Origin: an uncultured Nitrospirota bacterium
GTDB taxonomy: Bacteria > Nitrospirota > Nitrospiria > Nitrospirales > UBA8639
Reading direction: 5' to 3'
Length of the DNA: 64,000 nucleotides
NCBI GenBank assembly: GCA_937139405.1
Contig: CAKZPV010000033.1
Coordinates: 1 to 64,000 of the forward strand
Below, piece after piece: positions 1-64,000 of the stretch. Every line of letters starts with the position of its first letter. Position 1 is the first letter of the stretch. Made by a program: the position numbers and the translations under genes. Below the pieces are notes generated by a model, which ran no database searches, was not told the origin of the DNA, and saw only the letters and a list, made by a program, of their open reading frames with translations.

Positions 1-871
1 TGGCATATCCTCCGAAGAGCTGAGTCATTTCTCGACGAACAGCCATGGCCCAAATACGCCACCGTTCATTGGTATTGTGACTTCTCAGATCATACCGAAT
101 TTGCCATCTACCATCTCTTACAAAAGGGTAGACAAAGAGTGGATCGCCCACCCCGTTCTCCTGAATATCGCCATTCAACGCCTGGAATCCTGTGATGGTG
201 ACCACCCAGTCTTGGGCAGACCATCGCGTTCCAATTGTTCCGTTGAAAGGCACAGTAAATCTCTCGAACTCAAACGGGGTCGGGCTGATTTGGTTAGGCC
301 GTATTGAACTGATGTCTGAAGAGTTAATCGAGCCATCCACAACCTCGACTGTAGTCACAGAATCTGGTCCGACAACTCCGGTAGGACCCAAAGGACCGGC
401 TGGGCCAGGGGGCCCCTGCACATTCGCTTGACGGCCATCGTCACACGACACAATGGTGCCAATAATGGTGCAATCTGTCCCATCTTCTCCTGGTTCACCT
501 GGTGATCCGATGGCGCCAATCGTGAGGTCGAAGGTATCTTTTTTCCTGTTCCGCTGCCCTCTGGACACTTTAAGCAGGTAGTCTCCTGCCGTCAGATCAG
601 GAGGTAGTCCGGCCACGATCTCCATGTCGGATGGGACTCCCACGATTGGTAAATCTCCCAATTCACCAAGCTGCACCTGTAAACTTCCTCGAAGATCAAA
701 GTTGCGACCCGTGATCGTCAATGTATCGTTCTCGCTATTCACTAAGACTTCAGTGATCTTAAGACTTCTCTGTACTCTGGAGTTTTGGTCAGTTGAGTAT
801 GCCGTCGAACCCACACTCATAATGCTCACGACGGCCAGCACAACGATGGTCGTCTTCGGAAAAATATTCAT
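1..871 (-). CDS. secreted collagen-like protein with IPT-like domain (partial, 3' end outside window)
   Basis: The frame is open from an ATG at 871 on the minus strand to the window edge, about 290 codons, so the C-terminus is missing. Residues 1-25 form a Sec signal peptide. Residues ~33-105 resemble an IPT/TIG immunoglobulin-like fold (a pattern of ltItGrnF, then P-dlt-aGdYlLkVsrG). A short collagen-like Gly-X-Y tract follows (GSPGEPGEDG, then GPPGPAGPLGPTG), and then a Trp-rich domain of unknown type. A GGAGG-type ribosome site lies just upstream of the start. Bacterial collagen-like proteins are usually exported adhesins or surface structures, and that role is inferred here. No partner gene is visible. 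Confidence 0.75.
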   Translation of the reverse strand, partial: MNIFPKTTIVVLAVVSIMSVGSTAYSTDQNSRVQRSLKITEVLVNSENDTLTITGRNFDLRGSLQVQLGELGDLPIVGVPSDMEIVAGLPPDLTAGDYLLKVSRGQRNRKKDTFDLTIGAIGSPGEPGEDGTDCTIIGTIVSCDDGRQANVQGPPGPAGPLGPTGVVGPDSVTTVEVVDGSINSSDISSIRPNQISPTPFEFERFTVPFNGTIGTRWSAQDWVVTITGFQALNGDIQENGVGDPLFVYPFVRDGRWQIRYDLRSHNTNERWRIWAMAVRREMTQLFGGYA

Positions 872-954
872 CACCTCCGTCCTCTCTGTTTGATACTCAG
901 ATTATGAACTCGCTGCTCATTTTCATTCCTATCAGTCGCTGCCCTCCCAGGCTA

Positions 955-983
955 GGCGAATGTCCGTTCTTTGGACATTCGCC
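955..983. other. perfect inverted repeat between convergent-edge genes
   Basis: An 11-bp perfect stem (GGCGAATGTCC / GGACATTCGCC) with a 7-nt loop lies just past the 3' end of the lactonase-like gene and before the collagen-like gene. There is no T-run on either strand, so it is either a factor-independent-terminator-like structure without the U tract or an mRNA 3'-end stabiliser. Confidence 0.5.
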
Positions 984-1039
984 ATTACCGGGTGATACAA
1001 AACCATCTCACATCCCACAATATTAATAGACCCTTCCTA

Positions 1040-2173
1040 CTATCTGGCGACCAATCCGGTCACGCTTTCTGGGATGGGCAAGGTTCCTCTCGGAGATATC
1101 TCCCCTGTGCGTTTCACAAAGAAGGCACGGATCTGACTATCTCCGTTATTGAGTGTGACTAAAAATTGATTGTTTTGGGTCAGTACCGCATCACGTACTC
1201 CCGCTCCAGTTGGGATCGGCGTGTCCTGCTTAGCGGGAAAGAAGTACTCGTATTCGCCGGAAAAATTAATACGATACAACGATACCGTGCCATCTCCCGT
1301 ATTCGTGGCGTACCCAATAGTCTGATCGCTAGACAGGACCGTCCAGCAGGTGGCCGTCCCCTGTTCAATCGAGTCGACTCTTCCTGACACTTCGCCGGTT
1401 TCACGATCCACGCGATAGGACACCGTCATGCCAGGCCCGCCATTATTGGCTTCGGTGATGTTCACGAAATCTCGATCACCAAATGAAAACCCGAATGGGG
1501 TTGGAATAAACGACGGTCGTTTTTCGGGCTTTCGCACCGGACGCCCATTCCGCTTCATCACAAAGGTCGTCAACGTATCCGTGGCTTTTTCTGTAATGAG
1601 CAACACCGTGCCTGACTTGTTAAAGCCAATCTGAGCAGGCGCGGTAAGTTGAGTCCGATCGAGAATCCGTGTGGAATTATAGATCGGTATCAAAATCCCA
1701 CCACCAGTAAATCGAAACCCACTGATGTTGTCATACCGCATACGCCGAGGATCTTCTTCCTTTCCACTACCCTCATTTAAGACGTAGACCATTGTGCCGA
1801 ATACAGTCACACTCAGAGGACGAAAACCGCCGGAAGGAAGTTTATTGACGAACTGCAAACCTGATGGTTGCAATCGAAAACTCGTGATTTCTCCACTGCC
1901 GGGACTGACCACGAACATCCATCGATCGCTTTCATCCGTTGTTAAGGCTCCTTGATTACCGAGCGGGGCACCCGTTCCAGTACCTTGTGTAGGGAATCGG
2001 CCTATTTCCTTGAGATTTCCTTGTTCATCGATGTCAAACGCGATGACATCGTTGCCACTCACTTCATTACTGGCTGTGTACACAATTGCATGCGCCAAGC
2101 CACTCAATCCGAGTATTGTCATGAGCATGGCTGTACCCATAAGATTTTTTACGTTTCTTGAAAACATGATCAT
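1040..2173 (-). CDS. secreted lactonase/YncE-like beta-propeller protein
   Basis: About 377 residues with an N-terminal signal peptide ending near GLAHA. The rest is a chain of beta-propeller blades typical of the lactonase/YVTN family (repeated patterns such as sNeVSGNdViaFdID-G and ySTR-/ATNtGDGTVSLYRI). Family members include 6-phosphogluconolactonase-like enzymes and non-enzymatic propellers, so the substrate cannot be told. Three in-frame ATGs sit close together at 2179, 2173 and 2167. The GGAG ribosome site is 7 nt from the one at 2173, so that start is preferred. The gene diverges from two TetR genes, and two perfect 16-bp palindromes lie about 250-300 bp upstream of it, which suggests TetR control. 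Confidence 0.8.
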   Translation of the reverse strand: MIMFSRNVKNLMGTAMLMTILGLSGLAHAIVYTASNEVSGNDVIAFDIDEQGNLKEIGRFPTQGTGTGAPLGNQGALTTDESDRWMFVVSPGSGEITSFRLQPSGLQFVNKLPSGGFRPLSVTVFGTMVYVLNEGSGKEEDPRRMRYDNISGFRFTGGGILIPIYNSTRILDRTQLTAPAQIGFNKSGTVLLITEKATDTLTTFVMKRNGRPVRKPEKRPSFIPTPFGFSFGDRDFVNITEANNGGPGMTVSYRVDRETGEVSGRVDSIEQGTATCWTVLSSDQTIGYATNTGDGTVSLYRINFSGEYEYFFPAKQDTPIPTGAGVRDAVLTQNNQFLVTLNNGDSQIRAFFVKRTGEISPRGTLPIPESVTGLVAR

Positions 2174-2425
2174 GGTCATTCTCCAAATTAGAAAGTGAGT
2201 AAAGCGTTTTCAAAACGACTATTCGCTCAACAACCAATTGCAGCCGTCCGGGAGAAAAAACCTCCTTGCTCTTTGCATAGTCGGAACGGGTTAAAGGTTT
2301 GCAACATGCTGCAGGTTCTTTTTCGGTCTGGCAGCTTCTTTGATGGGCTTTGGTTCTGCCTTCTACCTTTTTGATTGCGAAGCACTTCATGAGAGGGACG
2401 GGAAAGTTGGAGATGAAAATAAAAA

Positions 2426-2441
2426 TACTTACCGGTAAGTA
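2426..2441. promoter_or_regulatory. TetR-type operator candidate 1
   Basis: Perfect 16-bp palindrome TACTTACCGGTAAGTA. It shares the core TTAC-(C/T)(G/A)-GTAA with the next two sites. The length and symmetry suit a TetR dimer. Its centre is 35 bp from that of candidate 2. Confidence 0.6.
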
Positions 2442-2460
2442 ATCCATTGGCGATATAATT

Positions 2461-2476
2461 AACTTACTAGTAAGTT
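2461..2476. promoter_or_regulatory. TetR-type operator candidate 2
   Basis: Perfect 16-bp palindrome AACTTACTAGTAAGTT, related to the site at 2426-2441 (shared ACTTAC/GTAAGT arms). It is placed between the lactonase-like gene and the TetR genes. Confidence 0.6.
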
Positions 2477-2629
2477 TTTGTCAATGACATAGATTGTATT
2501 TTCTGTTAAGTATTCTCGTATTGCTGGAAATTTTTAAACTATTATTTAATTGTATTCAATATGTAGGTGTATTAATTTTAAATGACCACATATTTTGCTA
2601 TTATAGAAGGGAGTGTAGTAGTATTATTT

Positions 2630-2645
2630 AAATTACCAGTAAGTT
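2630..2645. promoter_or_regulatory. TetR-type operator candidate 3 (imperfect)
   Basis: AAATTACCAGTAAGTT differs from candidate 2 at two positions, and its right arm is identical. It lies about 190 bp before the first TetR start, a position suited to autoregulation. Confidence 0.45.
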
Positions 2646-2831
2646 ATTTTAACGCGCCACTACTACTTATGGGATTCACAGAAAGGGAAAAGAGCTCTTA
2701 GATCGAGGAGGAAATAATCAAGAAAACGCTCTGGAGTGAAAGTTCTTCTGTGTAGGCTAATGCCTTATAAAGACATGCATCTACATGACTGATAATGCAC
2801 GTCTCTCTGGAGAGGGAAGGATGATCGTGAG

Positions 2832-3425
2832 ATGGCTTCGAAGTTGCGCGAGAAACTAGTCGACACGGCGTTAGAACTCTTTTACGACCAGGGTTTCCAT
2901 GTCGTCAGTGTCGATATGATATTGGCAGAAGCTGGAATATCGAAGCCAACGCTCTATAAATATTTTCGATCCAAGAACGAACTGATCCTGGCTGCCCTTC
3001 GTCGACGAGATGAGCAATCCCGGAACTGGCTCATGCGTGAGATGGAGCGTCGCGGATCGAAGCCCCGCGAACAGCTACTATCCCTTTTCGATACCCTGGG
3101 CGATTTTTTTCTGACTGAAGGGTTCCGCGGTTGCATGTTTATCAATGCGACCGTGGAGTTTCCTCAATTGGACGACCCCATCCATCAAGCTGCTGCTGAG
3201 CATAAACGGATTTTCGGTCGACATATCGCAGAACTCGTTGATAAACTAAATGTACTTGTACCGGAAGAATTGACTGAGCAATTACTGATTTTAATGGAAG
3301 GTGCGGTCATCACCGCGCACGTCAGTCAACCGAAAACCGTGGCTCAGCAGGCCAGACAGTCTGCCGAAATATTGATCGACCACGCCCTACAGAACAGTAC
3401 TCATACGAAGCACGAAAACCCTTAA
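2832..3425 (+). CDS. TetR/AcrR-family transcriptional repressor (copy 1)
   Basis: 197 residues, normal for the family. The N-terminal 50 residues form the TetR helix-turn-helix (pattern L-eaAl-LFydqGFh-vsvd-I-aeAGiskpTLYkYFrSKneLi). The C-terminal ~130 residues are an all-helical ligand-binding and dimerisation domain with the motif GCMFINAtvEf. The start at 2832 follows a GAGAGGGAAGG ribosome site; an ATG at 2821 is out of frame. It is the first gene of a two-gene tandem with a clear paralogue 26 bp downstream. It probably represses itself and the divergent lactonase-like gene through the palindromes at 2426-2645. The inducing ligand is unknown. Confidence 0.92.
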   Translation: MASKLREKLVDTALELFYDQGFHVVSVDMILAEAGISKPTLYKYFRSKNELILAALRRRDEQSRNWLMREMERRGSKPREQLLSLFDTLGDFFLTEGFRGCMFINATVEFPQLDDPIHQAAAEHKRIFGRHIAELVDKLNVLVPEELTEQLLILMEGAVITAHVSQPKTVAQQARQSAEILIDHALQNSTHTKHENP

Positions 3426-3451
3426 ATTACTATCAACACATTACCTTATCA

Positions 3452-4042
3452 ATGCCAATCATCACATCAGATCCAGCATTGACCACTCAAGACCGTCTCG
3501 TTGAATCTGCGCTCCAATTGTTCTATGAGCGGGGATTTCATGCGACCGGCATTGATATGATTTTGACAAAGGCCAATGTCTCCAAACCCACTTTGTACAA
3601 ATACTTTGACTCAAAAGACGCACTTATTTTAGCTGTGCTTCGTCGCCGAGATGAATCGGTCCGAACATGGTTTATTTCAGAAATTGAACGGAGAGCAATC
3701 GCACCAGCCAAGCGCATTTTGGCTTTGTTTGATCTGCTGGCAGAATGGTTTCAAGCCCCAGACTTTCAAGGGTGTATGTTTATCAACGCCACGGCCGAAT
3801 ATGCGCAACACGATCATCCAGTTCATCGAGCGTCGGCTGAACACAAACGTGCTTTTGGCCAATACATCCTCATGCTCGCTCAAGGCACGAGTGTCGCCAA
3901 CCCTGAAGAACTCACGGCCCAAGTTTTACTTCTCATGGAAGGCGCTATTGCAACAGCCCACGTCACAGGACCTGGATTAGCCGCCCAGCATGCACGCAAA
4001 ACTGTTGAAGTGCTTCTTTCTCAATCTACTCTCTCTTCATAA
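3452..4042 (+). CDS. TetR/AcrR-family transcriptional repressor (copy 2)
   Basis: 196 residues, paralogous to the preceding gene along its whole length. The helix-turn-helix helix (NVSKPTLYKYFDSKDALILA) and the GCMFINATAEY segment of the ligand domain are nearly the same. The two genes are 26 bp apart and surely co-transcribed. No strong ribosome site precedes the ATG at 3452, which suggests translational coupling to copy 1. Because the recognition helices are so alike, the two proteins could bind the same palindromes or form heterodimers; this is inference. Confidence 0.9.
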   Translation: MPIITSDPALTTQDRLVESALQLFYERGFHATGIDMILTKANVSKPTLYKYFDSKDALILAVLRRRDESVRTWFISEIERRAIAPAKRILALFDLLAEWFQAPDFQGCMFINATAEYAQHDHPVHRASAEHKRAFGQYILMLAQGTSVANPEELTAQVLLLMEGAIATAHVTGPGLAAQHARKTVEVLLSQSTLSS

Positions 4043-4056
4043 ATCCTTTCAATAAC

Positions 4057-4353
4057 TCAAGACTTCTGTGTTTTCAAGCCTTGTCTCATCGTCAGATTGA
4101 ATTGTCCCGGTCTAGACAATAGAGGCATGCAGTTCAATTTTTCCCTGATTATCCGTAGCTCTGTGCACAAGATGCCAGGATCCATGAGGCAATTTCCTGA
4201 AACAAGATTGCCGTCATACAACGATCGGATGGCCTTGTGATGTTCAGGTAAACGGTTGTTGCCAATGGCGAGAATGTAGCCATTTTGAGCCAATTTTCTA
4301 AAACGAACTACTGTGGGATGAGAGATAAGGATAGGAGTCGTTTGTTGACTCAT
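4057..4353 (-). CDS. small hypothetical protein
   Basis: 98 residues, no recognised domain, no signal peptide or membrane segment. It contains two Cys near the middle and is mildly basic. It is convergent with the TetR pair. No good ribosome site precedes the ATG, so it may not be a gene. It is kept because no better frame covers this segment. Confidence 0.35.
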   Translation of the reverse strand: MSQQTTPILISHPTVVRFRKLAQNGYILAIGNNRLPEHHKAIRSLYDGNLVSGNCLMDPGILCTELRIIREKLNCMPLLSRPGQFNLTMRQGLKTQKS

Positions 4354-4480
4354 TGTATTGATAAACGTTTGGCTGGAAGTCTCAATCCTCGGGTCTGAGG
4401 GGTGGCGCGTTTAGCCCTGAATGCGGGTCTAATGCAAGTCTACCTGTAGACAGCATGAACGGGTCGCTTGAAGGGTGTTG

Positions 4481-5188
4481 TTACTGGAACCAGTGGGAAT
4501 GTTGGGAAATGACGTATCCGCCTAATGCTATGGTTCCTATTCCAACCACACTTTGAATGCTTTGATGTACCCAGGTGAGAGACCGAGCGGAATACCAGAG
4601 TGGGATAGCAATGACCATAGAGAGTAATCCCATGCCAAGGATCGAGCCTACTCCAAAGATGACAATATAGCTGAGGGCCATCAATGGAGACATGACCGTA
4701 TTGATCGTGAGAAGAATGAGTGCAGCTGATCCCGCCATGCCATGCATGAGGCCAACGATGAAGGCTCGATGCGGGAACCCCTGAGGGTGAGTATGTTCAT
4801 GTGCGGCTTGGGTGTGGGGCATGTTTGGCGCATGAGTATGGGCATGAAAATGAGGAGTGGTGGTATCTGTATGTTGGTGGAGATGAAAATGGATGCGCTC
4901 GTTTTTCATGCGGCGGAAGACATCTATCCCTAATCCGACCAGCATAAACCCGACGGCACATTCCAATGCATCCGCGAATCGCTCGGGAATGACGACACCA
5001 AGAATGAGGACGATTGACCCAAACAGAAATAAGGTGACGGTATGTCCAAATCCCCAAACAATCCCTTGTTTCATCGCCTGATATACAGATCGATTTAGAG
5101 TAGCCAATGAGGCAACCGCTGCCGCATGGTCAGCTTCAAGCGCATGCCGCATACCAAGAACAAAACCGAGTCCTAATAAGGTGAACAT
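4481..5188 (-). CDS. NicO/UreH-type nickel/cobalt permease
   Basis: 235-residue integral membrane protein with about six hydrophobic segments. TM1 carries the signature GMRHALEADHAAAVA, the HX5DH-type metal motif of nickel/cobalt and UreH-type permeases. Residues ~95-135 form a cytosolic loop very rich in His (HFHLHQHTD..HFHAHTHAP..), which would bind Ni2+ or Co2+ before transport. A second conserved helix has GLMHGMAGSAAL. It probably moves nickel across the inner membrane. No urease or hydrogenase gene is in view, so the user of the metal is unknown. It stands alone on the minus strand. Confidence 0.85.
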   Translation of the reverse strand: MFTLLGLGFVLGMRHALEADHAAAVASLATLNRSVYQAMKQGIVWGFGHTVTLFLFGSIVLILGVVIPERFADALECAVGFMLVGLGIDVFRRMKNERIHFHLHQHTDTTTPHFHAHTHAPNMPHTQAAHEHTHPQGFPHRAFIVGLMHGMAGSAALILLTINTVMSPLMALSYIVIFGVGSILGMGLLSMVIAIPLWYSARSLTWVHQSIQSVVGIGTIALGGYVISQHSHWFQ

Positions 5189-5336
5189 GAAATCAAGATT
5201 TCCCTAGTGTTTGAGCTGGAATACTACGAGGTCATCAGGAGAAACGCAATCGGAGACTTCATTAAGGGAAATCAAGAAGATTGAGAAAGTAGAATGCGGG
5301 GGAACACGAAATGGAACTTCCTGCTCGTGCCGTAGT

Positions 5337-6689
5337 TTAAGAGGCCTCTAGCCCCTGGCTTGGTTGTGGGAGCGAGGTTGAGCCGGAAAATAATTCTGTT
5401 ACCCAGTCGATTGATCGTGCTAAAGGGCTGCTGATGGAGATAGGCGTGGTGAACGTAAAGGTGACATCGGGGGCATCAGGAGTCAAACCAATCGTCCCTA
5501 AAACATTCGTCGTAATTTGAGGTGAGAGGGCAATATTAAACCCTAAGCCTAGATTGCTCACATGGATGCTTGAGTCTGGGACTGGTTGGCCGTCTACCTT
5601 GGTCGCGAAGCGGACCAGATTGGAAAATGAAAAATTCATGGAAACTCGGTTGTTAAGCGAAATGGCCATTCCAAGACTTTGGCTAATTTGGTTCACAGGG
5701 CCTAAACTTGCCTGAATGGGTTCAGGAACAAGTGCTACGCCCGATCCGACAGGGTTAGCGGTAATCCGAATGAGAGTTTCAGAAACCGGCGGAGCATAAC
5801 TGTAACCCACTGTGCCGAATAGAATAGCCGGATCTAAGGCTTTGACGCCGGAAATGGCGGCGTCAATGAACCAGCGTCCCGTTCCCAGAGCCGCCCCTTC
5901 ATCATTCAGGCGATTTAAGAATTCTTCAACATTGGCAATGGGCCCCCCAGCGGCAATATTTTCAAAAATCTCAAATTGGCTTCGTCCGGTGGGAGCAGTA
6001 GCCCCTACTCTGAAGACCATATCGGGATACCAATCTTTTTCATACAAAAATTGGTAACTAAGCCCAAAGGTGATATCCCCTATGCCAAATTCTTCAGAAT
6101 TTTCCTCTACTTGTCCGGCGGTTTCAGTGGACACTCGAAGTCGATTGACAGTCTGAAGGAGATACGGCAATCGAAAATCAAATTGAAGACCTCTATAGAG
6201 TCCGTACCGAAATCCGATGGAAGGTGTGAATGTTTGGGTTGTGACTTTTTCTGACTCTAAATTTCCCAGAACAATAAGTGGAAGGACACTAAATCCGCTG
6301 ACAATTAATCGCGTGTTCGTACTAAAGCTATAGGCTACAGAAGGTTCCAGAACAAGCTGATCCCTTTGGAGTAAGATGCCGCCTTGTTGTACGCCGACCA
6401 GGGGAATTCTAGTTACTTCCCGTTCATCCTCTTCTTCTGAGGCAGAAGTGGAACCTGCTGGTTCTTCTATTATGGGAAGCGCCGGCGTTGTTGGAGTCGG
6501 GGAGGGCGGAGGTTCAGTCGGAGGCTTGGGAGAAACGGGGCTGGTCGAGGCTTCAGGAGAAGGTGGAGTCGGATTCGAATCAGGGCTCTGCGCGAAAGTC
6601 GGTGGGATCAATAAAAGAATAGAAAGAACCAGTGAAGAGACAAAAGAAGTAGCCTCTAATCTAACCGAATGCCAATCTTCTGATTCCAC
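5337..6689 (-). CDS. FapF-like outer-membrane beta-barrel protein
   Basis: 450 residues from a GTG start. A signal peptide (to about A33) is followed by a Pro/Ser/Thr-rich linker (36-85), then an acidic stretch and a beta-barrel domain (~100-450) of alternating hydrophobic strands that ends near the C-terminus. The barrel begins with a GGILLQRDQLVLEPSVAYSF pattern, like the start of the barrel in FapF, the outer-membrane secretion pore of Pseudomonas functional amyloids. It is the last gene of a five-gene minus-strand operon, 4 bp after the C39 peptidase gene. The likely role is export of the upstream secreted proteins across the outer membrane. A generic phenol-degradation-type barrel is the alternative. 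Confidence 0.75.
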   Translation of the reverse strand: MESEDWHSVRLEATSFVSSLVLSILLLIPPTFAQSPDSNPTPPSPEASTSPVSPKPPTEPPPSPTPTTPALPIIEEPAGSTSASEEEDEREVTRIPLVGVQQGGILLQRDQLVLEPSVAYSFSTNTRLIVSGFSVLPLIVLGNLESEKVTTQTFTPSIGFRYGLYRGLQFDFRLPYLLQTVNRLRVSTETAGQVEENSEEFGIGDITFGLSYQFLYEKDWYPDMVFRVGATAPTGRSQFEIFENIAAGGPIANVEEFLNRLNDEGAALGTGRWFIDAAISGVKALDPAILFGTVGYSYAPPVSETLIRITANPVGSGVALVPEPIQASLGPVNQISQSLGMAISLNNRVSMNFSFSNLVRFATKVDGQPVPDSSIHVSNLGLGFNIALSPQITTNVLGTIGLTPDAPDVTFTFTTPISISSPLARSIDWVTELFSGSTSLPQPSQGLEAS

Positions 6690-6693
6690 TCAC

Positions 6694-7719
6694 TTAATTC
6701 CCACTCGTCAAGCCCTGTCCAGGCGGGGGAGAAAAGTCAAGAAAATTACCAGATGGATTTCCTAATTGGACTGTGCCTTGAAATCCCTGAACTTGGAAGG
6801 TGGAAACTAAATTTGTTCCCTCAGGGGTTTGAAAAGTAGGGATCAGGTTCGGAGATAGATGGGGACTCACAGGGTTCATGAAATGTTGAATCCGCCAAAA
6901 ATCTACTGAATCTCCGGTGGGTTTGACATTCAGCAACGTGGTCGATGGAGGGGAACTTTCCCCTTCCTTGGAGGGCGTTTCCCCGCCTGCAGTGATTAAT
7001 TCAAGTTCTTCGTCTGAGGTTATCGTATGCGGCGAGACCTTATTGGCCATCTCAGGTCGCGGTTTAATGATAAACCCGATCCCATCAATCCATACATCAA
7101 CAAATTGGCTGATGAGCATCGTTTTATTTCCGAATGCAGGGTCTGCCAAATAGACCCGATTGCCACGAACGCCTTTGACGATGACGAAATGGTTATAGTT
7201 CATCGGTCGAATAGGAACCAAAACAGGAAGTTGTTCGTCTGCCAAGGTTTCCACCAATTCCTCAAACGTCATTCCTTTATAGCCGACACTGGGAAAGCCT
7301 TTGGCCCGCGCTGCCCGCTTAAGGTCTAAGAGAGTAAACCCCTGTCGCTTGAAATACTTTTTGACTCCCTTTTCCGGGGTTTGACCAAATACGAAAATCA
7401 GTGAAATCAACTCACGTTCGGAGGTATCTTCTCCAAATCCATATCGCAATACGGTTGCGAGGGCTGCAGCTCCACAGGAGTAATCAAGGTTTTGCAAGAT
7501 AACCCGCTCTTGGCGAAGTTCTAATAAACTCTTAACGCGTTTTCCCACACGTGTCGTTCCAGCATCCAGAACCAGACTGACATCTGCTCCGAACACTGAT
7601 GCCCCCCATCCTCCAAGATTTACGAGGCCGGTCAGCAGCACTGCAGGCAGAACGTACCTGGAAAGATTTACAGCAGTTCTTGCTGTATTATTGAATTTGA
7701 ATAGGAAAGACAAAGCCAT
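6694..7719 (-). CDS. periplasmic C39-family cysteine peptidase (FapD-like) with C-terminal extension
   Basis: 341 residues from the ATG at 7719; a longer frame starts at 7761, but the signal anchor (20-45) fits the shorter form. The C39 domain spans ~60-220 with Cys82 in DYSCGAAA, His177 in NYNHFVIVKG and Asp193 in YLADPAFG, the expected triad. There is no ABC transporter attached, unlike bacteriocin exporters. After the domain, residues 236-246 read DEELELITAGG, a double-glycine-leader-like motif matching those in the three upstream secreted proteins, and a ~95-residue Pro/Ser/Gln-rich tail follows. The start overlaps the upstream gene by 32 bp, so translation is coupled. The likely role is trimming the leader-like segments of the secreted partners, and perhaps of itself. 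Confidence 0.82.
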   Translation of the reverse strand: MALSFLFKFNNTARTAVNLSRYVLPAVLLTGLVNLGGWGASVFGADVSLVLDAGTTRVGKRVKSLLELRQERVILQNLDYSCGAAALATVLRYGFGEDTSERELISLIFVFGQTPEKGVKKYFKRQGFTLLDLKRAARAKGFPSVGYKGMTFEELVETLADEQLPVLVPIRPMNYNHFVIVKGVRGNRVYLADPAFGNKTMLISQFVDVWIDGIGFIIKPRPEMANKVSPHTITSDEELELITAGGETPSKEGESSPPSTTLLNVKPTGDSVDFWRIQHFMNPVSPHLSPNLIPTFQTPEGTNLVSTFQVQGFQGTVQLGNPSGNFLDFSPPPGQGLTSGN

Positions 7720-8707
7720 TTCCTGTTTGGACAATGTGTCCACTGGCGCGACATTGGACACAAATATTCATGTTTAAGAGCATGTTTTGAACCTGAAACG
7801 CGTTCCCACTCAAAATAGGGTTTCCAGTAAAGTTCAAGTTGGGCTGGCTCGGCGCATTGGGTGCAACCGGATTCGCGGTTGGAATTTGTGCGGTTCCAGA
7901 GCCAGTGGTGCCGCCTCCGGCGTCGAATGAAAATCGCACACCTGGAGTTTCAGTAAGTAGGGCTGGGTCGACCGATTCCGGAACTCCAGGCTGGATTGGA
8001 GAATTCGGACTGATGGCACCTGAGGAAGCTGGGGAAACAGGATTAGAAGCCACGGCAATTGCCTGCGAAGCAGCCTTCACCGCCTCAGATGCAGCCGCGA
8101 TCGCCGGAGCAGACACCTGGACATTCGGAGAACTTTGTGCGGAGACTCCTTGCAAGGCTGTGGTTGCGACTTTGAGCGCTTCGGTGGCTGCAGAAATAGC
8201 CGGCGTCCCATTTTGCACTGAATTTTGTATGAGGTTTTGGTCGGCTGCCTGAAGCGCTTTGGAGGCGGCAAGTATGGATGGACTCGTGTGAGCCGGATCG
8301 ACTTGGAGTGCTCCAATTGCGGAAGAGGCTGCCTTTAGAGCCTCTGACGCCGAATTCACTGCTCCCACACCACTATGAGATGAGATCGTTTCCAGCGCGG
8401 CCGAAGCTGCCTGAACGGCTTTGGTTGCGACCGGTAACCCAGCGTGAACATTCAGAGTGGATGCGGCTTCAATGGCGGCAGAGGCTGCTTGAATAGCTAC
8501 TGACGCTGAACGAACCCCGGCAGGCGTCGAGGGTGCGACAGGAGTCGAAAGGGCTGAAGGGGGAAGAATGTCAATTGAGAAGGATCCCGATGCCGTAATC
8601 GAATCAAGTTCCCCATCCGTTAAGGGCTGGGCTCCAAACGCAGTATGAAGGCCCAGCCCACCGGTAAGGATCAAAAAACTTAGAGAAATACGAAGTAGGT
8701 TTCTCAT
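7688..8707 (-). CDS. secreted Ala-rich repeat protein with leader-like motif and C-terminal CxxC
   Basis: 339 residues. A signal peptide (1-25) is followed by ELDSITASG at 33-41, resembling the target of C39 peptidases. Residues ~60-225 are low-complexity Ala/Ser-rich helical repeats of the type SAaxAIxAAS. A Pro/Asn-rich spacer follows, then a C-terminal segment with NICVQC (CxxC). FapC amyloid subunits also carry a C-terminal CxxC, but the Ala-rich repeats here are unlike known Fap repeats. It is the third gene of the operon and overlaps the peptidase gene. It is probably exported to the surface; its structural role is unknown. Confidence 0.72.
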   Translation of the reverse strand: MRNLLRISLSFLILTGGLGLHTAFGAQPLTDGELDSITASGSFSIDILPPSALSTPVAPSTPAGVRSASVAIQAASAAIEAASTLNVHAGLPVATKAVQAASAALETISSHSGVGAVNSASEALKAASSAIGALQVDPAHTSPSILAASKALQAADQNLIQNSVQNGTPAISAATEALKVATTALQGVSAQSSPNVQVSAPAIAAASEAVKAASQAIAVASNPVSPASSGAISPNSPIQPGVPESVDPALLTETPGVRFSFDAGGGTTGSGTAQIPTANPVAPNAPSQPNLNFTGNPILSGNAFQVQNMLLNMNICVQCRASGHIVQTGNGFVFPIQIQ

Positions 8708-8752
8708 CTTTTTTTCGATTCGTTTTACTCAAATCACCCATTCAACCAAAAT

Positions 8753-9643
8753 TTACTGGTTGGCATGTGCGATGTTGGTATTGAAGGCTCCGGTCGTTCC
8801 TGTTGAAGCAACCAGAGGAGTTCCTCTGAACTGAATGCCAGTATTGACTTGTTTCACGACCCCTGAGGTATCCCCCGCAATGGGATTGGCAAAGGTGTCG
8901 GATGAACCAGGGATCAGACCCAATCCACCAGAAGCAATATTTAAATTTAAGGCCATTTGGGCGCGGCCAACGACATTGCTGAAAAATAACGTCGATAGAT
9001 CCTTTTGCGCTTCGGATTCACTGAATGTCAATTTGAACTGAGCGTTGTTGCTCACGGCTGCATGGGATTCCCCTTCGCTGGATTCTGAATTGACAATGAC
9101 ATCAGCCGAAGCACTGGCAGCAGGGGAAATGGCTACGACAGCCTCGGCATCCCCAGCGATTACTCCAGGAGCATGCCCGCCCACGAGCTTTCCTGATCCG
9201 CCACTGCAATTGCCATATCCCGAGCACGGAGCCGCCTCAGCATATGCTGTCCCAACTTTGACCGTATCGGGATCAGGGAGTGTACTACCCCAGCTTTGTG
9301 CGCTGAAGTTTCGTTGGTCCGTGCCAGCCACGCCTCCGTTCGCGGATAAGACATTGAGATTCGTCATGAGCTGTAATTCACCGACGACATTTTGGATGGT
9401 CAATGCTCGGATACCATCTTGTGCACGAGGAACCTGAAAGTCGAGTTCAAAAACGCTGTCATCGACGTAGGCGACGCTGGACCCCTTTGCTCCTTCGGAA
9501 TTAAGGACCACTGGATCGCCCGACGCCGAAATTTTATCGAGTTGATCATCTTCAAGCGCTTCGAGGGCAAACGCTAGAGAAAAAGGCAAGGCGAGGACCC
9601 CTACCAATGTGCCGATCATAAAAGGATAGTGTTTTGTTTTCAT
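8753..9643 (-). CDS. secreted two-repeat protein, amyloid-subunit-like (paralogue of the next gene)
   Basis: 296 residues from the ATG at 9643 (an AGGAGA site lies about 10 nt upstream; a longer frame begins at 9682). A signal peptide ends near residue 26 and QLDKISASG follows at 34-42. The body has two copies of a ~90-residue unit, each with an acidic/Ser opening, a central aLtiqNVvGelQlmtNLNv-type strand block and an ending with Q-x-W/R-G-S/T. It shares this architecture with the 270-residue product of the upstream gene. Low aromatic content, high Gly/Asn/Ser content and operon context point to a secreted structural (fibre) subunit. Confidence 0.75.
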   Translation of the reverse strand: MKTKHYPFMIGTLVGVLALPFSLAFALEALEDDQLDKISASGDPVVLNSEGAKGSSVAYVDDSVFELDFQVPRAQDGIRALTIQNVVGELQLMTNLNVLSANGGVAGTDQRNFSAQSWGSTLPDPDTVKVGTAYAEAAPCSGYGNCSGGSGKLVGGHAPGVIAGDAEAVVAISPAASASADVIVNSESSEGESHAAVSNNAQFKLTFSESEAQKDLSTLFFSNVVGRAQMALNLNIASGGLGLIPGSSDTFANPIAGDTSGVVKQVNTGIQFRGTPLVASTGTTGAFNTNIAHANQ

Positions 9644-9698
9644 AATTGTTGTGTCTCCTGCTTGCGATATTTCCACTTTCATGCACGAGGAACCGGTT

Positions 9699-9725
9699 GC
9701 GGGTGAGGGCTAATCCCTCACCCGC
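9699..9725. other. intercistronic hairpin after the first amyloid-like gene
   Basis: An 11-bp perfect GC-rich stem (GCGGGTGAGGG / CCCTCACCCGC) with a 5-nt loop lies between the first and second genes of the operon, without a T-run on the minus strand. Such structures commonly act as 3'-end stabilisers or partial terminators, raising the output of the promoter-proximal gene over the distal ones. Confidence 0.65.
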
Positions 9726-9759
9726 GTTCCGTTTCCTGTTTTTAATTACACAGGCATCC

Positions 9760-10572
9760 TTACAATTTAGCGTTAGCAACAATATCGGCCGCATTTGCCG
9801 GAGTCCCACGATATTGCTCAATCCTGTTCGATTGTCGCGTACCACTGTTGGCGCCACCAGCAGTGAATCCTGTCCCTGAGGCTCCACCCGCAACGATGTT
9901 GAGCGCATTGGCCACTTGATTCAACCCAAAGACATTATTCACGGTCAGTGCATTCAGGTTGCTCTGTGACTCGGTCTCAATCAGGCCGGCGATTTTAACT
10001 TCGACGTCATTCTCAGCTTCTGCTTCGCCAAACTTGGATCGTGCATCGGCGATTTCATCGGCAAATGCCCAGAGGAAGCCAATTTTTCCGGCTTCAGCAG
10101 CTGCATTTCCGCCATTACCGGAATTCTGCACAATAAGGCCCTTGACTCTGGCACCTTTACCTCCAGGGGCTGCTACACCATCAACAGTGACATAATCCAT
10201 GGCTTTGGATGCTCCCCAACTCTGAACAATTTTGTTTTTTTGGTTGCTAGAATCCGTCGTCCCATCTGCAACTTGGATATTGGTGCCGGTGGCAACCTGG
10301 TTCTCACCAAAGACGTTGTTCAACGTTAGTGCCCTGAGCTGATGCTGAGACTTAGTTTGAATGGTGCCGGCAATCTTGTACTTTTGATCATTCTCTGCTT
10401 CAGCATCACCTTTTACGGACGTTGCCATCGCTATTTTAGGTTGACCAGCTGCGGTCACTTGATCAAGCTCTGCATCATTAATGACGGATTTTGCCGCAAG
10501 ACTTGGTGTACTGAATGCAGCTACTAATGCCAATGTACTCATTCCAGTGAGAAGTGTACGTACTCTGCTCAT
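9760..10572 (-). CDS. secreted two-repeat protein, probable major subunit of an amyloid-like fibre
   Basis: 270 residues. A signal peptide ends about residue 27 and ELDQVTAAG follows at 35-43. Two clear repeats of ~75-90 residues follow, with the common pattern G(D/E)AEAEND-x3-KIAG-x-I-x-T-x-SQ-x2-L-x-ALT-x-NNVFG-x-NQVA-x3-NI, then a loop and an N-x-I-x-Q-x2-G ending. Such Asn/Gln-containing strand-loop repeats are typical of functional amyloid subunits, though sequence identity to FapB/FapC is not evident by eye. An AGGAGG ribosome site is 7 nt before the ATG. As the first gene of the operon, just before a strong hairpin, it is likely the most expressed. A sigma-54-type promoter lies ~250 bp upstream. 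Confidence 0.78.
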   Translation of the reverse strand: MSRVRTLLTGMSTLALVAAFSTPSLAAKSVINDAELDQVTAAGQPKIAMATSVKGDAEAENDQKYKIAGTIQTKSQHQLRALTLNNVFGENQVATGTNIQVADGTTDSSNQKNKIVQSWGASKAMDYVTVDGVAAPGGKGARVKGLIVQNSGNGGNAAAEAGKIGFLWAFADEIADARSKFGEAEAENDVEVKIAGLIETESQSNLNALTVNNVFGLNQVANALNIVAGGASGTGFTAGGANSGTRQSNRIEQYRGTPANAADIVANAKL

Positions 10573-10819
10573 GGGAATCCTCCTTCTACGCTAAGTGAAT
10601 TAAAAAATAAGACGTCCTGTTAATTGACCTAAAAAGCCATATCTCACCTGCACGATATTTTTGTGCTTGAGCTATGACTGGATCGCTTCGCCTGTCCTCC
10701 TTCCTCGTTTTCCGATCCAATTTCTCCAGGCCAGGGAGAAAATATTTGTATAAAACCTTGAATTGTCGATTCGTTGTCAGACCTGCAAGACATTACAGGC
10801 ATCGTAAGAATGTATACAC

Positions 10820-10833
10820 GCAAAGCGTATGCC
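10820..10833 (-). promoter_or_regulatory. sigma-54-type (-24/-12) promoter of the Fap-like operon
   Basis: On the minus strand the sequence reads GGCATACGCTTTGC: GG and GC separated by exactly 10 bp, with GGCA at -24 and TTTGC at -12, close to the consensus TGGCAC-N5-TTGC. Transcription would start near 10808, giving a leader of about 235 nt before the ATG at 10572. A sigma-54 activator gene lies divergently upstream. Confidence 0.6.
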
Positions 10834-10982
10834 TTTTGGGGAACGAATTTTTTTTATCCAACGGTTCAAAACTAAATATTTGTAAATATTAAAGAAATGA
10901 CATCGTTGAGATAGGGGCCTAACAATACGACGGCCATCTCAGAAAGAGAAAAGAAACGTGGATTCAGAAATCTGGTTCACAT

Positions 10983-11004
10983 ATTAGGAAAAAGTTTTCC
11001 TAAT
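10983..11004. promoter_or_regulatory. candidate enhancer (activator-binding) palindrome
   Basis: Perfect inverted repeat, arms ATTAGGAAAA and TTTTCCTAAT with a 2-bp spacer. It lies about 175 bp upstream of the expected start of the sigma-54 promoter, the usual distance for enhancer-binding proteins. A weaker related palindrome (GGAAAATTTCC) occurs near 11040-11050. Confidence 0.5.
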
Positions 11005-11507
11005 TTAAGTCTGTGAAGAATACTGTCAACACATCAGGGGGAAAATTTCCTTAGAGATATATGGGCAGCATTGTAATCGCAGGAACTGAAGAAGGCCTGA
11101 AATGTATAAGATTGGATAATCTCTGTAACAGGAAGAGATAAAAGACGGGCTTGGAATGGCGAATGACAACGAGGGAGAAAGCCAAAAATTCTTCAGATGT
11201 GTATTGAAGATTTTGCAAAAGCTTGCTTTATTTCGAATAATTCCTTAAATAATGTTCATGAGTCATTTTGACGTAAGAAATATTTATATGGAAATATTTG
11301 GTCTGGCTCATGCTTATTAAAAGGAACCGATGGAGAAGAATCCTTCTTGTATCGAATTAAATAGAGATTGCAGAATAAACCTTTTCATATTATGACATTA
11401 ATAATCATGACTATCTCGGCCGCGCATTTTTTTAATTCATTCGGTAGATGTGATCAGGGAGGATCACGCTATTTCTGTTATTTTCTATTCATAATTTCCC
11501 CCAAGGT

Positions 11508-11521
11508 TATGGGTACCCATA
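11508..11521. promoter_or_regulatory. 14-bp palindrome upstream of the sigma-54 activator gene
   Basis: TATGGGTACCCATA is a perfect palindrome 67 bp before the activator start. It could be an operator for autoregulation or a separate regulator. No family can be assigned. Confidence 0.35.
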
Positions 11522-11588
11522 CCTCCCGAATTGAGAGAGAGTCGATTGTACAATTGGCTCCCTCTTATTCAAGAAAGGAGAACCCTCT

Positions 11589-12986
11589 ATGGGAACCGTC
11601 TTATTTTTTGGTCCTTTTCATACCGAATTGCAACACTGTTTTCAGGTACTCGGAGCGTCTTGTGCTGAAGTGTTTTGGGAAAAGCATGAGAAGGGATTTC
11701 TTGAGCAGCTCAAGCACCTCGAGCCGTCCCTCGTTATTGTAGAAAGTCGTACTCAGAGTCGTGCATGTAGAACTCTGACCGAAACTGTCCTCGCGCATTC
11801 CCCCCATACCACAGTCATCATGTTGACAGAGGGGGGGAGCTGTCCCGATACCCACCGGATTGGCCCAAGGTTTGAATCCGTCTGCCAAGCCCGCCATACC
11901 GATGCGAAAAATTTAATTCTCGCCGCTGAAAATGTGTTATGTGGTGGGGCACTTTCTCCTTCGAATTCGATTCCGGGCTTATTTGGCGGAATGTCCAACC
12001 CGTCTATGAAACATTTAGAGGCGATGGTCAAACAAATAGCCGATACGGACGCCATGATATTGATTCAGGGAGAAAGCGGAGTGGGAAAGGGTGTTATGGC
12101 TTCCCACATTCATACTCACTCCCGTAGATGTGACAAACCATTCATTAAGGTCAATTGTGCGGCGCTTCCGAGTGAGTTGTTGGAGTCTGAATTATTTGGG
12201 TTTGAGCGAGGCGCATTTACTGGGGCTCTCCAGGCGAAACCTGGTAAGTTCGAATGTGCCGATAATGGCACACTCTTATTGGATGAAATTGGGGAAATGC
12301 CCCTGTCCATGCAGGCGAAACTTCTCCATGTCCTAGAGGATAATCAGTTTTCACGTCTTGGGGCCTCGAAGGATATTCATGTGGATGTGAGGGTATTGGT
12401 TGCGACCAACCGAGACCTCAAATTGGCTGTCAAGAGGGGAACATTTCGGAAAGATCTGTATTATCGATTGAAAGTGGTGAACTTGACCATTCCCCCTATA
12501 CGAGACCGTCTTGAGGAGATTCCTTTGTTAGTTGAATACTTTGTTGAAAAGTTTGCTAAACAATATGATCGACCTCGATTACAGTTCTCTCAAAATATAC
12601 GGGCGATACTTCAATCTTACCGGTGGCCAGGGAATGTCAGAGAGTTAGAAAATCTCATAAAACGGGCCGTCATTTTGCAAGATGACAGCTTTATTGAACA
12701 AGAACTCAAGCTCGATGAGTTACATGACCAAGTGGGGACGGGTCAAACTTTTTTAAGTGGTGGGTTGAAGGCAATTTCACGTAAGGCCTGTCGTGAGGCG
12801 GAGAGAGAAGTTATTTTGAGTACGTTACAACATACTCATTGGAATCGGACGCTGACGGCTCAAATTTTACAAATTAGTTATAAAACCCTTTTATACAAAA
12901 TGCAGGGAGTCGGTTTGGGAGGATCTGATCAGGAACGTCAGAACTTCGACGATGAGAATGGTGTACAGAAGGATATGGTGTCCTAA
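11589..12986 (+). CDS. sigma-54-dependent activator with degenerate receiver domain
   Basis: 465 residues. The N-terminal ~115 residues have a receiver-like outline, but Glu52 stands where the phospho-acceptor Asp is expected (VIVESRT), so control by a histidine kinase is unlikely. The AAA+ domain has Walker A GESGVGKG (161-168), the sigma-54-contacting GAFTGA (208-213) and Walker B LLLDEIGE (229-236). A Fis-type helix-turn-helix ends the protein (~425-455). An AAGGAG ribosome site is 8 nt before the ATG. It is divergent from the Fap-like operon, which has a -24/-12 promoter, so it is the natural candidate activator. A TPR gene follows and is probably co-transcribed. Confidence 0.9.
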   Translation: MGTVLFFGPFHTELQHCFQVLGASCAEVFWEKHEKGFLEQLKHLEPSLVIVESRTQSRACRTLTETVLAHSPHTTVIMLTEGGSCPDTHRIGPRFESVCQARHTDAKNLILAAENVLCGGALSPSNSIPGLFGGMSNPSMKHLEAMVKQIADTDAMILIQGESGVGKGVMASHIHTHSRRCDKPFIKVNCAALPSELLESELFGFERGAFTGALQAKPGKFECADNGTLLLDEIGEMPLSMQAKLLHVLEDNQFSRLGASKDIHVDVRVLVATNRDLKLAVKRGTFRKDLYYRLKVVNLTIPPIRDRLEEIPLLVEYFVEKFAKQYDRPRLQFSQNIRAILQSYRWPGNVRELENLIKRAVILQDDSFIEQELKLDELHDQVGTGQTFLSGGLKAISRKACREAEREVILSTLQHTHWNRTLTAQILQISYKTLLYKMQGVGLGGSDQERQNFDDENGVQKDMVS

Positions 12987-13077
12987 TGATCGAAATTTCT
13001 TTCCTGCAATTATCTCAGTAGGTCAAATGCGAAATTCTCTCCCCCTTGTGAGAGGGGACATGGGAAGGAGAAACAAC

Positions 13078-13959
13078 ATGAAAAAGCGAAGTGCATTGTC
13101 CTTAACCATGTGGTCTTTCGGAGTATGTTGTTTTATGGTTTTGAATGTTGGAATGGGGGTAATTCTCGCCATAGCAGAAACGACAGCCGAAGATTTTGTT
13201 CGAATGGGCATGAAACATTATGCGAAGGGACAGTTTCAAGACGCGCTGGGGGTGTTTGACAAGGCCATTGTCGTCAAGCCGGACTATGCCTTGGCATATA
13301 CCAATCGGGGATTGATCAAATATCGGCTAGGCGATATCACAGCTGCCATCGCTGATCATTCACACGCTATTGAACTGGAACCTAAGATGGCTGAGGCCTA
13401 TACCAATCGAGGTGCAGCACGATTAGCACAAGGGGACCTGAATGGCTCCATCGCTGATCATTCCGAAGCGTTAAAGCTAGAGCCTAACCTCGTGACTGCA
13501 TTAAATAATCGTGGACTCGTTCGTATTCAATCTGGGGATACGGCCGGAGGGATCAGCGATCTGGATAAGGCGTTAGAAATCAACCCCTTTGATCCCTCCG
13601 CATACACGAATCGTGCGGCAGCTCATCTTCAACTCAAAGATTTAGAAAAAGCGGCGATGGATGCGTCTAAAGCCTTGGTCTTGAATCCGAAACTCTCCGA
13701 AGCTCATGTGCTTAGGGGAAGGATTTACCTCGAAGCCAAAATGTTCACAAAAAGTTTGGAAGATTTTGATAAAGCTGTGGAGCTGAACCCTCAATTAGGA
13801 ACGGCGTATCTGAATCGAGGCGCAGTGAAGGTTGCCCTGAAAAATTACGAAGCAGGAATACATGATTTAAATAAGGGCGTTGAACTTCTTCCTGTATTGG
13901 AATCTGAAGCCAAACGGTGGATTCAACATGCCCAAGCCCAACTTGAGAAAAAACAATGA
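13078..13959 (+). CDS. secreted TPR-repeat protein
   Basis: 293 residues from the ATG at 13078, which follows a GGAAGGAG ribosome site; the frame extends further upstream but without a good start. A signal peptide or membrane anchor occupies residues ~8-35. The rest is about seven tandem tetratricopeptide repeats (recurring A-Y-tNRG-x8-GD-x2-aI-D-x-A-leleP pattern). TPR proteins are scaffolds. The location behind the sigma-54 activator suggests a role in the same process as the Fap-like operon, but this is inferred from position only. Confidence 0.88.
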   Translation: MKKRSALSLTMWSFGVCCFMVLNVGMGVILAIAETTAEDFVRMGMKHYAKGQFQDALGVFDKAIVVKPDYALAYTNRGLIKYRLGDITAAIADHSHAIELEPKMAEAYTNRGAARLAQGDLNGSIADHSEALKLEPNLVTALNNRGLVRIQSGDTAGGISDLDKALEINPFDPSAYTNRAAAHLQLKDLEKAAMDASKALVLNPKLSEAHVLRGRIYLEAKMFTKSLEDFDKAVELNPQLGTAYLNRGAVKVALKNYEAGIHDLNKGVELLPVLESEAKRWIQHAQAQLEKKQ

Positions 13960-14058
13960 TAGCGAGAATGTGAGTCTGTTGAAGGAGTCCCTATTGGACG
14001 TGTGTGGACTGGTGAAAAGAATTCTCTGGAGTCGTTTAACGTTTACAGGCTTGGAGAT

Positions 14059-15891
14059 TCATTTGGATCCCAAAGCACGGTCCAGGTTAAAGGCTGCGCT
14101 GATGAGTGCAAGATGGGTAAAGGCTTGTGGAAAGTTTCCCAGTGCCTCGCCATGATGACCGGTTTCTTCGGCATAGAGGCCAAGGTGGTTGGCATATCCT
14201 AGCATTTGTTCAAAGAGTAAACGGGCGGCTTCTAATCGACTGCGATCTGCCTGTCCAGCGCGAGTCAGGGCTTCCACTAACCAGAAGGTGCAAATATTAA
14301 ATGTGCCTTCTTCGCCATTCAGGCCATCGTTTGCTTCATCAATGTTGTAGCGATAAACCAATCCGTTGGAGACTAAGCCCCCCTTTTCGGGAGCTTTGAT
14401 GGTGGCATCGAGTGTTTTCAACATACGCGGATCGGTAGGAGACACGAAAAAGACTAAAGACATCATCAGATTGGCGGCGTCTAACGAATCACTTCCATAG
14501 CGTTGGATAAAGGCTTGCCGATCAGCGTCCCAACCCTTTTCCATAATTTCTTCGTAAATAGCATCTCGCATTTTGAGCCAACGGTCTCGATCTGCGGGGA
14601 ATGAACGTTTATCGGCTAAGCGGATACCCCGGTCGATTGCGACCCAACACATGAGCTTTGAATAGACGAAATGCTGTTGCCCGCCGCGGACTTCCCAAAC
14701 CCCTTCATCGGTTCGTTGCCAATTATCGCAGACCCAATTGATCAGTCGGCGGAGATGCTTCCACAGATCATAGGAAATTGGTGTGCCATATTTATTGTAG
14801 AGATAGACGGAATCAAGCAACTCACCATAAATATCCAGTTGCAGTTGATCATAGGCTCCATTCCCAATGCGAACAGGCGAGGATCCACGATAGCCTTCTA
14901 AATGATCCAGGGTTTCTTCGGTGAGGCTATGTCGACCATCGATGCCGTACATAATTTGGAGGGATCCATCCGGTTTTAATTCGTGGCACCGAGCTTCCAA
15001 CCAATGCATAAATTGAGAGGCCTCTTCCGTGAAGCCAATCCGAAGGAGTCCATAGAGGGTAAAGGCAGCATCGCGAATCCAGGTATACCGGTAATCCCAA
15101 TTGCGTTCGCCCCCAATGCCTTCGGGAAGGCTACAGGTTGGTGCGGCCACAATCGCGCCGGTGGGTTGAAAGGTGAGAAGCTTCAGAACCAAAGCTGAAC
15201 GGTGAACCATTTCTCGCCAACGGCCAGAGTACGTGCATTTGGCTAACCATCTCCGCCAATACACCACGGTTTTGGTAAATAATTCTTCGGCATGGGCTTC
15301 TGGGCAGAAGCCAGAGGAAACGTCATCAGATTCCATGCCTTGCAAACATACATCCACTTCTTCACCTTCTTCCAGAGTGAATTCAGCTATGAGCGCATCG
15401 CCCTCTTGTTGAAATGGGATCGTAGCCCCCAAGCGGAGTGAGAGATTTGGCGATTGAAAAATTCCGCCTTGTGAGCTCGCGGCGATTGTATGCGTGTCCC
15501 GGCCGTAGTTAAAGGCCGGACGACATTCCATCCGAAAGGTCATGGTGCCCCGAATGCTTTGGATGCGTCGAACGATACCATGTTGAGTGCAATCGATTGA
15601 ATCTTTGCCAACTGGCATGAAATCGATCACTCGTCCGACGCCATCAGTGGAATGAAAACGAGTGACGAGCACATTCGTATCTGGCCAATAATATTGTTTT
15701 GATTTGACATGGTTGGGGACAGGGGCAATCGAAAATCGCCCGCCCTTGTCATTGTCCAATATAGCCGCAAACACACTGGGCGAATCGAAATGCGGATAGC
15801 ACATCCAATCAATAGACCCGTTCATTCCCACGAGCGCGGTGGTGCGCATGTTCCCGATGAGCCCGTAATTTTCAATTGGTTGATAAGGCAT
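14059..15891 (-). CDS. glycoside hydrolase family 15 protein (glucoamylase/trehalase-like)
   Basis: 610 residues, the usual length of bacterial cytoplasmic GH15. The N-terminus has the typical [41 protein letters not shown] pattern of the beta-sandwich domain. The (alpha/alpha)6 barrel includes [20 protein letters not shown] and, near the end, the [18 protein letters not shown] segment with the second catalytic Glu. It lacks a signal peptide, so it acts in the cytoplasm, on alpha-glucosidic links of trehalose or malto-oligosaccharides; the substrate cannot be fixed by eye. It is convergent with the TPR gene. Confidence 0.92.
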
Positions 15892-16020
15892 GATTATCTA
15901 TTCGGTTACTAAGAGAGCAATATTGATGGCTGTTTGGTAAGGGAGGCTTGTTCTTTTGGATATCCCCTGAGCTTCCAGTTGGAATCTTTATGACTAATTT
16001 TTTTGTTTTGTGAAGACTAT

Positions 16021-16437
16021 TCAGTAGCCGCGGCCGCTGCTACCACCACGTCCCATTCTATCCAATGGGAGTGCTTCATAGCGTTCTTTGAGATCCGGAT
16101 GCTCACTGAGATAATTCTCAAGGGCTGCATCATTGGAGAATACTTCCGGACTACGTTCGCGATATTCCTCGATGGTTAAATCATGCGTAGCCAATAATTG
16201 GCTTAACTTTGTATTGATGTCTTTCCCCATTTCGCGCATGGCCTCTGGTGAGGGTCGTTGCCCGTCGTCTCCGTAGTTCCGTCCACCAGAAAAATAATTC
16301 ATCATCATCTCGCCGATTTCAATACGAGCCTTCACGAACTTCCCTATGTCGGCAGATTCTGCGGCTAAGGTAGTCCCTGGGAATAGAAAAATACTCAACG
16401 AAAATACTAGGATCGTACGTGTCAGATTTGTAGTCAT
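16021..16437 (-). CDS. small secreted protein of unknown function
   Basis: 138 residues. A signal peptide (1-25, ending TLAAES) precedes a charged, helical mature part with a Met-rich segment (GEMMMNYF), and the protein ends in a short Gly/Arg-rich tail. An AGAGGA site precedes the ATG. No family is recognised. It is likely periplasmic. Confidence 0.7.
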   Translation of the reverse strand: MTTNLTRTILVFSLSIFLFPGTTLAAESADIGKFVKARIEIGEMMMNYFSGGRNYGDDGQRPSPEAMREMGKDINTKLSQLLATHDLTIEEYRERSPEVFSNDAALENYLSEHPDLKERYEALPLDRMGRGGSSGRGY

Positions 16438-16775
16438 TGTTTCCTCTCATCATGTCGTTAAGATGGTCATAAAAGGTTCCTCCTGAACGTTCTGCCGAGA
16501 TGTGCAAGGATAGCCAAGCTTGTATGTAAAGTACAGATGGAATGTTGAGGCTCTCTCTCTAATATTGCTTCACGCTAAAAGCTAGGAGACACAGCGAGAG
16601 AGGAAGAAGGATTTCAAATAGAATATGTTGAAAATGATTTGCTCGTGTAGATTTCTGTCAACCGAGTATGGTTTTGAGATTGATTTTCCTCTTTTCTTGG
16701 CGAATTTGGTATAAAAATTTATACTCAATCTTGAGGGATACGTTTTTTTTGAGAGATGTTGTGAAAGGAGAAAGG

Positions 16776-17672
16776 ATGACACAGGGAAAGGAACGCATCG
16801 GGTTTGTGGGAGTCGGACGGATGGGTGCGAATATGGCTCGCCGACTCAAAGATGTTGGCTATCCAGTCGTGGCTGTGTTTGATGTGTATCAAGAGACTGC
16901 GCAGACATTGGCTGAAGAGATAGGGTGTACGGCTGTGTCTTCACTCGATCAAGTGGCAGAAATGGCTCAGATCGTATTCACCGTGGTCACTGACGATGCT
17001 GCTATGCGTAGCCTCTTTGCTGCGGATAATCCAGAAAATCTCTTGACTCATGCGAAAAGACGCCTTTTTATTAATTGTGCGACGGTCTCACCTGAAGTAC
17101 ATCAGGAAGTGGAAATTTTAGTGGAAAAACATGGCGGCCATACTATTGAAGCCTGCTTGGCTAGTAGTATTCCTCAAGCGCGCCAAGGAACGCTGTATTT
17201 AATGTGCGGAGGAAAACAAGACATTTTTGATCAGGCCAAGCCGCTTCTAGATATGCTGAGTACCAACTTGCGTTATATCGGAGCAGCTGGTCAAGCGGCG
17301 CGTGTTAAAGCGTTGGTGAATATGGTGATGAACATCAATACGGCAGGCTTGGCTGAAGGGTTGGGGTTGGGGGAAGCTTTGGGGTTAGACCTGACCATGT
17401 TGCGAGAAGTATTCAGTCAAACAGGAGCCGCTTCGCGCGTGCTAGAAACTGATGGTGCTGATATGCAAAATCGCGATCATGAGTGTTATTTCTCGGCCGC
17501 TCATGCTGCAAAAGATTCCGGTATTGCCTATGCGATGGCACAATCAGTTGGACTCAACTCGCCTGTTGCCCAGGTCACTTGGGAGCAATATCAACGTCTT
17601 GTCGTACAGGGAAAAGGGGAACTCGATAAATCCGCAATTGCTGAATTGGCCTTTAAAGATCGGATATCCTAG
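16776..17672 (+). CDS. 3-hydroxyisobutyrate dehydrogenase-family oxidoreductase
   Basis: 298 residues from the ATG at 16776, 4 nt after a GAAAGGAGAAAGG site; the frame is open further upstream. The N-terminal Rossmann fold has GFVGVGRMGANMARRL with the GxGxxG NAD(P) motif. The substrate segment (T-vSPevhqe..) and the catalytic-Lys helix GQAARVKALVNM are present, followed by the helical C-terminal domain. The family reduces or oxidises beta-hydroxyacids such as tartronate semialdehyde, 3-hydroxyisobutyrate or succinic semialdehyde. The neighbours give no hint of which. Confidence 0.88.
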   Translation: MTQGKERIGFVGVGRMGANMARRLKDVGYPVVAVFDVYQETAQTLAEEIGCTAVSSLDQVAEMAQIVFTVVTDDAAMRSLFAADNPENLLTHAKRRLFINCATVSPEVHQEVEILVEKHGGHTIEACLASSIPQARQGTLYLMCGGKQDIFDQAKPLLDMLSTNLRYIGAAGQAARVKALVNMVMNINTAGLAEGLGLGEALGLDLTMLREVFSQTGAASRVLETDGADMQNRDHECYFSAAHAAKDSGIAYAMAQSVGLNSPVAQVTWEQYQRLVVQGKGELDKSAIAELAFKDRIS

Positions 17673-17843
17673 GCGGGCTTTCCAACAAGTTGTGTGTGCT
17701 AGAAGTGATTTTTTAATTTTGATAAGGTCATACTGTTGTAAGACCAGAGGCTTATATTCTATTCACCGTTTCAATAATATTTTTTTGAAACCGATAGATG
17801 TAATAAGGAATTTAGACAATTAACTGATTTGATTAGGAACGCT

Positions 17844-19238
17844 ATGCCGGTTGTTCGTTTTTTATTTCCAATTGTTTTAGGAATACTTGGGTCATCTATA
17901 GGCTTACTTTCACTGCAAGATTCCTTTGCTGAGGTTCGAGGAGTGATTATTGAAGAGAACAGCCCTGCAAAGTTTGTTCGAATGCAAACCGGAAAAACCT
18001 GGGCTGTCGTGATTGGAATTAATGCGTATCAACAAGTTCCTCATCTGGGGTATGCAGTAGCTGATGCCAAGGGTATGGCCGAATTTCTCACCAATCAAGG
18101 CTTTGAAGTTGTCAGTTTCTATGATGAAAAGGCTACGCGGCGTGCCATTTTATCTGAGCTTGGCGATCGGTTGCCGATGCAAGTTGGGCCATTAGATCGT
18201 GTCGTGATTTTTTTTGCCGGACATGGAGAGACGCGACAATTTGGAAATGCTGGAGCTATGGGTTATTTGCTTCCTGTTGATGCTCAACCGGATTTTTTAA
18301 GTGGGACAACAATTGACATGGGTGTCATTCGGACCTTGGCTCATGCGTTGCCCGCCAAGCACGTCTTGTTTCTTATTGACGTGTGCTATGGGGGGATTGC
18401 GGGTCATCGCTTTCGAAGTTTTTCACCTATGACGGATGCGTACGTTAAAGTCATTACTAGAGAAAAAGGCCGTCAACTCATTACTGCCGGTGGAGCTGAT
18501 CAACAAGCGATTGAGAGCCCAGAGTGGGGACACAGTGCATTTACTCATTATCTTCTGAATGGGCTTGGTCAGGGGCTGGCTGACCTCAATGATGATGGGA
18601 TTATTCCAACCTCAGAGCTGTATAGCTATGTAGAAAAACGGGTCTATGCGGCGGCGAATTTGGTTGGTCATACGCAACGGCCTGAATTGTGGCGATTGTC
18701 TGCTGACCAGGGGGAGTTTGTGTTTTTTGCTCCTGCGTCTCGCTTAGGGAAAGGTCGGGCCTCACCCATTGCACAACAAGCCACACAAGCTCACGTTGTT
18801 AAACCATCTCAGAAATTGGAAATGCTTCAACCTCAAGTTTCTTCATTTTCAAACGCTTCAACCCCTCCAGCCCCTTCCGCTCGGGAATCCTCTTCGTTGG
18901 CGAATGAAATAGAAATGACAGTTCCTTCATCGAAAGTACAGGAGTCTTCGGAACAGCAATGTGAACAAGGTAATGGGGAGATGTGTTTTCAACTCGCCAG
19001 TCAGTATGTGTTAGGGAATAAGCTTCCACAAAACATAGAGAAGGGCGCGGGATTGCTTGAAAAAGGCTGCCGATCTGAGCATCTCGATAGTTGTACTGCA
19101 TTAGGAACGTTGCTCTGGTTAGGCAATGGCATGACGCAAGATAAGCAACTTGCGCTTTCCTTATGGAAATTTGCCTGCAAAAGGGGCAATTCTAAGGCCT
19201 GTCATTTATTAAGCAAAAATAAGCCTCCTATTGGGTAA
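17844..19238 (+). CDS. exported metacaspase-like peptidase (C14) with C-terminal Sel1-like repeats
   Basis: 464 residues from the ATG at 17844 (AGGA 5 nt upstream; a TTG at 17829 is also in frame). A signal peptide spans 1-29. The caspase-like domain (~50-290) begins with KTWAVVIGIN and has the dyad His127 (FFAGHGE) and Cys181 (LIDVCYGG). A Pro/Ser linker follows. The C-terminal ~90 residues are Cys-containing Sel1/TPR-like repeats (C..g-g-mCf-lA.., AlsLWKfACkrGn), normally for protein binding. It is probably a periplasmic or membrane-associated Arg/Lys-specific peptidase or scaffold. Confidence 0.88.
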   Translation: MPVVRFLFPIVLGILGSSIGLLSLQDSFAEVRGVIIEENSPAKFVRMQTGKTWAVVIGINAYQQVPHLGYAVADAKGMAEFLTNQGFEVVSFYDEKATRRAILSELGDRLPMQVGPLDRVVIFFAGHGETRQFGNAGAMGYLLPVDAQPDFLSGTTIDMGVIRTLAHALPAKHVLFLIDVCYGGIAGHRFRSFSPMTDAYVKVITREKGRQLITAGGADQQAIESPEWGHSAFTHYLLNGLGQGLADLNDDGIIPTSELYSYVEKRVYAAANLVGHTQRPELWRLSADQGEFVFFAPASRLGKGRASPIAQQATQAHVVKPSQKLEMLQPQVSSFSNASTPPAPSARESSSLANEIEMTVPSSKVQESSEQQCEQGNGEMCFQLASQYVLGNKLPQNIEKGAGLLEKGCRSEHLDSCTALGTLLWLGNGMTQDKQLALSLWKFACKRGNSKACHLLSKNKPPIG

Positions 19239-19410
19239 GCCATATTTCTGCTTTTGACCTCCCACGACGAAAAATAAAACTGCTTCAGGACAACGTAGTA
19301 TCTTGTTCATTAATGGATTTCGATTAATTAGTGCTAGTTACGTAGGCATTTTCTCAGAGGTAGTTTTTCTTCATGCCTAGAACGTCACCGCTAGACGAGC
19401 GATGGGTATA

Positions 19411-19995
19411 TTATGGAGATGGAGTAGATGAAGAACCAGAAGAGTTCTGGCGTTCTCGTTCTTTTTCACGCAACCATTCTTCTAAATCCTTCATGGAGGT
19501 GGGCTCTTTTGGAGCTTTTGGCTCCTTCGGTGAGATGACTGGGGGTTTTTGAGGTTCCTCTACAAGGACTGTAGCAGGAGGCTTCAGTAACTCCTTTTCA
19601 ATCGCCTCATGTAAGTCGCTGACCACTTGATTATATCGCTTGTGAATTTTTTTTCCATAAAACAGCGCATCTTCCTGATATTTCAATCCGGTACTTTTCC
19701 TATAGAATATGGAGTAATTTCTTGTGGAAAAGGGAATGAAAACGGTGACAGAATATCTTCGTGATGACAATGTTCCGATAATCTCCCCTGGATTAATGGG
19801 GTTCATTTTCCAACGAAGCATTTTCCCTGCCTGGATTATTCGGTTTTCTACGTGCTGAAGTGAAAACGGCTTGGTTGATTGAGGAATGATAGGAACATCC
19901 ATTAATTCTAATGCAGTTCGGCTACATCCAAGAGAAGAAGTCAGACTTAGCACGATTCCCAGGACGAGTATGGATACGTATTGTTTATAGATCAT
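19411..19995 (-). CDS. lipoprotein of unknown function
   Basis: 194 residues from the ATG at 19995; a longer frame begins at 20073, but the short form puts the lipobox (SSLGC) after a normal signal peptide. The central domain (~50-145) is basic and beta-rich with a YSVTVFIPFSTRNYSIFYR segment, like small periplasmic lipoproteins of unknown function. The tail is rich in Pro/Lys/Glu, then a charged helix and Ser/Pro end. No ribosome site is obvious. Confidence 0.65.
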   Translation of the reverse strand: MIYKQYVSILVLGIVLSLTSSLGCSRTALELMDVPIIPQSTKPFSLQHVENRIIQAGKMLRWKMNPINPGEIIGTLSSRRYSVTVFIPFSTRNYSIFYRKSTGLKYQEDALFYGKKIHKRYNQVVSDLHEAIEKELLKPPATVLVEEPQKPPVISPKEPKAPKEPTSMKDLEEWLREKERERQNSSGSSSTPSP

Positions 19996-20073
19996 GAAAA
20001 TTGTGGTGTTGATTCTGGTGATGATTAGCAAGTATTTAATAAATAGAGTATCTCCTTCATAAAAAAAGAGCAA

Positions 20074-20236
20074 GCATGTGGAGGCTACATTAGGCCCTGT
20101 TTATTTGAAATTATTGAAAACATCACGGTTGATGGTCATATCAAGAAAATCGAAAAATAGATGAGCGAACATTGTTTGAAGAGATTCTCCATTTGATGAA
20201 ATAGTCACAGATGACCCTATTTGAAATTATTCAAAG
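20074..20236. repeat. 14-bp direct repeats upstream of rtcB
   Basis: TATTTGAAATTATT occurs at 20102-20115 and again at 20218-20231. The second copy extends to an inverted repeat TTTGAAATTATTCAAA. It sits immediately before the rtcB start and could be a regulator site; nothing identifies the protein. Confidence 0.4.
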
Positions 20237-21466
20237 ATGACTGCAGCCTCCTATCAATTGATTAAATCTGGCAGAGGGGTGCCTATAAAAGCTTGGACAA
20301 GGGGTGTACCGCTGGAGCCTGAGGCAGAGCAACAATTACGAAATGTCGCGTCATTACCGATTATCTATAAATGGGTGGCTGTCATGCCTGATGTGCATTG
20401 GGGTATGGGGGCAACGATTGGAAGTGTGATTCCGACGATAGGTGCGATCATTCCCGCAGCAGTGGGTGTGGATATTGGCTGTGGCATGATGGCTGTGCAA
20501 ACGACGCTACACGCGGCGCAATTACCCGATTCGTTGCGCCGGATTCGAGTCACAATTGAACAGGCGGTTCCCCATGGGCGCACGAATAATGGGCAGAAGC
20601 ATGATCGCGGGGCCTGGTGGAACATTCCTCAACACCACCTCAAGGAATGGAAACGGTTGAAGTCCACGTATGATGAAATTATTGTGAAGCATCCTAAACT
20701 CAATCGTGGAAACGATGTGAACCATCTTGGAACATTAGGCACGGGGAATCATTTTATCGAAGTCTGCGTGGATTCTGAAGACTCAGTGTGGTTTATGTTG
20801 CATAGTGGGTCGCGGGGAGTGGGGAATCGGATTGGGACGTATTTTATTGAGTTAGCCAAGCGGGATATGCGGAAATGGATGCGGAATTTGCCCGATGTGA
20901 ATTTGTCTTATCTGAAGGAAGGCACAGAGTCGTTTGATGATTATGTCGAAGCTGTGCAATGGGCTCAAGACTTTGCCATGACCAATCGTCGGTTGATGAT
21001 GCAAAACCTGGTTCAAGCTATTCGTGAATCAGGAGAAGTGCCGTTATTTGAGATGACCCAGGAAGTTGTCAATTGCCATCATAACTATGTGACTGTCGAA
21101 TCTCATTACGGAAAGGATGTGTGGTTGACACGGAAAGGAGCTGTACGAGCTGGATTTGGCGATATGGGTATTATTCCTGGCAGCATGGGCGCACGTTCAT
21201 ATATTGTTCGAGGCAAAGGAAATCCTGAAAGTTTTCAGAGTTGTAGCCATGGAGCTGGCCGTGCCATGTCACGAGGAGCAGCAAAACGACAGTTTACGGT
21301 TGCCGATCATGAGCAGGCGACCCGAGGGGTTGAATGCCGAAAAGATAAAGATGTGCTTGATGAGACGCCAGGAGCCTATAAATCAATTGATGCGGTCATG
21401 CAGGCTCAACGGGACTTAGTAGAGGTTGTCCATACGTTGCGTCAGGTGGTCTGCGTGAAAGGGTAG
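20237..21466 (+). CDS. rtcB: RtcB-type RNA-splicing ligase
   Basis: 409 residues, in the bacterial RtcB range. It has the family motifs MPDVHWGMGATIGSVIPT, GVDIGCGM (metal-binding Asp79 and Cys82), GTLGTGNHFIEV, HSGSRGVG, CHHNYV and SHGAGRAMSR, which carries the His that takes up GMP. RtcB joins RNA 2',3'-cyclic phosphate or 3'-phosphate ends to 5'-OH ends using GTP and Mn2+. No archease or RtcA gene and no RtcR-type sigma-54 regulator lies next to it, so its RNA substrate is unknown. The ribosome site before 20237 is weak. Confidence 0.95.
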   Translation: MTAASYQLIKSGRGVPIKAWTRGVPLEPEAEQQLRNVASLPIIYKWVAVMPDVHWGMGATIGSVIPTIGAIIPAAVGVDIGCGMMAVQTTLHAAQLPDSLRRIRVTIEQAVPHGRTNNGQKHDRGAWWNIPQHHLKEWKRLKSTYDEIIVKHPKLNRGNDVNHLGTLGTGNHFIEVCVDSEDSVWFMLHSGSRGVGNRIGTYFIELAKRDMRKWMRNLPDVNLSYLKEGTESFDDYVEAVQWAQDFAMTNRRLMMQNLVQAIRESGEVPLFEMTQEVVNCHHNYVTVESHYGKDVWLTRKGAVRAGFGDMGIIPGSMGARSYIVRGKGNPESFQSCSHGAGRAMSRGAAKRQFTVADHEQATRGVECRKDKDVLDETPGAYKSIDAVMQAQRDLVEVVHTLRQVVCVKG

Positions 21467-21611
21467 CGAGTGAGGAATTGTAATGCTGAGACATCTAGCT
21501 GATTTTCAGTACCCAATTGCTCGGCTATTTGACAATTCCAATCGTTAAAGCGCACAGTATTAACCCCCTCTGTCGTTCCCCTTTAATCTTACAATTTACT
21601 GGAGGTGCCTT

Positions 21612-21893
21612 ATGACGAAATCGATGATTGCGTTATTAACGGGTTTGTTCGTAATGAGTGTAGGTAATGTTTCCTTTGCCGGGATGCTGGATGAACTCAA
21701 AGGCAAAGCAGAAGAAGTCAAACAAGAGGCTGGAGAGACGATGGACAAGACTGCGGCTGAACCGGGAAAAGCTATCAAAACTCAAGCTGCTTCGAATGGA
21801 GAGACCGGTGATATGATGGATCAGGCTAAAGAAAAAGTGAAGGAAACAGTGAAGGAAACGGTGAACGAGAAGATTGATAGCTTCGGCAAGTAG
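21612..21893 (+). CDS. small secreted amphipathic helical protein
   Basis: 93 residues. A signal peptide (1-23, ending VSFA) is followed by a Lys/Glu/Ala-rich helix (DELKGKAEEVKQEAGETMDK, repeated at the end as KEKVKETVKETVNEKI), like LEA or CsbD-type stress helices. A TGGAGG site precedes the ATG and a strong terminator follows 33 bp after the stop, so it is a real monocistronic gene. A periplasmic stress or packing role is possible but not shown. Confidence 0.8.
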   Translation: MTKSMIALLTGLFVMSVGNVSFAGMLDELKGKAEEVKQEAGETMDKTAAEPGKAIKTQAASNGETGDMMDQAKEKVKETVKETVNEKIDSFGK

Positions 21894-21925
21894 GCTATGC
21901 AATCGTAAAAGTGCCGTTCATGGGT

Positions 21926-21963
21926 ATGCGGCCTGTGGATTTGAGTCCACAGGCCGCATTTTT
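21926..21963 (+). terminator. intrinsic terminator
   Basis: A 14-bp perfect GC-rich stem (ATGCGGCCTGTGGA / TCCACAGGCCGCAT), a TTTGAG loop and a following TTTTTG run. It terminates the small helical protein gene. Confidence 0.9.
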
Positions 21964-21987
21964 GTGTGAGGTCCTCATGAAAAAGGA

Positions 21988-22755
21988 TTATTCTCGGCGA
22001 AAGAGCACATGGAGAATAAGTCGAGCCGCTTGAATTAGCTGATCCGAGTCATCTCTGGACGCACGAACCTGCTCAAGTCGATGATGCGCCTCGGCAAAAT
22101 CTGGTTGCTGCCTGATGGCTATCTTTAAGGTCTTCTCTGCTTCTTGGATCAGACCTTGAGCCATTAACGACAGCGCAAGATCAGACTGGGCTTCTGGGTT
22201 CATTGGATCTAATTGTGTGGCTGTTTCGAGGGCTTCTTGAGCTTGGGAGAAGTGTCCTTGAGCGAGGAGTGATCGTCCCAACCAATAGAAGGTAAGGTGA
22301 TCTTGAGGATTGAGTGCAGTACCTTTCCGTAAAGACTGTTCAGCCTTTTTCCAATCGTGTTTATCGATGAAAACTGCACCAAGGCCGCGAAACGCTTCTG
22401 CCATCTCCGAATTTAGTTGAATGGCCGCCTGATATTCTTCAATAGCACCATTTGGATCACCTTGCTGGCTTAGTACTTCTGCCAATCGTAGATGGGTGGG
22501 GGCATCGTTCTTTTGAAATTGAAGAGTTTGGCGTAAGGATTTTCGATACTTGCGGAGTCCGGCTTCCACGCTTTCATTTGTTACCGAAGGCACCGGTTCT
22601 CTCGCCTTGTCTTGTAAGGCTTTGACCTCTTGAGTGACCATTACGACATTTCCACTCAGAACTCCAAGCAAACACAAAAAGACCATGTTTTTTCTCAGCA
22701 CGGTTGTGGTTGCCGGTACATGGAGGACAGGTCTCTGTTTCAAAAGGTATGGCAT
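21988..22755 (-). CDS. TPR-repeat protein with N-terminal membrane anchor
   Basis: About 255 residues. The frame opens at a GTG at 22767, with an ATG at 22755; another ATG at 22686 directly precedes the hydrophobic segment (MVFLCLLGVLSGNVVMV). After the anchor come four to five tetratricopeptide repeats (LrLAEvLsqqGdpngAIeEYqaAIqLN.., EAfrgLGavf.., FYWLGRSLLaqGHFsQAqeALETAtqLDP). It is likely an exported or membrane-bound scaffold facing the periplasm. It is convergent with the small helical protein gene, with the terminator between them. Confidence 0.82.
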   Translation of the reverse strand: MPYLLKQRPVLHVPATTTVLRKNMVFLCLLGVLSGNVVMVTQEVKALQDKAREPVPSVTNESVEAGLRKYRKSLRQTLQFQKNDAPTHLRLAEVLSQQGDPNGAIEEYQAAIQLNSEMAEAFRGLGAVFIDKHDWKKAEQSLRKGTALNPQDHLTFYWLGRSLLAQGHFSQAQEALETATQLDPMNPEAQSDLALSLMAQGLIQEAEKTLKIAIRQQPDFAEAHHRLEQVRASRDDSDQLIQAARLILHVLFRRE

Positions 22756-22873
22756 TTGCGCATACACCCCGTAGGGGCGCTGTGTCCCCCTTGGGTTTTT
22801 CCCTCCTTATCAAATTAGTGGATAGGTTCTAAAGAATAATTTCAGGCCATTGTTGAGTTTTTTAATTTAAGAT

Positions 22874-23788
22874 TCAGAAAATCGACACACCTGTTTTAGT
22901 CGTAAATAATTCAAGAGCATATTGTCCTGCCGCAGAATTCCCTTTTTTGTTTAAGCCAGGAGACCATACGGCAACCGTGAGTCGGTTTGGGATTACAGCG
23001 ACAATTCCACCACCGACTCCACTTTTGCCGGGTAGCCCGACATTAAAGGCGAAATCTCCAGCGGCATCATAGGTTCCGCAGGTGAGCATGAGCGCATTGA
23101 CTCTCTTCGTTTGACTAGCAGTGAGTACTGTCTGATTCGTCCAGGGGCAGTGACCTTTATTGGCCAAAAAGAGAAATCCATTCGCTAGGTCCACGCAACT
23201 CATCGACAGTGAGCAGTGAAAGTAATAAAACTTCAAGACTTCTTCGACTTCGTTCGTGAGGTTTGAAAAACTTTTGAGAAAATTGGCCATTGCAGCATTT
23301 CGAAATCCGGCTTGTCCCTCAGAGAAGGCTACCAGAGGATCATCCTGTATGTAGGTGTTATTGGCTCGTTGTCTAACGAAATCTAGAAAGGACGGTTGGG
23401 GATCTTTCAAATGAGACACGAGAATATCAGAGACGACTAAAGCTCCGGCGTTAACAAATGGGTTTCGAGGTATGCCCTGTTCATACTCGAGCTGGATGAG
23501 AGAATTGAAGGTTGTCCCGGATGGTTCCAGTCCAACTCGGTTCCAAATTTTCTCACCTTCGAAAGTAAATCCAAGAGCGAGTGTGTAGACTTTTGAGATG
23601 CTTTGAATCGAGAAATGCTCAAAGGCCTCACCAACTTGGAATGAGTCCCCATCAATGGTCTGAACAGCCATCCCAAACTTGTGAGGGGAAATACTTGATA
23701 GTTGGGGAATGTAGGTGGCCACCTTTCCAGCAGGTAACATGTGCCGAACTTCTTCCTGAATTTCCTCTAAAATTTCTTGATAGTTCAT
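22874..23788 (-). CDS. glsA: glutaminase A
   Basis: 304 residues, the usual length. It shows the serine-beta-lactamase-like glutaminase fold: SISKVYTLAL (nucleophile Ser and Lys, SxxK), FVNAGALVVSDIL, the YnxD-type segment near NEVEEV, and C-terminal GKSGVGGGIVAVIPN. It hydrolyses L-glutamine to glutamate and ammonia in the cytoplasm. It heads a row of four close minus-strand genes, but the products share no evident pathway. Confidence 0.95.
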   Translation of the reverse strand: MNYQEILEEIQEEVRHMLPAGKVATYIPQLSSISPHKFGMAVQTIDGDSFQVGEAFEHFSIQSISKVYTLALGFTFEGEKIWNRVGLEPSGTTFNSLIQLEYEQGIPRNPFVNAGALVVSDILVSHLKDPQPSFLDFVRQRANNTYIQDDPLVAFSEGQAGFRNAAMANFLKSFSNLTNEVEEVLKFYYFHCSLSMSCVDLANGFLFLANKGHCPWTNQTVLTASQTKRVNALMLTCGTYDAAGDFAFNVGLPGKSGVGGGIVAVIPNRLTVAVWSPGLNKKGNSAAGQYALELFTTKTGVSIF

Positions 23789-23864
23789 CGATGTATGTAG
23801 CTTTCACAAAGAGATCATTGAAATGGGTGTCTTCAGATAATGGTGATCCAAAGGAACGCTGGAT

Positions 23865-24281
23865 TTACGATTCTTCATCCTGCTCAATCATTTCAAAGAG
23901 ACTATCCACTGGATGGCGAATAGATTTCGGATAGATGAACCATTTAATAACATGTCGTACATGGGAGACGGGGTAGCCCGACGTGCCAAGCTTTGGGCCG
24001 TATATATTCCATTTGGCAATGATGGACGCATTGACTCCTGGTTGATCGAGAAACCATTGTGCCAAATACTCGTCATTTTGAGATTCGATAATGGCGTTTC
24101 GTAATTGAGGGAAGGATAGTCCAAAGTGTCTCAGGAAATAGCCGTCAACTCCAATTGTACTGCCCAAGGACAAACGGTAGAGAAGCGGAAGATTTCCTTG
24201 TTGTGAGGCCCTTATTTTATCGACCATGCGGCCTAGCCAGCAGCAGCCGGCTAATTTATCACTAGGCCGCCGATATTTCAT
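23865..24281 (-). CDS. DUF5069-family protein
   Basis: 138 residues. The start RRPSDKLAGCCWLGRMVDKIRA and the later GVDGYFLRHFG pattern match the DUF5069 family, whose role is not known. The protein is soluble with no signal peptide. The C-terminus has a TM-free helical domain with Trp residues. It lies between the glutaminase gene and a C39-like gene. Confidence 0.75.
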   Translation of the reverse strand: MKYRRPSDKLAGCCWLGRMVDKIRASQQGNLPLLYRLSLGSTIGVDGYFLRHFGLSFPQLRNAIIESQNDEYLAQWFLDQPGVNASIIAKWNIYGPKLGTSGYPVSHVRHVIKWFIYPKSIRHPVDSLFEMIEQDEES

Positions 24282-24314
24282 GCAATGAATCCCATCTTGG
24301 CAAGGCAGACAACT

Positions 24315-24758
24315 TCAACAAGATTTCTTGGGGCCTATCGAAATAAACCAGCGAGGTTTGATTCTTCCAAAATCTTTTCGGACATTGTTTTGGAGGGAAT
24401 GGTTAGAATCCAACACGACTGGTCCGTTGGGACTTTGCCAATAGATCACCCAGTGCCAGAAGGCCCGATTGTCCTTGCGGTGCCATTTAGTAGCAAGAAG
24501 AGCGAGTTGAGGCAGGGTGTTCCAGGATTGAAATTGTCGTTCTTGTTGATCTGCTTGAATACGGAAATGTTTCAAAAGTGTTCTAATGTCACTTGCGTCA
24601 GACCAGAGACGTGAATCAGTGACGGAGATCCCTAATTCCATTGCTATTTTTTTGACTTCGGAATAGGTACTGCTGGCTAACGCTGCCACGCAAGCTATTC
24701 CGCATCCCGTCGCATCTTTTTGCACAACGGCGATGATCTGTTTTGGTCTATAAACCAT
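24315..24758 (-). CDS. small cytosolic C39-like/papain-like cysteine peptidase-fold protein
   Basis: 147 residues. It begins IIAVVQKDATGCGIACVAALA, with the Cys19 region typical of C39 peptidases. The later FWHWVIYWQSPNGPVVLDSN provides the His and Asp-like residues. There is no signal peptide and no ABC transporter, so it would act in the cytoplasm. It may be a peptidase or an inactive homologue. It is 24 bp downstream of the Tag-DUF488 gene and probably in the same transcript. Confidence 0.7.
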   Translation of the reverse strand: MVYRPKQIIAVVQKDATGCGIACVAALASSTYSEVKKIAMELGISVTDSRLWSDASDIRTLLKHFRIQADQQERQFQSWNTLPQLALLATKWHRKDNRAFWHWVIYWQSPNGPVVLDSNHSLQNNVRKDFGRIKPRWFISIGPKKSC

Positions 24759-24782
24759 GGGAAAGTAAGGGTACCTTTGTTC

Positions 24783-25772
24783 CTAAGGCCGGGAGAGGTA
24801 CGCTTTGAGGGCGACCGCATTATTACATTCTGTATTTTTGGCTCCAAAGAGAAAGGTAACTGGGCCTTGGAGAGTTTGTTCTCTTACCTCTTCAACTAAT
24901 TCGTTTTTCTGACCAAGTTCTCTGGCATAACGGGTTTGAAATTCTTTCCACTTTGCCGGATCATGCTGAAACCAATTTCGCAGGGCTGTAGACGGGGCAA
25001 TTTCCTTTTGCCACAAATCAACTTTTGCCTTCTTTATTGAAAGTCCACGGGGCCATAACCGGTCAATGAGAATCCGAAAGCCGTCATCGGGGGTAGGGAC
25101 ATCGTAGACTCGTTTAATTTTGATAGTCTCAGAGTCGCTTGTTCGAGAACCGGTAGGTCTTTGCAAAGGGGGCTGCGCGGAAAAATTTGAAGGATGTCGA
25201 AAGCAATCGGTCGTGTGATCATTCACCAAACCGGCGGCTTGCATATGGGCATAGAGGACAGTACTGCCGACGAAACTAAATCCTCGATTTTTAAGATCTT
25301 TGGAGAGAATCTCACTCTCCAGTGTTGTGGAGGGCACTTGAGACATGTCTTTCCAATAATTTATTTTTGGGTTGCCGCCGACAAACTGCCAGATATAGGT
25401 GTTAAAGGATCCAAATTCCTTCTTTACCTTCAAGAAAGCTTTTGCGTTGGTGATGGCGGACTTGATCTTGAGACGATTACGAATTATCGCTGTATTATTG
25501 AGGAGGGACGTTTGCTTGCGAGCATCAAATCGAGCAACTTTCTCAGGGTCAAATCCGGCAAAGGCTTTCCGATACCCTTCGCGTCGGAGCAAGATCGTCG
25601 ACCAGGAAAGACCTGCCTGCGCGCCTTCCAAAATGAGCATTTCAAAATGGCGCTGGTCATCATGAACGGGGATGCCCCATTCGTCATCGTGGTAGGGGAT
25701 GAAATGGGGCTTGTCCCCCACCCATCCACAGCGGACGTTGTCATCTAGAATCTCTGTTTTCTGGTTGTTCAT
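24783..25772 (-). CDS. tag: DNA-3-methyladenine glycosylase I fused to a DUF488 domain
   Basis: 329 residues, longer than Tag alone (~190). Residues ~14-195 are the glycosylase: RCGWVGD..PYHDDEWG (zinc Cys and His, active-site Glu region), EGAQAGLSWSTILLRRE, and YAHMQAAGLVNDHTTDC with the C-terminal His/Cys zinc ligands. It excises N3-methyladenine from DNA. Residues ~215-329 are a DUF488/YeaO-like domain (KRVYDVPTPDDGFRILIDRL, WPRGLS, FLFGAKNTECNNAVAL) of unknown role. The fusion is uninterrupted, and a Ser/Pro-rich linker lies between the domains. Confidence 0.9.
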   Translation of the reverse strand: MNNQKTEILDDNVRCGWVGDKPHFIPYHDDEWGIPVHDDQRHFEMLILEGAQAGLSWSTILLRREGYRKAFAGFDPEKVARFDARKQTSLLNNTAIIRNRLKIKSAITNAKAFLKVKKEFGSFNTYIWQFVGGNPKINYWKDMSQVPSTTLESEILSKDLKNRGFSFVGSTVLYAHMQAAGLVNDHTTDCFRHPSNFSAQPPLQRPTGSRTSDSETIKIKRVYDVPTPDDGFRILIDRLWPRGLSIKKAKVDLWQKEIAPSTALRNWFQHDPAKWKEFQTRYARELGQKNELVEEVREQTLQGPVTFLFGAKNTECNNAVALKAYLSRP

Positions 25773-25927
25773 GAGATTTTGCGGAAGTTCGTTTGGGGAC
25801 CGTCTAAGGAAGGCTACGATTTCAACGATAAGGTGTCAATATTCTTTTCAGAGCAGGTGACCGAATTCAGCAAGGTTCTCTTGTTTCTTGGTACAATGTC
25901 AGGAGTTGAATCAGAGGAGGGAGAGAG

Positions 25928-26407
25928 ATGCGAATTCCACAGGTCAATTTTCAATATTCTGCCAAGATTGGTCGTCGAGGAGGTCTTTCTGTGTTGGCTG
26001 TCATGCTTTGGTTTCTGCCTGCTAACGCGACAGACCAAGTAGTTCCTTGGGAATGCACTGGCTTCACAGAGGAAGCCCAAAGTCGATGTGTTCGAATCTT
26101 TGCTGATTTACAACAAGAAAAAATTGAAAAATTAGAAAGAGATTTGGAAACTCAACGGCAGACGGTTCACCAATTACAAAGACAGGTGACTCAACAAGCA
26201 TCTGTCGCGGCTAACCTGGAACGTCAATTGAGTAAAAAACGTTCCCGCTGGTATGGCCGACCAACTTTTCAGATCTATCCGCCCTTGGGTTTGTCACTTG
26301 GCTTTGGACGACACAGGCATTTTGGTGGATCGTTATTTTTTGGGAGGCCTTATTATTATGGCCCGCGATTTTTTGGTCATGGACATCGTCGAGGGCATCG
26401 TCACTAA
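25928..26407 (+). CDS. secreted coiled-coil protein with Gly/Tyr/His-rich tail
   Basis: 159 residues. A signal peptide runs to about residue 34 (LPANA). Two Cys (WECTGF..SRCVRI) are followed by a coiled coil (~58-105, LeRdLEtQRqTVhQLQRQ) and a tail rich in Gly, Phe, Tyr, Arg and His (HRHFGG..YYYGPRFFGHGHRRGHRH). The tail may bind metal or anionic polymers. An AGGAGG site precedes the ATG. No named family. Confidence 0.72.
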   Translation: MRIPQVNFQYSAKIGRRGGLSVLAVMLWFLPANATDQVVPWECTGFTEEAQSRCVRIFADLQQEKIEKLERDLETQRQTVHQLQRQVTQQASVAANLERQLSKKRSRWYGRPTFQIYPPLGLSLGFGRHRHFGGSLFFGRPYYYGPRFFGHGHRRGHRH

Positions 26408-26449
26408 TCTTCGCATTGAGGGTATGCTGATTGGCAACAGTCTCGAGAG

Positions 26450-26731
26450 TTAAGAAGTCGGGGAGCAGAACATGCGGAAAATGCCATATCCCATCCAGAT
26501 AAGAGCCACCAGCAAGAAAAGTTGACTGAGGCCAAACGCCACGATTGCCAGTAATCCCAACCCGATCGGATTCCCGCCAGACAACCCTGTCATGTTTTCA
26601 AACCCAATGTACATCAGGAGTGGTGAAGCCCCAATGATAGCCACGGTTGCACCCAAGACAATCCAAGCCCATCCTGCTCGAAAAGGGTTATCCTTATCGG
26701 TGAGTTTGTTCCAAAGAGAGCGATAATCCAT
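26450..26731 (-). CDS. small two-TM membrane protein
   Basis: 93 residues from the ATG at 26731, with a GGAAG site 7 nt upstream; the frame also opens at 26800. Two hydrophobic helices (~18-40 AGWAWIVLGATVAIIGASPL and ~55-85) are joined by a Gly-rich loop. Function unknown. Confidence 0.65.
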   Translation of the reverse strand: MDYRSLWNKLTDKDNPFRAGWAWIVLGATVAIIGASPLLMYIGFENMTGLSGGNPIGLGLLAIVAFGLSQLFLLVALIWMGYGIFRMFCSPTS

Positions 26732-26808
26732 CAAGGATCTTCCATTAAACGTCTCTTCGGTGAAAATTCTTGAAAGATTAAAATGCGTAAGGCTGATCAT
26801 GCACCCAT

Positions 26809-26835
26809 GACATCCGAGAATCGGGTGTCGTTTTT
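26809..26835 (+). terminator. terminator-like hairpin
   Basis: Stem GACATCCGA / TCGGGTGTC (one G-T pair) with a GAA loop, followed by GTTTTT on the plus strand. It lies between two minus-strand genes, so its T-run faces the wrong way for them. It could stop read-through from the plus-strand gene at 25928. Confidence 0.4.
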
Positions 26836-26862
26836 AGTGAACCCGGTTCAAAAAACCGGTGT

Positions 26863-27228
26863 TCAAGAAAGATCGCGGTGGACGGTATCTGGAGAGAAAG
26901 CCGGGAGACAGATGGCAATATATTCAGCCCCATCTGGTCCTGGAGTGCTGTAACGAATCCATTCTCCCTTTGACGTGAGTACGCCTTGTCCGGCGTGGAC
27001 TTTTAATATGTTTTGTTTGGTTTCCACTTTTAGCATACCGCGAAGGACGACCGTATATTCATCAAACTCTGGCGTTTGACCCGGTTCTACCCAACCGGAA
27101 GGGCTTTGCATGCGTGCAATACTGATCCCCGCAGCCCCAGAGTTTACACGTCCAAAAAACTCATCGATCAACTTTGGCTTGTTTCCCGCCGCTTCAATTC
27201 TTGTAGGCTTGTCGATTAATTTCGCCAT
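26863..27228 (-). CDS. cupin-domain protein
   Basis: 121 residues from the ATG at 27228, preceded by AGGAGG at 11 nt. A single cupin barrel is visible: PEFDEYTVVLRGMLKVE (motif 1, with few His) and a later HAGQGVLTSKGEWIRYSTPG (motif 2). The metal-binding His set is incomplete, so it may be non-catalytic. It resembles EutQ-like or phosphomannose-isomerase-like small cupins. Substrate unknown. Confidence 0.78.
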   Translation of the reverse strand: MAKLIDKPTRIEAAGNKPKLIDEFFGRVNSGAAGISIARMQSPSGWVEPGQTPEFDEYTVVLRGMLKVETKQNILKVHAGQGVLTSKGEWIRYSTPGPDGAEYIAICLPAFSPDTVHRDLS

Positions 27229-27551
27229 AATGCGTTTCGGCCTCCTGTTTTGGTCAACGTAAAAAAGCAGATGTATGTTGCTGATTTTCAATCAATCAAT
27301 ATAGTCGTGAACAATGATCAGATGATTGTAACAGTATCATAACGCTTTTTATCATAATAGAAACAATCGAATAAGAAGTGTGAGAAACATTCTATATTTG
27401 CAACCATTGTTTACCCCTTTCAAAAGGTATTGGATATCGTATCTCTACGAATCATGAATGTACCAATAACAAATATCAAGGAATTCGTGAAAAGACCCGA
27501 CGAACAGAGCATTCCATTGATCGTTAATGACTCAAGCTCTGGAGGCTATGT

Positions 27552-28106
27552 ATGGGATATCCAATCGTACGGTATGCGGTGTTTGCGGGTGTGATGATGT
27601 TGGTTGGTCATCTTCTTGTTCAAAATGCCCCCGAAGGTTCGCAGATGAAGCTTGAAAAAGTGGTTGCCGCTGTATTCCCGTCTCGTTCTGTCCCAAAGGC
27701 CTATGAGGCTATGACGAGCGATGAAGTTATCGTCCCCTTACAGTGGGAGGGCGTATGGGTCACCAACGTAGAACTCAATGATCTCTATGAAGTGAAACTC
27801 ATTGTGGATACAGGAGCCTCTTCAACAGCGTTGTCTTCACAGGTTGCCTTTGATATTGGCCTATCCCCAGATTCTCGGTACAAGAAGATCATGATGAGTA
27901 CGGCCAATGGGCTCAGTGAGGCTTGGGTTGGGGAGGTTCAATCGATTCGTCTTGGAGACGCCGAGCAGAGAAACATACCGGTCATTGTGATGGAAAATTT
28001 TGGAGAAGATGGGCGGGGTGGGTTACTGGGTCTTAATTTCTTGAATGGGTTTAATTGGCATATAGATCAACAAGCCGGGACGCTCATCCTTCGAGCAAAA
28101 TCGTAA
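27552..28106 (+). CDS. membrane-anchored retropepsin-like aspartic protease
   Basis: 184 residues. An N-terminal hydrophobic segment (~5-24) is followed by a retropepsin-like domain with VKLIVDTGASSTALS, the single D-T-G catalytic motif of clan AA, and a flap-like GLSEAWVGEVQSIRLG, ending in GGLLGLNFLNGFNWHID, as in TIGR02281-type periplasmic proteases. It would act as a dimer in the periplasm. GGAGG lies 6 nt before the ATG. Confidence 0.88.
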   Translation: MGYPIVRYAVFAGVMMLVGHLLVQNAPEGSQMKLEKVVAAVFPSRSVPKAYEAMTSDEVIVPLQWEGVWVTNVELNDLYEVKLIVDTGASSTALSSQVAFDIGLSPDSRYKKIMMSTANGLSEAWVGEVQSIRLGDAEQRNIPVIVMENFGEDGRGGLLGLNFLNGFNWHIDQQAGTLILRAKS

Positions 28107-28217
28107 AGCCATTTGATTCCTCTCTCGTGTCATTTTCTGTTTCTGAAATCTTCCTAATTCTAGAGCCAAATCTCTCTCAAAGATGAAAACACGGTCATGG
28201 TGCCGTTTAGCCAGGTG

Positions 28218-28502
28218 CTAAGCAATGGACAGGACATATTCGTGTTTCATTGTCTGCAGCAGGTCAAGCGCACTTCTATGGGGAACATCAAGGTAATCTT
28301 TCGTAGTCTTGAAAGTTTTTAGCGTAATGCTCCAGGGGCCGAATGCGATGCTTAAAGTATTAGGTTCCACCCAACGGATGAACGGCCGTACTAGGTGAAT
28401 CGTTGGTATTAGCCGAGACAATGGGTTGTATCGCTTCAAACCATTGGAGAACGACATCACGTCCATTTGTCTGTCCAATATATGGACGTTGTGCTGTGCC
28501 AT
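28218..28502 (-). CDS. small hypothetical protein
   Basis: 94 residues, soluble and basic, with a coherent C-terminal part (WSITLKTFKTTKDYLDVPHR). No ribosome site and no family are recognised. It may be a real small gene because no other frame fits here. Confidence 0.35.
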   Translation of the reverse strand: MAQHNVHILDRQMDVMSFSNGLKRYNPLSRLIPTIHLVRPFIRWVEPNTLSIAFGPWSITLKTFKTTKDYLDVPHRSALDLLQTMKHEYVLSIA

Positions 28503-28900
28503 ATGTTGATAATTTAAACCGTGGTGCTTCAGTTTTCAGCCATCTTTTACGGTGAAGAGCCGCGTCTTCTCCGATCCTGATCCAGCGAATACCATTTCTA
28601 CGCTTTGAGGAGTTTCCTGATTTTCTGTTTTTGTCGCCGTCTGACTCGGTTCAACAAAATAGAAGGCGGGCGAGCAATAGCATTGTGAAGATGCCTACAG
28701 ATGTCTGAAAGAATTGTGGTATTCGATAAAATATATTCGTCCTCATGGTCTGAAAGAGGGAACTGTACAAAAATTCTCTAAGGTTGCCGGATCGAAGTCC
28801 TGGATCAATTTTCATCCTATTTGAAGGATTCTGAGAAGGTCACATGATTGCATTTTTCTTGAATTGGCTTAGAATAATAAGAGAAGGAGAATGTACTGGT
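28503..28900. other. intergenic region before the lysine cluster
   Basis: About 400 bp without a supported gene. It contains two copies of the short sequence GTCTGAAAGA. The promoter of the downstream lysine-catabolism genes should lie here, but no clear -35/-10 pair is evident. Confidence 0.5.
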
Positions 28901-30010
28901 ATGCGTCAGGTGGCCATTCTTGGAGGGGGAAAGATTGGGTCCCTTATTGCTACGTTGTTGGTTGAAACTGGGGACTATGCCGTCTCTTTAGGAGACATGG
29001 ATTCAGACGTTGTTGTTCGCCTGAAACAGGAGATTAACCAAGAACATTTTCAAGCCTCTACTGTCGACGTCCAGGACAAAACTGCTCTCCGTTCATTTCT
29101 TGAACAAACCAAACCTACAGGCATTGTTTCCAGTCTTCCCTATTATTGTAATCCGTTTGTGGGAGAGTTGGCTCGGGAGATTGGGGCTCATTATTTCGAT
29201 CTGACCGAAGACGTGGAAGTGACGAGAAAGATTCGAGCGGTGAGTCAGGGTGCGACTACAGCGTTCGTGCCGCAATGTGGGTTGGCACCGGGGTTTATTA
29301 GCATTGTGGCGCATGATTTAATGGCACATTTTGATTCCGTGGACATTGTCAAAATGCGAGTCGGAGCGCTGCCGGTGAATCCTAGCAACGTTCTGAAGTA
29401 TTCATTAACTTGGTCAACAGATGGGTTGATTAATGAATATGGGAATATTTGTTATGGCATTGAAGATGGCCAGGAAATGGTCTTACGGCCACTAGAGGGA
29501 TACGAAACCATAGAGATCGATGGTCTGCTGTATGAGGCTTTCAATACGTCTGGAGGATTAGGTACGTTGGCAGATACATATGCTGGTAAGGTCAACACGA
29601 TGAACTATAAGACGCTTCGCTATCCTGGCCATTGTGAAAAAATTTACCTTCTAATGAATGATTTGAAACTCAACAATGACCGGACAACCTTGAAACGCAT
29701 TTTAGAACAGGCTGTGCCTAAGACCTTACAAGATGTGGTCATTATGTATACCTCCGTGACAGGTATGCGTGGTAGTGAGTTATTTGAGGAGAATGATGTG
29801 AAGAAAATTTACCCGCATACGATTGCAGGGAAACTCTGGTCGGCGATTCAGGTCACGACGGCAGCTGGTATTTGCAGCGTAGTCGATTTGGTGTTCGAGA
29901 AGCCTGAGCAGTATCAGGGTTTTGTGACCCAAGAAACGTTTGACCTGTCTTCTATTCTAGCCAATCGCTTTGGCCAGTTTTTTGCCGGGGAGGTGGTCAA
30001 TTTCGTATGA
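28901..30010 (+). CDS. saccharopine dehydrogenase/reductase-family protein
   Basis: 369 residues from the ATG at 28901, where the Rossmann fold begins (VAILGGGKIGSLIATLL, GxGxxG); the frame is open from 28844. The central domain has NTSGGLGTLADTYAG..MNYKTLRYPGHCEKI, typical of LYS9-like saccharopine dehydrogenases that split saccharopine into glutamate and alpha-aminoadipate semialdehyde. An aldehyde dehydrogenase of the aminoadipate semialdehyde type follows within 34 bp, which strongly supports a lysine catabolic role. Confidence 0.9.
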   Translation: MRQVAILGGGKIGSLIATLLVETGDYAVSLGDMDSDVVVRLKQEINQEHFQASTVDVQDKTALRSFLEQTKPTGIVSSLPYYCNPFVGELAREIGAHYFDLTEDVEVTRKIRAVSQGATTAFVPQCGLAPGFISIVAHDLMAHFDSVDIVKMRVGALPVNPSNVLKYSLTWSTDGLINEYGNICYGIEDGQEMVLRPLEGYETIEIDGLLYEAFNTSGGLGTLADTYAGKVNTMNYKTLRYPGHCEKIYLLMNDLKLNNDRTTLKRILEQAVPKTLQDVVIMYTSVTGMRGSELFEENDVKKIYPHTIAGKLWSAIQVTTAAGICSVVDLVFEKPEQYQGFVTQETFDLSSILANRFGQFFAGEVVNFV

Positions 30011-30043
30011 ATGGATTGTGAAGAGGTCTTGAGGAGAGAGACG

Positions 30044-31576
30044 ATGAACCCGTTGGATGTCTTGCACGAGCTAGGAATTGAACCGAAGAATGCTGGCGCT
30101 TGTTCCGGTCCTCATCAATGGGGAACAACGACGAATGAGGGTCTCCTGGATTCAGTGAATCCTACAACGGGAGAAGTGCTCGCTCAAATCTATTCCTGTT
30201 CTGGTAACGATTATGATGCGTTGGTTGGTGAGTCGCAACGAGCCTTTCGGGAATGGCGTAAGGTGCCGGCTCCGAAACGTGGCGAAGTGATCCGCTTGAT
30301 TGGGGAGGCTTTTCGTGCGAAGAAAGATGCCCTTGGCTCTTTAGTATCGATGGAAGTGGGGAAGATTAAGGCTGAAGGGGATGGAGAAGTCCAAGAGATG
30401 ATCGACATGGCCGATTTTGCGGTTGGGCAGTCTCGCATGCTGTATGGCGTAACCATGCAATCTGAGCGTACACAACATCGAATGTATGAGCAATGGCATT
30501 CTCTTGGAGTCGTGGGTGTGATTACTGCCTTTAACTTTCCGGTGGCCGTGTGGGCCTGGAATGCGTTTTTAGCTGTGATTGCTGGCGATACGGTTATTTG
30601 GAAACCATCTCCAAAAGCTCCCTTGTGTGCCTTAGCCGTTCAGCATATTTGTAATCAGGTTATGAACCAACAGGGCATAACAGGAATATTTTCAGTATTC
30701 ATTAGCGATCAAGTCAATATTGCGAAAAATCTCGTTAGTGATGAACGATTGCCTCTCATTTCTTTTACTGGATCGGTGCCGGTGGGGCGTGATGTTGCTC
30801 AAATGGTGGCAGGGCGCTTGGGGCGGACGTTGTTAGAACTCAGTGGCAACAATGCTGTGATTGTGGATGAGACGGCTGACCTAGATCTTGCTATTCCGGC
30901 CATAGTCTTTGGAGCTGTGGGGACAGCCGGTCAGCGTTGCACGACGACTCGTCGCCTATTTGTACATGAATCACGATATGAAGACGTTGTTCGACGTCTT
31001 GTTCTGGGGTATCAACAGGTAAAGGTTGGTGATCCATTAGACGCTGATGTTTTGATGGGCCCCCTCATTGATGATAAGGCTTTGGAGGAATTTCGCATTA
31101 CAGTGGAAGAGGTAGAACAAGATGGGGGTGAAATTCTCTTTGGGGGAAATGTGCTGGAAGGTTCGGGGTTTTTTGTCGAGCCAACCCTGGTGCGCGCGGA
31201 GAATCAGTGGAAGGTGGTTCAACGCGAAACATTTGCTCCTATTCTATATGTGATGTCCTATCAGACGCTGGATGAGGCCATTGCTTTGCAAAATCAGGCA
31301 CCTCAAGGGTTGTCGTCTTCACTGTTTACCTTGAATCTGCGGCATGCAGAACAGTTTTTATCGGGGGAGGGAAGTGACTGTGGTATTGCCAACGTCAATA
31401 TAGGTACCTCTGGAGCAGAAATAGGAGGGGCCTTTGGTGGAGAAAAGGAAACGGGGGGGGGGAGAGAGGCCGGTTCAGATGCGTGGAAGGTCTATATGCG
31501 GCGGCAAACAAATACCACGAATTGGGGAACGGATTTGCCTCTGGCACAGGGCATTACATTTTCAGTGGGTTCATGA
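30044..31576 (+). CDS. aldehyde dehydrogenase, alpha-aminoadipate semialdehyde type (ALDH7-like)
   Basis: 510 residues from the ATG at 30044 with GAGGAGAG upstream; the ATG at 30011 abuts the previous stop. It shows the ALDH catalytic features [49 protein letters not shown] and [12 protein letters not shown] with the nucleophile Cys. It ends in the antiquitin-type [26 protein letters not shown]7 enzymes oxidise alpha-aminoadipate semialdehyde to alpha-aminoadipate. It sits between the saccharopine gene and a VOC-fold protein, completing the lysine branch. Confidence 0.92.
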
Positions 31577-31590
31577 TAGGAGGTCGTCGC

Positions 31591-32187
31591 ATGGATCAGG
31601 CAAGAGATCTTGAGCAATTAGTTGTTACATATATCGCAGAATACGTTTCGAAGAATCAGGCTGGAAGAGTCGTGCGTGATGCCTTAGAAGAAATTGGTAC
31701 AGGCCTTTTCCCTGTGGTGGATCATATTACGGTTCGTACATTGTCGATCGATCAACGAGTAGAAGAGTTTCTTAGGCTTGGATATCAGTATTCGGATACG
31801 CTGGAGTATGACGACTGGTGGGCTAAGGTCTATCGAGCACCGGGGTGTCCGGCATTGTTTGTCGATCAGGCTTATGCCGATGAACGAGGCCGCACCAGTC
31901 TTATCCCTTGTTGGGTGCAACAGTTTGGTGATAGGACTTTACACCATATTGCCATTCGAGTGACGGACATTGAGATCGCCATCCAGCAGTTGAGCAAGAA
32001 AGGGATATCTTTTGCGGGAGCGATAGTCGGAGAACGTGGTAACGACTTGCGGCAAATTTTTTCTATTCCTGAGCAGGTGGCCGGGCAAGCGTTTTCTGTG
32101 TTGGAACTTACTGAACGACACCGCGGCTTTCAGGGATTTTCACCTCCTCAAGCCAATATTCTTATGCAATCCACCACGATGAGGTGA
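31591..32187 (+). CDS. VOC-fold (glyoxalase-like) protein of the lysine cluster
   Basis: 198 residues from the ATG at 31591, 8 nt after AGGAGG and 14 bp after the dehydrogenase gene. The vicinal-oxygen-chelate pattern gives His in VDHITVRT, His in LHHIAIRV and Glu in VLELTERH, a plausible 2-His-1-Glu iron site. It could be related to the DUF1338-type 2-oxoadipate dioxygenase/decarboxylase used after aminoadipate in bacterial lysine breakdown, though it is much shorter than those enzymes. The assignment is inferred from metal residues and position. Confidence 0.75.
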   Translation: MDQARDLEQLVVTYIAEYVSKNQAGRVVRDALEEIGTGLFPVVDHITVRTLSIDQRVEEFLRLGYQYSDTLEYDDWWAKVYRAPGCPALFVDQAYADERGRTSLIPCWVQQFGDRTLHHIAIRVTDIEIAIQQLSKKGISFAGAIVGERGNDLRQIFSIPEQVAGQAFSVLELTERHRGFQGFSPPQANILMQSTTMR

Positions 32188-32223
32188 ACTTTCTATTCGA
32201 ATAAAATGGAAAGTTTCTAACAC

Positions 32224-32622
32224 TTAAGCAGGTAAGATTTCAGCAGCGTCGAGTACGAGCTTGGCATTTTTAGCGATGGACCCTGGGTCTTTTGAGACAA
32301 TGGCCGCCCCGAGCCCCACCGCGGCAGAGGCAATAGCAATGATTTGACTTACTTTTTTAAGCTTCTTAATAGACCGTTTGGCTTTCCTGACGGATTTATT
32401 AATGAGTTTAATGCTGCTCTTTGATTCATCCAAAGCCATGCCCACCGCTTTGGTGATCATATCGGAAGAGGCATTGATAAGGGACCATTCTTCATCTTCG
32501 AGATCGCGTCGTTGAGTGGGTGTCAATGTTTTCCAGTGCGCAAATCTGTGGTTGCCCACGGTGATAGCCATGTTTCGGAATTGTTTGGAGAGGTCAAACG
32601 CTTCTTGTGCAGTGAGTGCCAT
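32224..32622 (-). CDS. small basic protein with a hydrophobic Gly/Ala-rich segment
   Basis: 132 residues. The N-terminal part is helical and acidic with RRDLEDEEWSLI. A very basic stretch (RKAKRSIKKLKK) then precedes a hydrophobic segment (~95-110, IIAIASAAVGLGAAIV). There is no signal peptide. It is 16 bp downstream of a lipoprotein gene, so the two form a unit. No family recognised. Confidence 0.65.
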   Translation of the reverse strand: MALTAQEAFDLSKQFRNMAITVGNHRFAHWKTLTPTQRRDLEDEEWSLINASSDMITKAVGMALDESKSSIKLINKSVRKAKRSIKKLKKVSQIIAIASAAVGLGAAIVSKDPGSIAKNAKLVLDAAEILPA

Positions 32623-32637
32623 TGAGAGAGCCTCGCA

Positions 32638-33459
32638 TTATATTTTTTTGATGATCTTGAGTAAGTCTTTCAAATCTTTCGCCGACTGCTTAATTTGCTC
32701 TACCAATTGGGCTTTAGCTAAATCCTTCCGTTCATCATAGAGCTTCTGATGCCCTTGGGAGATCTCACCAATGAGGGTGGCATAGGTTTGAAGGCTGTTT
32801 GTGTGATCAGCCAAATTCGTCGTTCGGAGTTCTTGCCATTCCTTCAAGGCGGCAATGCCAGCGGGGTCTGTGGATTCTGCGATTTTTGTTCGATAATACG
32901 CTTGAATGGCGCGTTGCTCATTTTGGTCGTCGCCAATGAATCCATTGCTGACGATTTGTTTGAGGCTTTTTAAAATGATCTGTAATGGATCATTAGACTG
33001 TGCGATCAATTTCTGAAGCTGACGTTTTCGCCAGCCATCGCTGACGGCCTTTGTCAAGATTTCGGTAATTTTGCCAAAGGCCTGAGTTTCGGCAGGGCTG
33101 GTACCGACTTGTGTTTCTAAGGTGGTCGTCAATTGGCCAATTTCTTTTGATTTGTCGACGATGTCATCGGCGGCCAGTCCTCCTAGGGCTTCCATGTATT
33201 CTTCAATAATTTCATGACGAAGGAGAAGTTCAGTTTTACGAGTCATGCGTTCCCGAGCCATGGTATCTAATTGAGCATGGCGATCCTCGGGTTGATAGCG
33301 TTTTTGCCTATTCGGAAAATCCAAATAATTGTCAACAAGAGAAGTGTAGTCGGCTGATTCTGCGGAAATTTTGGCAAAATCTTGTATGGCCTTGAGATCC
33401 ACACAGCCTTGTGTGAGTCCTAAAAGAAGGACCCCACTCAGAATAATTTTGAGTTTCAT
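32638..33459 (-). CDS. helical lipoprotein of unknown function
   Basis: 273 residues from the ATG at 33459; the frame extends to 33537. The signal peptide ends in the lipobox LTQGC. The mature part is almost wholly helical and highly charged, ending in a Lys-rich amphipathic helix (KDLKDLLKIIKKI). It is likely anchored to the membrane on the periplasmic side. It is paired with the basic protein gene downstream. Confidence 0.7.
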   Translation of the reverse strand: MKLKIILSGVLLLGLTQGCVDLKAIQDFAKISAESADYTSLVDNYLDFPNRQKRYQPEDRHAQLDTMARERMTRKTELLLRHEIIEEYMEALGGLAADDIVDKSKEIGQLTTTLETQVGTSPAETQAFGKITEILTKAVSDGWRKRQLQKLIAQSNDPLQIILKSLKQIVSNGFIGDDQNEQRAIQAYYRTKIAESTDPAGIAALKEWQELRTTNLADHTNSLQTYATLIGEISQGHQKLYDERKDLAKAQLVEQIKQSAKDLKDLLKIIKKI

Positions 33460-33747
33460 GACTAATGGTGATGGCTGGTTCTGTGTCATAGTTGGCTGGC
33501 TCGCAAAAATTGTGGAATGTTCCTTTGGTTTTCTCACATTCTTAGCCTACCCGGCGAACCTTAGGAGATTCGTCAAAAAGTGTCAATAGGTTTGCGGCAG
33601 TTGTGAGAATGCCACTGTGCAACAAATGAAAGCAGCAACAGGCTGATATTCAGTCAATGCATGGTCGATGTCTTGTTCATCAAGCACTGGATTATTATGA
33701 GAGAGAGCTGAATGAGTTATGGCAATCTGAGTGAGCGTGGGCACATA

Positions 33748-34989
33748 TCACTCGGTTGGTGAGTTTGGAGTATTCTTGGCCAGAATGTCATTGGCTCGGG
33801 ATTCATGTGTGAGGGCTTCTTCTGTGCGGCCCATCTTTCGTAAGAGTTGAGCGTAATTCCTTAGAGCCCGTTCCACTCGAAAATGGCTTTTGCCCATTGA
33901 TTCTTCGGTGAGTGTAATCGTCCGCTGGAATAGCGGAGCGGCTTTGTCATACTGATTCGTGTTCATATAGAGAACCGCTAAATTATTTAATGGACCGGTG
34001 AGCCCGGAATGCTCGGCCCCTTCCGCTTTTTCAATAATGGTGATGGCTCGTTGCATGAAGGGAATGGCTTGTTCTGGGTGGTTCTGGAGACGGTGGATTT
34101 CTGCTAATTGGTTGAGCATGATTGAGACGCGTGGATGATCCTCCCCAAATCCTTCTTCAGTGATCGTCACCATACGTTCTAACAAGGGGATGGTTTTGGT
34201 GAATTGTTTGGCTGAGCTATAGAGGAGGGCTAAATTATTGAGACTGCCGAGCAGGTTTGGGTTGGACGGGCCAAGTTGTTTTTCTTTAATGGCCAAGGCA
34301 CGGAGCAGCAATGTTTCAGCTTGATCATATTTTTCTTGAGCCCGATAGAGAAGAGCCAAATTATTGAGTGCTTCCACGATTTTGGGAGATTCTGGCTCAT
34401 TGGCCTTTTCTGTACTCTCAAGGACGCGAATGAGATAGGGTTCGGCTTTATCATATTGGGTTTGACGAACAAATAATCCAGCCAAGTTTTCTATGTCGCG
34501 AATCGTTTCTGGATCATCAGAGCCTTGGACTTGTTCTCGAATCGCGATCGCGCGTTCAAAATGTTGTTGAGCTTGATCGAATTTTTTTTGCGTCACATAC
34601 AGGGCTCCAAGATTGCTGAGGCTGATGGCGAGGTCAACTGTTTCGGGGTTTGGGGCTTTTTCATGGATAACCACAGTTTGTTGGAGCAAGGTTTCCGCTT
34701 CTTCTGGTTCTCCTTTAGCATTGTGCAGAATGGCCAGATTGGTGAGTGATTGGATAAGGCGAGGGTCTTGCTCGCCAAATTGTTTGGCTAACGTCAGTGC
34801 GCTGTTTAGTTCTTGCTCGGCTTCAGGGAATTTTCCCTGTTCCATGAGCGTCCGGCCTTGCTCGGTATGAAGGTCCCATGGTTCCTTCGGTTCGGAACAC
34901 CCAAAGGTCGTCAGGCAAAGTAGGAGGAGTGATGAAAACGTGAGAAGGTTTGTCTGTGTTCTTGCGCCAGATATCATAGAATTTTCCAT
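33748..34989 (-). CDS. TPR (kinesin-light-chain-type) lipoprotein
   Basis: 413 residues. A lipobox (TTFGC) ends a signal peptide at about residue 31. About eight 42-residue tetratricopeptide repeats of the kinesin-light-chain type follow (recurring LNNLALLYraQekYdqAE-LL-RAlaIkEkqlGp-np). The first two ATGs (34989, 34977) are both possible; the second has better ribosome-site spacing. It would be a protein-interaction scaffold attached to a membrane. Confidence 0.88.
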   Translation of the reverse strand: MENSMISGARTQTNLLTFSSLLLLCLTTFGCSEPKEPWDLHTEQGRTLMEQGKFPEAEQELNSALTLAKQFGEQDPRLIQSLTNLAILHNAKGEPEEAETLLQQTVVIHEKAPNPETVDLAISLSNLGALYVTQKKFDQAQQHFERAIAIREQVQGSDDPETIRDIENLAGLFVRQTQYDKAEPYLIRVLESTEKANEPESPKIVEALNNLALLYRAQEKYDQAETLLLRALAIKEKQLGPSNPNLLGSLNNLALLYSSAKQFTKTIPLLERMVTITEEGFGEDHPRVSIMLNQLAEIHRLQNHPEQAIPFMQRAITIIEKAEGAEHSGLTGPLNNLAVLYMNTNQYDKAAPLFQRTITLTEESMGKSHFRVERALRNYAQLLRKMGRTEEALTHESRANDILAKNTPNSPTE

Positions 34990-35075
34990 ATTCCTTGGAA
35001 GTCGTGTGTGGTGGATTCAAATTGGTGATGATTGTACTGGAGGGGTAGGGAGCTTGCCAAACCGCTTATGGTGGG

Positions 35076-36089
35076 TCAAAACAAGGAGAGTTGCGCTGGT
35101 CCTGGTCGCTCGAACGTTGCGGGAATTGGTTTCTCGGGGATGGTTGGGAAACCGAGCTTTCTGTACGTCTGCTCAAAGAGTTGCGCAATGACTTCCCAAG
35201 TTGTGCCCTGGCCGTGATGACGTTTAAAAAAGATGCGTTCTCCCATCTGTCCTTGTCGAACTTCGTTGAGCTTGGAGAGGATTTTCTGGATACGATCAGG
35301 AAAATGGTGCGACATCCGTTCAATGAACACCCTTTTTACGTTATCGTTGAGACGAAGGAGGATGAATGTGGCATCTTGTGCTCCGGCGTCTCGTGCCCTA
35401 GATAATATTGTTGGTATGTCCTGTTCAGTCAAGCCGGGAATCACTGGGGCAATTGAAACGACTGTGGGAATTCCAGCTTTAGCCAAGGCTTCCATCGTGG
35501 CAAAGCGTTTAGAAATGGAAGGGGCTTGAGGTTCGACCTTTCTGGCAACCTCATCTGAAGCAAAAGGGATACTCAGAAAAACACGTATCCAGGCGGTCTT
35601 CTGAAGTTCTTGAAATACGTCGATATCTCTGGTGAGAAGAGCCGATTTGGAAATGATCCCGACTGGGTTTTTGTATGTGGCACAGGTTTGCAGACAGGCT
35701 CGAGTGAGCTTGTATTCTGCTTCTAGGGGTTGATAGGGATCGGTATTACCGGAAAACACAATGAGTTCGCCATTCCATGAGGCTTTCTGAAATGTTTCTT
35801 GCAGTTTTGTTGCGGCATTGATCTTCACTACGAGTTTTGATTCAAAATCCGTTCCTGCCCCAAAGCCCCAATATTCATGCGATGGACGCGCATAGCAATA
35901 GGCGCAGGCATGAAAACAACCACGATATGGGTTGAGGCTCCATCGAAAGGGAAGGTCTGGACTGTCATTTCGACTCAGGATGGTCTTGGCGGTTTCCTCG
36001 AAAATATCGGGTGTCACTCCAGGTGTGGGGCCAAGAGCCTCGCGGGTTTCTGAAAAAAACGGATTCGGTGGGTTAGCGACGTGTTTCAT
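35076..36089 (-). CDS. radical SAM protein of the PA0069/SPL-like type
   Basis: About 337 residues from the ATG at 36089; the frame also opens at a GTG at 36110. The SAM cluster motif is clear: RGCFHACAYCYARPSHEY (CxxxCxxC). A following SGNTDPYQPLE and a C-terminal region with RPGPAQLSLF match the widespread radical SAM family with spore-photoproduct-lyase-like architecture. The reaction is not known. Monocistronic. Confidence 0.9.
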   Translation of the reverse strand: MKHVANPPNPFFSETREALGPTPGVTPDIFEETAKTILSRNDSPDLPFRWSLNPYRGCFHACAYCYARPSHEYWGFGAGTDFESKLVVKINAATKLQETFQKASWNGELIVFSGNTDPYQPLEAEYKLTRACLQTCATYKNPVGIISKSALLTRDIDVFQELQKTAWIRVFLSIPFASDEVARKVEPQAPSISKRFATMEALAKAGIPTVVSIAPVIPGLTEQDIPTILSRARDAGAQDATFILLRLNDNVKRVFIERMSHHFPDRIQKILSKLNEVRQGQMGERIFFKRHHGQGTTWEVIAQLFEQTYRKLGFPTIPEKPIPATFERPGPAQLSLF

Positions 36090-36414
36090 GGTGATTTGTT
36101 GAAGAAGCACACATGCTGTCTATCTGTTCTGCTTGTACCAATGAAGCAAGAGTCGCACAGTACGTTTTTTTCGGCGAATACTTTTGAAATGCAATCCTCT
36201 AATTATGATGATTTGTGACAGATTTGTCATCGTCGTCGTTGCCCTCAGTTAACTCACGCAGGTTTTCCCGTCATCGCATTTGTCCCAGATATTGAATTGT
36301 TCTCTTCTTTGCGCATCACGCTGTTTTTATTCAATCGTGTTGCTATAGTTCGATTTGAGTCAGCAAGGCAAGTTCTCACAGTCTGGCTTGAGACATCAGT
36401 CGAGGGTGAACGGA
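36090..36414. other. intergenic region
   Basis: About 320 bp between divergent genes. It includes one small inverted repeat TGACAGATTTGTCA near 36216-36229 (arms TGACA/TGTCA), a possible regulator site. No supported gene. Confidence 0.4.
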
Positions 36415-36771
36415 ATGAAAATCTTCGTCATGTTCTCTTTTCTAATGCTCAGTGTCAGCCCAATTTGGGCTAATGACACCTATGAAAAAACCTTGTTTGG
36501 CAGGCTGTGTGAAGAAGATTCACAAGGGCAAATCAATTGCATCTACAAAATTGGCAAGGATCTAGAAATTTGGATAAATGGAATCGGCTTACCCGATACA
36601 GGGGTGACATTTGCGAAGTCTAATGTTGAAGGGGATTTTTATGCGACGTTTGGCATGAGACATCTCTGTGTGATCATATCAGGAAAATATTTAATGCAGG
36701 GTATCGCATTTATTTCTCCAAAAAACGGTCAGGTCTACAAAGATTGGGAGACATGTCAGGCAGGACATTAA
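36415..36771 (+). CDS. small secreted protein with conserved cysteines
   Basis: 118 residues from the ATG at 36415 (GAGGGTGA 7 nt upstream); the frame is open from 36355. A signal peptide (ending PIWAND) is followed by a compact domain with four Cys (LCEED, INCIYK, HLCVII, ETCQAG), likely two disulfides. Periplasmic; function unknown. Confidence 0.72.
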   Translation: MKIFVMFSFLMLSVSPIWANDTYEKTLFGRLCEEDSQGQINCIYKIGKDLEIWINGIGLPDTGVTFAKSNVEGDFYATFGMRHLCVIISGKYLMQGIAFISPKNGQVYKDWETCQAGH

Positions 36772-36987
36772 TAATGAGTCATATCCTCCTGTTGCCTTGC
36801 AAAGATTCCTATTCCTTCCTTACTAACAGTCATCCCAATTTTTTGCTTAACAGGGAACCTTGTACTGAAGTCCTAGCGGCGGCAGAAAGAACAATCCATA
36901 GCCTCGACTATGAGACATGTATGCTCCATGTTTGTGGTCTGCCTTGATTCTGTCTCTATGCTCTTTGGGTACTGTGATACGAAAGGG

Positions 36988-37746
36988 TTAGAGGTGTTTG
37001 TGAATAGCATTTGGAATATGAAATTTCCGTTTTGTAAAGACAATGCCAAGAAGATTCCCTTCTCGCCTCAGAATCTCCCTTTTTAGGTTCTGGACAACCG
37101 CAGATCGAGTCTTTTCGGCTGCAATGACGAGGACCACTCCATTCACAAATTCACAAATGGCCAGGCTATCGGTTGAGGTTTCTATTGGTTCAGAATCGAT
37201 AAGGATGAGTGAAAACTGATTCCGTGCGACTTTCCACATGTCTGTAGAATGGAAGCGGCTACGATCGGTAAGCGACCGAAAAAAATGCGAAGACAAATGG
37301 GCCTGAAACAGATTTGACTGCTCAACTTGAGAAATGACCGTATCGAGGGGTTTCTCCTCTCTAAGGGCATCATCTAGAGGAGGTGTGGCTTCAAAAGCAA
37401 CAGTTTGAGCCTGAGAGAATTGATGATTTGCAGCTTGCACAAGAAGCACCGGCTTACTGCTTTGCTGGGCGACGACTACGGCAAACTCTCGAATAAGTGT
37501 AGACGTCCCTTCGCCTATACGAGAACCAATGAACTGAATCACTCTTTGGTGAGGGGAGGGCAGATGGGTCGCAATGTTTTGGGCCAGGGCCGAGAGTTCA
37601 GAATCTTCATGAAATCTTTGAGTCGGTTGGGGATTGATAGTAATCGTAGGTTTGGGGAGAGCCGTGGATGGTTCATGATTCAGCTCATTGGTGTTTGTTA
37701 ACCTTTCTTGTTGAGCGAGATGCAATGCCTGATAAATTTCACTCAT
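36988..37746 (-). CDS. CpsD/CapB-like P-loop protein with degenerate Walker A
   Basis: 252 residues, no signal peptide, similar to the cytoplasmic ATPase domain of bacterial tyrosine kinases. An N-terminal SEIYQAL helix, as in exopolysaccharide-linked CapB proteins, is followed by QFIGSRIGEGTSTLIREFA. Here the usual GEGKT Lys is replaced by Thr-Ser. A Walker-B-like FSLILIDSEP follows. No C-terminal tyrosine cluster is present. It is probably a regulatory or inactive relative that acts with a chain-length determinant protein. It lies next to a DUF1566 gene. Confidence 0.78.
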   Translation of the reverse strand: MSEIYQALHLAQQERLTNTNELNHEPSTALPKPTITINPQPTQRFHEDSELSALAQNIATHLPSPHQRVIQFIGSRIGEGTSTLIREFAVVVAQQSSKPVLLVQAANHQFSQAQTVAFEATPPLDDALREEKPLDTVISQVEQSNLFQAHLSSHFFRSLTDRSRFHSTDMWKVARNQFSLILIDSEPIETSTDSLAICEFVNGVVLVIAAEKTRSAVVQNLKREILRREGNLLGIVFTKRKFHIPNAIHKHL

Positions 37747-37864
37747 GGTTCTCTCTTACGTGTTCGATATTCGTAGCGTCTGTGAATTGAACAGGTATTC
37801 TCTGCTTTTCTCGAGAATTAATCAAATCATTCATAGGCCCCTATCATCAAAGATTCAGAGGCCA

Positions 37865-38707
37865 TTAGTATTCTGATAAGAGTCCCCCACCTCGCACGCA
37901 CCAGGCAAATAAGTAGCTGGCCTTCACGTTTCTGGTGATTTCCCCATTACCCAAGTGTCCCTCCCACGCGAGTGCGTGCTGATCTGCATTTGTCGTTGCC
38001 GACCAATAGCGGGAGGGCAAGATATTCGCAAACGGGTGGCCTATGGGTAAGGCAGGATTGCTTTGAGTGGTATCGAGCAAGCTTGCCAGCTCGTTGACCG
38101 ACGGGAGCCGCCAGCCCTTGCGACCAAACACTGTGCGGGATGTGCATGCTACTCGAGCATCTGACCATTGGACGGTCGTCGATTGTGGCGTCTGCTCCCA
38201 GACCAGTCCCGTTTCTCGGTCTAAGACAGCTGCACCACCCATAACAAGCACAAATCGCATAGCCGTCGGGAGAACTTTGTCCCATAAAGGGGCCGCATTG
38301 AGGCCTCCGTTCTCAGCGACCGTAAAGGCTGGGAAGGTAAAGTCGGTATACAACCAATTCCCCTCTTCAAAGTGCCACAGTCGGACATACAAGGTACTGC
38401 CGTTGATGGGCAGATTACTGACTGCTCCAGACGTCGAGGTCCCCAATGAGCCGCTGTCATGGAGATTCTTCGCTCCAAGCGTCGAGCCGACATTGAGCCA
38501 ATACTCCGTAATATTTGACGAGCCGGTCCATGAAAAGATCTGGCTGGCATCAGTGAGCGTCGTGCCATTGGAAGGACTGATACTTGAAATAGCGGCCATT
38601 GCGGTGCTGCTTCCCCACCCCAAGATCGTGATGAGGGCCATACCTACGAGTAGTCTCGTGACCGATGGATTGATGGGGGACATACGATACCTTTGCTTTC
38701 TCCACAT
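37865..38707 (-). CDS. secreted DUF1566 (Lcl-like) protein, copy D
   Basis: About 280 residues from the ATG at 38707 (AGGAAGG 8 nt upstream), as in the tandem copies. A signal peptide (ending STAMA) precedes an Ig-like domain (ISPSNGTTL, FSWTGSSNITEYWLNVGS) and a C-terminal DUF1566 domain with GLVWEQ, KGWRLPSVNELASL, RYWSATT and AWCVRGG. This domain resembles C-type-lectin-fold binding modules. Three homologues lie at 52839-55810 beyond the genomic island. Likely surface-attached; ligand unknown. Confidence 0.85.
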   Translation of the reverse strand: MWRKQRYRMSPINPSVTRLLVGMALITILGWGSSTAMAAISSISPSNGTTLTDASQIFSWTGSSNITEYWLNVGSTLGAKNLHDSGSLGTSTSGAVSNLPINGSTLYVRLWHFEEGNWLYTDFTFPAFTVAENGGLNAAPLWDKVLPTAMRFVLVMGGAAVLDRETGLVWEQTPQSTTVQWSDARVACTSRTVFGRKGWRLPSVNELASLLDTTQSNPALPIGHPFANILPSRYWSATTNADQHALAWEGHLGNGEITRNVKASYLFAWCVRGGGLLSEY

Positions 38708-39386
38708 GGGCGCACCTTCCTGTTTGGTTCCATGCAGCGAAAAAAAAGAGAATAACCATGACCCACTCCCTCTGGCCATCATATTAAAACTGCGGCGTTA
38801 CGCTATCATACAGCCTCAAGTATTCACATCCCTAGAAAGAGGGGTGTCACTTTCTAGAAAAGCAAGAAAGCCATATATCTGAACAGGGTAGTGCAAGTAG
38901 GCCATGGGGTGGAGCCGCTTTCAAGCATCTCATGTTTCCCCAATTGCCCAATCTGCTCAGATCTCATCGAATCTCATTGTGAGAATACATTTGTTCCCTG
39001 CAAGAACTGGGAAGATGAAAGCCTCTTGTTCAACTTTTTCAGCGAAATAGATAATCCCTATTTACATCCTCGCCGTTTTCCCATGTTGCAATGCTTCTCA
39101 TTCTCAATCATGTATTGAATGTGGTCGCATCTAGAGTATTAATCGAGAGTTACGAGAGGAGGTGTGGGGCAAACTGTATGCACATGTCAGTCTCGTATTG
39201 AAAAGCAAAAGTCTGTTAACTGATGAAGGGTTTTTGTATAATGAGCTAAGCAGAGGCTTTGGTAAAAAGCTTTCTGGGTGGATCGAACGAGGTGAGCATT
39301 CAGAACGTTCGCATGTATGTTGAGCCATTCTGGTGACATTCCTTTTTTTAGGGGAAGGGATCCAGGCAAAATTGCTAAGAAAGGCT
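38708..39386. other. intergenic region upstream of the tRNA gene
   Basis: About 680 bp between the DUF1566 start and tRNA-Arg. Small open frames here lack ribosome sites and are not supported. The tRNA promoter should lie in the last part. Nothing else recognised. Confidence 0.5.
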
Positions 39387-39463
39387 GCCCCCGTAGCTCA
39401 GTCGGATAGAGCAGTGGTTTCCTAAACCGCGGGCCGCACGTTCAATTCGTGTCGGGGGCACCA
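39387..39463 (+). tRNA. tRNA-Arg (anticodon CCT)
   Basis: 77 nt with encoded CCA. Acceptor stem GCCCCCG/CGGGGGC, D arm with AGCTCAGTCGGATAGAGC, anticodon stem GTGGT/ACCGC, loop TTCCTAA (anticodon CCT, codon AGG), T arm GCACG-TTCAATT-CGTGT, discriminator A and CCA. Its 3' 46 nt are repeated at 52407-52452, so it is the integration site of a genomic island. Confidence 0.97.
39418..39463 (+). other. attL: 3' end of tRNA-Arg, left boundary of the 13-kb island
   Basis: This 46-bp segment from the anticodon loop to CCA recurs at 52407-52452 with one difference (T at 39441, A at 52430). The integrase gene begins 6 bp beyond it, as expected for tRNA-targeting islands. Confidence 0.95.
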
Positions 39464-39468
39464 TTTTT

Positions 39469-40548
39469 TCAACCACTTACAATAATTCCTCCCTCCAATC
39501 TTTTCCCAATTGTGCTCGAAATTGTGCTCAATGTGTTTAACTTCTCTTTAGCTTGAAAGAGGTCGGCCTCACTGACAATATTGTAGCGGTCGAAGACTGA
39601 TCGTGTCTGATGGCCAGAAATTTCCATCGCCACCCGTTCAGGAATACCTGCCCTGATGAGGTTTCGTACACCAGTTCTTCGTAGGTCATGAAAGAGTTTC
39701 CCTGGCATATGGGCTTTTAAACAGGCGTCTTTCCAAGTTCTCTTGGGGATTCTCCTTAACCGACTTCCTTTGTAGTGACAGACCCAATGACAATAGGGGT
39801 ATTTCAACCGTGATAGGCGCCACCATTGTTTGAGTCCATGAATGACCTCATTGGCTAAAGGAATATTCCTGCCTTGGCCATTTTTGGTGGTACCAGGCGC
39901 TAAGCAGAGAAACTCTCGCTCAAGATCAATCTGCTCCCACTGTAAATCAAGAATCTCTCCTGATCGCATCCCAGTCCAATAGGCGATAAGAAAAGGAATT
40001 TTGACATGATCTGGCAAGTAGCCTCGGAGTAATTGATACTCGTCAGGTGTAAAAAACCCAGTCCGAATATTATTTTCCTTGAGTTTCGGGATGTTGGGGA
40101 GGGAAAAGGGCTTGATGAGAGGTGGGGTTTGTTTGAGTGCGAGATTAAACATCCGTTTGAGGGCGGATAATTCACGATTAATCGTGGCAGGGGCGGCTTT
40201 TTCTTTTTGTCTTCTCTCGATATACCTCGAAAGGTCCGCGCTGGTCATATCGTGAACCCGAAACTTGGTAAATGATTCCTTCAGGCGATTGATAAGTTGG
40301 TGGACGCGGGTAAGGGTTTTTCGCCTATTATTTCGGTAATCCTGGATGAGCAGGCTGGCGAGATCCTCAAACGTGGTTCGTTCGGCCTGTAAATTTGGTA
40401 ATCGGCCATCGACGACTTCACCTTCCCGCTTTTTTAAGAAGGCCGTTGCCACGGATTTTTGAGGGGAACGGCTACTTTCCCTAAATAAATGTCCCTGGTG
40501 GTAATATTGGATCCACCATTTCTGACCTCTTTTGAAGACACTTCCCAA
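39469..40548 (-). CDS. tyrosine integrase of the genomic island
   Basis: 359 residues. An N-terminal Arm-type segment (KRGQKWWIQYYHQGHLFRES) and SAM-like core-binding domain precede the catalytic domain. Catalytic residues are Arg195 (GMRSGEI), Lys222, His287-x-x-Arg290 (FHDLRRTG), His313 (SGH) and nucleophile Tyr322 (DRYNIV). It sits next to the tRNA with its 3' end towards attL. It integrates and excises the island by recombination at the tRNA 3' end. Confidence 0.96.
   Translation of the reverse strand: MGSVFKRGQKWWIQYYHQGHLFRESSRSPQKSVATAFLKKREGEVVDGRLPNLQAERTTFEDLASLLIQDYRNNRRKTLTRVHQLINRLKESFTKFRVHDMTSADLSRYIERRQKEKAAPATINRELSALKRMFNLALKQTPPLIKPFSLPNIPKLKENNIRTGFFTPDEYQLLRGYLPDHVKIPFLIAYWTGMRSGEILDLQWEQIDLEREFLCLAPGTTKNGQGRNIPLANEVIHGLKQWWRLSRLKYPYCHWVCHYKGSRLRRIPKRTWKDACLKAHMPGKLFHDLRRTGVRNLIRAGIPERVAMEISGHQTRSVFDRYNIVSEADLFQAKEKLNTLSTISSTIGKRLEGGIIVSG
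39510..39530 (+). repeat. candidate integrase arm sites near attL
   Basis: Two copies of TTGTGCTC (39510-39517 and 39522-39529) lie 12 bp apart inside the 3' end of the integrase gene. The same pair occurs near attR at 52267-52286 in the same orientation. Confidence 0.45.
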
Positions 40549-40596
40549 TGTTCATCTCCCCGACATACTGATCGATCGCTCCATTGCGTTCAAAAG

Positions 40597-40803
40597 TCAA
40601 GGCCCCTCCACCTTTTTGACTCGGGCAATATAGTCATCCAGGTCTTTTTTATCGATTAAGACCCGACGAAGAATTTTGACGGAAGGTAAGTCCCCGCGAA
40701 ATCGGAGGTCTCGAATCGTCCAATAGGAGATGCCAAGATACCGCGCAGCCTCTTGTTCGGAAATCAACCGAGATTCTACAGAACTAGGTTTAGATTGATT
40801 CAT
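40597..40803 (-). CDS. excisionase-family helix-turn-helix protein (AlpA/MerR-like)
   Basis: 68 residues. It has a winged HTH pattern LISEQEAARYLGISYWTIRDL..GDLPSVKILRRVLIDKKDLDDYI, typical of excisionase-like small DNA-binding proteins. It overlaps the serine recombinase gene by 14 bp, so the two are coupled. It likely directs excision or represses the integrase gene next to it. Confidence 0.9.
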   Translation of the reverse strand: MNQSKPSSVESRLISEQEAARYLGISYWTIRDLRFRGDLPSVKILRRVLIDKKDLDDYIARVKKVEGP

Positions 40804-41377
40804 GATAAGCCTCTCGTAGACGACGACGGATAGTAGACCGACTGCATTTTAACTTCCGAGCAATCGCGGGAATGGACATGCCTTCCCGATGCAAAAAAGA
40901 AATGTAATAAATACTTCTGGCAACAGTGGGGCGGCCTAAGCGAACTCCGCGAGCTCGCGCTCGTTCTAACCCGGCTTTGACGCGGTCGCGAAGAATATCT
41001 CGTTCGAGTTGGGCCATGGCCCCAATGATAGTAAACATGGCCTGGCCGATGGGCGAAGAGGTATCGAATTGCTCTTGAAGGGAAATAAAATGGATATTCA
41101 ATGACCGAAAGTGTTCTAACGCGGAGAGGAGATGTTTCACTGAACGGGCAAATCGATCAAACCGCCATACCAGCACCGCTTGAAACTGCCCATGCCAGGC
41201 GGTCTTGTTCAAACGATCTAGAGCAGGGCGCTTTTCCTTTGCCCCCGACACGCCATGATCAATAAATTCCTCAGTAATAGTGAGCTCCCGTTGAGCACAA
41301 TGTTGCCGCAAAGCGGTAAGTTGGACTTCCGGATTTTGTCCAGCAGTACTTACTCGAGCATATAATGCGACTCGCAT
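40790..41377 (-). CDS. serine recombinase (resolvase/invertase family)
   Basis: 195 residues. Nucleophile Ser10 (LYARVSTAGQNP), VWRFDRFARS (catalytic Arg), FTIIGAMAQLERDILRDRVKAGLERA helix, and a C-terminal helix-turn-helix (SIPAIARKLKCSRSTIRRRL). It starts at the stop of the methyltransferase gene (1-bp overlap, TGATG). In the island it may resolve multimers or act with the tyrosine integrase; two recombinases in one element are notable. Confidence 0.95.
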   Translation of the reverse strand: MRVALYARVSTAGQNPEVQLTALRQHCAQRELTITEEFIDHGVSGAKEKRPALDRLNKTAWHGQFQAVLVWRFDRFARSVKHLLSALEHFRSLNIHFISLQEQFDTSSPIGQAMFTIIGAMAQLERDILRDRVKAGLERARARGVRLGRPTVARSIYYISFLHREGMSIPAIARKLKCSRSTIRRRLREAYHESI

Positions 41378-42189
41378 CAGGTGTTCTCCTTTTGAAAGAT
41401 GAGCAGATACTCATGCAGAGTGGGAATAAAGGGTGTCGGGCCATAACGAAAAAATTGAGCGCGGCGTTGATGATCTCCTTCTTTGACTAAGACCGCGTCG
41501 AGCCGGAGAAGTTGCCATTGAATGATGTCCGTATGGATTGGGTAAAAGGTGCCTTGCTTGCGCCCATCGCCTATGAATAAGGCGAGATGCCCACCGGGGA
41601 CCAGACAGTCCATGAGTCGAGTAAACCCAGCATGAAGAGCCAGTAAATATTGTTTGATATTCTTAGCCGATGAAAAATCGTTCGGGTGGGTTGAATAGCG
41701 ATGACCGGGCCAGTAGGGCGGGTGCCAAAATGCCACATCAAATTGTCTCTCGGGAAGAGGAGAGCTCAGCAGATCAAAGCCGTGTTGTATATCGCCCCCA
41801 CAATACTCCACGTCGAAATCAAAGCAGACGTCACCTGCGGTTCCTGACCCTTCCATCGGATCAAAGAGCGAGCGTGGTTTCAAATAATCCAAGAGATCCA
41901 CCACCAGATAGCCAGAACAGTTCCCAAAGTACCGGGAAGCTCCCCAAGGTCCACGGTCTGGATAACGCAGAAGAGAAGTGAGTCGAGGGCGTGATTGTAG
42001 ATGCTGACGAATCAGCGCTTGTCGAGCCTTGGCTTGAATCAGATGTTGCTCAAGATCGTTTCTTGGAAATCCAAACAGGGTTTCGGCCTCCATCAAAGAA
42101 TGTCCGGCCTCCGCAAACCGTAAGGCTTGCCGAAGGTTTTCTTGAGGAGAACGGTTCACCTTTGCTTGATCTGTTGGCATGGAATTCAT
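41377..42189 (-). CDS. DNA methyltransferase (N4/N6 type) of the island
   Basis: 270 residues. Motif I is DPMEGSGTAGD (110-120), the FxGSGT-like AdoMet site of beta-class enzymes, and motif IV is HPPYW (156-160) instead of the usual (D/N/S)PPY. The N-terminal part has an HTH-like segment (AETLFGFPRNDLEQHLIQA). There is no matching restriction gene, so it is probably an orphan methylase protecting or marking the element. It is cotranscribed with the recombinase genes (overlapping stop/start). Function otherwise inferred. Confidence 0.85.
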   Translation of the reverse strand: MNSMPTDQAKVNRSPQENLRQALRFAEAGHSLMEAETLFGFPRNDLEQHLIQAKARQALIRQHLQSRPRLTSLLRYPDRGPWGASRYFGNCSGYLVVDLLDYLKPRSLFDPMEGSGTAGDVCFDFDVEYCGGDIQHGFDLLSSPLPERQFDVAFWHPPYWPGHRYSTHPNDFSSAKNIKQYLLALHAGFTRLMDCLVPGGHLALFIGDGRKQGTFYPIHTDIIQWQLLRLDAVLVKEGDHQRRAQFFRYGPTPFIPTLHEYLLIFQKENT

Positions 42190-42196
42190 ATGAGGT

Positions 42197-42364
42197 TCAC
42201 TCCTTTTTAAGGCTTAGGTGATGAATGAGTCGGGGGCTTCCAGTTCTAGAGGTCACAATCCTTGCGAGGGGTTTTTGAACACCTCTTTTGTAGGGCTCGA
42301 ATGATGTTGTACCGTCCTTGAGCCTGAATACTTCATAGTTCGAAAATGTTGTCGATGTTTCCAT
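42197..42364 (-). CDS. small hypothetical protein of the island operon
   Basis: 55 residues from the ATG at 42364 (AGGA 8 nt upstream), ending 7 bp before the methyltransferase start. It is basic with an aromatic N-terminal part. The operon spacing supports it being a gene. No family recognised. The frame extends upstream over the end of the prim-pol gene, but that part is antisense-like shadow. Confidence 0.5.
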   Translation of the reverse strand: METSTTFSNYEVFRLKDGTTSFEPYKRGVQKPLARIVTSRTGSPRLIHHLSLKKE

Positions 42365-42419
42365 GTTTACGTTCCTGAGATTTTTCAATGGGCAGATCTC
42401 GTGCACAGCTTGATGACAT

Positions 42420-44780
42420 TCATTCCGGTCTTTCCAGAAAAATTTTTTGTTGGGGCGGTGGGTTCGATGACACGGAAACATCGCAATCATTTTTGAGAGG
42501 GGTTTTGTTTACGGTGATTCGAGTTTGATCTCCCTCTCGCCTGTGGCTGGTGTGTAATCCATTGGCTTCAAGGCTCGGGCGGATTTCTTTCACTCTCCGC
42601 CACACCCATCGAATGTCTTTTGGCCAGAGCCGGCTTTTAGTATCTACGCCGACTTCTGGGGCTAGGGCATTGAGTTGTTCCAAAAGTTCTTTGGGAGAAC
42701 CGGTCCACGACTCACGCGACTCCATCAATTTCACTAACCCCTGCGCCATGGGACTGGCTTCGAGGGTTTCTTGCGTTTGCAGGCGTTGATTCTGTGCCCA
42801 AGCCACTCGAAACCGTTCAGGCGGAAGACCGAGGGCGATCGTGATGGCTTCTCCCCACCGGGCAAAATCAGCCATCCGGGGATACCGTCCAGGAGAAATG
42901 GTCTCTACGCAGGCCATGGCCTGGCTGAGTAGGGTGAATAAGGCACCAAGAAAGGCTGGGCGCTGAAGGTGAAATTGCTCCCAAAATTCCGCTTCGGTTT
43001 TCCGGTGGGAATCCGGAATGCGCTCGAGGGAGAAGATGAGCGCGCGGTCTAATAAGTCTGGTTTGTTGGCGATGAGGTTGATGCCATTAAACCCCAGACA
43101 GCGGCGGAAGCTGTACAGAATGTCTTCATCATCCGAAAACAGTTCTCGTTTTGAAAAACCTTCCCCGGTCACACACCGACACATGGCATCGCTCATCCAT
43201 TCCGGAAGCTTGGTCAAATTATCTAACCAAACCAACCAATGGTGGCTGGCCAATTGGACAAATTCCCGATGGTTATCTTGCGGACCAAGGATGGGGATGG
43301 CGCTAGGATCAATGAGGTTACGAATTACCTTAAATAAAGTGGTTTTGCCACTTCCCTGTTCACCTTGTACAGCAAGAATTGGATGAGGAATATCGGGGAT
43401 GAGCAGAGTGACAAGATACACGAGAAAGAGTAAATCCGTGGAGTCCATGGTTTCGGAATCTCTGGACAGATGGAGCGATGGCAATAAATCCCAAATTGAA
43501 CCGCCAGAGATTGGAGGGCTCTGATTCTGTTGATGGGAATACTGATAAAACAAAATGGGAGGGTTTTGAACGATTTCCCAATGTCCCGGTACAATGCGAA
43601 CCGCGCCATGCCCCAGGTCATACCAGATGTCGCCATTGAGAGTGGCCACGCGATTCCAGAGTGTTCGCTGTTCACATTCATGAATGGCTAGAGCTTCTTG
43701 AGTAGCGAAGCAGCGTTCTAGGGCGTCGGAGGAAGCTGCCGTTTTTTCAGCCTGCCAGAATTGATAGGTAAGCCAGTGTCGAAAGGTACGGCTTCGTAGC
43801 CGCAAAACTTCACTGTGACCTTGGACGTCTACAAGGGCATAGCCAATCTTGAATTGGTCATGAAAGAGAACGATTTGGCTTTCCTCGATTAACTGTAGGA
43901 GGCGAGAAAGCTGATTGTTGCTAGTTGGCGGCCCAGATTTTATCGTAGAAGTTGAACGGGCAGGATTTTCAGAATACGATTTGGTGGGTTCATACCGAGC
44001 CACGCTCTTTCCTATTTGTTGAACTTCTTCGTTTGCTAGCGGCGGGCGACATCGAGCCTTATTTTCCGAAAGCAGGGCCGCGACGATACCTTCCTGTCCC
44101 ATACCTCGATGGCGCATGAGACCTGCAAGCCGTGTTAACGCGGAATTGCGTTCTCCTTCTTTGAAGCTGTCATTGGATGGTTGATGGGATTCCGAAAGTT
44201 GGTTTTGAGAAGATGATCTGTCTGTTAACTTCGTGAGGAAAAGTTGAGGAAGAGGGGCCAATGGGATGTCGTCTGGATGCGAAGAAACCTCCCAGGTATA
44301 TTCCCCTCCACTGGGATGACAACTAGGAGGGGCTACCACATACCCACCATCCGCTCGGATATCGATTCCACGCCAACCAAGAAACTTGGTTGCATTTTTG
44401 AGATGGGTTTCCTGGTCAGGGTATTGAAAGTACAGGTGCCGGCCACCGCCACCGGTAAGCACTTTCACGGTGTCTGGCAATTTTCCGTGTTGAGCTTCTA
44501 ATTCAGAGAGGTGATCGTCTCCCTCATGCCTAGGGTCGATATCGAGTACCACCAGACCGGAACCTTTCCCGGTACGAATTCCTACATTGGCATCGGGTTC
44601 CTGTGACCACCATTCTTTGATGGTGTTAATATCGGTGGTTGCATCGTGAAGACCGTGAGGGACCAGTTTCCCTAACGGAGTTTTTTCTTTTGGCTGAAGA
44701 GGAAGAACTGGCCATCCTCGATGGCCATAGGATATAGCGGCTTCAATGAGATGTACTGGTGAAGACGGATCGCTGTTCAT
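42420..44780 (-). CDS. prim-pol (bifunctional primase-polymerase) fused to a P-loop ATPase
   Basis: 786 residues. Residues ~8-190 are the AEP prim-pol domain: LDID (Asp80, Asp82), GGGGRHLYFQ (His115) and GWRGIDIRADGGYVVAPPS (Asp140). A PriCT-like helical domain follows (RNSALTRLAGLMRHRGMGQEGIVAALL). The C-terminal half has an ATPase with Walker A GEQGSGKTT (~472-480) and SF3-like context (WLVWLDNLTKLPEWMSDAMC). Such proteins start replication of plasmids, phage satellites and integrative elements. It is 4 bp from the zinc-ribbon gene upstream and probably co-transcribed. Confidence 0.92.
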   Translation of the reverse strand: MNSDPSSPVHLIEAAISYGHRGWPVLPLQPKEKTPLGKLVPHGLHDATTDINTIKEWWSQEPDANVGIRTGKGSGLVVLDIDPRHEGDDHLSELEAQHGKLPDTVKVLTGGGGRHLYFQYPDQETHLKNATKFLGWRGIDIRADGGYVVAPPSCHPSGGEYTWEVSSHPDDIPLAPLPQLFLTKLTDRSSSQNQLSESHQPSNDSFKEGERNSALTRLAGLMRHRGMGQEGIVAALLSENKARCRPPLANEEVQQIGKSVARYEPTKSYSENPARSTSTIKSGPPTSNNQLSRLLQLIEESQIVLFHDQFKIGYALVDVQGHSEVLRLRSRTFRHWLTYQFWQAEKTAASSDALERCFATQEALAIHECEQRTLWNRVATLNGDIWYDLGHGAVRIVPGHWEIVQNPPILFYQYSHQQNQSPPISGGSIWDLLPSLHLSRDSETMDSTDLLFLVYLVTLLIPDIPHPILAVQGEQGSGKTTLFKVIRNLIDPSAIPILGPQDNHREFVQLASHHWLVWLDNLTKLPEWMSDAMCRCVTGEGFSKRELFSDDEDILYSFRRCLGFNGINLIANKPDLLDRALIFSLERIPDSHRKTEAEFWEQFHLQRPAFLGALFTLLSQAMACVETISPGRYPRMADFARWGEAITIALGLPPERFRVAWAQNQRLQTQETLEASPMAQGLVKLMESRESWTGSPKELLEQLNALAPEVGVDTKSRLWPKDIRWVWRRVKEIRPSLEANGLHTSHRREGDQTRITVNKTPLKNDCDVSVSSNPPPQQKIFLERPE

Positions 44781-44784
44781 GACA

Positions 44785-45009
44785 TTACCCTCTCTTTCTT
44801 GAAGTGGCTGGTGATTTGGATTTGATCCATTTCTCGCGGCTGAGTTTGGTTAACGCGGTTTGCGTTCCGAAAGACCGGATCTCGCAGCGCCAACAGCGCC
44901 AATAGGGGCGGTTTTTTACGTCCATATGTACTTCAATCCCTCGCATGCAATAGGGGCACAGGCCCTTGAGTTCTTTTTTTCTGCGTATCGGAATCAGTGT
45001 CTTTGCCAT
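44785..45009 (-). CDS. small zinc-ribbon protein
   Basis: 74 residues from the ATG at 45009 (AAGGAGG site, spacing 5; an ATG three bases upstream is also possible). CPYC...CWRC forms a zinc ribbon, and the rest is basic. It heads the minus-strand island operon and lies 4 bp before the prim-pol gene. It may bind DNA or the prim-pol. Confidence 0.75.
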   Translation of the reverse strand: MAKTLIPIRRKKELKGLCPYCMRGIEVHMDVKNRPYWRCWRCEIRSFGTQTALTKLSREKWIKSKSPATSRKRG

Positions 45010-45125
45010 CATGACCTCCTTGATTTTTTATTGGTTTTACCTTCTACTAATGTCTTAAAAAGAACGTACTTTCTAAAACGAAGTTCTGTCGCAGGGAGAT
45101 AAGGGGACTCCCCTTATTTGGTAGG

Positions 45126-45908
45126 ATGGCCAGGCGAAGTCAGACAGATGAACAAAAACAGGCAAAAAAACTCTTTCTTTTTCACCTTGAATGCGTGCGA
45201 AGAAATCCTAAATACAAACGGGAATATGACCAGTGGGTTGCTCGTCAAAGGCCGATTGTTGATTCTCCTCTTAGCGTTTTTGAAGATTATTGGAAGCTTC
45301 TTGTATTTGAACGGCCGAACCCTAATGAACGTCCTGATTTAGGCGAAATATTTCAAAAAGGGAAGCTAGTAAAACCTCTTTGGGGAGAAATTTTTCAATT
45401 TCCAACTAATGAAATGAGAGCGTTACACGTAATGACTGCTAGTCCGCGTCCGTGCAAGTTTTCTAAATCTGAAATTAATTATTTGAAGGGGCACCTTTTA
45501 CTTCTGTATTTTCCAGAGGAGGAAAACAATAGAAGACAACCTGCTATTTCTGTTGTTGATATGGGACGTTCAAAAGGTGAGGTGATTAAGACTATTTCAA
45601 ATAAAATAAATACCTGGATGAAAGATCGTATGAAAGCAGGATTGAAACAAGAGAAAGCCGATAGAAGAATTCCCTGGAACGAAATAATTAAATATTTAAG
45701 AGCCTATGATCTGTTTGAGAATAAAAAAAGAGATAAATTAACCTATGAAAAAATAGGAATCCGATTGGGGATGAAAGGGGAGGGTTTTGAGATTGCGCGA
45801 GAAGCTAAGCGATATGTTGAAAAAGGGAAAGGTTTTGTAGAAAATCCCCCACTTCTTAGTTATTCGGTGAAAGACCTTCAGGAAAAAATCATGTTTTTTT
45901 TGAAGTAG
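45126..45908 (+). CDS. island protein of unknown function with helical DNA-binding-like C-terminus
   Basis: 260 residues, basic, no signal or TM. The N-terminus has a NPKYKREYDQWV pattern. A middle WGEIFQFP segment follows, then a helical C-terminal region (KLTYEKIGIRLGMKGEGFEIAREAKRYV) suggestive of a helix-turn-helix. I do not recognise a family; mobile elements often carry such regulators or accessory proteins. It is divergent from the zinc-ribbon operon and AT-rich, unlike the flanking chromosome. Confidence 0.7.
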   Translation: MARRSQTDEQKQAKKLFLFHLECVRRNPKYKREYDQWVARQRPIVDSPLSVFEDYWKLLVFERPNPNERPDLGEIFQKGKLVKPLWGEIFQFPTNEMRALHVMTASPRPCKFSKSEINYLKGHLLLLYFPEEENNRRQPAISVVDMGRSKGEVIKTISNKINTWMKDRMKAGLKQEKADRRIPWNEIIKYLRAYDLFENKKRDKLTYEKIGIRLGMKGEGFEIAREAKRYVEKGKGFVENPPLLSYSVKDLQEKIMFFLK

Positions 45909-46159
45909 GGGAGGATTCAGGCAAAAACAAGGGTGGTTTTGAAGGGTATGCCCTCAGAAATTAGTACCTTGAAAAGTACAAGTGGTTAAAAACTATTCGG
46001 AGAGAGGGCCTTTATTGAACGAGAAGGATAATAAAATCGATTGACTGAATTAAAAAGTATTGATCCAAAAGGCATACTGAAAACCCTCCTGTTAAAAAGT
46101 GGGTTTTCAAGGGAAAATAACTGGTTTTTTTTCGGTTCAAAAAAAATTAATGATCCTCC

Positions 46160-46969
46160 ATGGTTGATTTAGAAAAAGAAGAAGATTCGGAAATCGAATC
46201 TGTTGAAAAAGTACTGGGATCCCCAGTGTTCTGTGAACTAAATCCTCATGCCCATCGATTGCGTACAAACCTGATTGTTATTAGTGCCCTTTCCATTGCA
46301 ATTGTTTTAGGAGACCTACGGATTGATGAAGGCTCCTCCATTTTTGGCTTAAAAATTATTGGACTCGATGATGGGTTTTTGAGAAATGGACTTTTCTGCA
46401 TTGTTATATATTTGATTTGTCATTTTTTTTGGGGGAGTATGGAGAGTTTTCAAGAATGGCGGATAAGGCTTACTGGAACCAGAGTAGCTTTTGTTACCAC
46501 AGGAAGATTATCAGGCGTTGTTCAGGATTATCCAAACGACCCTAGACAATCAACAATGTATAATTGGTGGAGGGAAGAAACCAAAAAAATTGGTCATATA
46601 GGTATCAAATGCAAAGAGATGGAGAAAAGCTTAGCTAAGTGCGAACTGGATTTAAAAAATCTGATTGAAGCTCCGCAGTATAATAAAACCCAAAATCTAC
46701 ATACTGCTGTTCAGAGTACTTCACAGGCGAGCACGAATATTAATGATTTGACCAGAGCATTAAATCAAACAAAAACCCTTTTTGATTCAAAGCGGATTCC
46801 CACTTCGCTAAGACGGTTTGATCGCTGGTTTTACTTATTTTTAAAAACACAAAACCGTAGGTGGCTCTTGCTAGACTTCTTATTCCCAATAATTGTAGGA
46901 ATTTTCGCTCTTTTTCTTCTAGGCTTGTTTCCGAAAGTTGTCTATTTAATTACTCTATTGGCGGAATAG
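46160..46969 (+). CDS. island three-TM membrane protein of unknown function
   Basis: 269 residues. Two N-terminal membrane helices (~35-50 LIVISALSIAIVLGDL; ~75-93) are followed by a charged, coiled-coil-like cytoplasmic part (~95-225) and one C-terminal helix (~240-260). No signal peptide, no known domain. It is AT-rich and only 46 bp before an AlbA_2 gene, so the two form a pair. It is a candidate membrane partner or effector. Confidence 0.7.
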   Translation: MVDLEKEEDSEIESVEKVLGSPVFCELNPHAHRLRTNLIVISALSIAIVLGDLRIDEGSSIFGLKIIGLDDGFLRNGLFCIVIYLICHFFWGSMESFQEWRIRLTGTRVAFVTTGRLSGVVQDYPNDPRQSTMYNWWREETKKIGHIGIKCKEMEKSLAKCELDLKNLIEAPQYNKTQNLHTAVQSTSQASTNINDLTRALNQTKTLFDSKRIPTSLRRFDRWFYLFLKTQNRRWLLLDFLFPIIVGIFALFLLGLFPKVVYLITLLAE

Positions 46970-47015
46970 AATATTGCGTATTGATGAAATAACAGAAAAA
47001 ATTTCCAAAACATAA

Positions 47016-48212
47016 ATGTTTAATATTCCAATACAAGATATTGATTTCCAGCGGGTGAAAGAGTTTTGCCAACAATGGCCAGAGGGGGTTCGTGTTGAAT
47101 ACAAAGCGGAACTTAATAGAAATATTCCGAAATTAATATCCTCGCTTGCCAATACTGCAGGAGGAATTGCTCTATTTGGTGTAGAAATAGATACGACGAC
47201 AAATATGCCAATTTTTCCAATCAAAGGCATGGAATTAGAAAATGGTTTTGAAGAAAGGATAACTCAGGCTTGTATAAATGGTGTGTATCCGCCAATTACT
47301 CCCTCTGTAAAAATCATACCTATCCCTTCATCTCCGGGAAGAGCCATCGGGGTTGTGCAAGTTTCAGAAAGTCTTAATGCTCCCCACGCAATCGAGAATA
47401 CAACTCGAATCTATATCCGGGTAAATAGCACTTCGGACCCCGTAGAATTGGCAAATATCAATCGGATTGAGTATTTATTGACCCGACGGAATGAATCTGA
47501 ACAACGTAGAGAGACACTTGTAAAAAATGCTTTCCGAAAATTTGAATTTCATGGAATACGAAGACTAAAAATTCTTATAGGTCCTCTTTATCCGCATCGC
47601 CATATCCTCCCGCAGGCTATCCTTGATGAGAAAGTGGAAGTTTTGAAACGCGACCATAAAATTTCCTACCTTGTAGAGCGGTTTAGACGTTGTCAGGATG
47701 GATATATGTCTGCAAAAAGCAATTCATCAGAGGCTGGGCTGTATCATTTTGCTATCAGTTTTTATGGGTTCCTTACTTACATAGAAAACTTGGAATTGGG
47801 TTCTGTATCTAGTCCTAGGGATGGGGGCGAGCCTATATACGCTATTGAATTAAAAAAGATTCTAATAATAATTTTTCACCTTATTAAGGCTGCGGAAATT
47901 TTATTGAAGCAAGGAGAAACGATAAACCTGGTACTTCGGGTACAACTGGAAAATTTATTTAATACTGCTATTTATCCAGATGATAATTTGAGTTCTAAAT
48001 ATCATTGGTTAGCCGAACATAGAGTTTCAAGCTCAGATGATAGATTATCTGCTGAGGTATATCTTCCGATGGAAGATCTAAGTAATGAAAATACTCTTAA
48101 TATTATTATGGACTTAATGAAACAACTAATGTGGGGGTTCAATTGGTCTGATGACTTCCTGACTACGCGAATTAAGGAAATCTTAATGGCAAATGGGTTG
48201 GTTAGGGCATAG
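47016..48212 (+). CDS. AlbA_2/Schlafen-like domain protein
   Basis: 398 residues. The N-terminal ~130 residues match the AlbA_2 (Schlafen-type) ATP-binding domain: RVEYKAELN (acidic/Lys pair), ISSLANTAGGIALFGVEID (the AN-t-GG-ivFGV motif), RAIGVVQVSES and YIRVNSTSDP. The C-terminal ~250 residues are helical and unknown. Bacterial AlbA_2 proteins are found in putative helicase regulators, toxin-like proteins and defence islands. It is 46 bp after the membrane protein gene and likely functions with it. The pair is the main candidate for an undescribed system in this island. Confidence 0.85.
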   Translation: MFNIPIQDIDFQRVKEFCQQWPEGVRVEYKAELNRNIPKLISSLANTAGGIALFGVEIDTTTNMPIFPIKGMELENGFEERITQACINGVYPPITPSVKIIPIPSSPGRAIGVVQVSESLNAPHAIENTTRIYIRVNSTSDPVELANINRIEYLLTRRNESEQRRETLVKNAFRKFEFHGIRRLKILIGPLYPHRHILPQAILDEKVEVLKRDHKISYLVERFRRCQDGYMSAKSNSSEAGLYHFAISFYGFLTYIENLELGSVSSPRDGGEPIYAIELKKILIIIFHLIKAAEILLKQGETINLVLRVQLENLFNTAIYPDDNLSSKYHWLAEHRVSSSDDRLSAEVYLPMEDLSNENTLNIIMDLMKQLMWGFNWSDDFLTTRIKEILMANGLVRA

Positions 48213-48523
48213 ATAATCTTTTTTGGTAACCGGCCTAAAACAGTTGTTTTTGAAAAGGTTCAGGCAGGCTCTAAAACTGTTGATTTTCCTTTGTGAAATC
48301 TTAGTGAACGTCGAAGGGTTTTTGGAAAAGCCTTTTTCATGATCAAAAATTGCTGTTCAAAACCCTTGTTGTCTTGCTTCTGTATGCGCTTATTGCCAAA
48401 GCCAAAATAGTCTGAGGTGTTAGAGGGGCTCGACTGTCCGCTTTCGACCCAAAGCAGACATTACGGGACAGCGAGTATTGGTGCAAAATTATATAGGGTA
48501 AGTCAGATCAAAGTTAGACGCTG
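48213..48523. other. island intergenic region with hairpin repeat
   Basis: No gene supported. It contains a palindromic repeat at 48435-48460 (TGTCCGCTTT / AAAGCAGACA, one mismatch, loop CGACCC). A longer core recurs at 50047-50069. The flank 48230-48300 has similar AAAACAGTTG/AAAACTGTTG units. Confidence 0.5.
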
Positions 48524-49243
48524 TTAACGGACAGATGTTCGAACAAAAAACACTGGTCCCTTCTCAATCAACGGTGTTTTTTCAACCTGCCTAATATCAA
48601 GTATCTCTGCGTTTTCAAAATCAAGACAAAGCAGTCGACGTCTTTGCACCAGTCGACCCAGGGGGCGCCTGAGTGCTAAAAAAAGGAAAAGCTGAGTCCC
48701 AAGGACCAAAGCGACTGCGAAAGGAGAGAGTTGCCAAAAGGTGAATATAGCAATCGAGGAGAGTAGGAAGATAACTCCGATTCCCTGGGCGATGACGAGC
48801 ATTGAACCGCATCGGTTCGAAACTGCGATGCTCCACCGCTCCGTTACGTCAAGAGAGAGGAACTCCCTGAATGCCTTACGAATCTCATTCGCAGAACCTA
48901 TCCCGGATACTCTGAATCCCTCCGATTCTGCCCGTCCACCTACTTTTTTCTTAGTGCTTTGCCCGCTGAGCCAGCAATGAATGGTCCCATGCTCAAGGGC
49001 ATGATTTTGTCTTTTGGCAGTATTGAGTCGCAGGCGAGAAATGAGACCGCCCATGAAAGGGAGGTTAAGTACAATCAAAAGAGGGAAAAGCCAAGGCGCA
49101 ACAAGGACGGCCAATACTACGGTTTCACCAGTGTGGGGCAGAAGCCCCCAGCACAATGCGATTATGAATAAGACAGCATAGCCTAATAAAGGCTGCCTGT
49201 AATACCAGATCAGAACACGCAAGGGCCATAGCTCTTTATTCAT
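48524..49243 (-). CDS. membrane protein of the DUF6391 type
   Basis: 239 residues with about four hydrophobic segments: two at the N-terminus (~18-60), then at ~150-190. A conserved segment RQNHALEHGTIHCWL (NHALEHxTIH) matches the DUF6391 family of membrane proteins. The role is unknown. It is a lone minus-strand gene in the right half of the island. Confidence 0.75.
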   Translation of the reverse strand: MNKELWPLRVLIWYYRQPLLGYAVLFIIALCWGLLPHTGETVVLAVLVAPWLFPLLIVLNLPFMGGLISRLRLNTAKRQNHALEHGTIHCWLSGQSTKKKVGGRAESEGFRVSGIGSANEIRKAFREFLSLDVTERWSIAVSNRCGSMLVIAQGIGVIFLLSSIAIFTFWQLSPFAVALVLGTQLFLFLALRRPLGRLVQRRRLLCLDFENAEILDIRQVEKTPLIEKGPVFFVRTSVR

Positions 49244-50493
49244 GAGCGGTGGGTTCTCTGCTAATACCTAATCAATATTTCCGCGAAGCAACTCCGACAT
49301 GAAGATGACAGCCGCGACAAAAAAATATTTATCATTAGTTTGTAATGAAGTAACTACACCACAGGCACCGGACAATCTCTTGATCATGTCACCAGCTATT
49401 TCGATTGGTTCACTTGAGTTAACCCAATGGAATGTTGCAGGGTGAAGTTATTTTCTATGCCAGAAATGGTGCTAGAGCCTCCCCAGTCAACTCGGTAATT
49501 ATCAAGAATCAATACATTATGGTTTCTACGTCTTTATCGGAAAACATCGATAGCGTGATGAGTAGTTTCTCCAATTAGGACTTATAATCATGAAAACGGA
49601 GGAAAATCTGCTGTTGATTGGTCCGGGAGGTTGGATGAAAAGCTACTCGCAATCAGGAAAGCAGGGGACCACGGGCTCTGCCGTGGGAATCTACTGTAGA
49701 TTTGGCCAAAGTATGCTGGGGATTACCGCCCCTTGCTACCGCTCTGCTACCGGAATAGGAGCAACCTGGAGAACCAATGAGCACCTACTCAGCATCCAAC
49801 TCCTTGGGCTTAGGTGATCCTGCGTCTTCCTGGGTATTACTAGGTGGGTCGGGAGACAACACTTAATCAGCAGGTCGATTTCGAGTGTTGTCACTTGCAT
49901 TCTATTCATTTCCTCGTTGGCCGCAAAAGGATACTCTCTTGCAACCACTTAGCGTACATTTTCACACCAATACGCGCTGTACCTTTTGATTCAGACCTCA
50001 GAAACAATAATGACTGCTTTTGGCCGAAAGCGGACATGTCAGTTCACGACCCAAAGCGGACATTCGGGATTATTGTAACCCTGAAGAATGCACTTAAGAA
50101 TTTATAAAAAATTTCCTCTCCCCTTGCTAAAGTGTTTTGCCAAAGCGAAAATAAAAAGCCACTTTTAGGCCACATAGAAACCTACTTTGTCGCTGGCTTC
50201 GCCACCAAAAACTCTCTCAAATAGGGTCCTTCCTAAAAAAATATCACCATTGTTCATAAGCCTTTTCTGATTTTATCTGCCAATTTTCGGCTCTCTCATT
50301 ATGGGTATACCCTAGTTGAGAGTTCAAGAACTTCTATTTCCGCTTTTATCAAATGCAATGATTAAAAGTAAGGCAGGGAGTCGATATCTTCTCGAAATAA
50401 GAGGCACATTTTAGAGAGAAGGACGATGGACTGGAGCACATCAAAGTCATTGCTCCAGTCCAATATTTGTGGGTATGAGCATTTTCATTAACG
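49244..50493. other. 1.25-kb largely non-coding island segment
   Basis: No convincing gene longer than about 75 codons. A 29-codon frame at 49777-49866 has a GGAG site 6 nt upstream and an ending GDPASSWVLLGGSG, perhaps a decayed gene end. The segment also carries repeat copies at 50015-50069 (CGACCCAAAGCGGACATT). It may be a degraded gene region of the element. Confidence 0.5.
50047..50069. repeat. island short repeat element (copy 2)
   Basis: CGACCCAAAGCGGACATT followed by CGGGA matches 48445-48468 (23 of 24 positions with one indel). A second palindromic half at 50015-50035 (GCTTTTGGCCGAAAGC) matches the segment at 52155-52170 in reverse (TGTCCGCTTT-TGGCC). Confidence 0.5.
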
Positions 50494-51159
50494 TCAATTA
50501 TTGTGCTCAGTGTCTTTCATGGCTTTAATCGAGTCATTTAAGAAGGTCGCGTCATGAAGAGGGAGATAGCGTGGAGAGTAAATTTCTTTCGTAACCTCTT
50601 CCTCGAATAATTCTGTGTGAGCCTCATCTTTCATTGGTGAAAATTCAGAATAGGTAATACCCGCCTGAGAAAGTAATTGGTCCACATTGGGGCGGGGTTG
50701 TGAAAGCATTTCTAAGTCAATCAATAACTTTTTCCCTAATAATTCAATGGTCTCATCAGAAAGCAACCCATTTTGGTGCATGACTTCAATGCGTTTCAAT
50801 GCATCGCGGACTCCTTGGTAAGGAATTTGTTCGATCCAGGACATTAATTTGAAATTTTTGTGGTCGGATAGCTTGAGTGCATTTTTATTGGTCTTCTTAC
50901 TGTTTTGGCTTCGAGCTTTCTTGACATATTGACTGCGGAAAGCAAGGTTTTCCTGTGCGACCTGCTCTACATCATAAAGTACGACGAGCTTTTGCAGTAA
51001 TTCTTCGCTTGGAACCTCTTTGCCCTTCTCCATCATAGAAATATAAGCGGTGGTTACATCTGTCTCCTTGGCGACGGCCTTTTGCGTCATTGGAATAGCC
51101 GTCCTGGCCCTTTGCAATTCTTGCCCTAGCTTAATTTTTTCTCGTTCTATTTTATTCAT
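50494..51159 (-). CDS. XRE-family helix-turn-helix regulator
   Basis: 221 residues. An N-terminal Cro/CI-type HTH (~11-65: LGQELQRARTAIPMTQKAVAKE..TAYISMMEKGKEVPSEELLQKL) is followed by a helical C-terminal domain without a protease-like (LexA) motif. It probably represses island functions. An AGAGGA site precedes the ATG at 51159. Confidence 0.92.
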   Translation of the reverse strand: MNKIEREKIKLGQELQRARTAIPMTQKAVAKETDVTTAYISMMEKGKEVPSEELLQKLVVLYDVEQVAQENLAFRSQYVKKARSQNSKKTNKNALKLSDHKNFKLMSWIEQIPYQGVRDALKRIEVMHQNGLLSDETIELLGKKLLIDLEMLSQPRPNVDQLLSQAGITYSEFSPMKDEAHTELFEEEVTKEIYSPRYLPLHDATFLNDSIKAMKDTEHNN

Positions 51160-51410
51160 ATTGTATCCTCTGCTTAGATGGGGCTATTAGGTGGACTAAA
51201 TCAAGGTTGTCCGAAGTGCAACCCTTTATGGAATCTCCACAAGAAGCCAATACGCCTCTGCCCGTTTGTGCCGAAGATTCGGTGATGTACCAAATTTTCT
51301 CCATTAGCCATCTATTCCTCCCTTTTCGTACCTTCCCTCCCCTTCCTCATACCAGAATCCATATGTTATTGGCATGAAGAGGGGTAGGTTAATAGTTAGT
51401 ATAAGGTTGG

Positions 51411-51839
51411 CTACTTCAATGTCTTTATGCTGTAAGTACTATTTATTTCATCCTGTTCCTGGTCGAGGTCTGTTTGGTTTGATGGCGCAAAACCAGGGTT
51501 TGGATATTTATATTTTGACACCCATTCGTTTGGCGTCAAAACTATGCGTTTGGGATCATGTTTTCTGGCCGCTGCTGGACAAGGGGCAGGCTCGCTTTTA
51601 CTGTCATCGGGAACGTTTTCAGGACAATCAATAGGCCGCGTTTTTGAGATTTCATCAAAGAGGCGATTCGCTTCACGCTCGAAGGCGGAATAGTCTTTTG
51701 TTTTTTCATATTCTTGAGCCGCCTTCGTCAGACCTAAAATATATTCGGCAAGAGCTTCGGGATGAAGGCCGAGGAGCATCTTCATGATTTTTTCCATAAC
51801 GGGGGTCAATGCCCTCATTAGCACGATCAGGTTGTCCAT
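51411..51839 (-). CDS. hypothetical island protein
   Basis: 142 residues; AAGGAG precedes the ATG at 51839. The N-terminal part is helical (MEKIMKMLLGLHPEALAEYI), the rest is Pro/Asp-rich and disordered. It has no known domain. It may be a regulator partner of the XRE gene 250 bp downstream. Confidence 0.65.
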   Translation of the reverse strand: MDNLIVLMRALTPVMEKIMKMLLGLHPEALAEYILGLTKAAQEYEKTKDYSAFEREANRLFDEISKTRPIDCPENVPDDSKSEPAPCPAAARKHDPKRIVLTPNEWVSKYKYPNPGFAPSNQTDLDQEQDEINSTYSIKTLK

Positions 51840-52152
51840 GGCATCTCCTTGGTTCGAGTGGGTATCGTTTCGCTTAGGGTTAGGGCGGGTATTTCACTCT
51901 TGCCTCCTTTGTTTTGGTTTTTCTTGCATGCAATAACATTTATTACTTAAAAGTTAAGCTGTTTTTACACTCTTTATAGTAGTTTGTCAAGCTTATTATG
52001 AAATATATTTTCCAATCACCGATCCGCTGAATCTACCTATCTTTCCGCGTGAGGATGATAGCCAGACACAGACTCCCTCTACATTCAGGAAGATTCCCCA
52101 CAAGAGATTGGGAAGGACATCTCGGATTGGTTGCCTTAAAAAACTTAATTTC

Positions 52153-52186
52153 AAGTGTCCGCTTTTGGCCGTTTGCGGCCACTTGT
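52153..52186. repeat. island palindromic repeat (copy 3)
   Basis: Arms CAAGTG / CACTTG with an inner stem TGGCCG / CGGCCA. The TGTCCGCTTTTGGCC part matches copies 1 and 2. Confidence 0.5.
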
Positions 52187-52266
52187 GATCTGATTATGAA
52201 TTTGTTCTGCCTGGATGGTGTGTCCGCTGCAAGGTTGAGTTGGACCATGGGGGACGTGTCAAAAGA

Positions 52267-52286
52267 TTGTGCTCATTTTGTGCTCA
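52267..52286 (+). repeat. candidate integrase arm sites near attR
   Basis: Two TTGTGCTCA copies 11 bp apart, same orientation as the pair at 39510-39530. They end 121 bp before attR. Confidence 0.45.
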
Positions 52287-52406
52287 ACGCTACCACTTTC
52301 ACGCCTATTTCCGCCTATTGGAGCCAAAGTTCAAGTATAGCTGAAACCCCTTGCTGTAGTTGGTTAGAATGAGTTTGAATCTGGAGGAAGAGTGGGATCG
52401 TTTTGC

Positions 52407-52452
52407 TTTCCTAAACCGCGGGCCGCACGATCAATTCGTGTCGGGGGCACCA
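52407..52452 (+). other. attR: right boundary of the genomic island
   Basis: 46-bp copy of the 3' part of tRNA-Arg(CCT) from TTTCCT to CCA. It differs from attL at one base (A at 52430, the tRNA T54 position). No 5' half exists here, so it is not a tRNA gene. The two copies bound ~13.0 kb. Confidence 0.95.
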
Positions 52453-52838
52453 ATTGTCTTTCAAGCTTCTCTCAATAATTTGCCGCTTGTCCTTGTGTTT
52501 GCCATTCCGATTCCCTTCCTTTTCTGACACGGTAGGATACATCGGGCCGGAAGCTTGTGTATCAACTCACATGGCTTCACTTGTTTTACCCTTCACGTAG
52601 TTGTGCAAGAAAACTTTGAGAAAAACACCACAGCTTACCTGGGCGAAGAGGCAGGCTCTGTGTCACGCGTTTGATTTAAAGCACCTAAGAGATTCGCAAA
52701 TTTTGCGCTGCTGCTATGTTTGGCCCTCCAATACTTCAGTCCGCACTCCTCTGAGAAATTAGGAATGCTAGGGAGGTGGTGCTGCACCTACGAAGGATTT
52801 ACCAGCCCTCGGTCCCTAGTCCCTATAGCTTCACTTCA
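52453..52838. other. intergenic region after attR
   Basis: About 390 bp of chromosome between the island and the DUF1566 tandem. No gene, RNA or clear repeat seen. Confidence 0.5.
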
Positions 52839-53687
52839 TCAATAGACCGATAAAGGCCCTGCACCCCGAACGCACAAGACCATGTTAGGGGACCCTTTAG
52901 GTCTAAGAATCGCACCTGGTTGGTTCTGAAAGAGATCCATACTCCACATATTTGCAGGATTCGCGGCATCCACCGTTGCGGAAGCATAAGTCCCGTTTCG
53001 AATGTCAAAGGGATGGCCGGGTGGTAGGTCAGGATTGCCGGTAGGATTGTCGGGATCTATAAGGCTTGCGAGTTCTTGTATTGAGGGCAGGCGCCATCCC
53101 AACCGACCCCCGATCGTCCGGGCTGCACATTCCTGTCGCGCCTGCGTCCACGAGTATGAGGTATTCAATGGAACATTTTCTCGTTGTTCCCACACCAGCC
53201 CGGTCTCTCTGTCCAACACGGCGGCTCCACCCATCACCAGGACAAATCGCGCGGCTGCCGGGAGGACTTGATCCCACGGTGGGACGGCACTGAGCCGACC
53301 GGGAGAGGCAGAGGTGGTATAAGTGAAATCTGTGAATGGCCAGGCGCCGTTGACGCGGAACCATAAGCGCACATGAACCGTGGAGCCATCCGTCGGCAGC
53401 CCATCGACCGTGTCACTGGTCCGCGTCCCTAAGGACAAACTGTCATAAAGATCGGCTGCTCCGGGGCTGGTGCCGACGTAGAGCCACCATTCGGTGACGA
53501 CCGCCCCCCCGGCTTCCCAGGCGAATGTGGTCGTGCTTCCTGGCAGTGTCGTTCCAGGTGTCGGGCTGGTAATGGTAGGCGCGGCCAGCGCCTGGTTCGG
53601 GCCCAGGCTGACGCAAAGGGCCAGGGTCATGATGCCTAGGCACCACGTCCAGAGACCTCTGGCGGGACTTGTCTGTTCAACTCTCAT
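52839..53687 (-). CDS. secreted DUF1566 protein, tandem copy A
   Basis: 282 residues; AAGGAGG precedes the ATG at 53687. A signal peptide (1-36, ALAAP) is followed by an Ig-like domain (~37-140, SPTPGTTLPGSTTTFAWEAG, YVGTSPGAADLYDS) and a DUF1566 domain (~165-280: GLVWEQRENV, LGWRLPSIQELASLID, CVRGAG). The C-terminal 100 residues diverge from copies B and C, while the first ~140 are nearly identical. The tail GPLSVY resembles that of copy D. Likely an exported binding protein. Confidence 0.88.
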   Translation of the reverse strand: MRVEQTSPARGLWTWCLGIMTLALCVSLGPNQALAAPTITSPTPGTTLPGSTTTFAWEAGGAVVTEWWLYVGTSPGAADLYDSLSLGTRTSDTVDGLPTDGSTVHVRLWFRVNGAWPFTDFTYTTSASPGRLSAVPPWDQVLPAAARFVLVMGGAAVLDRETGLVWEQRENVPLNTSYSWTQARQECAARTIGGRLGWRLPSIQELASLIDPDNPTGNPDLPPGHPFDIRNGTYASATVDAANPANMWSMDLFQNQPGAILRPKGSPNMVLCVRGAGPLSVY

Positions 53688-53912
53688 ATCCGCACCTCCT
53701 TAATATCACTGTTGGCATGAGCAAGATCCAAACGTTTGTGTCAATGGCGTGTACAAAGTGCAGAGTAAATTCGAAGGGTACTTGTTGTGGTGAGGTTGGC
53801 CCTTCCATATTTCAGTCATCATCCTTCGAAAAAAACTCACTCGTTGATTTCCGCATTCCTCGTTTAAAATACCGTCCGCAGGACCTTCATCTCATCACCA
53901 CGATTCAGATGC
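53688..53912. repeat. direct-repeat intergenic unit (copy 1 of 2)
   Basis: This 225-bp segment between DUF1566 copies A and B is nearly identical to 54738-54961 between B and C, from the ribosome-site end to the 3' end of the upstream gene. It includes the shared GTTGATT-TCCGCATTCC tract. Confidence 0.9.
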
Positions 53913-54737
53913 TTACATTGGTCCTCGCACACACCATGCAGGGAAAGCGGAAACCTTGTTTCTTGACAGTAAGACTTGAGGCTCTGAGGTGCGGAAGAAC
54001 TCCACGCTCAAGGCATCACCGGGATTCACAGGATCGACTGTTGTGGACCAATAGAAGTCCCTTAATTCTATTTCGTTAAAGATAAAATTCGGGACAGAAC
54101 GAAGACCTGTACCGTCTTGAACACTCAGGAGTTCGTATACTGACGGCAGGCGCCAGCCCCACGCCCCCCCCGTTGGCTGCTTCATACAATGCTCATGGGC
54201 CTGACCCCAAGTGAACAAAACGCGGCTTGGGGCGCGTTCCCACACCAGCCCCGTATTTTTATCCAACGCGGCAGCGCCACCCATGACCAGGACATACCGC
54301 TCGGCCGACGGAAGATCTTGATCCCACGGAGGGAGGGCACTAAGGCGATTGGGAGTGGTAAAGGCCGTATAGGTAAAATCCGTAAACGGCCAGGCGCCAT
54401 TGATGCGGTACCACAAGCGCACATGAACCGTGGAACCATCCGTCGGCAACCCATTGACCGTGTCACTGATCCGGGTTCCTAAGGACAAACTGTCGTAGAT
54501 GTCGGCTGCTCCAGGGCTGGTGCCCACATAGATCCACCATTCAGTAACGTTCGAGCCACCAGCTTCCCATCTGAAAAAGGTCCCGCCTGGTGGCAATGTG
54601 GTTCCAGGCGTCGGGCTGGTAATGGTAGGCGCGGCCAGCGCCTGGTTCGGGCCCAGGCTGACGCAAAAGACCAGGGTCATGATGCCTAGGCACCACGTCC
54701 AGAGACCTCTGGCGGGACTTGTCTGTTCAACTCTCAT
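53913..54737 (-). CDS. secreted DUF1566 protein, tandem copy B
   Basis: 274 residues. Signal peptide and Ig-like domain are almost identical to copies A and C. The DUF1566 domain (GLVWERAPSRVLFTW, GWGWRLPSVYELLSVQD, FYWSTTVD) has a different composition, with a conserved end WCVRGPM. It occupies the middle of the tandem and uses the same ribosome-site sequence as its neighbours. Confidence 0.88.
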   Translation of the reverse strand: MRVEQTSPARGLWTWCLGIMTLVFCVSLGPNQALAAPTITSPTPGTTLPPGGTFFRWEAGGSNVTEWWIYVGTSPGAADIYDSLSLGTRISDTVNGLPTDGSTVHVRLWYRINGAWPFTDFTYTAFTTPNRLSALPPWDQDLPSAERYVLVMGGAAALDKNTGLVWERAPSRVLFTWGQAHEHCMKQPTGGAWGWRLPSVYELLSVQDGTGLRSVPNFIFNEIELRDFYWSTTVDPVNPGDALSVEFFRTSEPQVLLSRNKVSAFPAWCVRGPM

Positions 54738-54961
54738 ATCCGCACCTCCTTAATATCACTGTTGGCATGAGCAAGATCCAAACGTTTGTGTCAATGGCGT
54801 GTACAAAGTGCAGAGTAAATTCGAAGGGTACTTGTTGTGGTGAGGTTGGCCCTTCCATATTTCAGTCATCATCCTTCGAAAAAAACTCACTCGTTGATTC
54901 CCGCATTCCTCGTTTAAAATACCTCCGCAGGAGCTTCATCTCATTTCCACGATTCAGATGC
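54738..54961. repeat. direct-repeat intergenic unit (copy 2 of 2)
   Basis: Nearly identical to 53688-53912, with a few substitutions near the 3' end of the upstream gene. Confidence 0.9.
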
Positions 54962-55810
54962 TTACATTGCTCCCCGCACACACCATACGTGCCGAGTGGC
55001 AGAGGAGCTCTTATTAACTTTTTCAATGTCTGGGGCCCCCTGTGCGCCCAGTGCAAAGCCCACGACCAAAGCATCATCGGGATTCATGGGATCGACAGTT
55101 GCTGACCAATAAGCGTTCTGTACATCGGAAAAGATATTCTCTGGAACAAACGGCGAAGCTAAGGATGGGTCTTGAAGACTCTTGAGTTCGTATACCGACG
55201 GCAGGTGCCAGCCAGCCACAGCCCCTCTATGTAAAAAAGTGCCAGTTCTCAGACAATGCAGAATGGCCTGGCTCCAAGTGTAGGTCTCGCCAAAAAGGGA
55301 TGGGCGTTGCACCCATACCAGTCCGGTATTTTTATCCAATACGGCGGAGCCCTCCAGCGTCCGAACAAACCTCTTTGCCGACGGGAGGACTTGATCCCAC
55401 GGAGGAACGGCACTGAGCCGACCGGGGGAGCCAGAGGTGGTATAGGTGAAATCTGTGAATGGCCAGGCGCCATTGATGCGGTACCATAAGCGCACATGAA
55501 CCGTGGAACCATCCGTCGGCAGCCCGTTGATCGTGTCAATGATCCGGCTCCCTAAGGACGCACTGTCATAAAGATCGGCTGCTCCGGGGCTGGTGCCGAC
55601 GTACAGCCACCATTCGGTGACGGCTGCCCCCCCGGCTTCCCAGGCGAACGTGGTCGTGCTTCCTGGCAAGGGAGTTCCGGGTGTCGGGCTGGTAATGGTA
55701 GGTGAGGCCAGCGCCTGGTTCGGGCCTAGGCTGACGCAAAGGGCCAGGGTCATGATGCCTAGGCACCACGTCCAGAGACCTCTGGCGGGACTTGTCTGTT
55801 CAACTCTCAT
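54962..55810 (-). CDS. secreted DUF1566 protein, tandem copy C
   Basis: 282 residues. Same signal peptide and Ig-like part as copies A and B. The DUF1566 domain differs (GLVWVQRPSLFGETYTW, HRGAVAGWHLPSVYELKSLQD, AYWSATVD) and ends WCVRGAM. It is the first of the three in transcription order; its upstream region is not repeated. Confidence 0.88.
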   Translation of the reverse strand: MRVEQTSPARGLWTWCLGIMTLALCVSLGPNQALASPTITSPTPGTPLPGSTTTFAWEAGGAAVTEWWLYVGTSPGAADLYDSASLGSRIIDTINGLPTDGSTVHVRLWYRINGAWPFTDFTYTTSGSPGRLSAVPPWDQVLPSAKRFVRTLEGSAVLDKNTGLVWVQRPSLFGETYTWSQAILHCLRTGTFLHRGAVAGWHLPSVYELKSLQDPSLASPFVPENIFSDVQNAYWSATVDPMNPDDALVVGFALGAQGAPDIEKVNKSSSATRHVWCVRGAM

Positions 55811-56535
55811 ATCCGCACCTCCTTAATATGAATGTTGTGAATGAGCAAGTGATGTCGTTTCCTGAACCTACGAGATATGGTGAAAAAGAGCAAGGGACAA
55901 GAAGGCGGACTGTTTGTGGGTCTTTTATGAGACGTGGCAAGAGTCATGGTCAAAGGCTAGCGACCAACAGTCCATAGCGCCTTCATAGCCCTCGAAGGTT
56001 TCGTGTTCAGACATCTCCCATGAATGTCTTTGTTCTTTCGTTGGGAAATTTTGTGGCTCAACATCGACTGGGTATTTGTGTGGCGTGACAAGAAAGAGAA
56101 TGATTGTCTGTGCAGGGAATTGTGTGATTTCAGTCTTATTCTCGAGCCACAGATGTGTGTAGCTGCCAGTTCCCCAGGGGCGTTGTTTTTATGCTTCGTT
56201 TCTTTGTCTCGCCGTGAGGTTGTGATACTATCTGCTGTTAGCTCCGAGTAGGGCTCCTTCGCTGCGGCCCCTCATTCAACCTAGATTGCCAAATTGTCTT
56301 GTCTCTCAATTATTGACTCGCCTTCAGCCCCCTCAATTCTTTGAGCGCCGGGTGATGCGTTGCCCTGAGTCAAATTTAGCCTATTGCTAGGGTTAGGATA
56401 TGTTTATGGGGTGGTTGATTGGAAATCTTGAGACATCATTGCACTTCCCCCTCATTGTTGTTTTTCGTTATCCTAGAACCGGTGTTCATGTCCTGCTCTT
56501 GTAACGATTGAGGGAAAAGGCCACCTTATACACCA
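55811..56535. other. divergent intergenic region before the Wzc-like gene
   Basis: About 725 bp between the DUF1566 tandem and the plus-strand polysaccharide gene. No supported gene or clear promoter. Small frames at 55792-56251 lack ribosome sites and family features. Confidence 0.5.
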
Positions 56536-58860
56536 ATGTCTGATCCCACATTTCCTGTACACGAATCCCACAAAGAAAAAGCTCGGTCTGGTCGTCTCCA
56601 GGCTTCTTTCCATGATTTTCTTGACCTTACCCGTCGGCGTAAGTGGCTCATTCTTTCTTGTGTTGTCTTAGGTGCTGTCGTTGGAGGAGGGCTCGCTTGG
56701 TTCAAAAACGATGTTTACCGTTCCAGTGCCGTGATAGTTGTGGAGCAGCCACGGGGGACTGAGGGGGCTGGCTCAGCACCTGCCTATGGAAATGCGGCCG
56801 AGCGAGTTTCAACCATGACGCAACGTCTATTAAGTCGCACGCATCTTCGCCAGGTCATCGATGAATTTCTTTTGTCACCTGAGATGGTTAAACGGCGGGG
56901 CTATGAACCTGTCATCGAACGACTTCGAAATACTATTGTGATTGAAACGAAACGCGGAAGCCGACAATTGGAAGCCTTGACCCTTTCTTTCGCCCACCAG
57001 GATCCTATGACGGCGATGAAGGTGACCTCAACATTAGCGTCGCACTATCTTGATGAAGGGAGCGAGTCGCAGGCGCCGAGTATTGAGAGTTCCGATGAGT
57101 TTTTGCAACAAGAAGTGGATATGGCGAAACATGCGCTAGAGGAGAAAGAACTTGAGTTGAACGAATATCAGCGGGAATTTTTACGAGAATTGCCTGGGCA
57201 ATTGGAGACGAACCTGCGGGGGCTTGATCGTTTGCAATTGGAAAAAATTCGGATTCAAGAATCACTCAATGGGTTACATTCCCGGCTGGCATTGGTCCGA
57301 AAGTCGATCATTCATTATGAGTCCAATTCCTCTCGCCTTCAAGGAGCGATAGGGGAGGGGGGCAATTTTTCTGTGACAGAATTGGCTCAGTTGAAACAAG
57401 CCTTACATCAAATGATGACTGAATCCAGTGCAGACAATCCTGGTAAAGATTTCTTGAAGCGCCAAATTGAAAAACTCGAAGCAGAGTCGACACAGCGTCG
57501 TCGTTCCGGCCCCGAAGTCGAACGCACGGTTTCTGATCCGTATTTAATCGAACTCCGAAATGAACGGGATGATCTAACAACGCAAATCGCGAAATTGAAA
57601 TCTCAGCTCAAAAAAACCGGTGTTTCCATGTCGAGGTTTGAAGGACGTATTCAACGGACTCCTGAGCGAGGTCAGGCCTTATCAGTGCTTGAGCGGAATT
57701 ATGATTTGCTCAAAGAGCATTACCAACATCTTCAGCAGAAACGAATCAATGCTCGACTATCTGAAGATCGTCAAGCCCATCGGCTAAAGGATCAATTTCG
57801 TATCTTGGATCCAGCCAATTTGCCGACAACGCCCGAGGGATGGCCTCGTGAATTTTTTGCTCTTGGCGGATTGGCCGGTGGTTTGGGATTGGGATTTGGT
57901 CTGGCAGCTCTGTTGGATGTCTTTTTCCCCACCTTTCGTCGTTCGGTAGATGTTGAGTTGTCGCTGGGGTTTCCCTTGCTTGCCACGATCCCTCGATTCC
58001 AAATGGCGTATGACAAGCCCATGAAAATGTTGTCAGGAGTCGTCGAATCGTCTGTGAAGATGAATGGGAAGACCGATGGCGCGCCTATGAGGGATTACGT
58101 TGATCTGGAAGGAATGGGAAAAGGACACGCGGTATTCCAGGGCAAGTCTGCAACGAATCATGATTTTCCTGCTCCGTTAAACTTGGTCTCACGGTGGCGG
58201 CCCCATTCTCTGGTTGCCGAGCAATTCCGTGTTGCCGCCACTCGGCTTGACCTGTTGGGTGATCGTCCTATGGGAAATGTGGTCTTAGTGTCGAGTGCGA
58301 TGCAAGGAGAAGGGAAGACGTCAACGGCCGCGAATCTAGCCTATACATTGGCTCAGGATCTTGATGAACCCACTCTCGTCATTGATTGTGATTATAAACG
58401 GCCTCACTTACATAATGTCCTGGCTTTACGTCCTTATCCGGGTGTTGCGGATTATCTCGCCGGGCAGGATTCTTTAGAGTCGTGTTTTCAGCAATATTCA
58501 GATGTGCCATTATGGTGTTTGTCAGTTGGCGACATAGAGGCCAATCCGGTTTCTTTAGCTAAGTTGCAATACCTTTCGACGCTGATTGAGTCAATACGGT
58601 CGCGGTATCGTTTTATCTTTTTGGATGGTCCCCCGATTCTCCCACTGGCAGATATCAATGTTCTGAGTCGGCTTGCAGATATCATATTAATGGTGGTTCG
58701 TTCAGGAACAACTCCTAAGGATGTGGTGCAACGGGCTTCAGAAATGCTTCAGACGTCATGTCCCACGAGAATGATTCTCACTGATGCTTGGTCCCAAGGC
58801 ATTCCCAATTATGTGCGGCAGAGTTATTCGAAGCCAAAAGCACTTTCTAGCCAAATTTGA
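56536..58860 (+). CDS. Wzc-like polysaccharide co-polymerase with BY-kinase domain
   Basis: 774 residues. Two TM helices (~36-57 and ~433-457) flank a long periplasmic coiled coil (Wzz domain; LQLEKIRIQESLN, LERNYDLLKEHYQHLQQKRI). The cytoplasmic C-terminal P-loop domain has Walker A GEGKTSTAANLAY, Walker A' VIDCDYKRP and Walker B FIFLDGPP. The end lacks an extended Tyr cluster. It should control the chain length of an exopolysaccharide through the kinase cycle. No glycosyltransferase cluster is within the window. Confidence 0.93.
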   Translation: MSDPTFPVHESHKEKARSGRLQASFHDFLDLTRRRKWLILSCVVLGAVVGGGLAWFKNDVYRSSAVIVVEQPRGTEGAGSAPAYGNAAERVSTMTQRLLSRTHLRQVIDEFLLSPEMVKRRGYEPVIERLRNTIVIETKRGSRQLEALTLSFAHQDPMTAMKVTSTLASHYLDEGSESQAPSIESSDEFLQQEVDMAKHALEEKELELNEYQREFLRELPGQLETNLRGLDRLQLEKIRIQESLNGLHSRLALVRKSIIHYESNSSRLQGAIGEGGNFSVTELAQLKQALHQMMTESSADNPGKDFLKRQIEKLEAESTQRRRSGPEVERTVSDPYLIELRNERDDLTTQIAKLKSQLKKTGVSMSRFEGRIQRTPERGQALSVLERNYDLLKEHYQHLQQKRINARLSEDRQAHRLKDQFRILDPANLPTTPEGWPREFFALGGLAGGLGLGFGLAALLDVFFPTFRRSVDVELSLGFPLLATIPRFQMAYDKPMKMLSGVVESSVKMNGKTDGAPMRDYVDLEGMGKGHAVFQGKSATNHDFPAPLNLVSRWRPHSLVAEQFRVAATRLDLLGDRPMGNVVLVSSAMQGEGKTSTAANLAYTLAQDLDEPTLVIDCDYKRPHLHNVLALRPYPGVADYLAGQDSLESCFQQYSDVPLWCLSVGDIEANPVSLAKLQYLSTLIESIRSRYRFIFLDGPPILPLADINVLSRLADIILMVVRSGTTPKDVVQRASEMLQTSCPTRMILTDAWSQGIPNYVRQSYSKPKALSSQI

Positions 58861-59076
58861 ACAAGGCCTTCTCGACTGCTTGGGATTGCTACTTGATACA
58901 ATGCACAGAGGAAGAGAGAAGCTGTTTACATAGATTTTTTAAAAATGGTCTTTGTCTCAGACTTCTATATCAAACATTATTAGTGTCACGATCATGGTCA
59001 AAATTCTTGAATGAGCACATCATTATCTAAGGGTATCGTGGACGCTTTTCGTCATTTCTCCCATTAATTTTTTGCC

Positions 59077-60561
59077 ATGTTTTCTCGACTCTCAATTTTT
59101 TGGCGGTTGGCTTTGGGATATGTCACTATCCTTGCGTTGGTCATAGGAGTGAATCTCTATATCCTGAATCAATTTCGCGCGATCACAGAACTGGGAGCTG
59201 AGCTCGCTACTCATCATTTCCCAGCGGTCGAGACCGCAAAACAGTTGACTTCTAGTCTCTTTGCCCAATTAAAAAGTGACAAGCAGTATTTAGTTCTACG
59301 GGATACGACGCTTCTGAAAGATTTTTTGCAAGAAGCGGAAAATTTCCGAAAAACGCTCACCGCTCTTGAAGATCAAGAGCAAGTGGAATCGACTAGAAAA
59401 GCTCTCAAAAAGCTCAAGTCGAATCATGATGAATTCCATACCCTGTTCTTGAACGTGGGGGTGGAGCAAACTGATCGATCGCCATTTGCCATTGCCAATT
59501 ACGAACGCCACCGTGATGTGTTGATTGAGGCAATGACTCAAGCCATTAATGCCTATATTTCGTCCCAAGAAGCCAGTGTTGGGGCGATCCTACGAGATTC
59601 CCATCTTCGATCAGTTCAGGCTCAAGAAATCACCCAACAGTTATTGGTGATGGCTCTCGTCTTGGGCCTTGGCTTGGCGGGTATTGCCAGCTATAGTATC
59701 CTTCGTCCTCTCAGAAGGGTGAAGGCTCAGATACGTCGAATAGGGCAGGGTCATTTCGGAGGGACCATTCCTCATGACGTCCCTCAGGAGTTACGAGACC
59801 TCGTGGATCAGGTTAATTGGATGGGGGAAAAGCTGCAGAAATTAGATGAGATGAAATCGGAATTCTTGGCGAATATTTCTCATGAATTACGGACACCGCT
59901 GACATCGATTCGAGAAGGCTCGCAGTTGCTGCTTGATGGTATTCCCGGGGAACTCACCAAAGATCAACGAGAAACCCTGTTCATTATTTCGGATAGTAGT
60001 CAGCGGTTAAATCATCTAATCGGTAATCTGTTGGATCTCTCAAGAATGGAAGCGGATATGGTCTCATATAATTTACACCCAACGGATTTGAATCGTTTAG
60101 CTATTCGATCAATAGAGAAAGTCAAATTCTTAGCCGATCGAAAAAATATTCATATGGACGTCGATCTCATTTCTGACAAGATAAAAATGCAGGAAGTGGA
60201 TAGTCAGAGGATGGAGCAGGTCTTCGAAAATCTTTTATCCAATGCCATTAAATTCAGTCCAAAAGGCGCGGCAATTTCGATTCGCTCTCAACCTGATGCA
60301 GCTAAAACTGGCATCCACTTTATCGTTGAAGACACCGGACCTGGGATCCCGGAGGAAGATTTGTCGCATATTTTTGAACGGTTCTATCAAGGAAAAACTC
60401 AAGAGGGGCGTGCGTATGTGGGTAGTGGGATTGGGTTAGCCTTGGCCAAGCGTGTTGTCGACGATCACGGCGGCACGATTTGGGCAGAAAGTCGATTCGG
60501 CAAAGGCACGGCGTTGCATTTTACGGTTTCAACCAAAAGCCCTGCAAAAGTTCTTCACTGA
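59077..60561 (+). CDS. glrK: sensor histidine kinase (GlrK/QseE type)
   Basis: 494 residues. TM1 (~8-30), a ~155-residue periplasmic helical sensor, TM2 (~189-209), HAMP (~205-258), HisKA with His269 (ISHELRTPLTS), and the HATPase domain (NLLSNAIKFSP, DTGPGIPEEDLSHIFERF, GSGIGLALAK). The next two genes encode a lipoprotein and a sigma-54 response regulator, the same layout as glrK-qseG-glrR, in which QseG acts with the kinase on the envelope side. Confidence 0.9.
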   Translation: MFSRLSIFWRLALGYVTILALVIGVNLYILNQFRAITELGAELATHHFPAVETAKQLTSSLFAQLKSDKQYLVLRDTTLLKDFLQEAENFRKTLTALEDQEQVESTRKALKKLKSNHDEFHTLFLNVGVEQTDRSPFAIANYERHRDVLIEAMTQAINAYISSQEASVGAILRDSHLRSVQAQEITQQLLVMALVLGLGLAGIASYSILRPLRRVKAQIRRIGQGHFGGTIPHDVPQELRDLVDQVNWMGEKLQKLDEMKSEFLANISHELRTPLTSIREGSQLLLDGIPGELTKDQRETLFIISDSSQRLNHLIGNLLDLSRMEADMVSYNLHPTDLNRLAIRSIEKVKFLADRKNIHMDVDLISDKIKMQEVDSQRMEQVFENLLSNAIKFSPKGAAISIRSQPDAAKTGIHFIVEDTGPGIPEEDLSHIFERFYQGKTQEGRAYVGSGIGLALAKRVVDDHGGTIWAESRFGKGTALHFTVSTKSPAKVLH

Positions 60562-60573
60562 ATCTGACCATTT

Positions 60574-61398
60574 ATGGTGATTTCTCAAAAGGCTACATGG
60601 CAAGCGATTCTCATCTTTTTCTGCATGCTTGTTTCTCTTTCGTGTACAGGTCCGAATTGGAATGTGGAGCAACCTGTTGAACAATTCACCGTTTCTCCCA
60701 GCAATCTCGCGCTGGTGTTAGAGCCAGAATTTGAAGATGTTTCCTATTTTAAAGCGATTGCCGAAGATCAGGAAAAACAATTAGGTCTCTGTAAGGATGA
60801 CGATGAATGCCGCGGTATTCACTTTCTTCGAGGTTTGTCGGCGTTATATGAAAATAGGGAATTGGCCGCGTTGCATTTTCGAAAAGTTGTTGTTTCTCGG
60901 CCCAATAGTCTTTTAGCGGGTGAGAGTCGATTTTGGTTATGGTTTTTAGATGTGTTGAATACGCCCAATAATGCCGGGCTGACATCTCAAGAACTGATCA
61001 AGCGGTTAACCCGCGAGGTGGTGCATAAAGAACTGTCGATATATGAACTGAATGGAAAGTTAGAACAGGCTTTGGCGAACGATTTGAAAAAAGAATTGCT
61101 TGTGCAAAATGACATGGTGAAAAAAATGAATCAGACTATAGCGACGATGACTAAGCAACTTGAGCAAGCTAAAAAACAAGAAGCCATCCGCCAAGAAGCC
61201 CAACAAGCACTCAAGGCCAGTGAGAAAAAAGTCATGGAGTTAACCAATCAATTGGAAGCGTTACGGCGGATTGATCAGGAAATTCGAGAAAAGGCTCCTC
61301 CAACACGCCCATCCGAAAAAATGACACCAAGTCTTGAAGTTGAACCATCGGGAGAGAGTAACGAAGCGAGTGCTGACGAAAGTGAGACAGTAAAGTGA
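60574..61398 (+). CDS. qseG: QseG-like lipoprotein of the two-component set
   Basis: 274 residues. The N-terminal membrane segment ends in a Cys24 lipobox-like SLSC. The mature part has two Cys (GLCKDDDECRG) and a TPR-like ALHFRKVVVSRPN stretch, then a long coiled coil (~155-240, MVKKMNQTIATMTKQLEQAKK). It lies 12 bp after the kinase gene. It is thought to modulate the sensor at the envelope. The gene name is used by layout and general features, not by close sequence match. Confidence 0.7.
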   Translation: MVISQKATWQAILIFFCMLVSLSCTGPNWNVEQPVEQFTVSPSNLALVLEPEFEDVSYFKAIAEDQEKQLGLCKDDDECRGIHFLRGLSALYENRELAALHFRKVVVSRPNSLLAGESRFWLWFLDVLNTPNNAGLTSQELIKRLTREVVHKELSIYELNGKLEQALANDLKKELLVQNDMVKKMNQTIATMTKQLEQAKKQEAIRQEAQQALKASEKKVMELTNQLEALRRIDQEIREKAPPTRPSEKMTPSLEVEPSGESNEASADESETVK

Positions 61399-61521
61399 AA
61401 AGATATGTCGTGAAGAATTGAACGTGAAAGAAGGAAAAAAATAGATAGCAAGTAATGCCGAAGAAAGAAAATTCTTGCTGAAAAAATGGAAATTCTTCTC
61501 TGAGGGGCTATAGGAGCGATT

Positions 61522-62916
61522 ATGTCTGACGAACGAATTCTTGTTGTTGATGATGATCCCAGTTTATTGACCTTGCTTAAAATGCGACTGCGTTCCATGG
61601 GTTTTGTGGTGACTGCCTGTGACTGTGGCGGAGAAGCGCTGACTCATGCTCAGGAGGAGCCATATGATTTTGCCATTCTTGACCTCCGGTTGCCTGACGC
61701 CGATGGGTTAGATCTGATGGAGGAGCTGCATCAACATCAAACCAATCTGCCTGTACTGATCTTGACGGCACATGGATGTATTCCTAATGCCGTACAAGCT
61801 ATGAAAAAAGGTGCATATGGGTATTTAACCAAGCCCTTCGATGATAAAGAGTTACAGGAGAGCATTGATAAGGCGTTGACGACCAAGCGGATGAGTGAGG
61901 AAATTCATCGTCTTCAACTACTGGTCAATGAATTATATGGATTAGATAATGTGGTTGCGAGGAGTCCTCAGATGCATGCGGTACTCCAACAAGTCGCGCG
62001 TGTGGCAAAAACGGACACGACAATTTGCATTTCTGGAGAAACGGGAACAGGGAAAGAAGTCATAGCTCGGGTCATTCATTGTAATAGCCCCAGAGCTTCC
62101 AAACCATTTATGGCGGTGAACTGTGCCGCAATTCCAGAGACGCTGTTTGAAAGTGAATTATTTGGACATATGAAGGGTTCCTTTACTGGTGCGCATCAAA
62201 ACAAACGGGGCTTGATCCATAGCGCAGACAAAGGCACGTTATTTCTTGATGAAATTGGAGAAATGCCGCTATCTCTCCAAGGTAAATTACTGCGTGCTAT
62301 TCAAAATCGAGAAATATTACCTGTTGGTGGACAGGTTCCCATCAAAGTTGATGTCAGAATTTTGGCTGCCACTAATAAAGATTTGCAACAAGCGGTTCAA
62401 GAAGGACGCTTTCGTGAAGACCTCTATTATCGGATTCAAGTGGTTCCGCTACATCTCCCTCCTTTACGAGAACGGCGTGAGGACATCCCGTCTTTGGCGC
62501 AATTTTTTCTGAAACGGAATGCAGACCATCATGGCAAAGTGATGAAGGGTTTTTCGCCTGAAGCCATGCAAAGTTTACTGATGCATGCCTGGCCGGGAAA
62601 TGTTCGAGAACTTGAAAATATGATTGAACGGGCTGTGGTGATGTCGCCTCAAGAGACAATAAGTGCAGAGTTTCTTCCTGTTTTACCGGAAAAATCCGCT
62701 CAACCTGGGAGTTTACAACCATTAACCGAAGCCAAAGAGGCCTTTGAGCGTGACTATCTCAGAGATTTATTGCGGGCTACCCAAGGCAATATTTCACGGG
62801 CATCACAGATCGCGGGGCGGTACCGAGCAGATTTTTATAAACTGTTAAAAAAATACGGTCTTCATCCTTCAGATAAATCTCCTGAAATTCCTTCGCGTCT
62901 TCCCCGTTCGGACTAG
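61522..62916 (+). CDS. glrR: sigma-54-dependent response regulator (GlrR type)
   Basis: 464 residues. Receiver: acidic pocket Asp10-12, phospho-acceptor Asp54 (AILDLRLPD), Lys105. AAA+ domain: Walker A GETGTGKE (172-179), GSFTGA (219-224) in place of GAFTGA, Walker B LFLDEIGEM. A Fis-type HTH is at the C-terminus (ISRASQIAGRYRADFYKLLKKYG). TAGGAG precedes the ATG. It should respond to the kinase upstream and switch on -24/-12 promoters. Confidence 0.93.
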   Translation: MSDERILVVDDDPSLLTLLKMRLRSMGFVVTACDCGGEALTHAQEEPYDFAILDLRLPDADGLDLMEELHQHQTNLPVLILTAHGCIPNAVQAMKKGAYGYLTKPFDDKELQESIDKALTTKRMSEEIHRLQLLVNELYGLDNVVARSPQMHAVLQQVARVAKTDTTICISGETGTGKEVIARVIHCNSPRASKPFMAVNCAAIPETLFESELFGHMKGSFTGAHQNKRGLIHSADKGTLFLDEIGEMPLSLQGKLLRAIQNREILPVGGQVPIKVDVRILAATNKDLQQAVQEGRFREDLYYRIQVVPLHLPPLRERREDIPSLAQFFLKRNADHHGKVMKGFSPEAMQSLLMHAWPGNVRELENMIERAVVMSPQETISAEFLPVLPEKSAQPGSLQPLTEAKEAFERDYLRDLLRATQGNISRASQIAGRYRADFYKLLKKYGLHPSDKSPEIPSRLPRSD

Positions 62917-63467
62917 AGTTTGCCCTCGCCTAAAATTTCAAAATCAGTTCACAGAGAATTCAAGTCTCTACCCCAAGAGCCACTTTTCAAGGCTATAGAC
63001 TACTTTTTCAGCTTCCCGGACTAATATTATATGATGAGTCGTTACTCTTTTTGAGTTCTCGTCGTACAAGAGCCTAGAGTTTGCTACTCCCAGCCTTCGT
63101 CTTATTCTCTCTGTACCTCATTTGTTGAGTAGAACCAGATTATTCATTGGAAATGGCGTATTTTCCTTTAGTTTCGAATGTAATGTTCCGAATACAAGTG
63201 GCTATTGGTGTTATTTCATCAGATCTTGATGGAATATCAACTAATCTATTCATAAATCTTCTAGAATTTTTGGTCTTTTTGCGGTAGAGAGAAACATAGT
63301 GCTGGGGTTCCCCAGCTCTCAAAATTATTGGTTTAGGCCTTTCTGTTTGTCGTTTAAAAGGCAGACTTTCATATTCTTCGCAACGATACTAGGCGAAGAT
63401 TTTTGTAAATACCTTTTTCCTTCAAAATGATGCGAAAAATAGTTCTTGTTTGGTGAGAGACAGAATT
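62917..63467. other. intergenic region before the GAF sensor gene
   Basis: About 550 bp. No supported gene; the frame at 63140-63322 on the minus strand has no family signal. AT-rich; no clear promoter pair found. Confidence 0.5.
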
Positions 63468-64000
63468 ATGAGCAAAAGTTATCCAGTGAACGCTCAGTCA
63501 TGTGAAAGGGCAGGCAATGTGCTGCCGATGCCGTTCCCAACGAAGTATGATTATCGGCAAAAATGGCTAGAAATTACTGAAGCTTTTTCCGCTTGCCATG
63601 ATATTCAAGAAATTTACGATCGATATTTGGAGTGGCTCAATCAAACATTTGGTGTTCCTCGAATTACCATTTGGAAAAGATTCAATGTGGATGGGCGATT
63701 CTATCAGATTCGAACGATCAATTCTGAAGAGCAGCCTCCACCGATTGCAGGAGCACATGATTTAGTTCAAAGAATTCTTGCCAAAAAAGGTCCATTTAGA
63801 ATTGATGAAGGAGATGGTGAAGACGATAGCTTTCGAGAGCTTCGTCGCTGCACACAGGGGCATATTTGCGTTCCCTTTATTACGACTCGAGAAGGGCTTC
63901 TTGGATTTTGCACGTTAAGCAAGGAATGTGATGATCGAACCTATGATGATGATGACTTCGATCTGCTTCGTGTTATTGCCCATCACGTCACCATGTTAAT
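63468..64000 (+). CDS. GAF-domain sensor protein (partial, 5' part only)
   Basis: The frame is open from an ATG at 63468 to the window edge, 177 codons, C-terminus outside the window. After a short N-terminal region the sequence is a GAF domain: WLEITEAFSACHDIQEIYDRYLEWLNQTFGVPRITIWKRF, later CVPFITTREGLLGFCTLS and DDFDLLRVIAHHVTML. This pattern resembles GAF segments of PrsK-type histidine kinases of the exopolysaccharide/PEP-CTERM systems, but the kinase part is not seen. Confidence 0.75.
   Translation, partial: MSKSYPVNAQSCERAGNVLPMPFPTKYDYRQKWLEITEAFSACHDIQEIYDRYLEWLNQTFGVPRITIWKRFNVDGRFYQIRTINSEEQPPPIAGAHDLVQRILAKKGPFRIDEGDGEDDSFRELRRCTQGHICVPFITTREGLLGFCTLSKECDDRTYDDDDFDLLRVIAHHVTML

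Follow-up and report, generated by a model that had tools for sequence, protein, structure and literature searches.

A probable Fap-type export operon with its own leader-tagged cargo in a Nitrospira-like bacterium

The window analyzed here, a stretch of 64,000 nucleotides from a Nitrospira-like bacterium, carries on its minus strand an operon of five genes (5337-10572), whose open reading frames encode three secreted proteins (sub1, sub2 and sub3), a C39 peptidase and a barrel protein. A sequence-only reading of this DNA had described these five minus-strand reading frames, all of which were found where it placed them, and the operon is real, with two-repeat paralogues (sub1 and sub2), an Ala/Ser-rich sub3 with a CxxC motif, a periplasmic C39 peptidase and an outer-membrane barrel. 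The survey of gene order in related genomes that it had proposed revealed that the whole locus is kept in L048 (MAG UBA8639) and, judged on unmasked sequence only, in L047 (Nitrospirota bin371), which rules out a chance arrangement of the five genes. Records L171, L173 and L175 are the same as L048, L094 and L047, and were counted once. Profile searches of the 4.46 Mb host genome returned a single C39 match and a single strong FapF match, with no second C39 peptidase and no other convincing FapF barrel in the whole genome.

The protein sub1 (9760..10572, minus strand, 270 aa) is a secreted two-repeat protein in which a signal peptide is followed by the propeptide KSVINDAELDQVTAA and then G. 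Its secreted paralogue sub2 (8753..9643, minus strand), encoded by a reading frame that opens at 9682 with a likely start at ATG 9643, shares 34% identity with sub1, and the two halves of each protein align with scores of 165 (sub1) and 104 (sub2), whereas shuffled sequences reached no more than 64 for either protein. Both proteins contain Gly/Asn. The third secreted protein, sub3 (7688..8707, minus strand, 339 aa), consists of a leader, a repetitive region rich in Ala and Ser (48 Ala per 170 residues) and a C-terminal CVQC. An AlphaFold model of sub1 (pLDDT 27.7) is uninformative on its fold and speaks neither for nor against a fibre.

These proteins are not recognizable as Fap subunits, in agreement with the earlier remark that the repeat types differ from known ones. 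Comparison of sub1/sub2 with FapC and FapB by hhalign gave probabilities of 0.24% and 0.04%, and profile comparison with Nitrospirota FapC-like proteins was also negative, whereas FapC itself matched the latter at 97.9%. Sub3 scored 0.6% against FapE and 29% against Nitrospirota FapE-like proteins, the latter over 28 columns at the leader, and sub1-sub3 show no alignment with FapB, FapC or FapE beyond this one short element. The idea that sub3 is a FapE with an insertion, which arose from similar C-terminal phrases, was unsupported by both jackhmmer and hhalign. Relatives of sub1 were sought in 296 Nitrospirota genomes and also in plasmids; none was found beyond the window's own genome.

The peptidase gene (6694..7719, minus strand) lies in a reading frame that opens at 7761 (6694-7761), with ATG 7719 as the likelier start. 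Its product matches PF03412 (E 5.7e-17) and groups with FapD (NF058616, E 8e-26) and FilB (NF050078, E 9e-29), both under the equivalog cut-off and with FilB slightly ahead, and the nearest Foldseek neighbors of its model are PCAT1, ComA and the LahT peptidase-leader complex (E about 1e-8). Cys37, His132 and Asp148 (numbered from D60 of the reading frame) are invariant in a 48-sequence alignment. Judged by these profiles and by the model, the protein is a FapD/FilB relative with the predicted fold of double-glycine leader peptidases. The barrel (5337..6689, minus strand) matches the FapF model NF058560 (E 4.8e-40, 137.6 bits, short of the equivalog cut-off of 700) and the solved FapF structure in the PDB (E 7e-29), with weak matches to FilC (E 9e-9) and to Pfam Phenol_MetA_deg (E 4e-6). 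The proposed likeness to FapF therefore stands, although it is the barrel domain (aa 111-416, about 5442-6359, minus strand) that shows it and not the start of the barrel, as had been thought; by inspection, the N-terminal region is rich in Pro, Ser, Thr and Glu where FapF has a coiled coil. Both the barrel and the peptidase match Fap-type families rather than unrelated ones.

Directly after the Sec signal of each of sub1, sub2 and sub3 stands a leader with the register L(-12)xxxE(-8)L(-7)..(-2)(-1), which is that of the PCAT leader consensus at the cut site, L(-12)xxxE(-8)L(-7)xxxxG(-2)G(-1) (PMC6959990). The leader cores, all on the minus strand, are INDAELDQVTAA in sub1 (10447..10482, score 19.5, reached by 0/2000 shuffles), LEDDQLDKISAS in sub2 (9521..9556, score 15.3, 3/2000) and LTDGELDSITAS in sub3 (8588..8623, score 20.5, 0/2000). 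The precursors match the consensus at -12, -8, -7 and a hydrophobic -4, except that sub2 has Q for E(-8) and sub1 has I for L(-12), while positions -2/-1 are A-A or A-S instead of G-G. A fourth copy, TSDEELELITAG followed by G, with A-G at -2/-1 (6985..7020, minus strand, score 14.7, reached by 1/2000 shuffles), lies in a C-terminal tail of the peptidase of about 100 residues (6697..7050, minus strand), which is conserved in L048 and L047 and missing from the other relatives inspected. When the window, L047 and L048 were kept out of the training of the scoring matrix, the top four scores among 220 window reading frames are exactly sub1, sub2, sub3 and the peptidase tail. A search of the whole 4.46 Mb genome with profile A7 found only the sub1, sub2 and sub3 precursors; within this genome the leaders are restricted to this operon. 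Neither the shared leader motif nor the tail with its fourth copy had been noticed in the sequence-only reading. In an AF2 model of the peptidase, the tail leader is helical at residues 191-198, as PCAT leaders are when bound, although at low confidence. A C39-FapE-like read-through reading frame in L024 would fit a tail that is a fused FapE, but this possibility was rejected, since outside its leader the window tail shows no alignment.

A survey of 119 C39 loci (65 C39 clusters, several phyla), in which leaders were counted within 4 kb, indicates that this arrangement is not peculiar to the window. In 93/119 loci the strand that encodes the peptidase also encodes a leader protein next to it, against 3 loci with one on the opposite strand, and 53 of the 65 clusters have one. 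Leaders were scored in 150/1528 same-strand reading frames, 4/2066 opposite-strand ones and 1/1528 shuffled ones; as the matrix was trained partly on survey loci, these opposite-strand and shuffle controls limit circularity but do not remove it. With a barrel near the C39 gene in 112/119 loci, the linkage of leader, peptidase and barrel recurs in other phyla. No leader gene lay within 4 kb in 26/119 loci; in the Marinobacter (Fil-like) loci, which have peptidase and barrel, none was found nearby, and some Burkholderia leader genes were missed by the reading-frame filters, so that those loci at first scored leaderless. Many of the linked leader proteins are small and diverse, some of about 100 aa. 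A CxxC motif occurs in 7/150 leader-bearing proteins (0.5 expected), three of the seven in window-type loci, and was given no weight. In Pseudomonadaceae, FapE has the motif in 12/12 cases and FapA a weaker one in 11/12, the latter found by a separate, looser pattern and not by the scoring matrix. FapB and FapC of Pseudomonadaceae, the main Fap subunits, have no leader, so cutting at a leader is not general for the cargo of this family.

A divergent gene for a sigma-54 enhancer-binding activator (11589..12986, plus strand), which also adjoins the locus in L048, probably encodes the regulator of the operon. Upstream of sub1, a weak candidate -24/-12 element, AGGCATACGCTTTGCG (10819..10834, minus strand), aligns with AGGCACATCGCTTGCT in L048, although many sites of this kind occur by chance.

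Taken together, the locus is probably a Fap-type export operon complete in itself, encoding leader-tagged cargo of its own, whose leaders would be cut by the FapD-like peptidase before exit via the barrel. Against this reading stand the A or S in place of G at -1 of the three precursors, the surveyed loci with no leader gene nearby, and FapB and FapC without leaders. From these features we infer how the cargo is cut and exported, how the peptidase may act on itself, how the operon is regulated and what its products form. Sub1, sub2 and sub3 would start out as precursors in which a Sec signal peptide precedes a propeptide of ~14 residues that resembles a double-glycine-type leader. Sec would carry them to the periplasm and signal peptidase would take off the first part, after which the C39 peptidase would bind the leader helix and cut after the A-S/A/G position. 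The mature subunits would leave by the FapF-type barrel and probably assemble into a fibre or matrix on the cell surface. The peptidase may cut itself at its own tail leader or, alternatively, may be self-inhibited until cargo displaces the tail, and the neighboring sigma-54 activator probably turns the operon on. The locus had previously been read as a Fap-like functional-amyloid locus; this holds for the machinery and fails for the cargo, which by sequence is not that of Fap, and the better-supported description is that of a FapD/FapF-type export module whose cargo is leader-tagged and specific to the locus.

Whether the cargo forms amyloid at all is a separate matter. The same leader-directed machine could, tentatively, display on the surface, or release from it, proteins that are soluble adhesins or common matrix components: the bodies of sub1-sub3 are unrelated to FapB/FapC, sub3 with its Ala/Ser-rich region is probably helical, and leader proteins linked elsewhere are often small and diverse. 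On the other side, the FapF/FapD branch of known function makes amyloid, and the two-repeat, Gly/Asn-containing sub1/sub2 look as stacking subunits might, neither point being decisive. It is unlikely, by our judgement, that the operon is genuinely fap and that its FapB, FapC and FapE are too far diverged to be recognized by sequence. The machinery, repeated subunits, C-terminal CxxC (which also ends FapC of L141) and linkage are all as in Fap, but the profile comparisons that readily join FapC to its Nitrospirota relatives are negative for sub1/sub2, the repeats number two where three are near-universal (PMC12822426), all cargo has leaders whereas FapB/FapC have none, and the third cargo gene before the peptidase gives another gene order.

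Double-glycine-type leaders beside a C39 peptidase are also marks of bacteriocin maturation, and linked leader proteins of about 100 aa in some other genomes would suit a locus for maturation or export of bacteriocins or peptide signals. Such a role is very improbable here, given an operon without an ABC transporter, Sec signals on peptidase and precursors, mature cargo of about 230-300 aa and a FapF-type pore. Least credible is a barrel that takes up hydrophobic compounds and has nothing to do with the peptidase, as the weak Phenol_MetA_deg match might suggest; FapF is matched much better, and in most of the surveyed loci the barrel gene is linked to the C39 gene.

The recurrence of the leader beside the pore-protease pair, together with the leaders in FapE and FapA, makes the FapD-FapF core look, at the level of sequence, like an export module that is directed by leaders and whose cargo can be exchanged. 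A still broader proposal, whose merits we consider evenly balanced, is that this core defines a general secretion pathway of didermal bacteria, in which proteins pass through Sec, have a leader cut by a periplasmic C39 peptidase and exit by a FapF-type barrel. Unrelated cargos would join by acquiring a leader; the Pseudomonas amyloid would be one example of such use. A second would be this operon, whose fibre subunits would be new and whose peptidase bears its own leader as a tail.

Fap secretion needs FapD, whose target was reported as unclear in 2017, when Fap proteins were described as being without canonical C39 sequences (PMC5557850). A tag beside the pore-protease pair in several phyla suggests what FapD cuts, and the leader conserved in FapE, weaker in FapA and clear in many linked proteins, gives a precise predicted cut site. 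A 2025 survey, which took FapB/C repeats as a requirement, described Fap as fixed in evolution. The loci described here suggest exchangeable cargo on the FapD-FapF core, a kind of cargo that a search with that requirement would miss. If a pore and protease do take unrelated tagged cargo, they would also be useful for protein display and secretion engineering.

Compared with the Pseudomonas fapABCDEF system, the window shares a FapF-type barrel, a FapD-type periplasmic C39 peptidase, repeated secreted subunits and, common to its cargo, the leader motif found in FapE; a sigma-54 activator adjoins both the window operon and most Pseudomonadaceae loci seen here. It differs in lacking a recognizable FapA, FapB, FapC or FapE body, in the repeat number of sub1/sub2, in having leaders on all three cargo proteins and the peptidase tail, in a barrel without the coiled coil, and in the position of the third cargo gene. 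The putative Fil pilus system of Acinetobacter (FilA-FilF) is similar in its FilB peptidase and FilC barrel, and the secreted protein upstream in locus L044 has MDDAALSAATGQ; the window barrel, however, is far closer to FapF, and of the filA-filF set the window has FilB- and FilC-like genes only. Other Nitrospirota Fap-like loci (L020-L033) likewise combine a C39 peptidase, a leader protein, which is small there and has a canonical RGG, and a barrel. One set of their leader proteins is related to FapE (92.6%), and the repeat proteins of L022/L023 are related to FapC; neither is the case in the window. With PCAT1, ComA and LahT the window shares the peptidase fold and the leader register, whereas its peptidase is periplasmic, stand-alone and Sec-routed, and has as its partner an outer-membrane barrel in place of an ABC transporter.

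The minus-strand operon proposed in the sequence-only reading is real: all five of its ORFs are present at 5337-10572 (-), overlapping or closely spaced, in the order sub1, sub2, sub3 (the secreted cargo proteins), C39 peptidase and barrel, on a contig of 288,910 bases in a 4.46 Mb genome of 51 contigs. The peptidase is the sole C39 match in this whole genome, and the barrel the sole FapF match with E <0.05. The gene order suggested for a survey of related genomes was recovered completely in MAG UBA8639 (L048), which carries the entire locus and the neighbouring sigma-54 activator, but only partly in Nitrospirota bin371 (L047), where the sub1 region and the start of sub2 are masked or absent in the sequence examined. 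These are the nearest named relatives, with peptidases 74% and 49% identical, respectively, to that of the window, and they place the window organism in the Nitrospirales close to UBA8639. The operon type is patchy within its family, as sub1/sub2 relatives occur in only 3 of 49 genomes, namely the window's own and these two.

The description of the locus as Fap-like holds for its machinery but not, as far as can be recognised, for its cargo. In the HMM check, the barrel matched the NCBIfam FapF model (4.8e-40) as well as FapF crystal sequences (7e-29), and the peptidase matched FilB (9e-29) and FapD (8e-26) in profile searches, which points to Fap-type machinery; since these matches are all well under the equivalog cut-offs, the two proteins are relatives rather than confirmed orthologues. 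The peptidase was modelled with a confident catalytic domain, and the solved structures closest to the model are PCAT1, ComA and the leader-bound LahT peptidase. As had been claimed, sub1 is a paralogue of sub2, and both are two-repeat proteins. None of the three cargo proteins has a family match in Pfam or NCBIfam, and profile comparison of sub1/sub2 with FapB, FapC and FapC-like proteins of other Nitrospirota was negative, whereas the latter matched FapC at 97.9% (E 6.5e-13). By the same method, the likeness of sub3 to FapE-like proteins and to sub1/sub2 is confined to the leader, and judged by such comparisons the cargo is not recognisably Fap. Elsewhere, the window encodes three paralogues that share an Lcl C-terminal domain (PF07603), at 37865-38782, 52839-53687 and 54962-55810 (-).

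After their signal peptides, sub1, sub2 and sub3 carry the leaders VINDAELDQVTAA/G, LEDDQLDKISAS/G and LTDGELDSITAS/G (slash, predicted cut site), and the peptidase tail contains a leader-like site, SDEELELITAG/G. All four share the register of leaders cut by PCAT double-glycine peptidases, L(-12)xxxE(-8)L(-7)xxxxG(-2)G(-1), whose -10 to -4 segment lies on the peptidase as a helix (PMC6959990); we infer the cut positions from this register. When seven precursors of three genomes are aligned, D, L, D, A and G each occupy a fixed column, while the signal peptides differ. A 12-position scoring matrix, trained on survey loci without the window, L047 and L048, was scanned over the 30,586 residues of 220 window ORFs. 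It ranked the sites of sub3 (20.5) and sub1 (19.5) highest, then those of sub2 (15.3) and the tail of the peptidase (14.7), followed by a site within a glycosyl hydrolase (13.6) and others below 7; among 2000 shuffles per protein, the observed score was reached by 0 for sub1, 3 for sub2, 0 for sub3 and 1 for the peptidase. Genome-wide, a leader profile at E <0.05 retrieved the sub1, sub2 and sub3 precursors only. A shared double-glycine-type leader, unique in this genome to the operon's cargo, best explains why peptidase, pore and cargo belong together. A literature search, excluding preprints, returned no paper stating this leader.

We surveyed 119 C39 loci from genomes including Nitrospirota and Pseudomonadaceae and from plasmid-collection records, and 112 have a FapF-type barrel within 4.5 kb of the C39 gene. 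Leader-bearing ORFs, counted when the leader followed a hydrophobic stretch within 4 kb of the C39 gene, were found on the same strand in 93/119 loci (53/65 peptidase clusters), compared with 3 loci for the opposite strand; they make up 150/1528 same-strand ORFs, 4/2066 opposite-strand ORFs and 1/1528 with shuffled bodies. Some loci (L057, L060, L062, L064 and L065) encode four to six small secreted leader proteins beside the C39-barrel pair, with mostly xQMDxVTAG-type leaders and mostly unrelated bodies. In the main exceptions, Marinobacter loci resembling the Fil putative pilus system, a nearby leader gene was not found; these (L067, L071, L074, L118, L123 and others) encode a C39 protein with an N-terminal membrane anchor, a barrel and then Fil-like genes, and their cargo may be encoded elsewhere.

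The peptidases of the window, L048 and L047 bear C-terminal tails, about 110-175 residues long, that contain a leader-like site, apparently two in L047 (6995-8179 (+); EQELASISAAG and DRELEEIAAG). In the AF2 model of the window peptidase a helix at residues 191-198 covers the motif (pLDDT about 50), and we hypothesize that the tail serves self-cutting or autoinhibition. In another surveyed locus (L024, 87-1340 (+)), one ORF joins a C39 peptidase to a FapE-like protein with INEKEMNSLRGT, with a second hydrophobic stretch between them; this may be a natural fusion, or may reflect a lost stop or sequencing error.

The sigma-54 activator gene adjoins the operon divergently in both the window and L048, and such activators occur in the examined flanks of 48/116 loci, including 11/12 Pseudomonadaceae fap loci; P. 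fluorescens fap is controlled by RpoN and the enhancer-binding protein BrfA (PMC8202526, PMC13101488). The weak promoter candidate at 10834 has 9/12 consensus positions, a quality shared by 32 sites in the window. A TPR-repeat protein gene (12952-13959 (+)) overlaps the end of the activator gene.

Leader-like elements also occur in canonical Fap systems. FapE carries [LIV][STK]D.E[LM]..LRG[RK][YF] immediately past the signal peptide in all 12 Pseudomonadaceae loci (L141-L152; 11 by pattern, the twelfth, L146, by inspection). In 11 of these loci a similar conserved element, typically ELSD[GS]DFA..x.SG, occurs in the chaperone FapA, detected with a looser pattern and more distant from the signal peptide than in FapE. 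Among the scored FapB/FapC ORFs a convincing site was absent, one FapC-position ORF reaching 7.8. One set of Nitrospirota FapE-position proteins is related to Pseudomonas FapE (92.6%, profile comparison) and has RGG at the site. The target of FapD, reported as unclear (PMC5557850), was later thought to be the FapE N-terminus together with the periplasmic region of FapF (PMC12822426).
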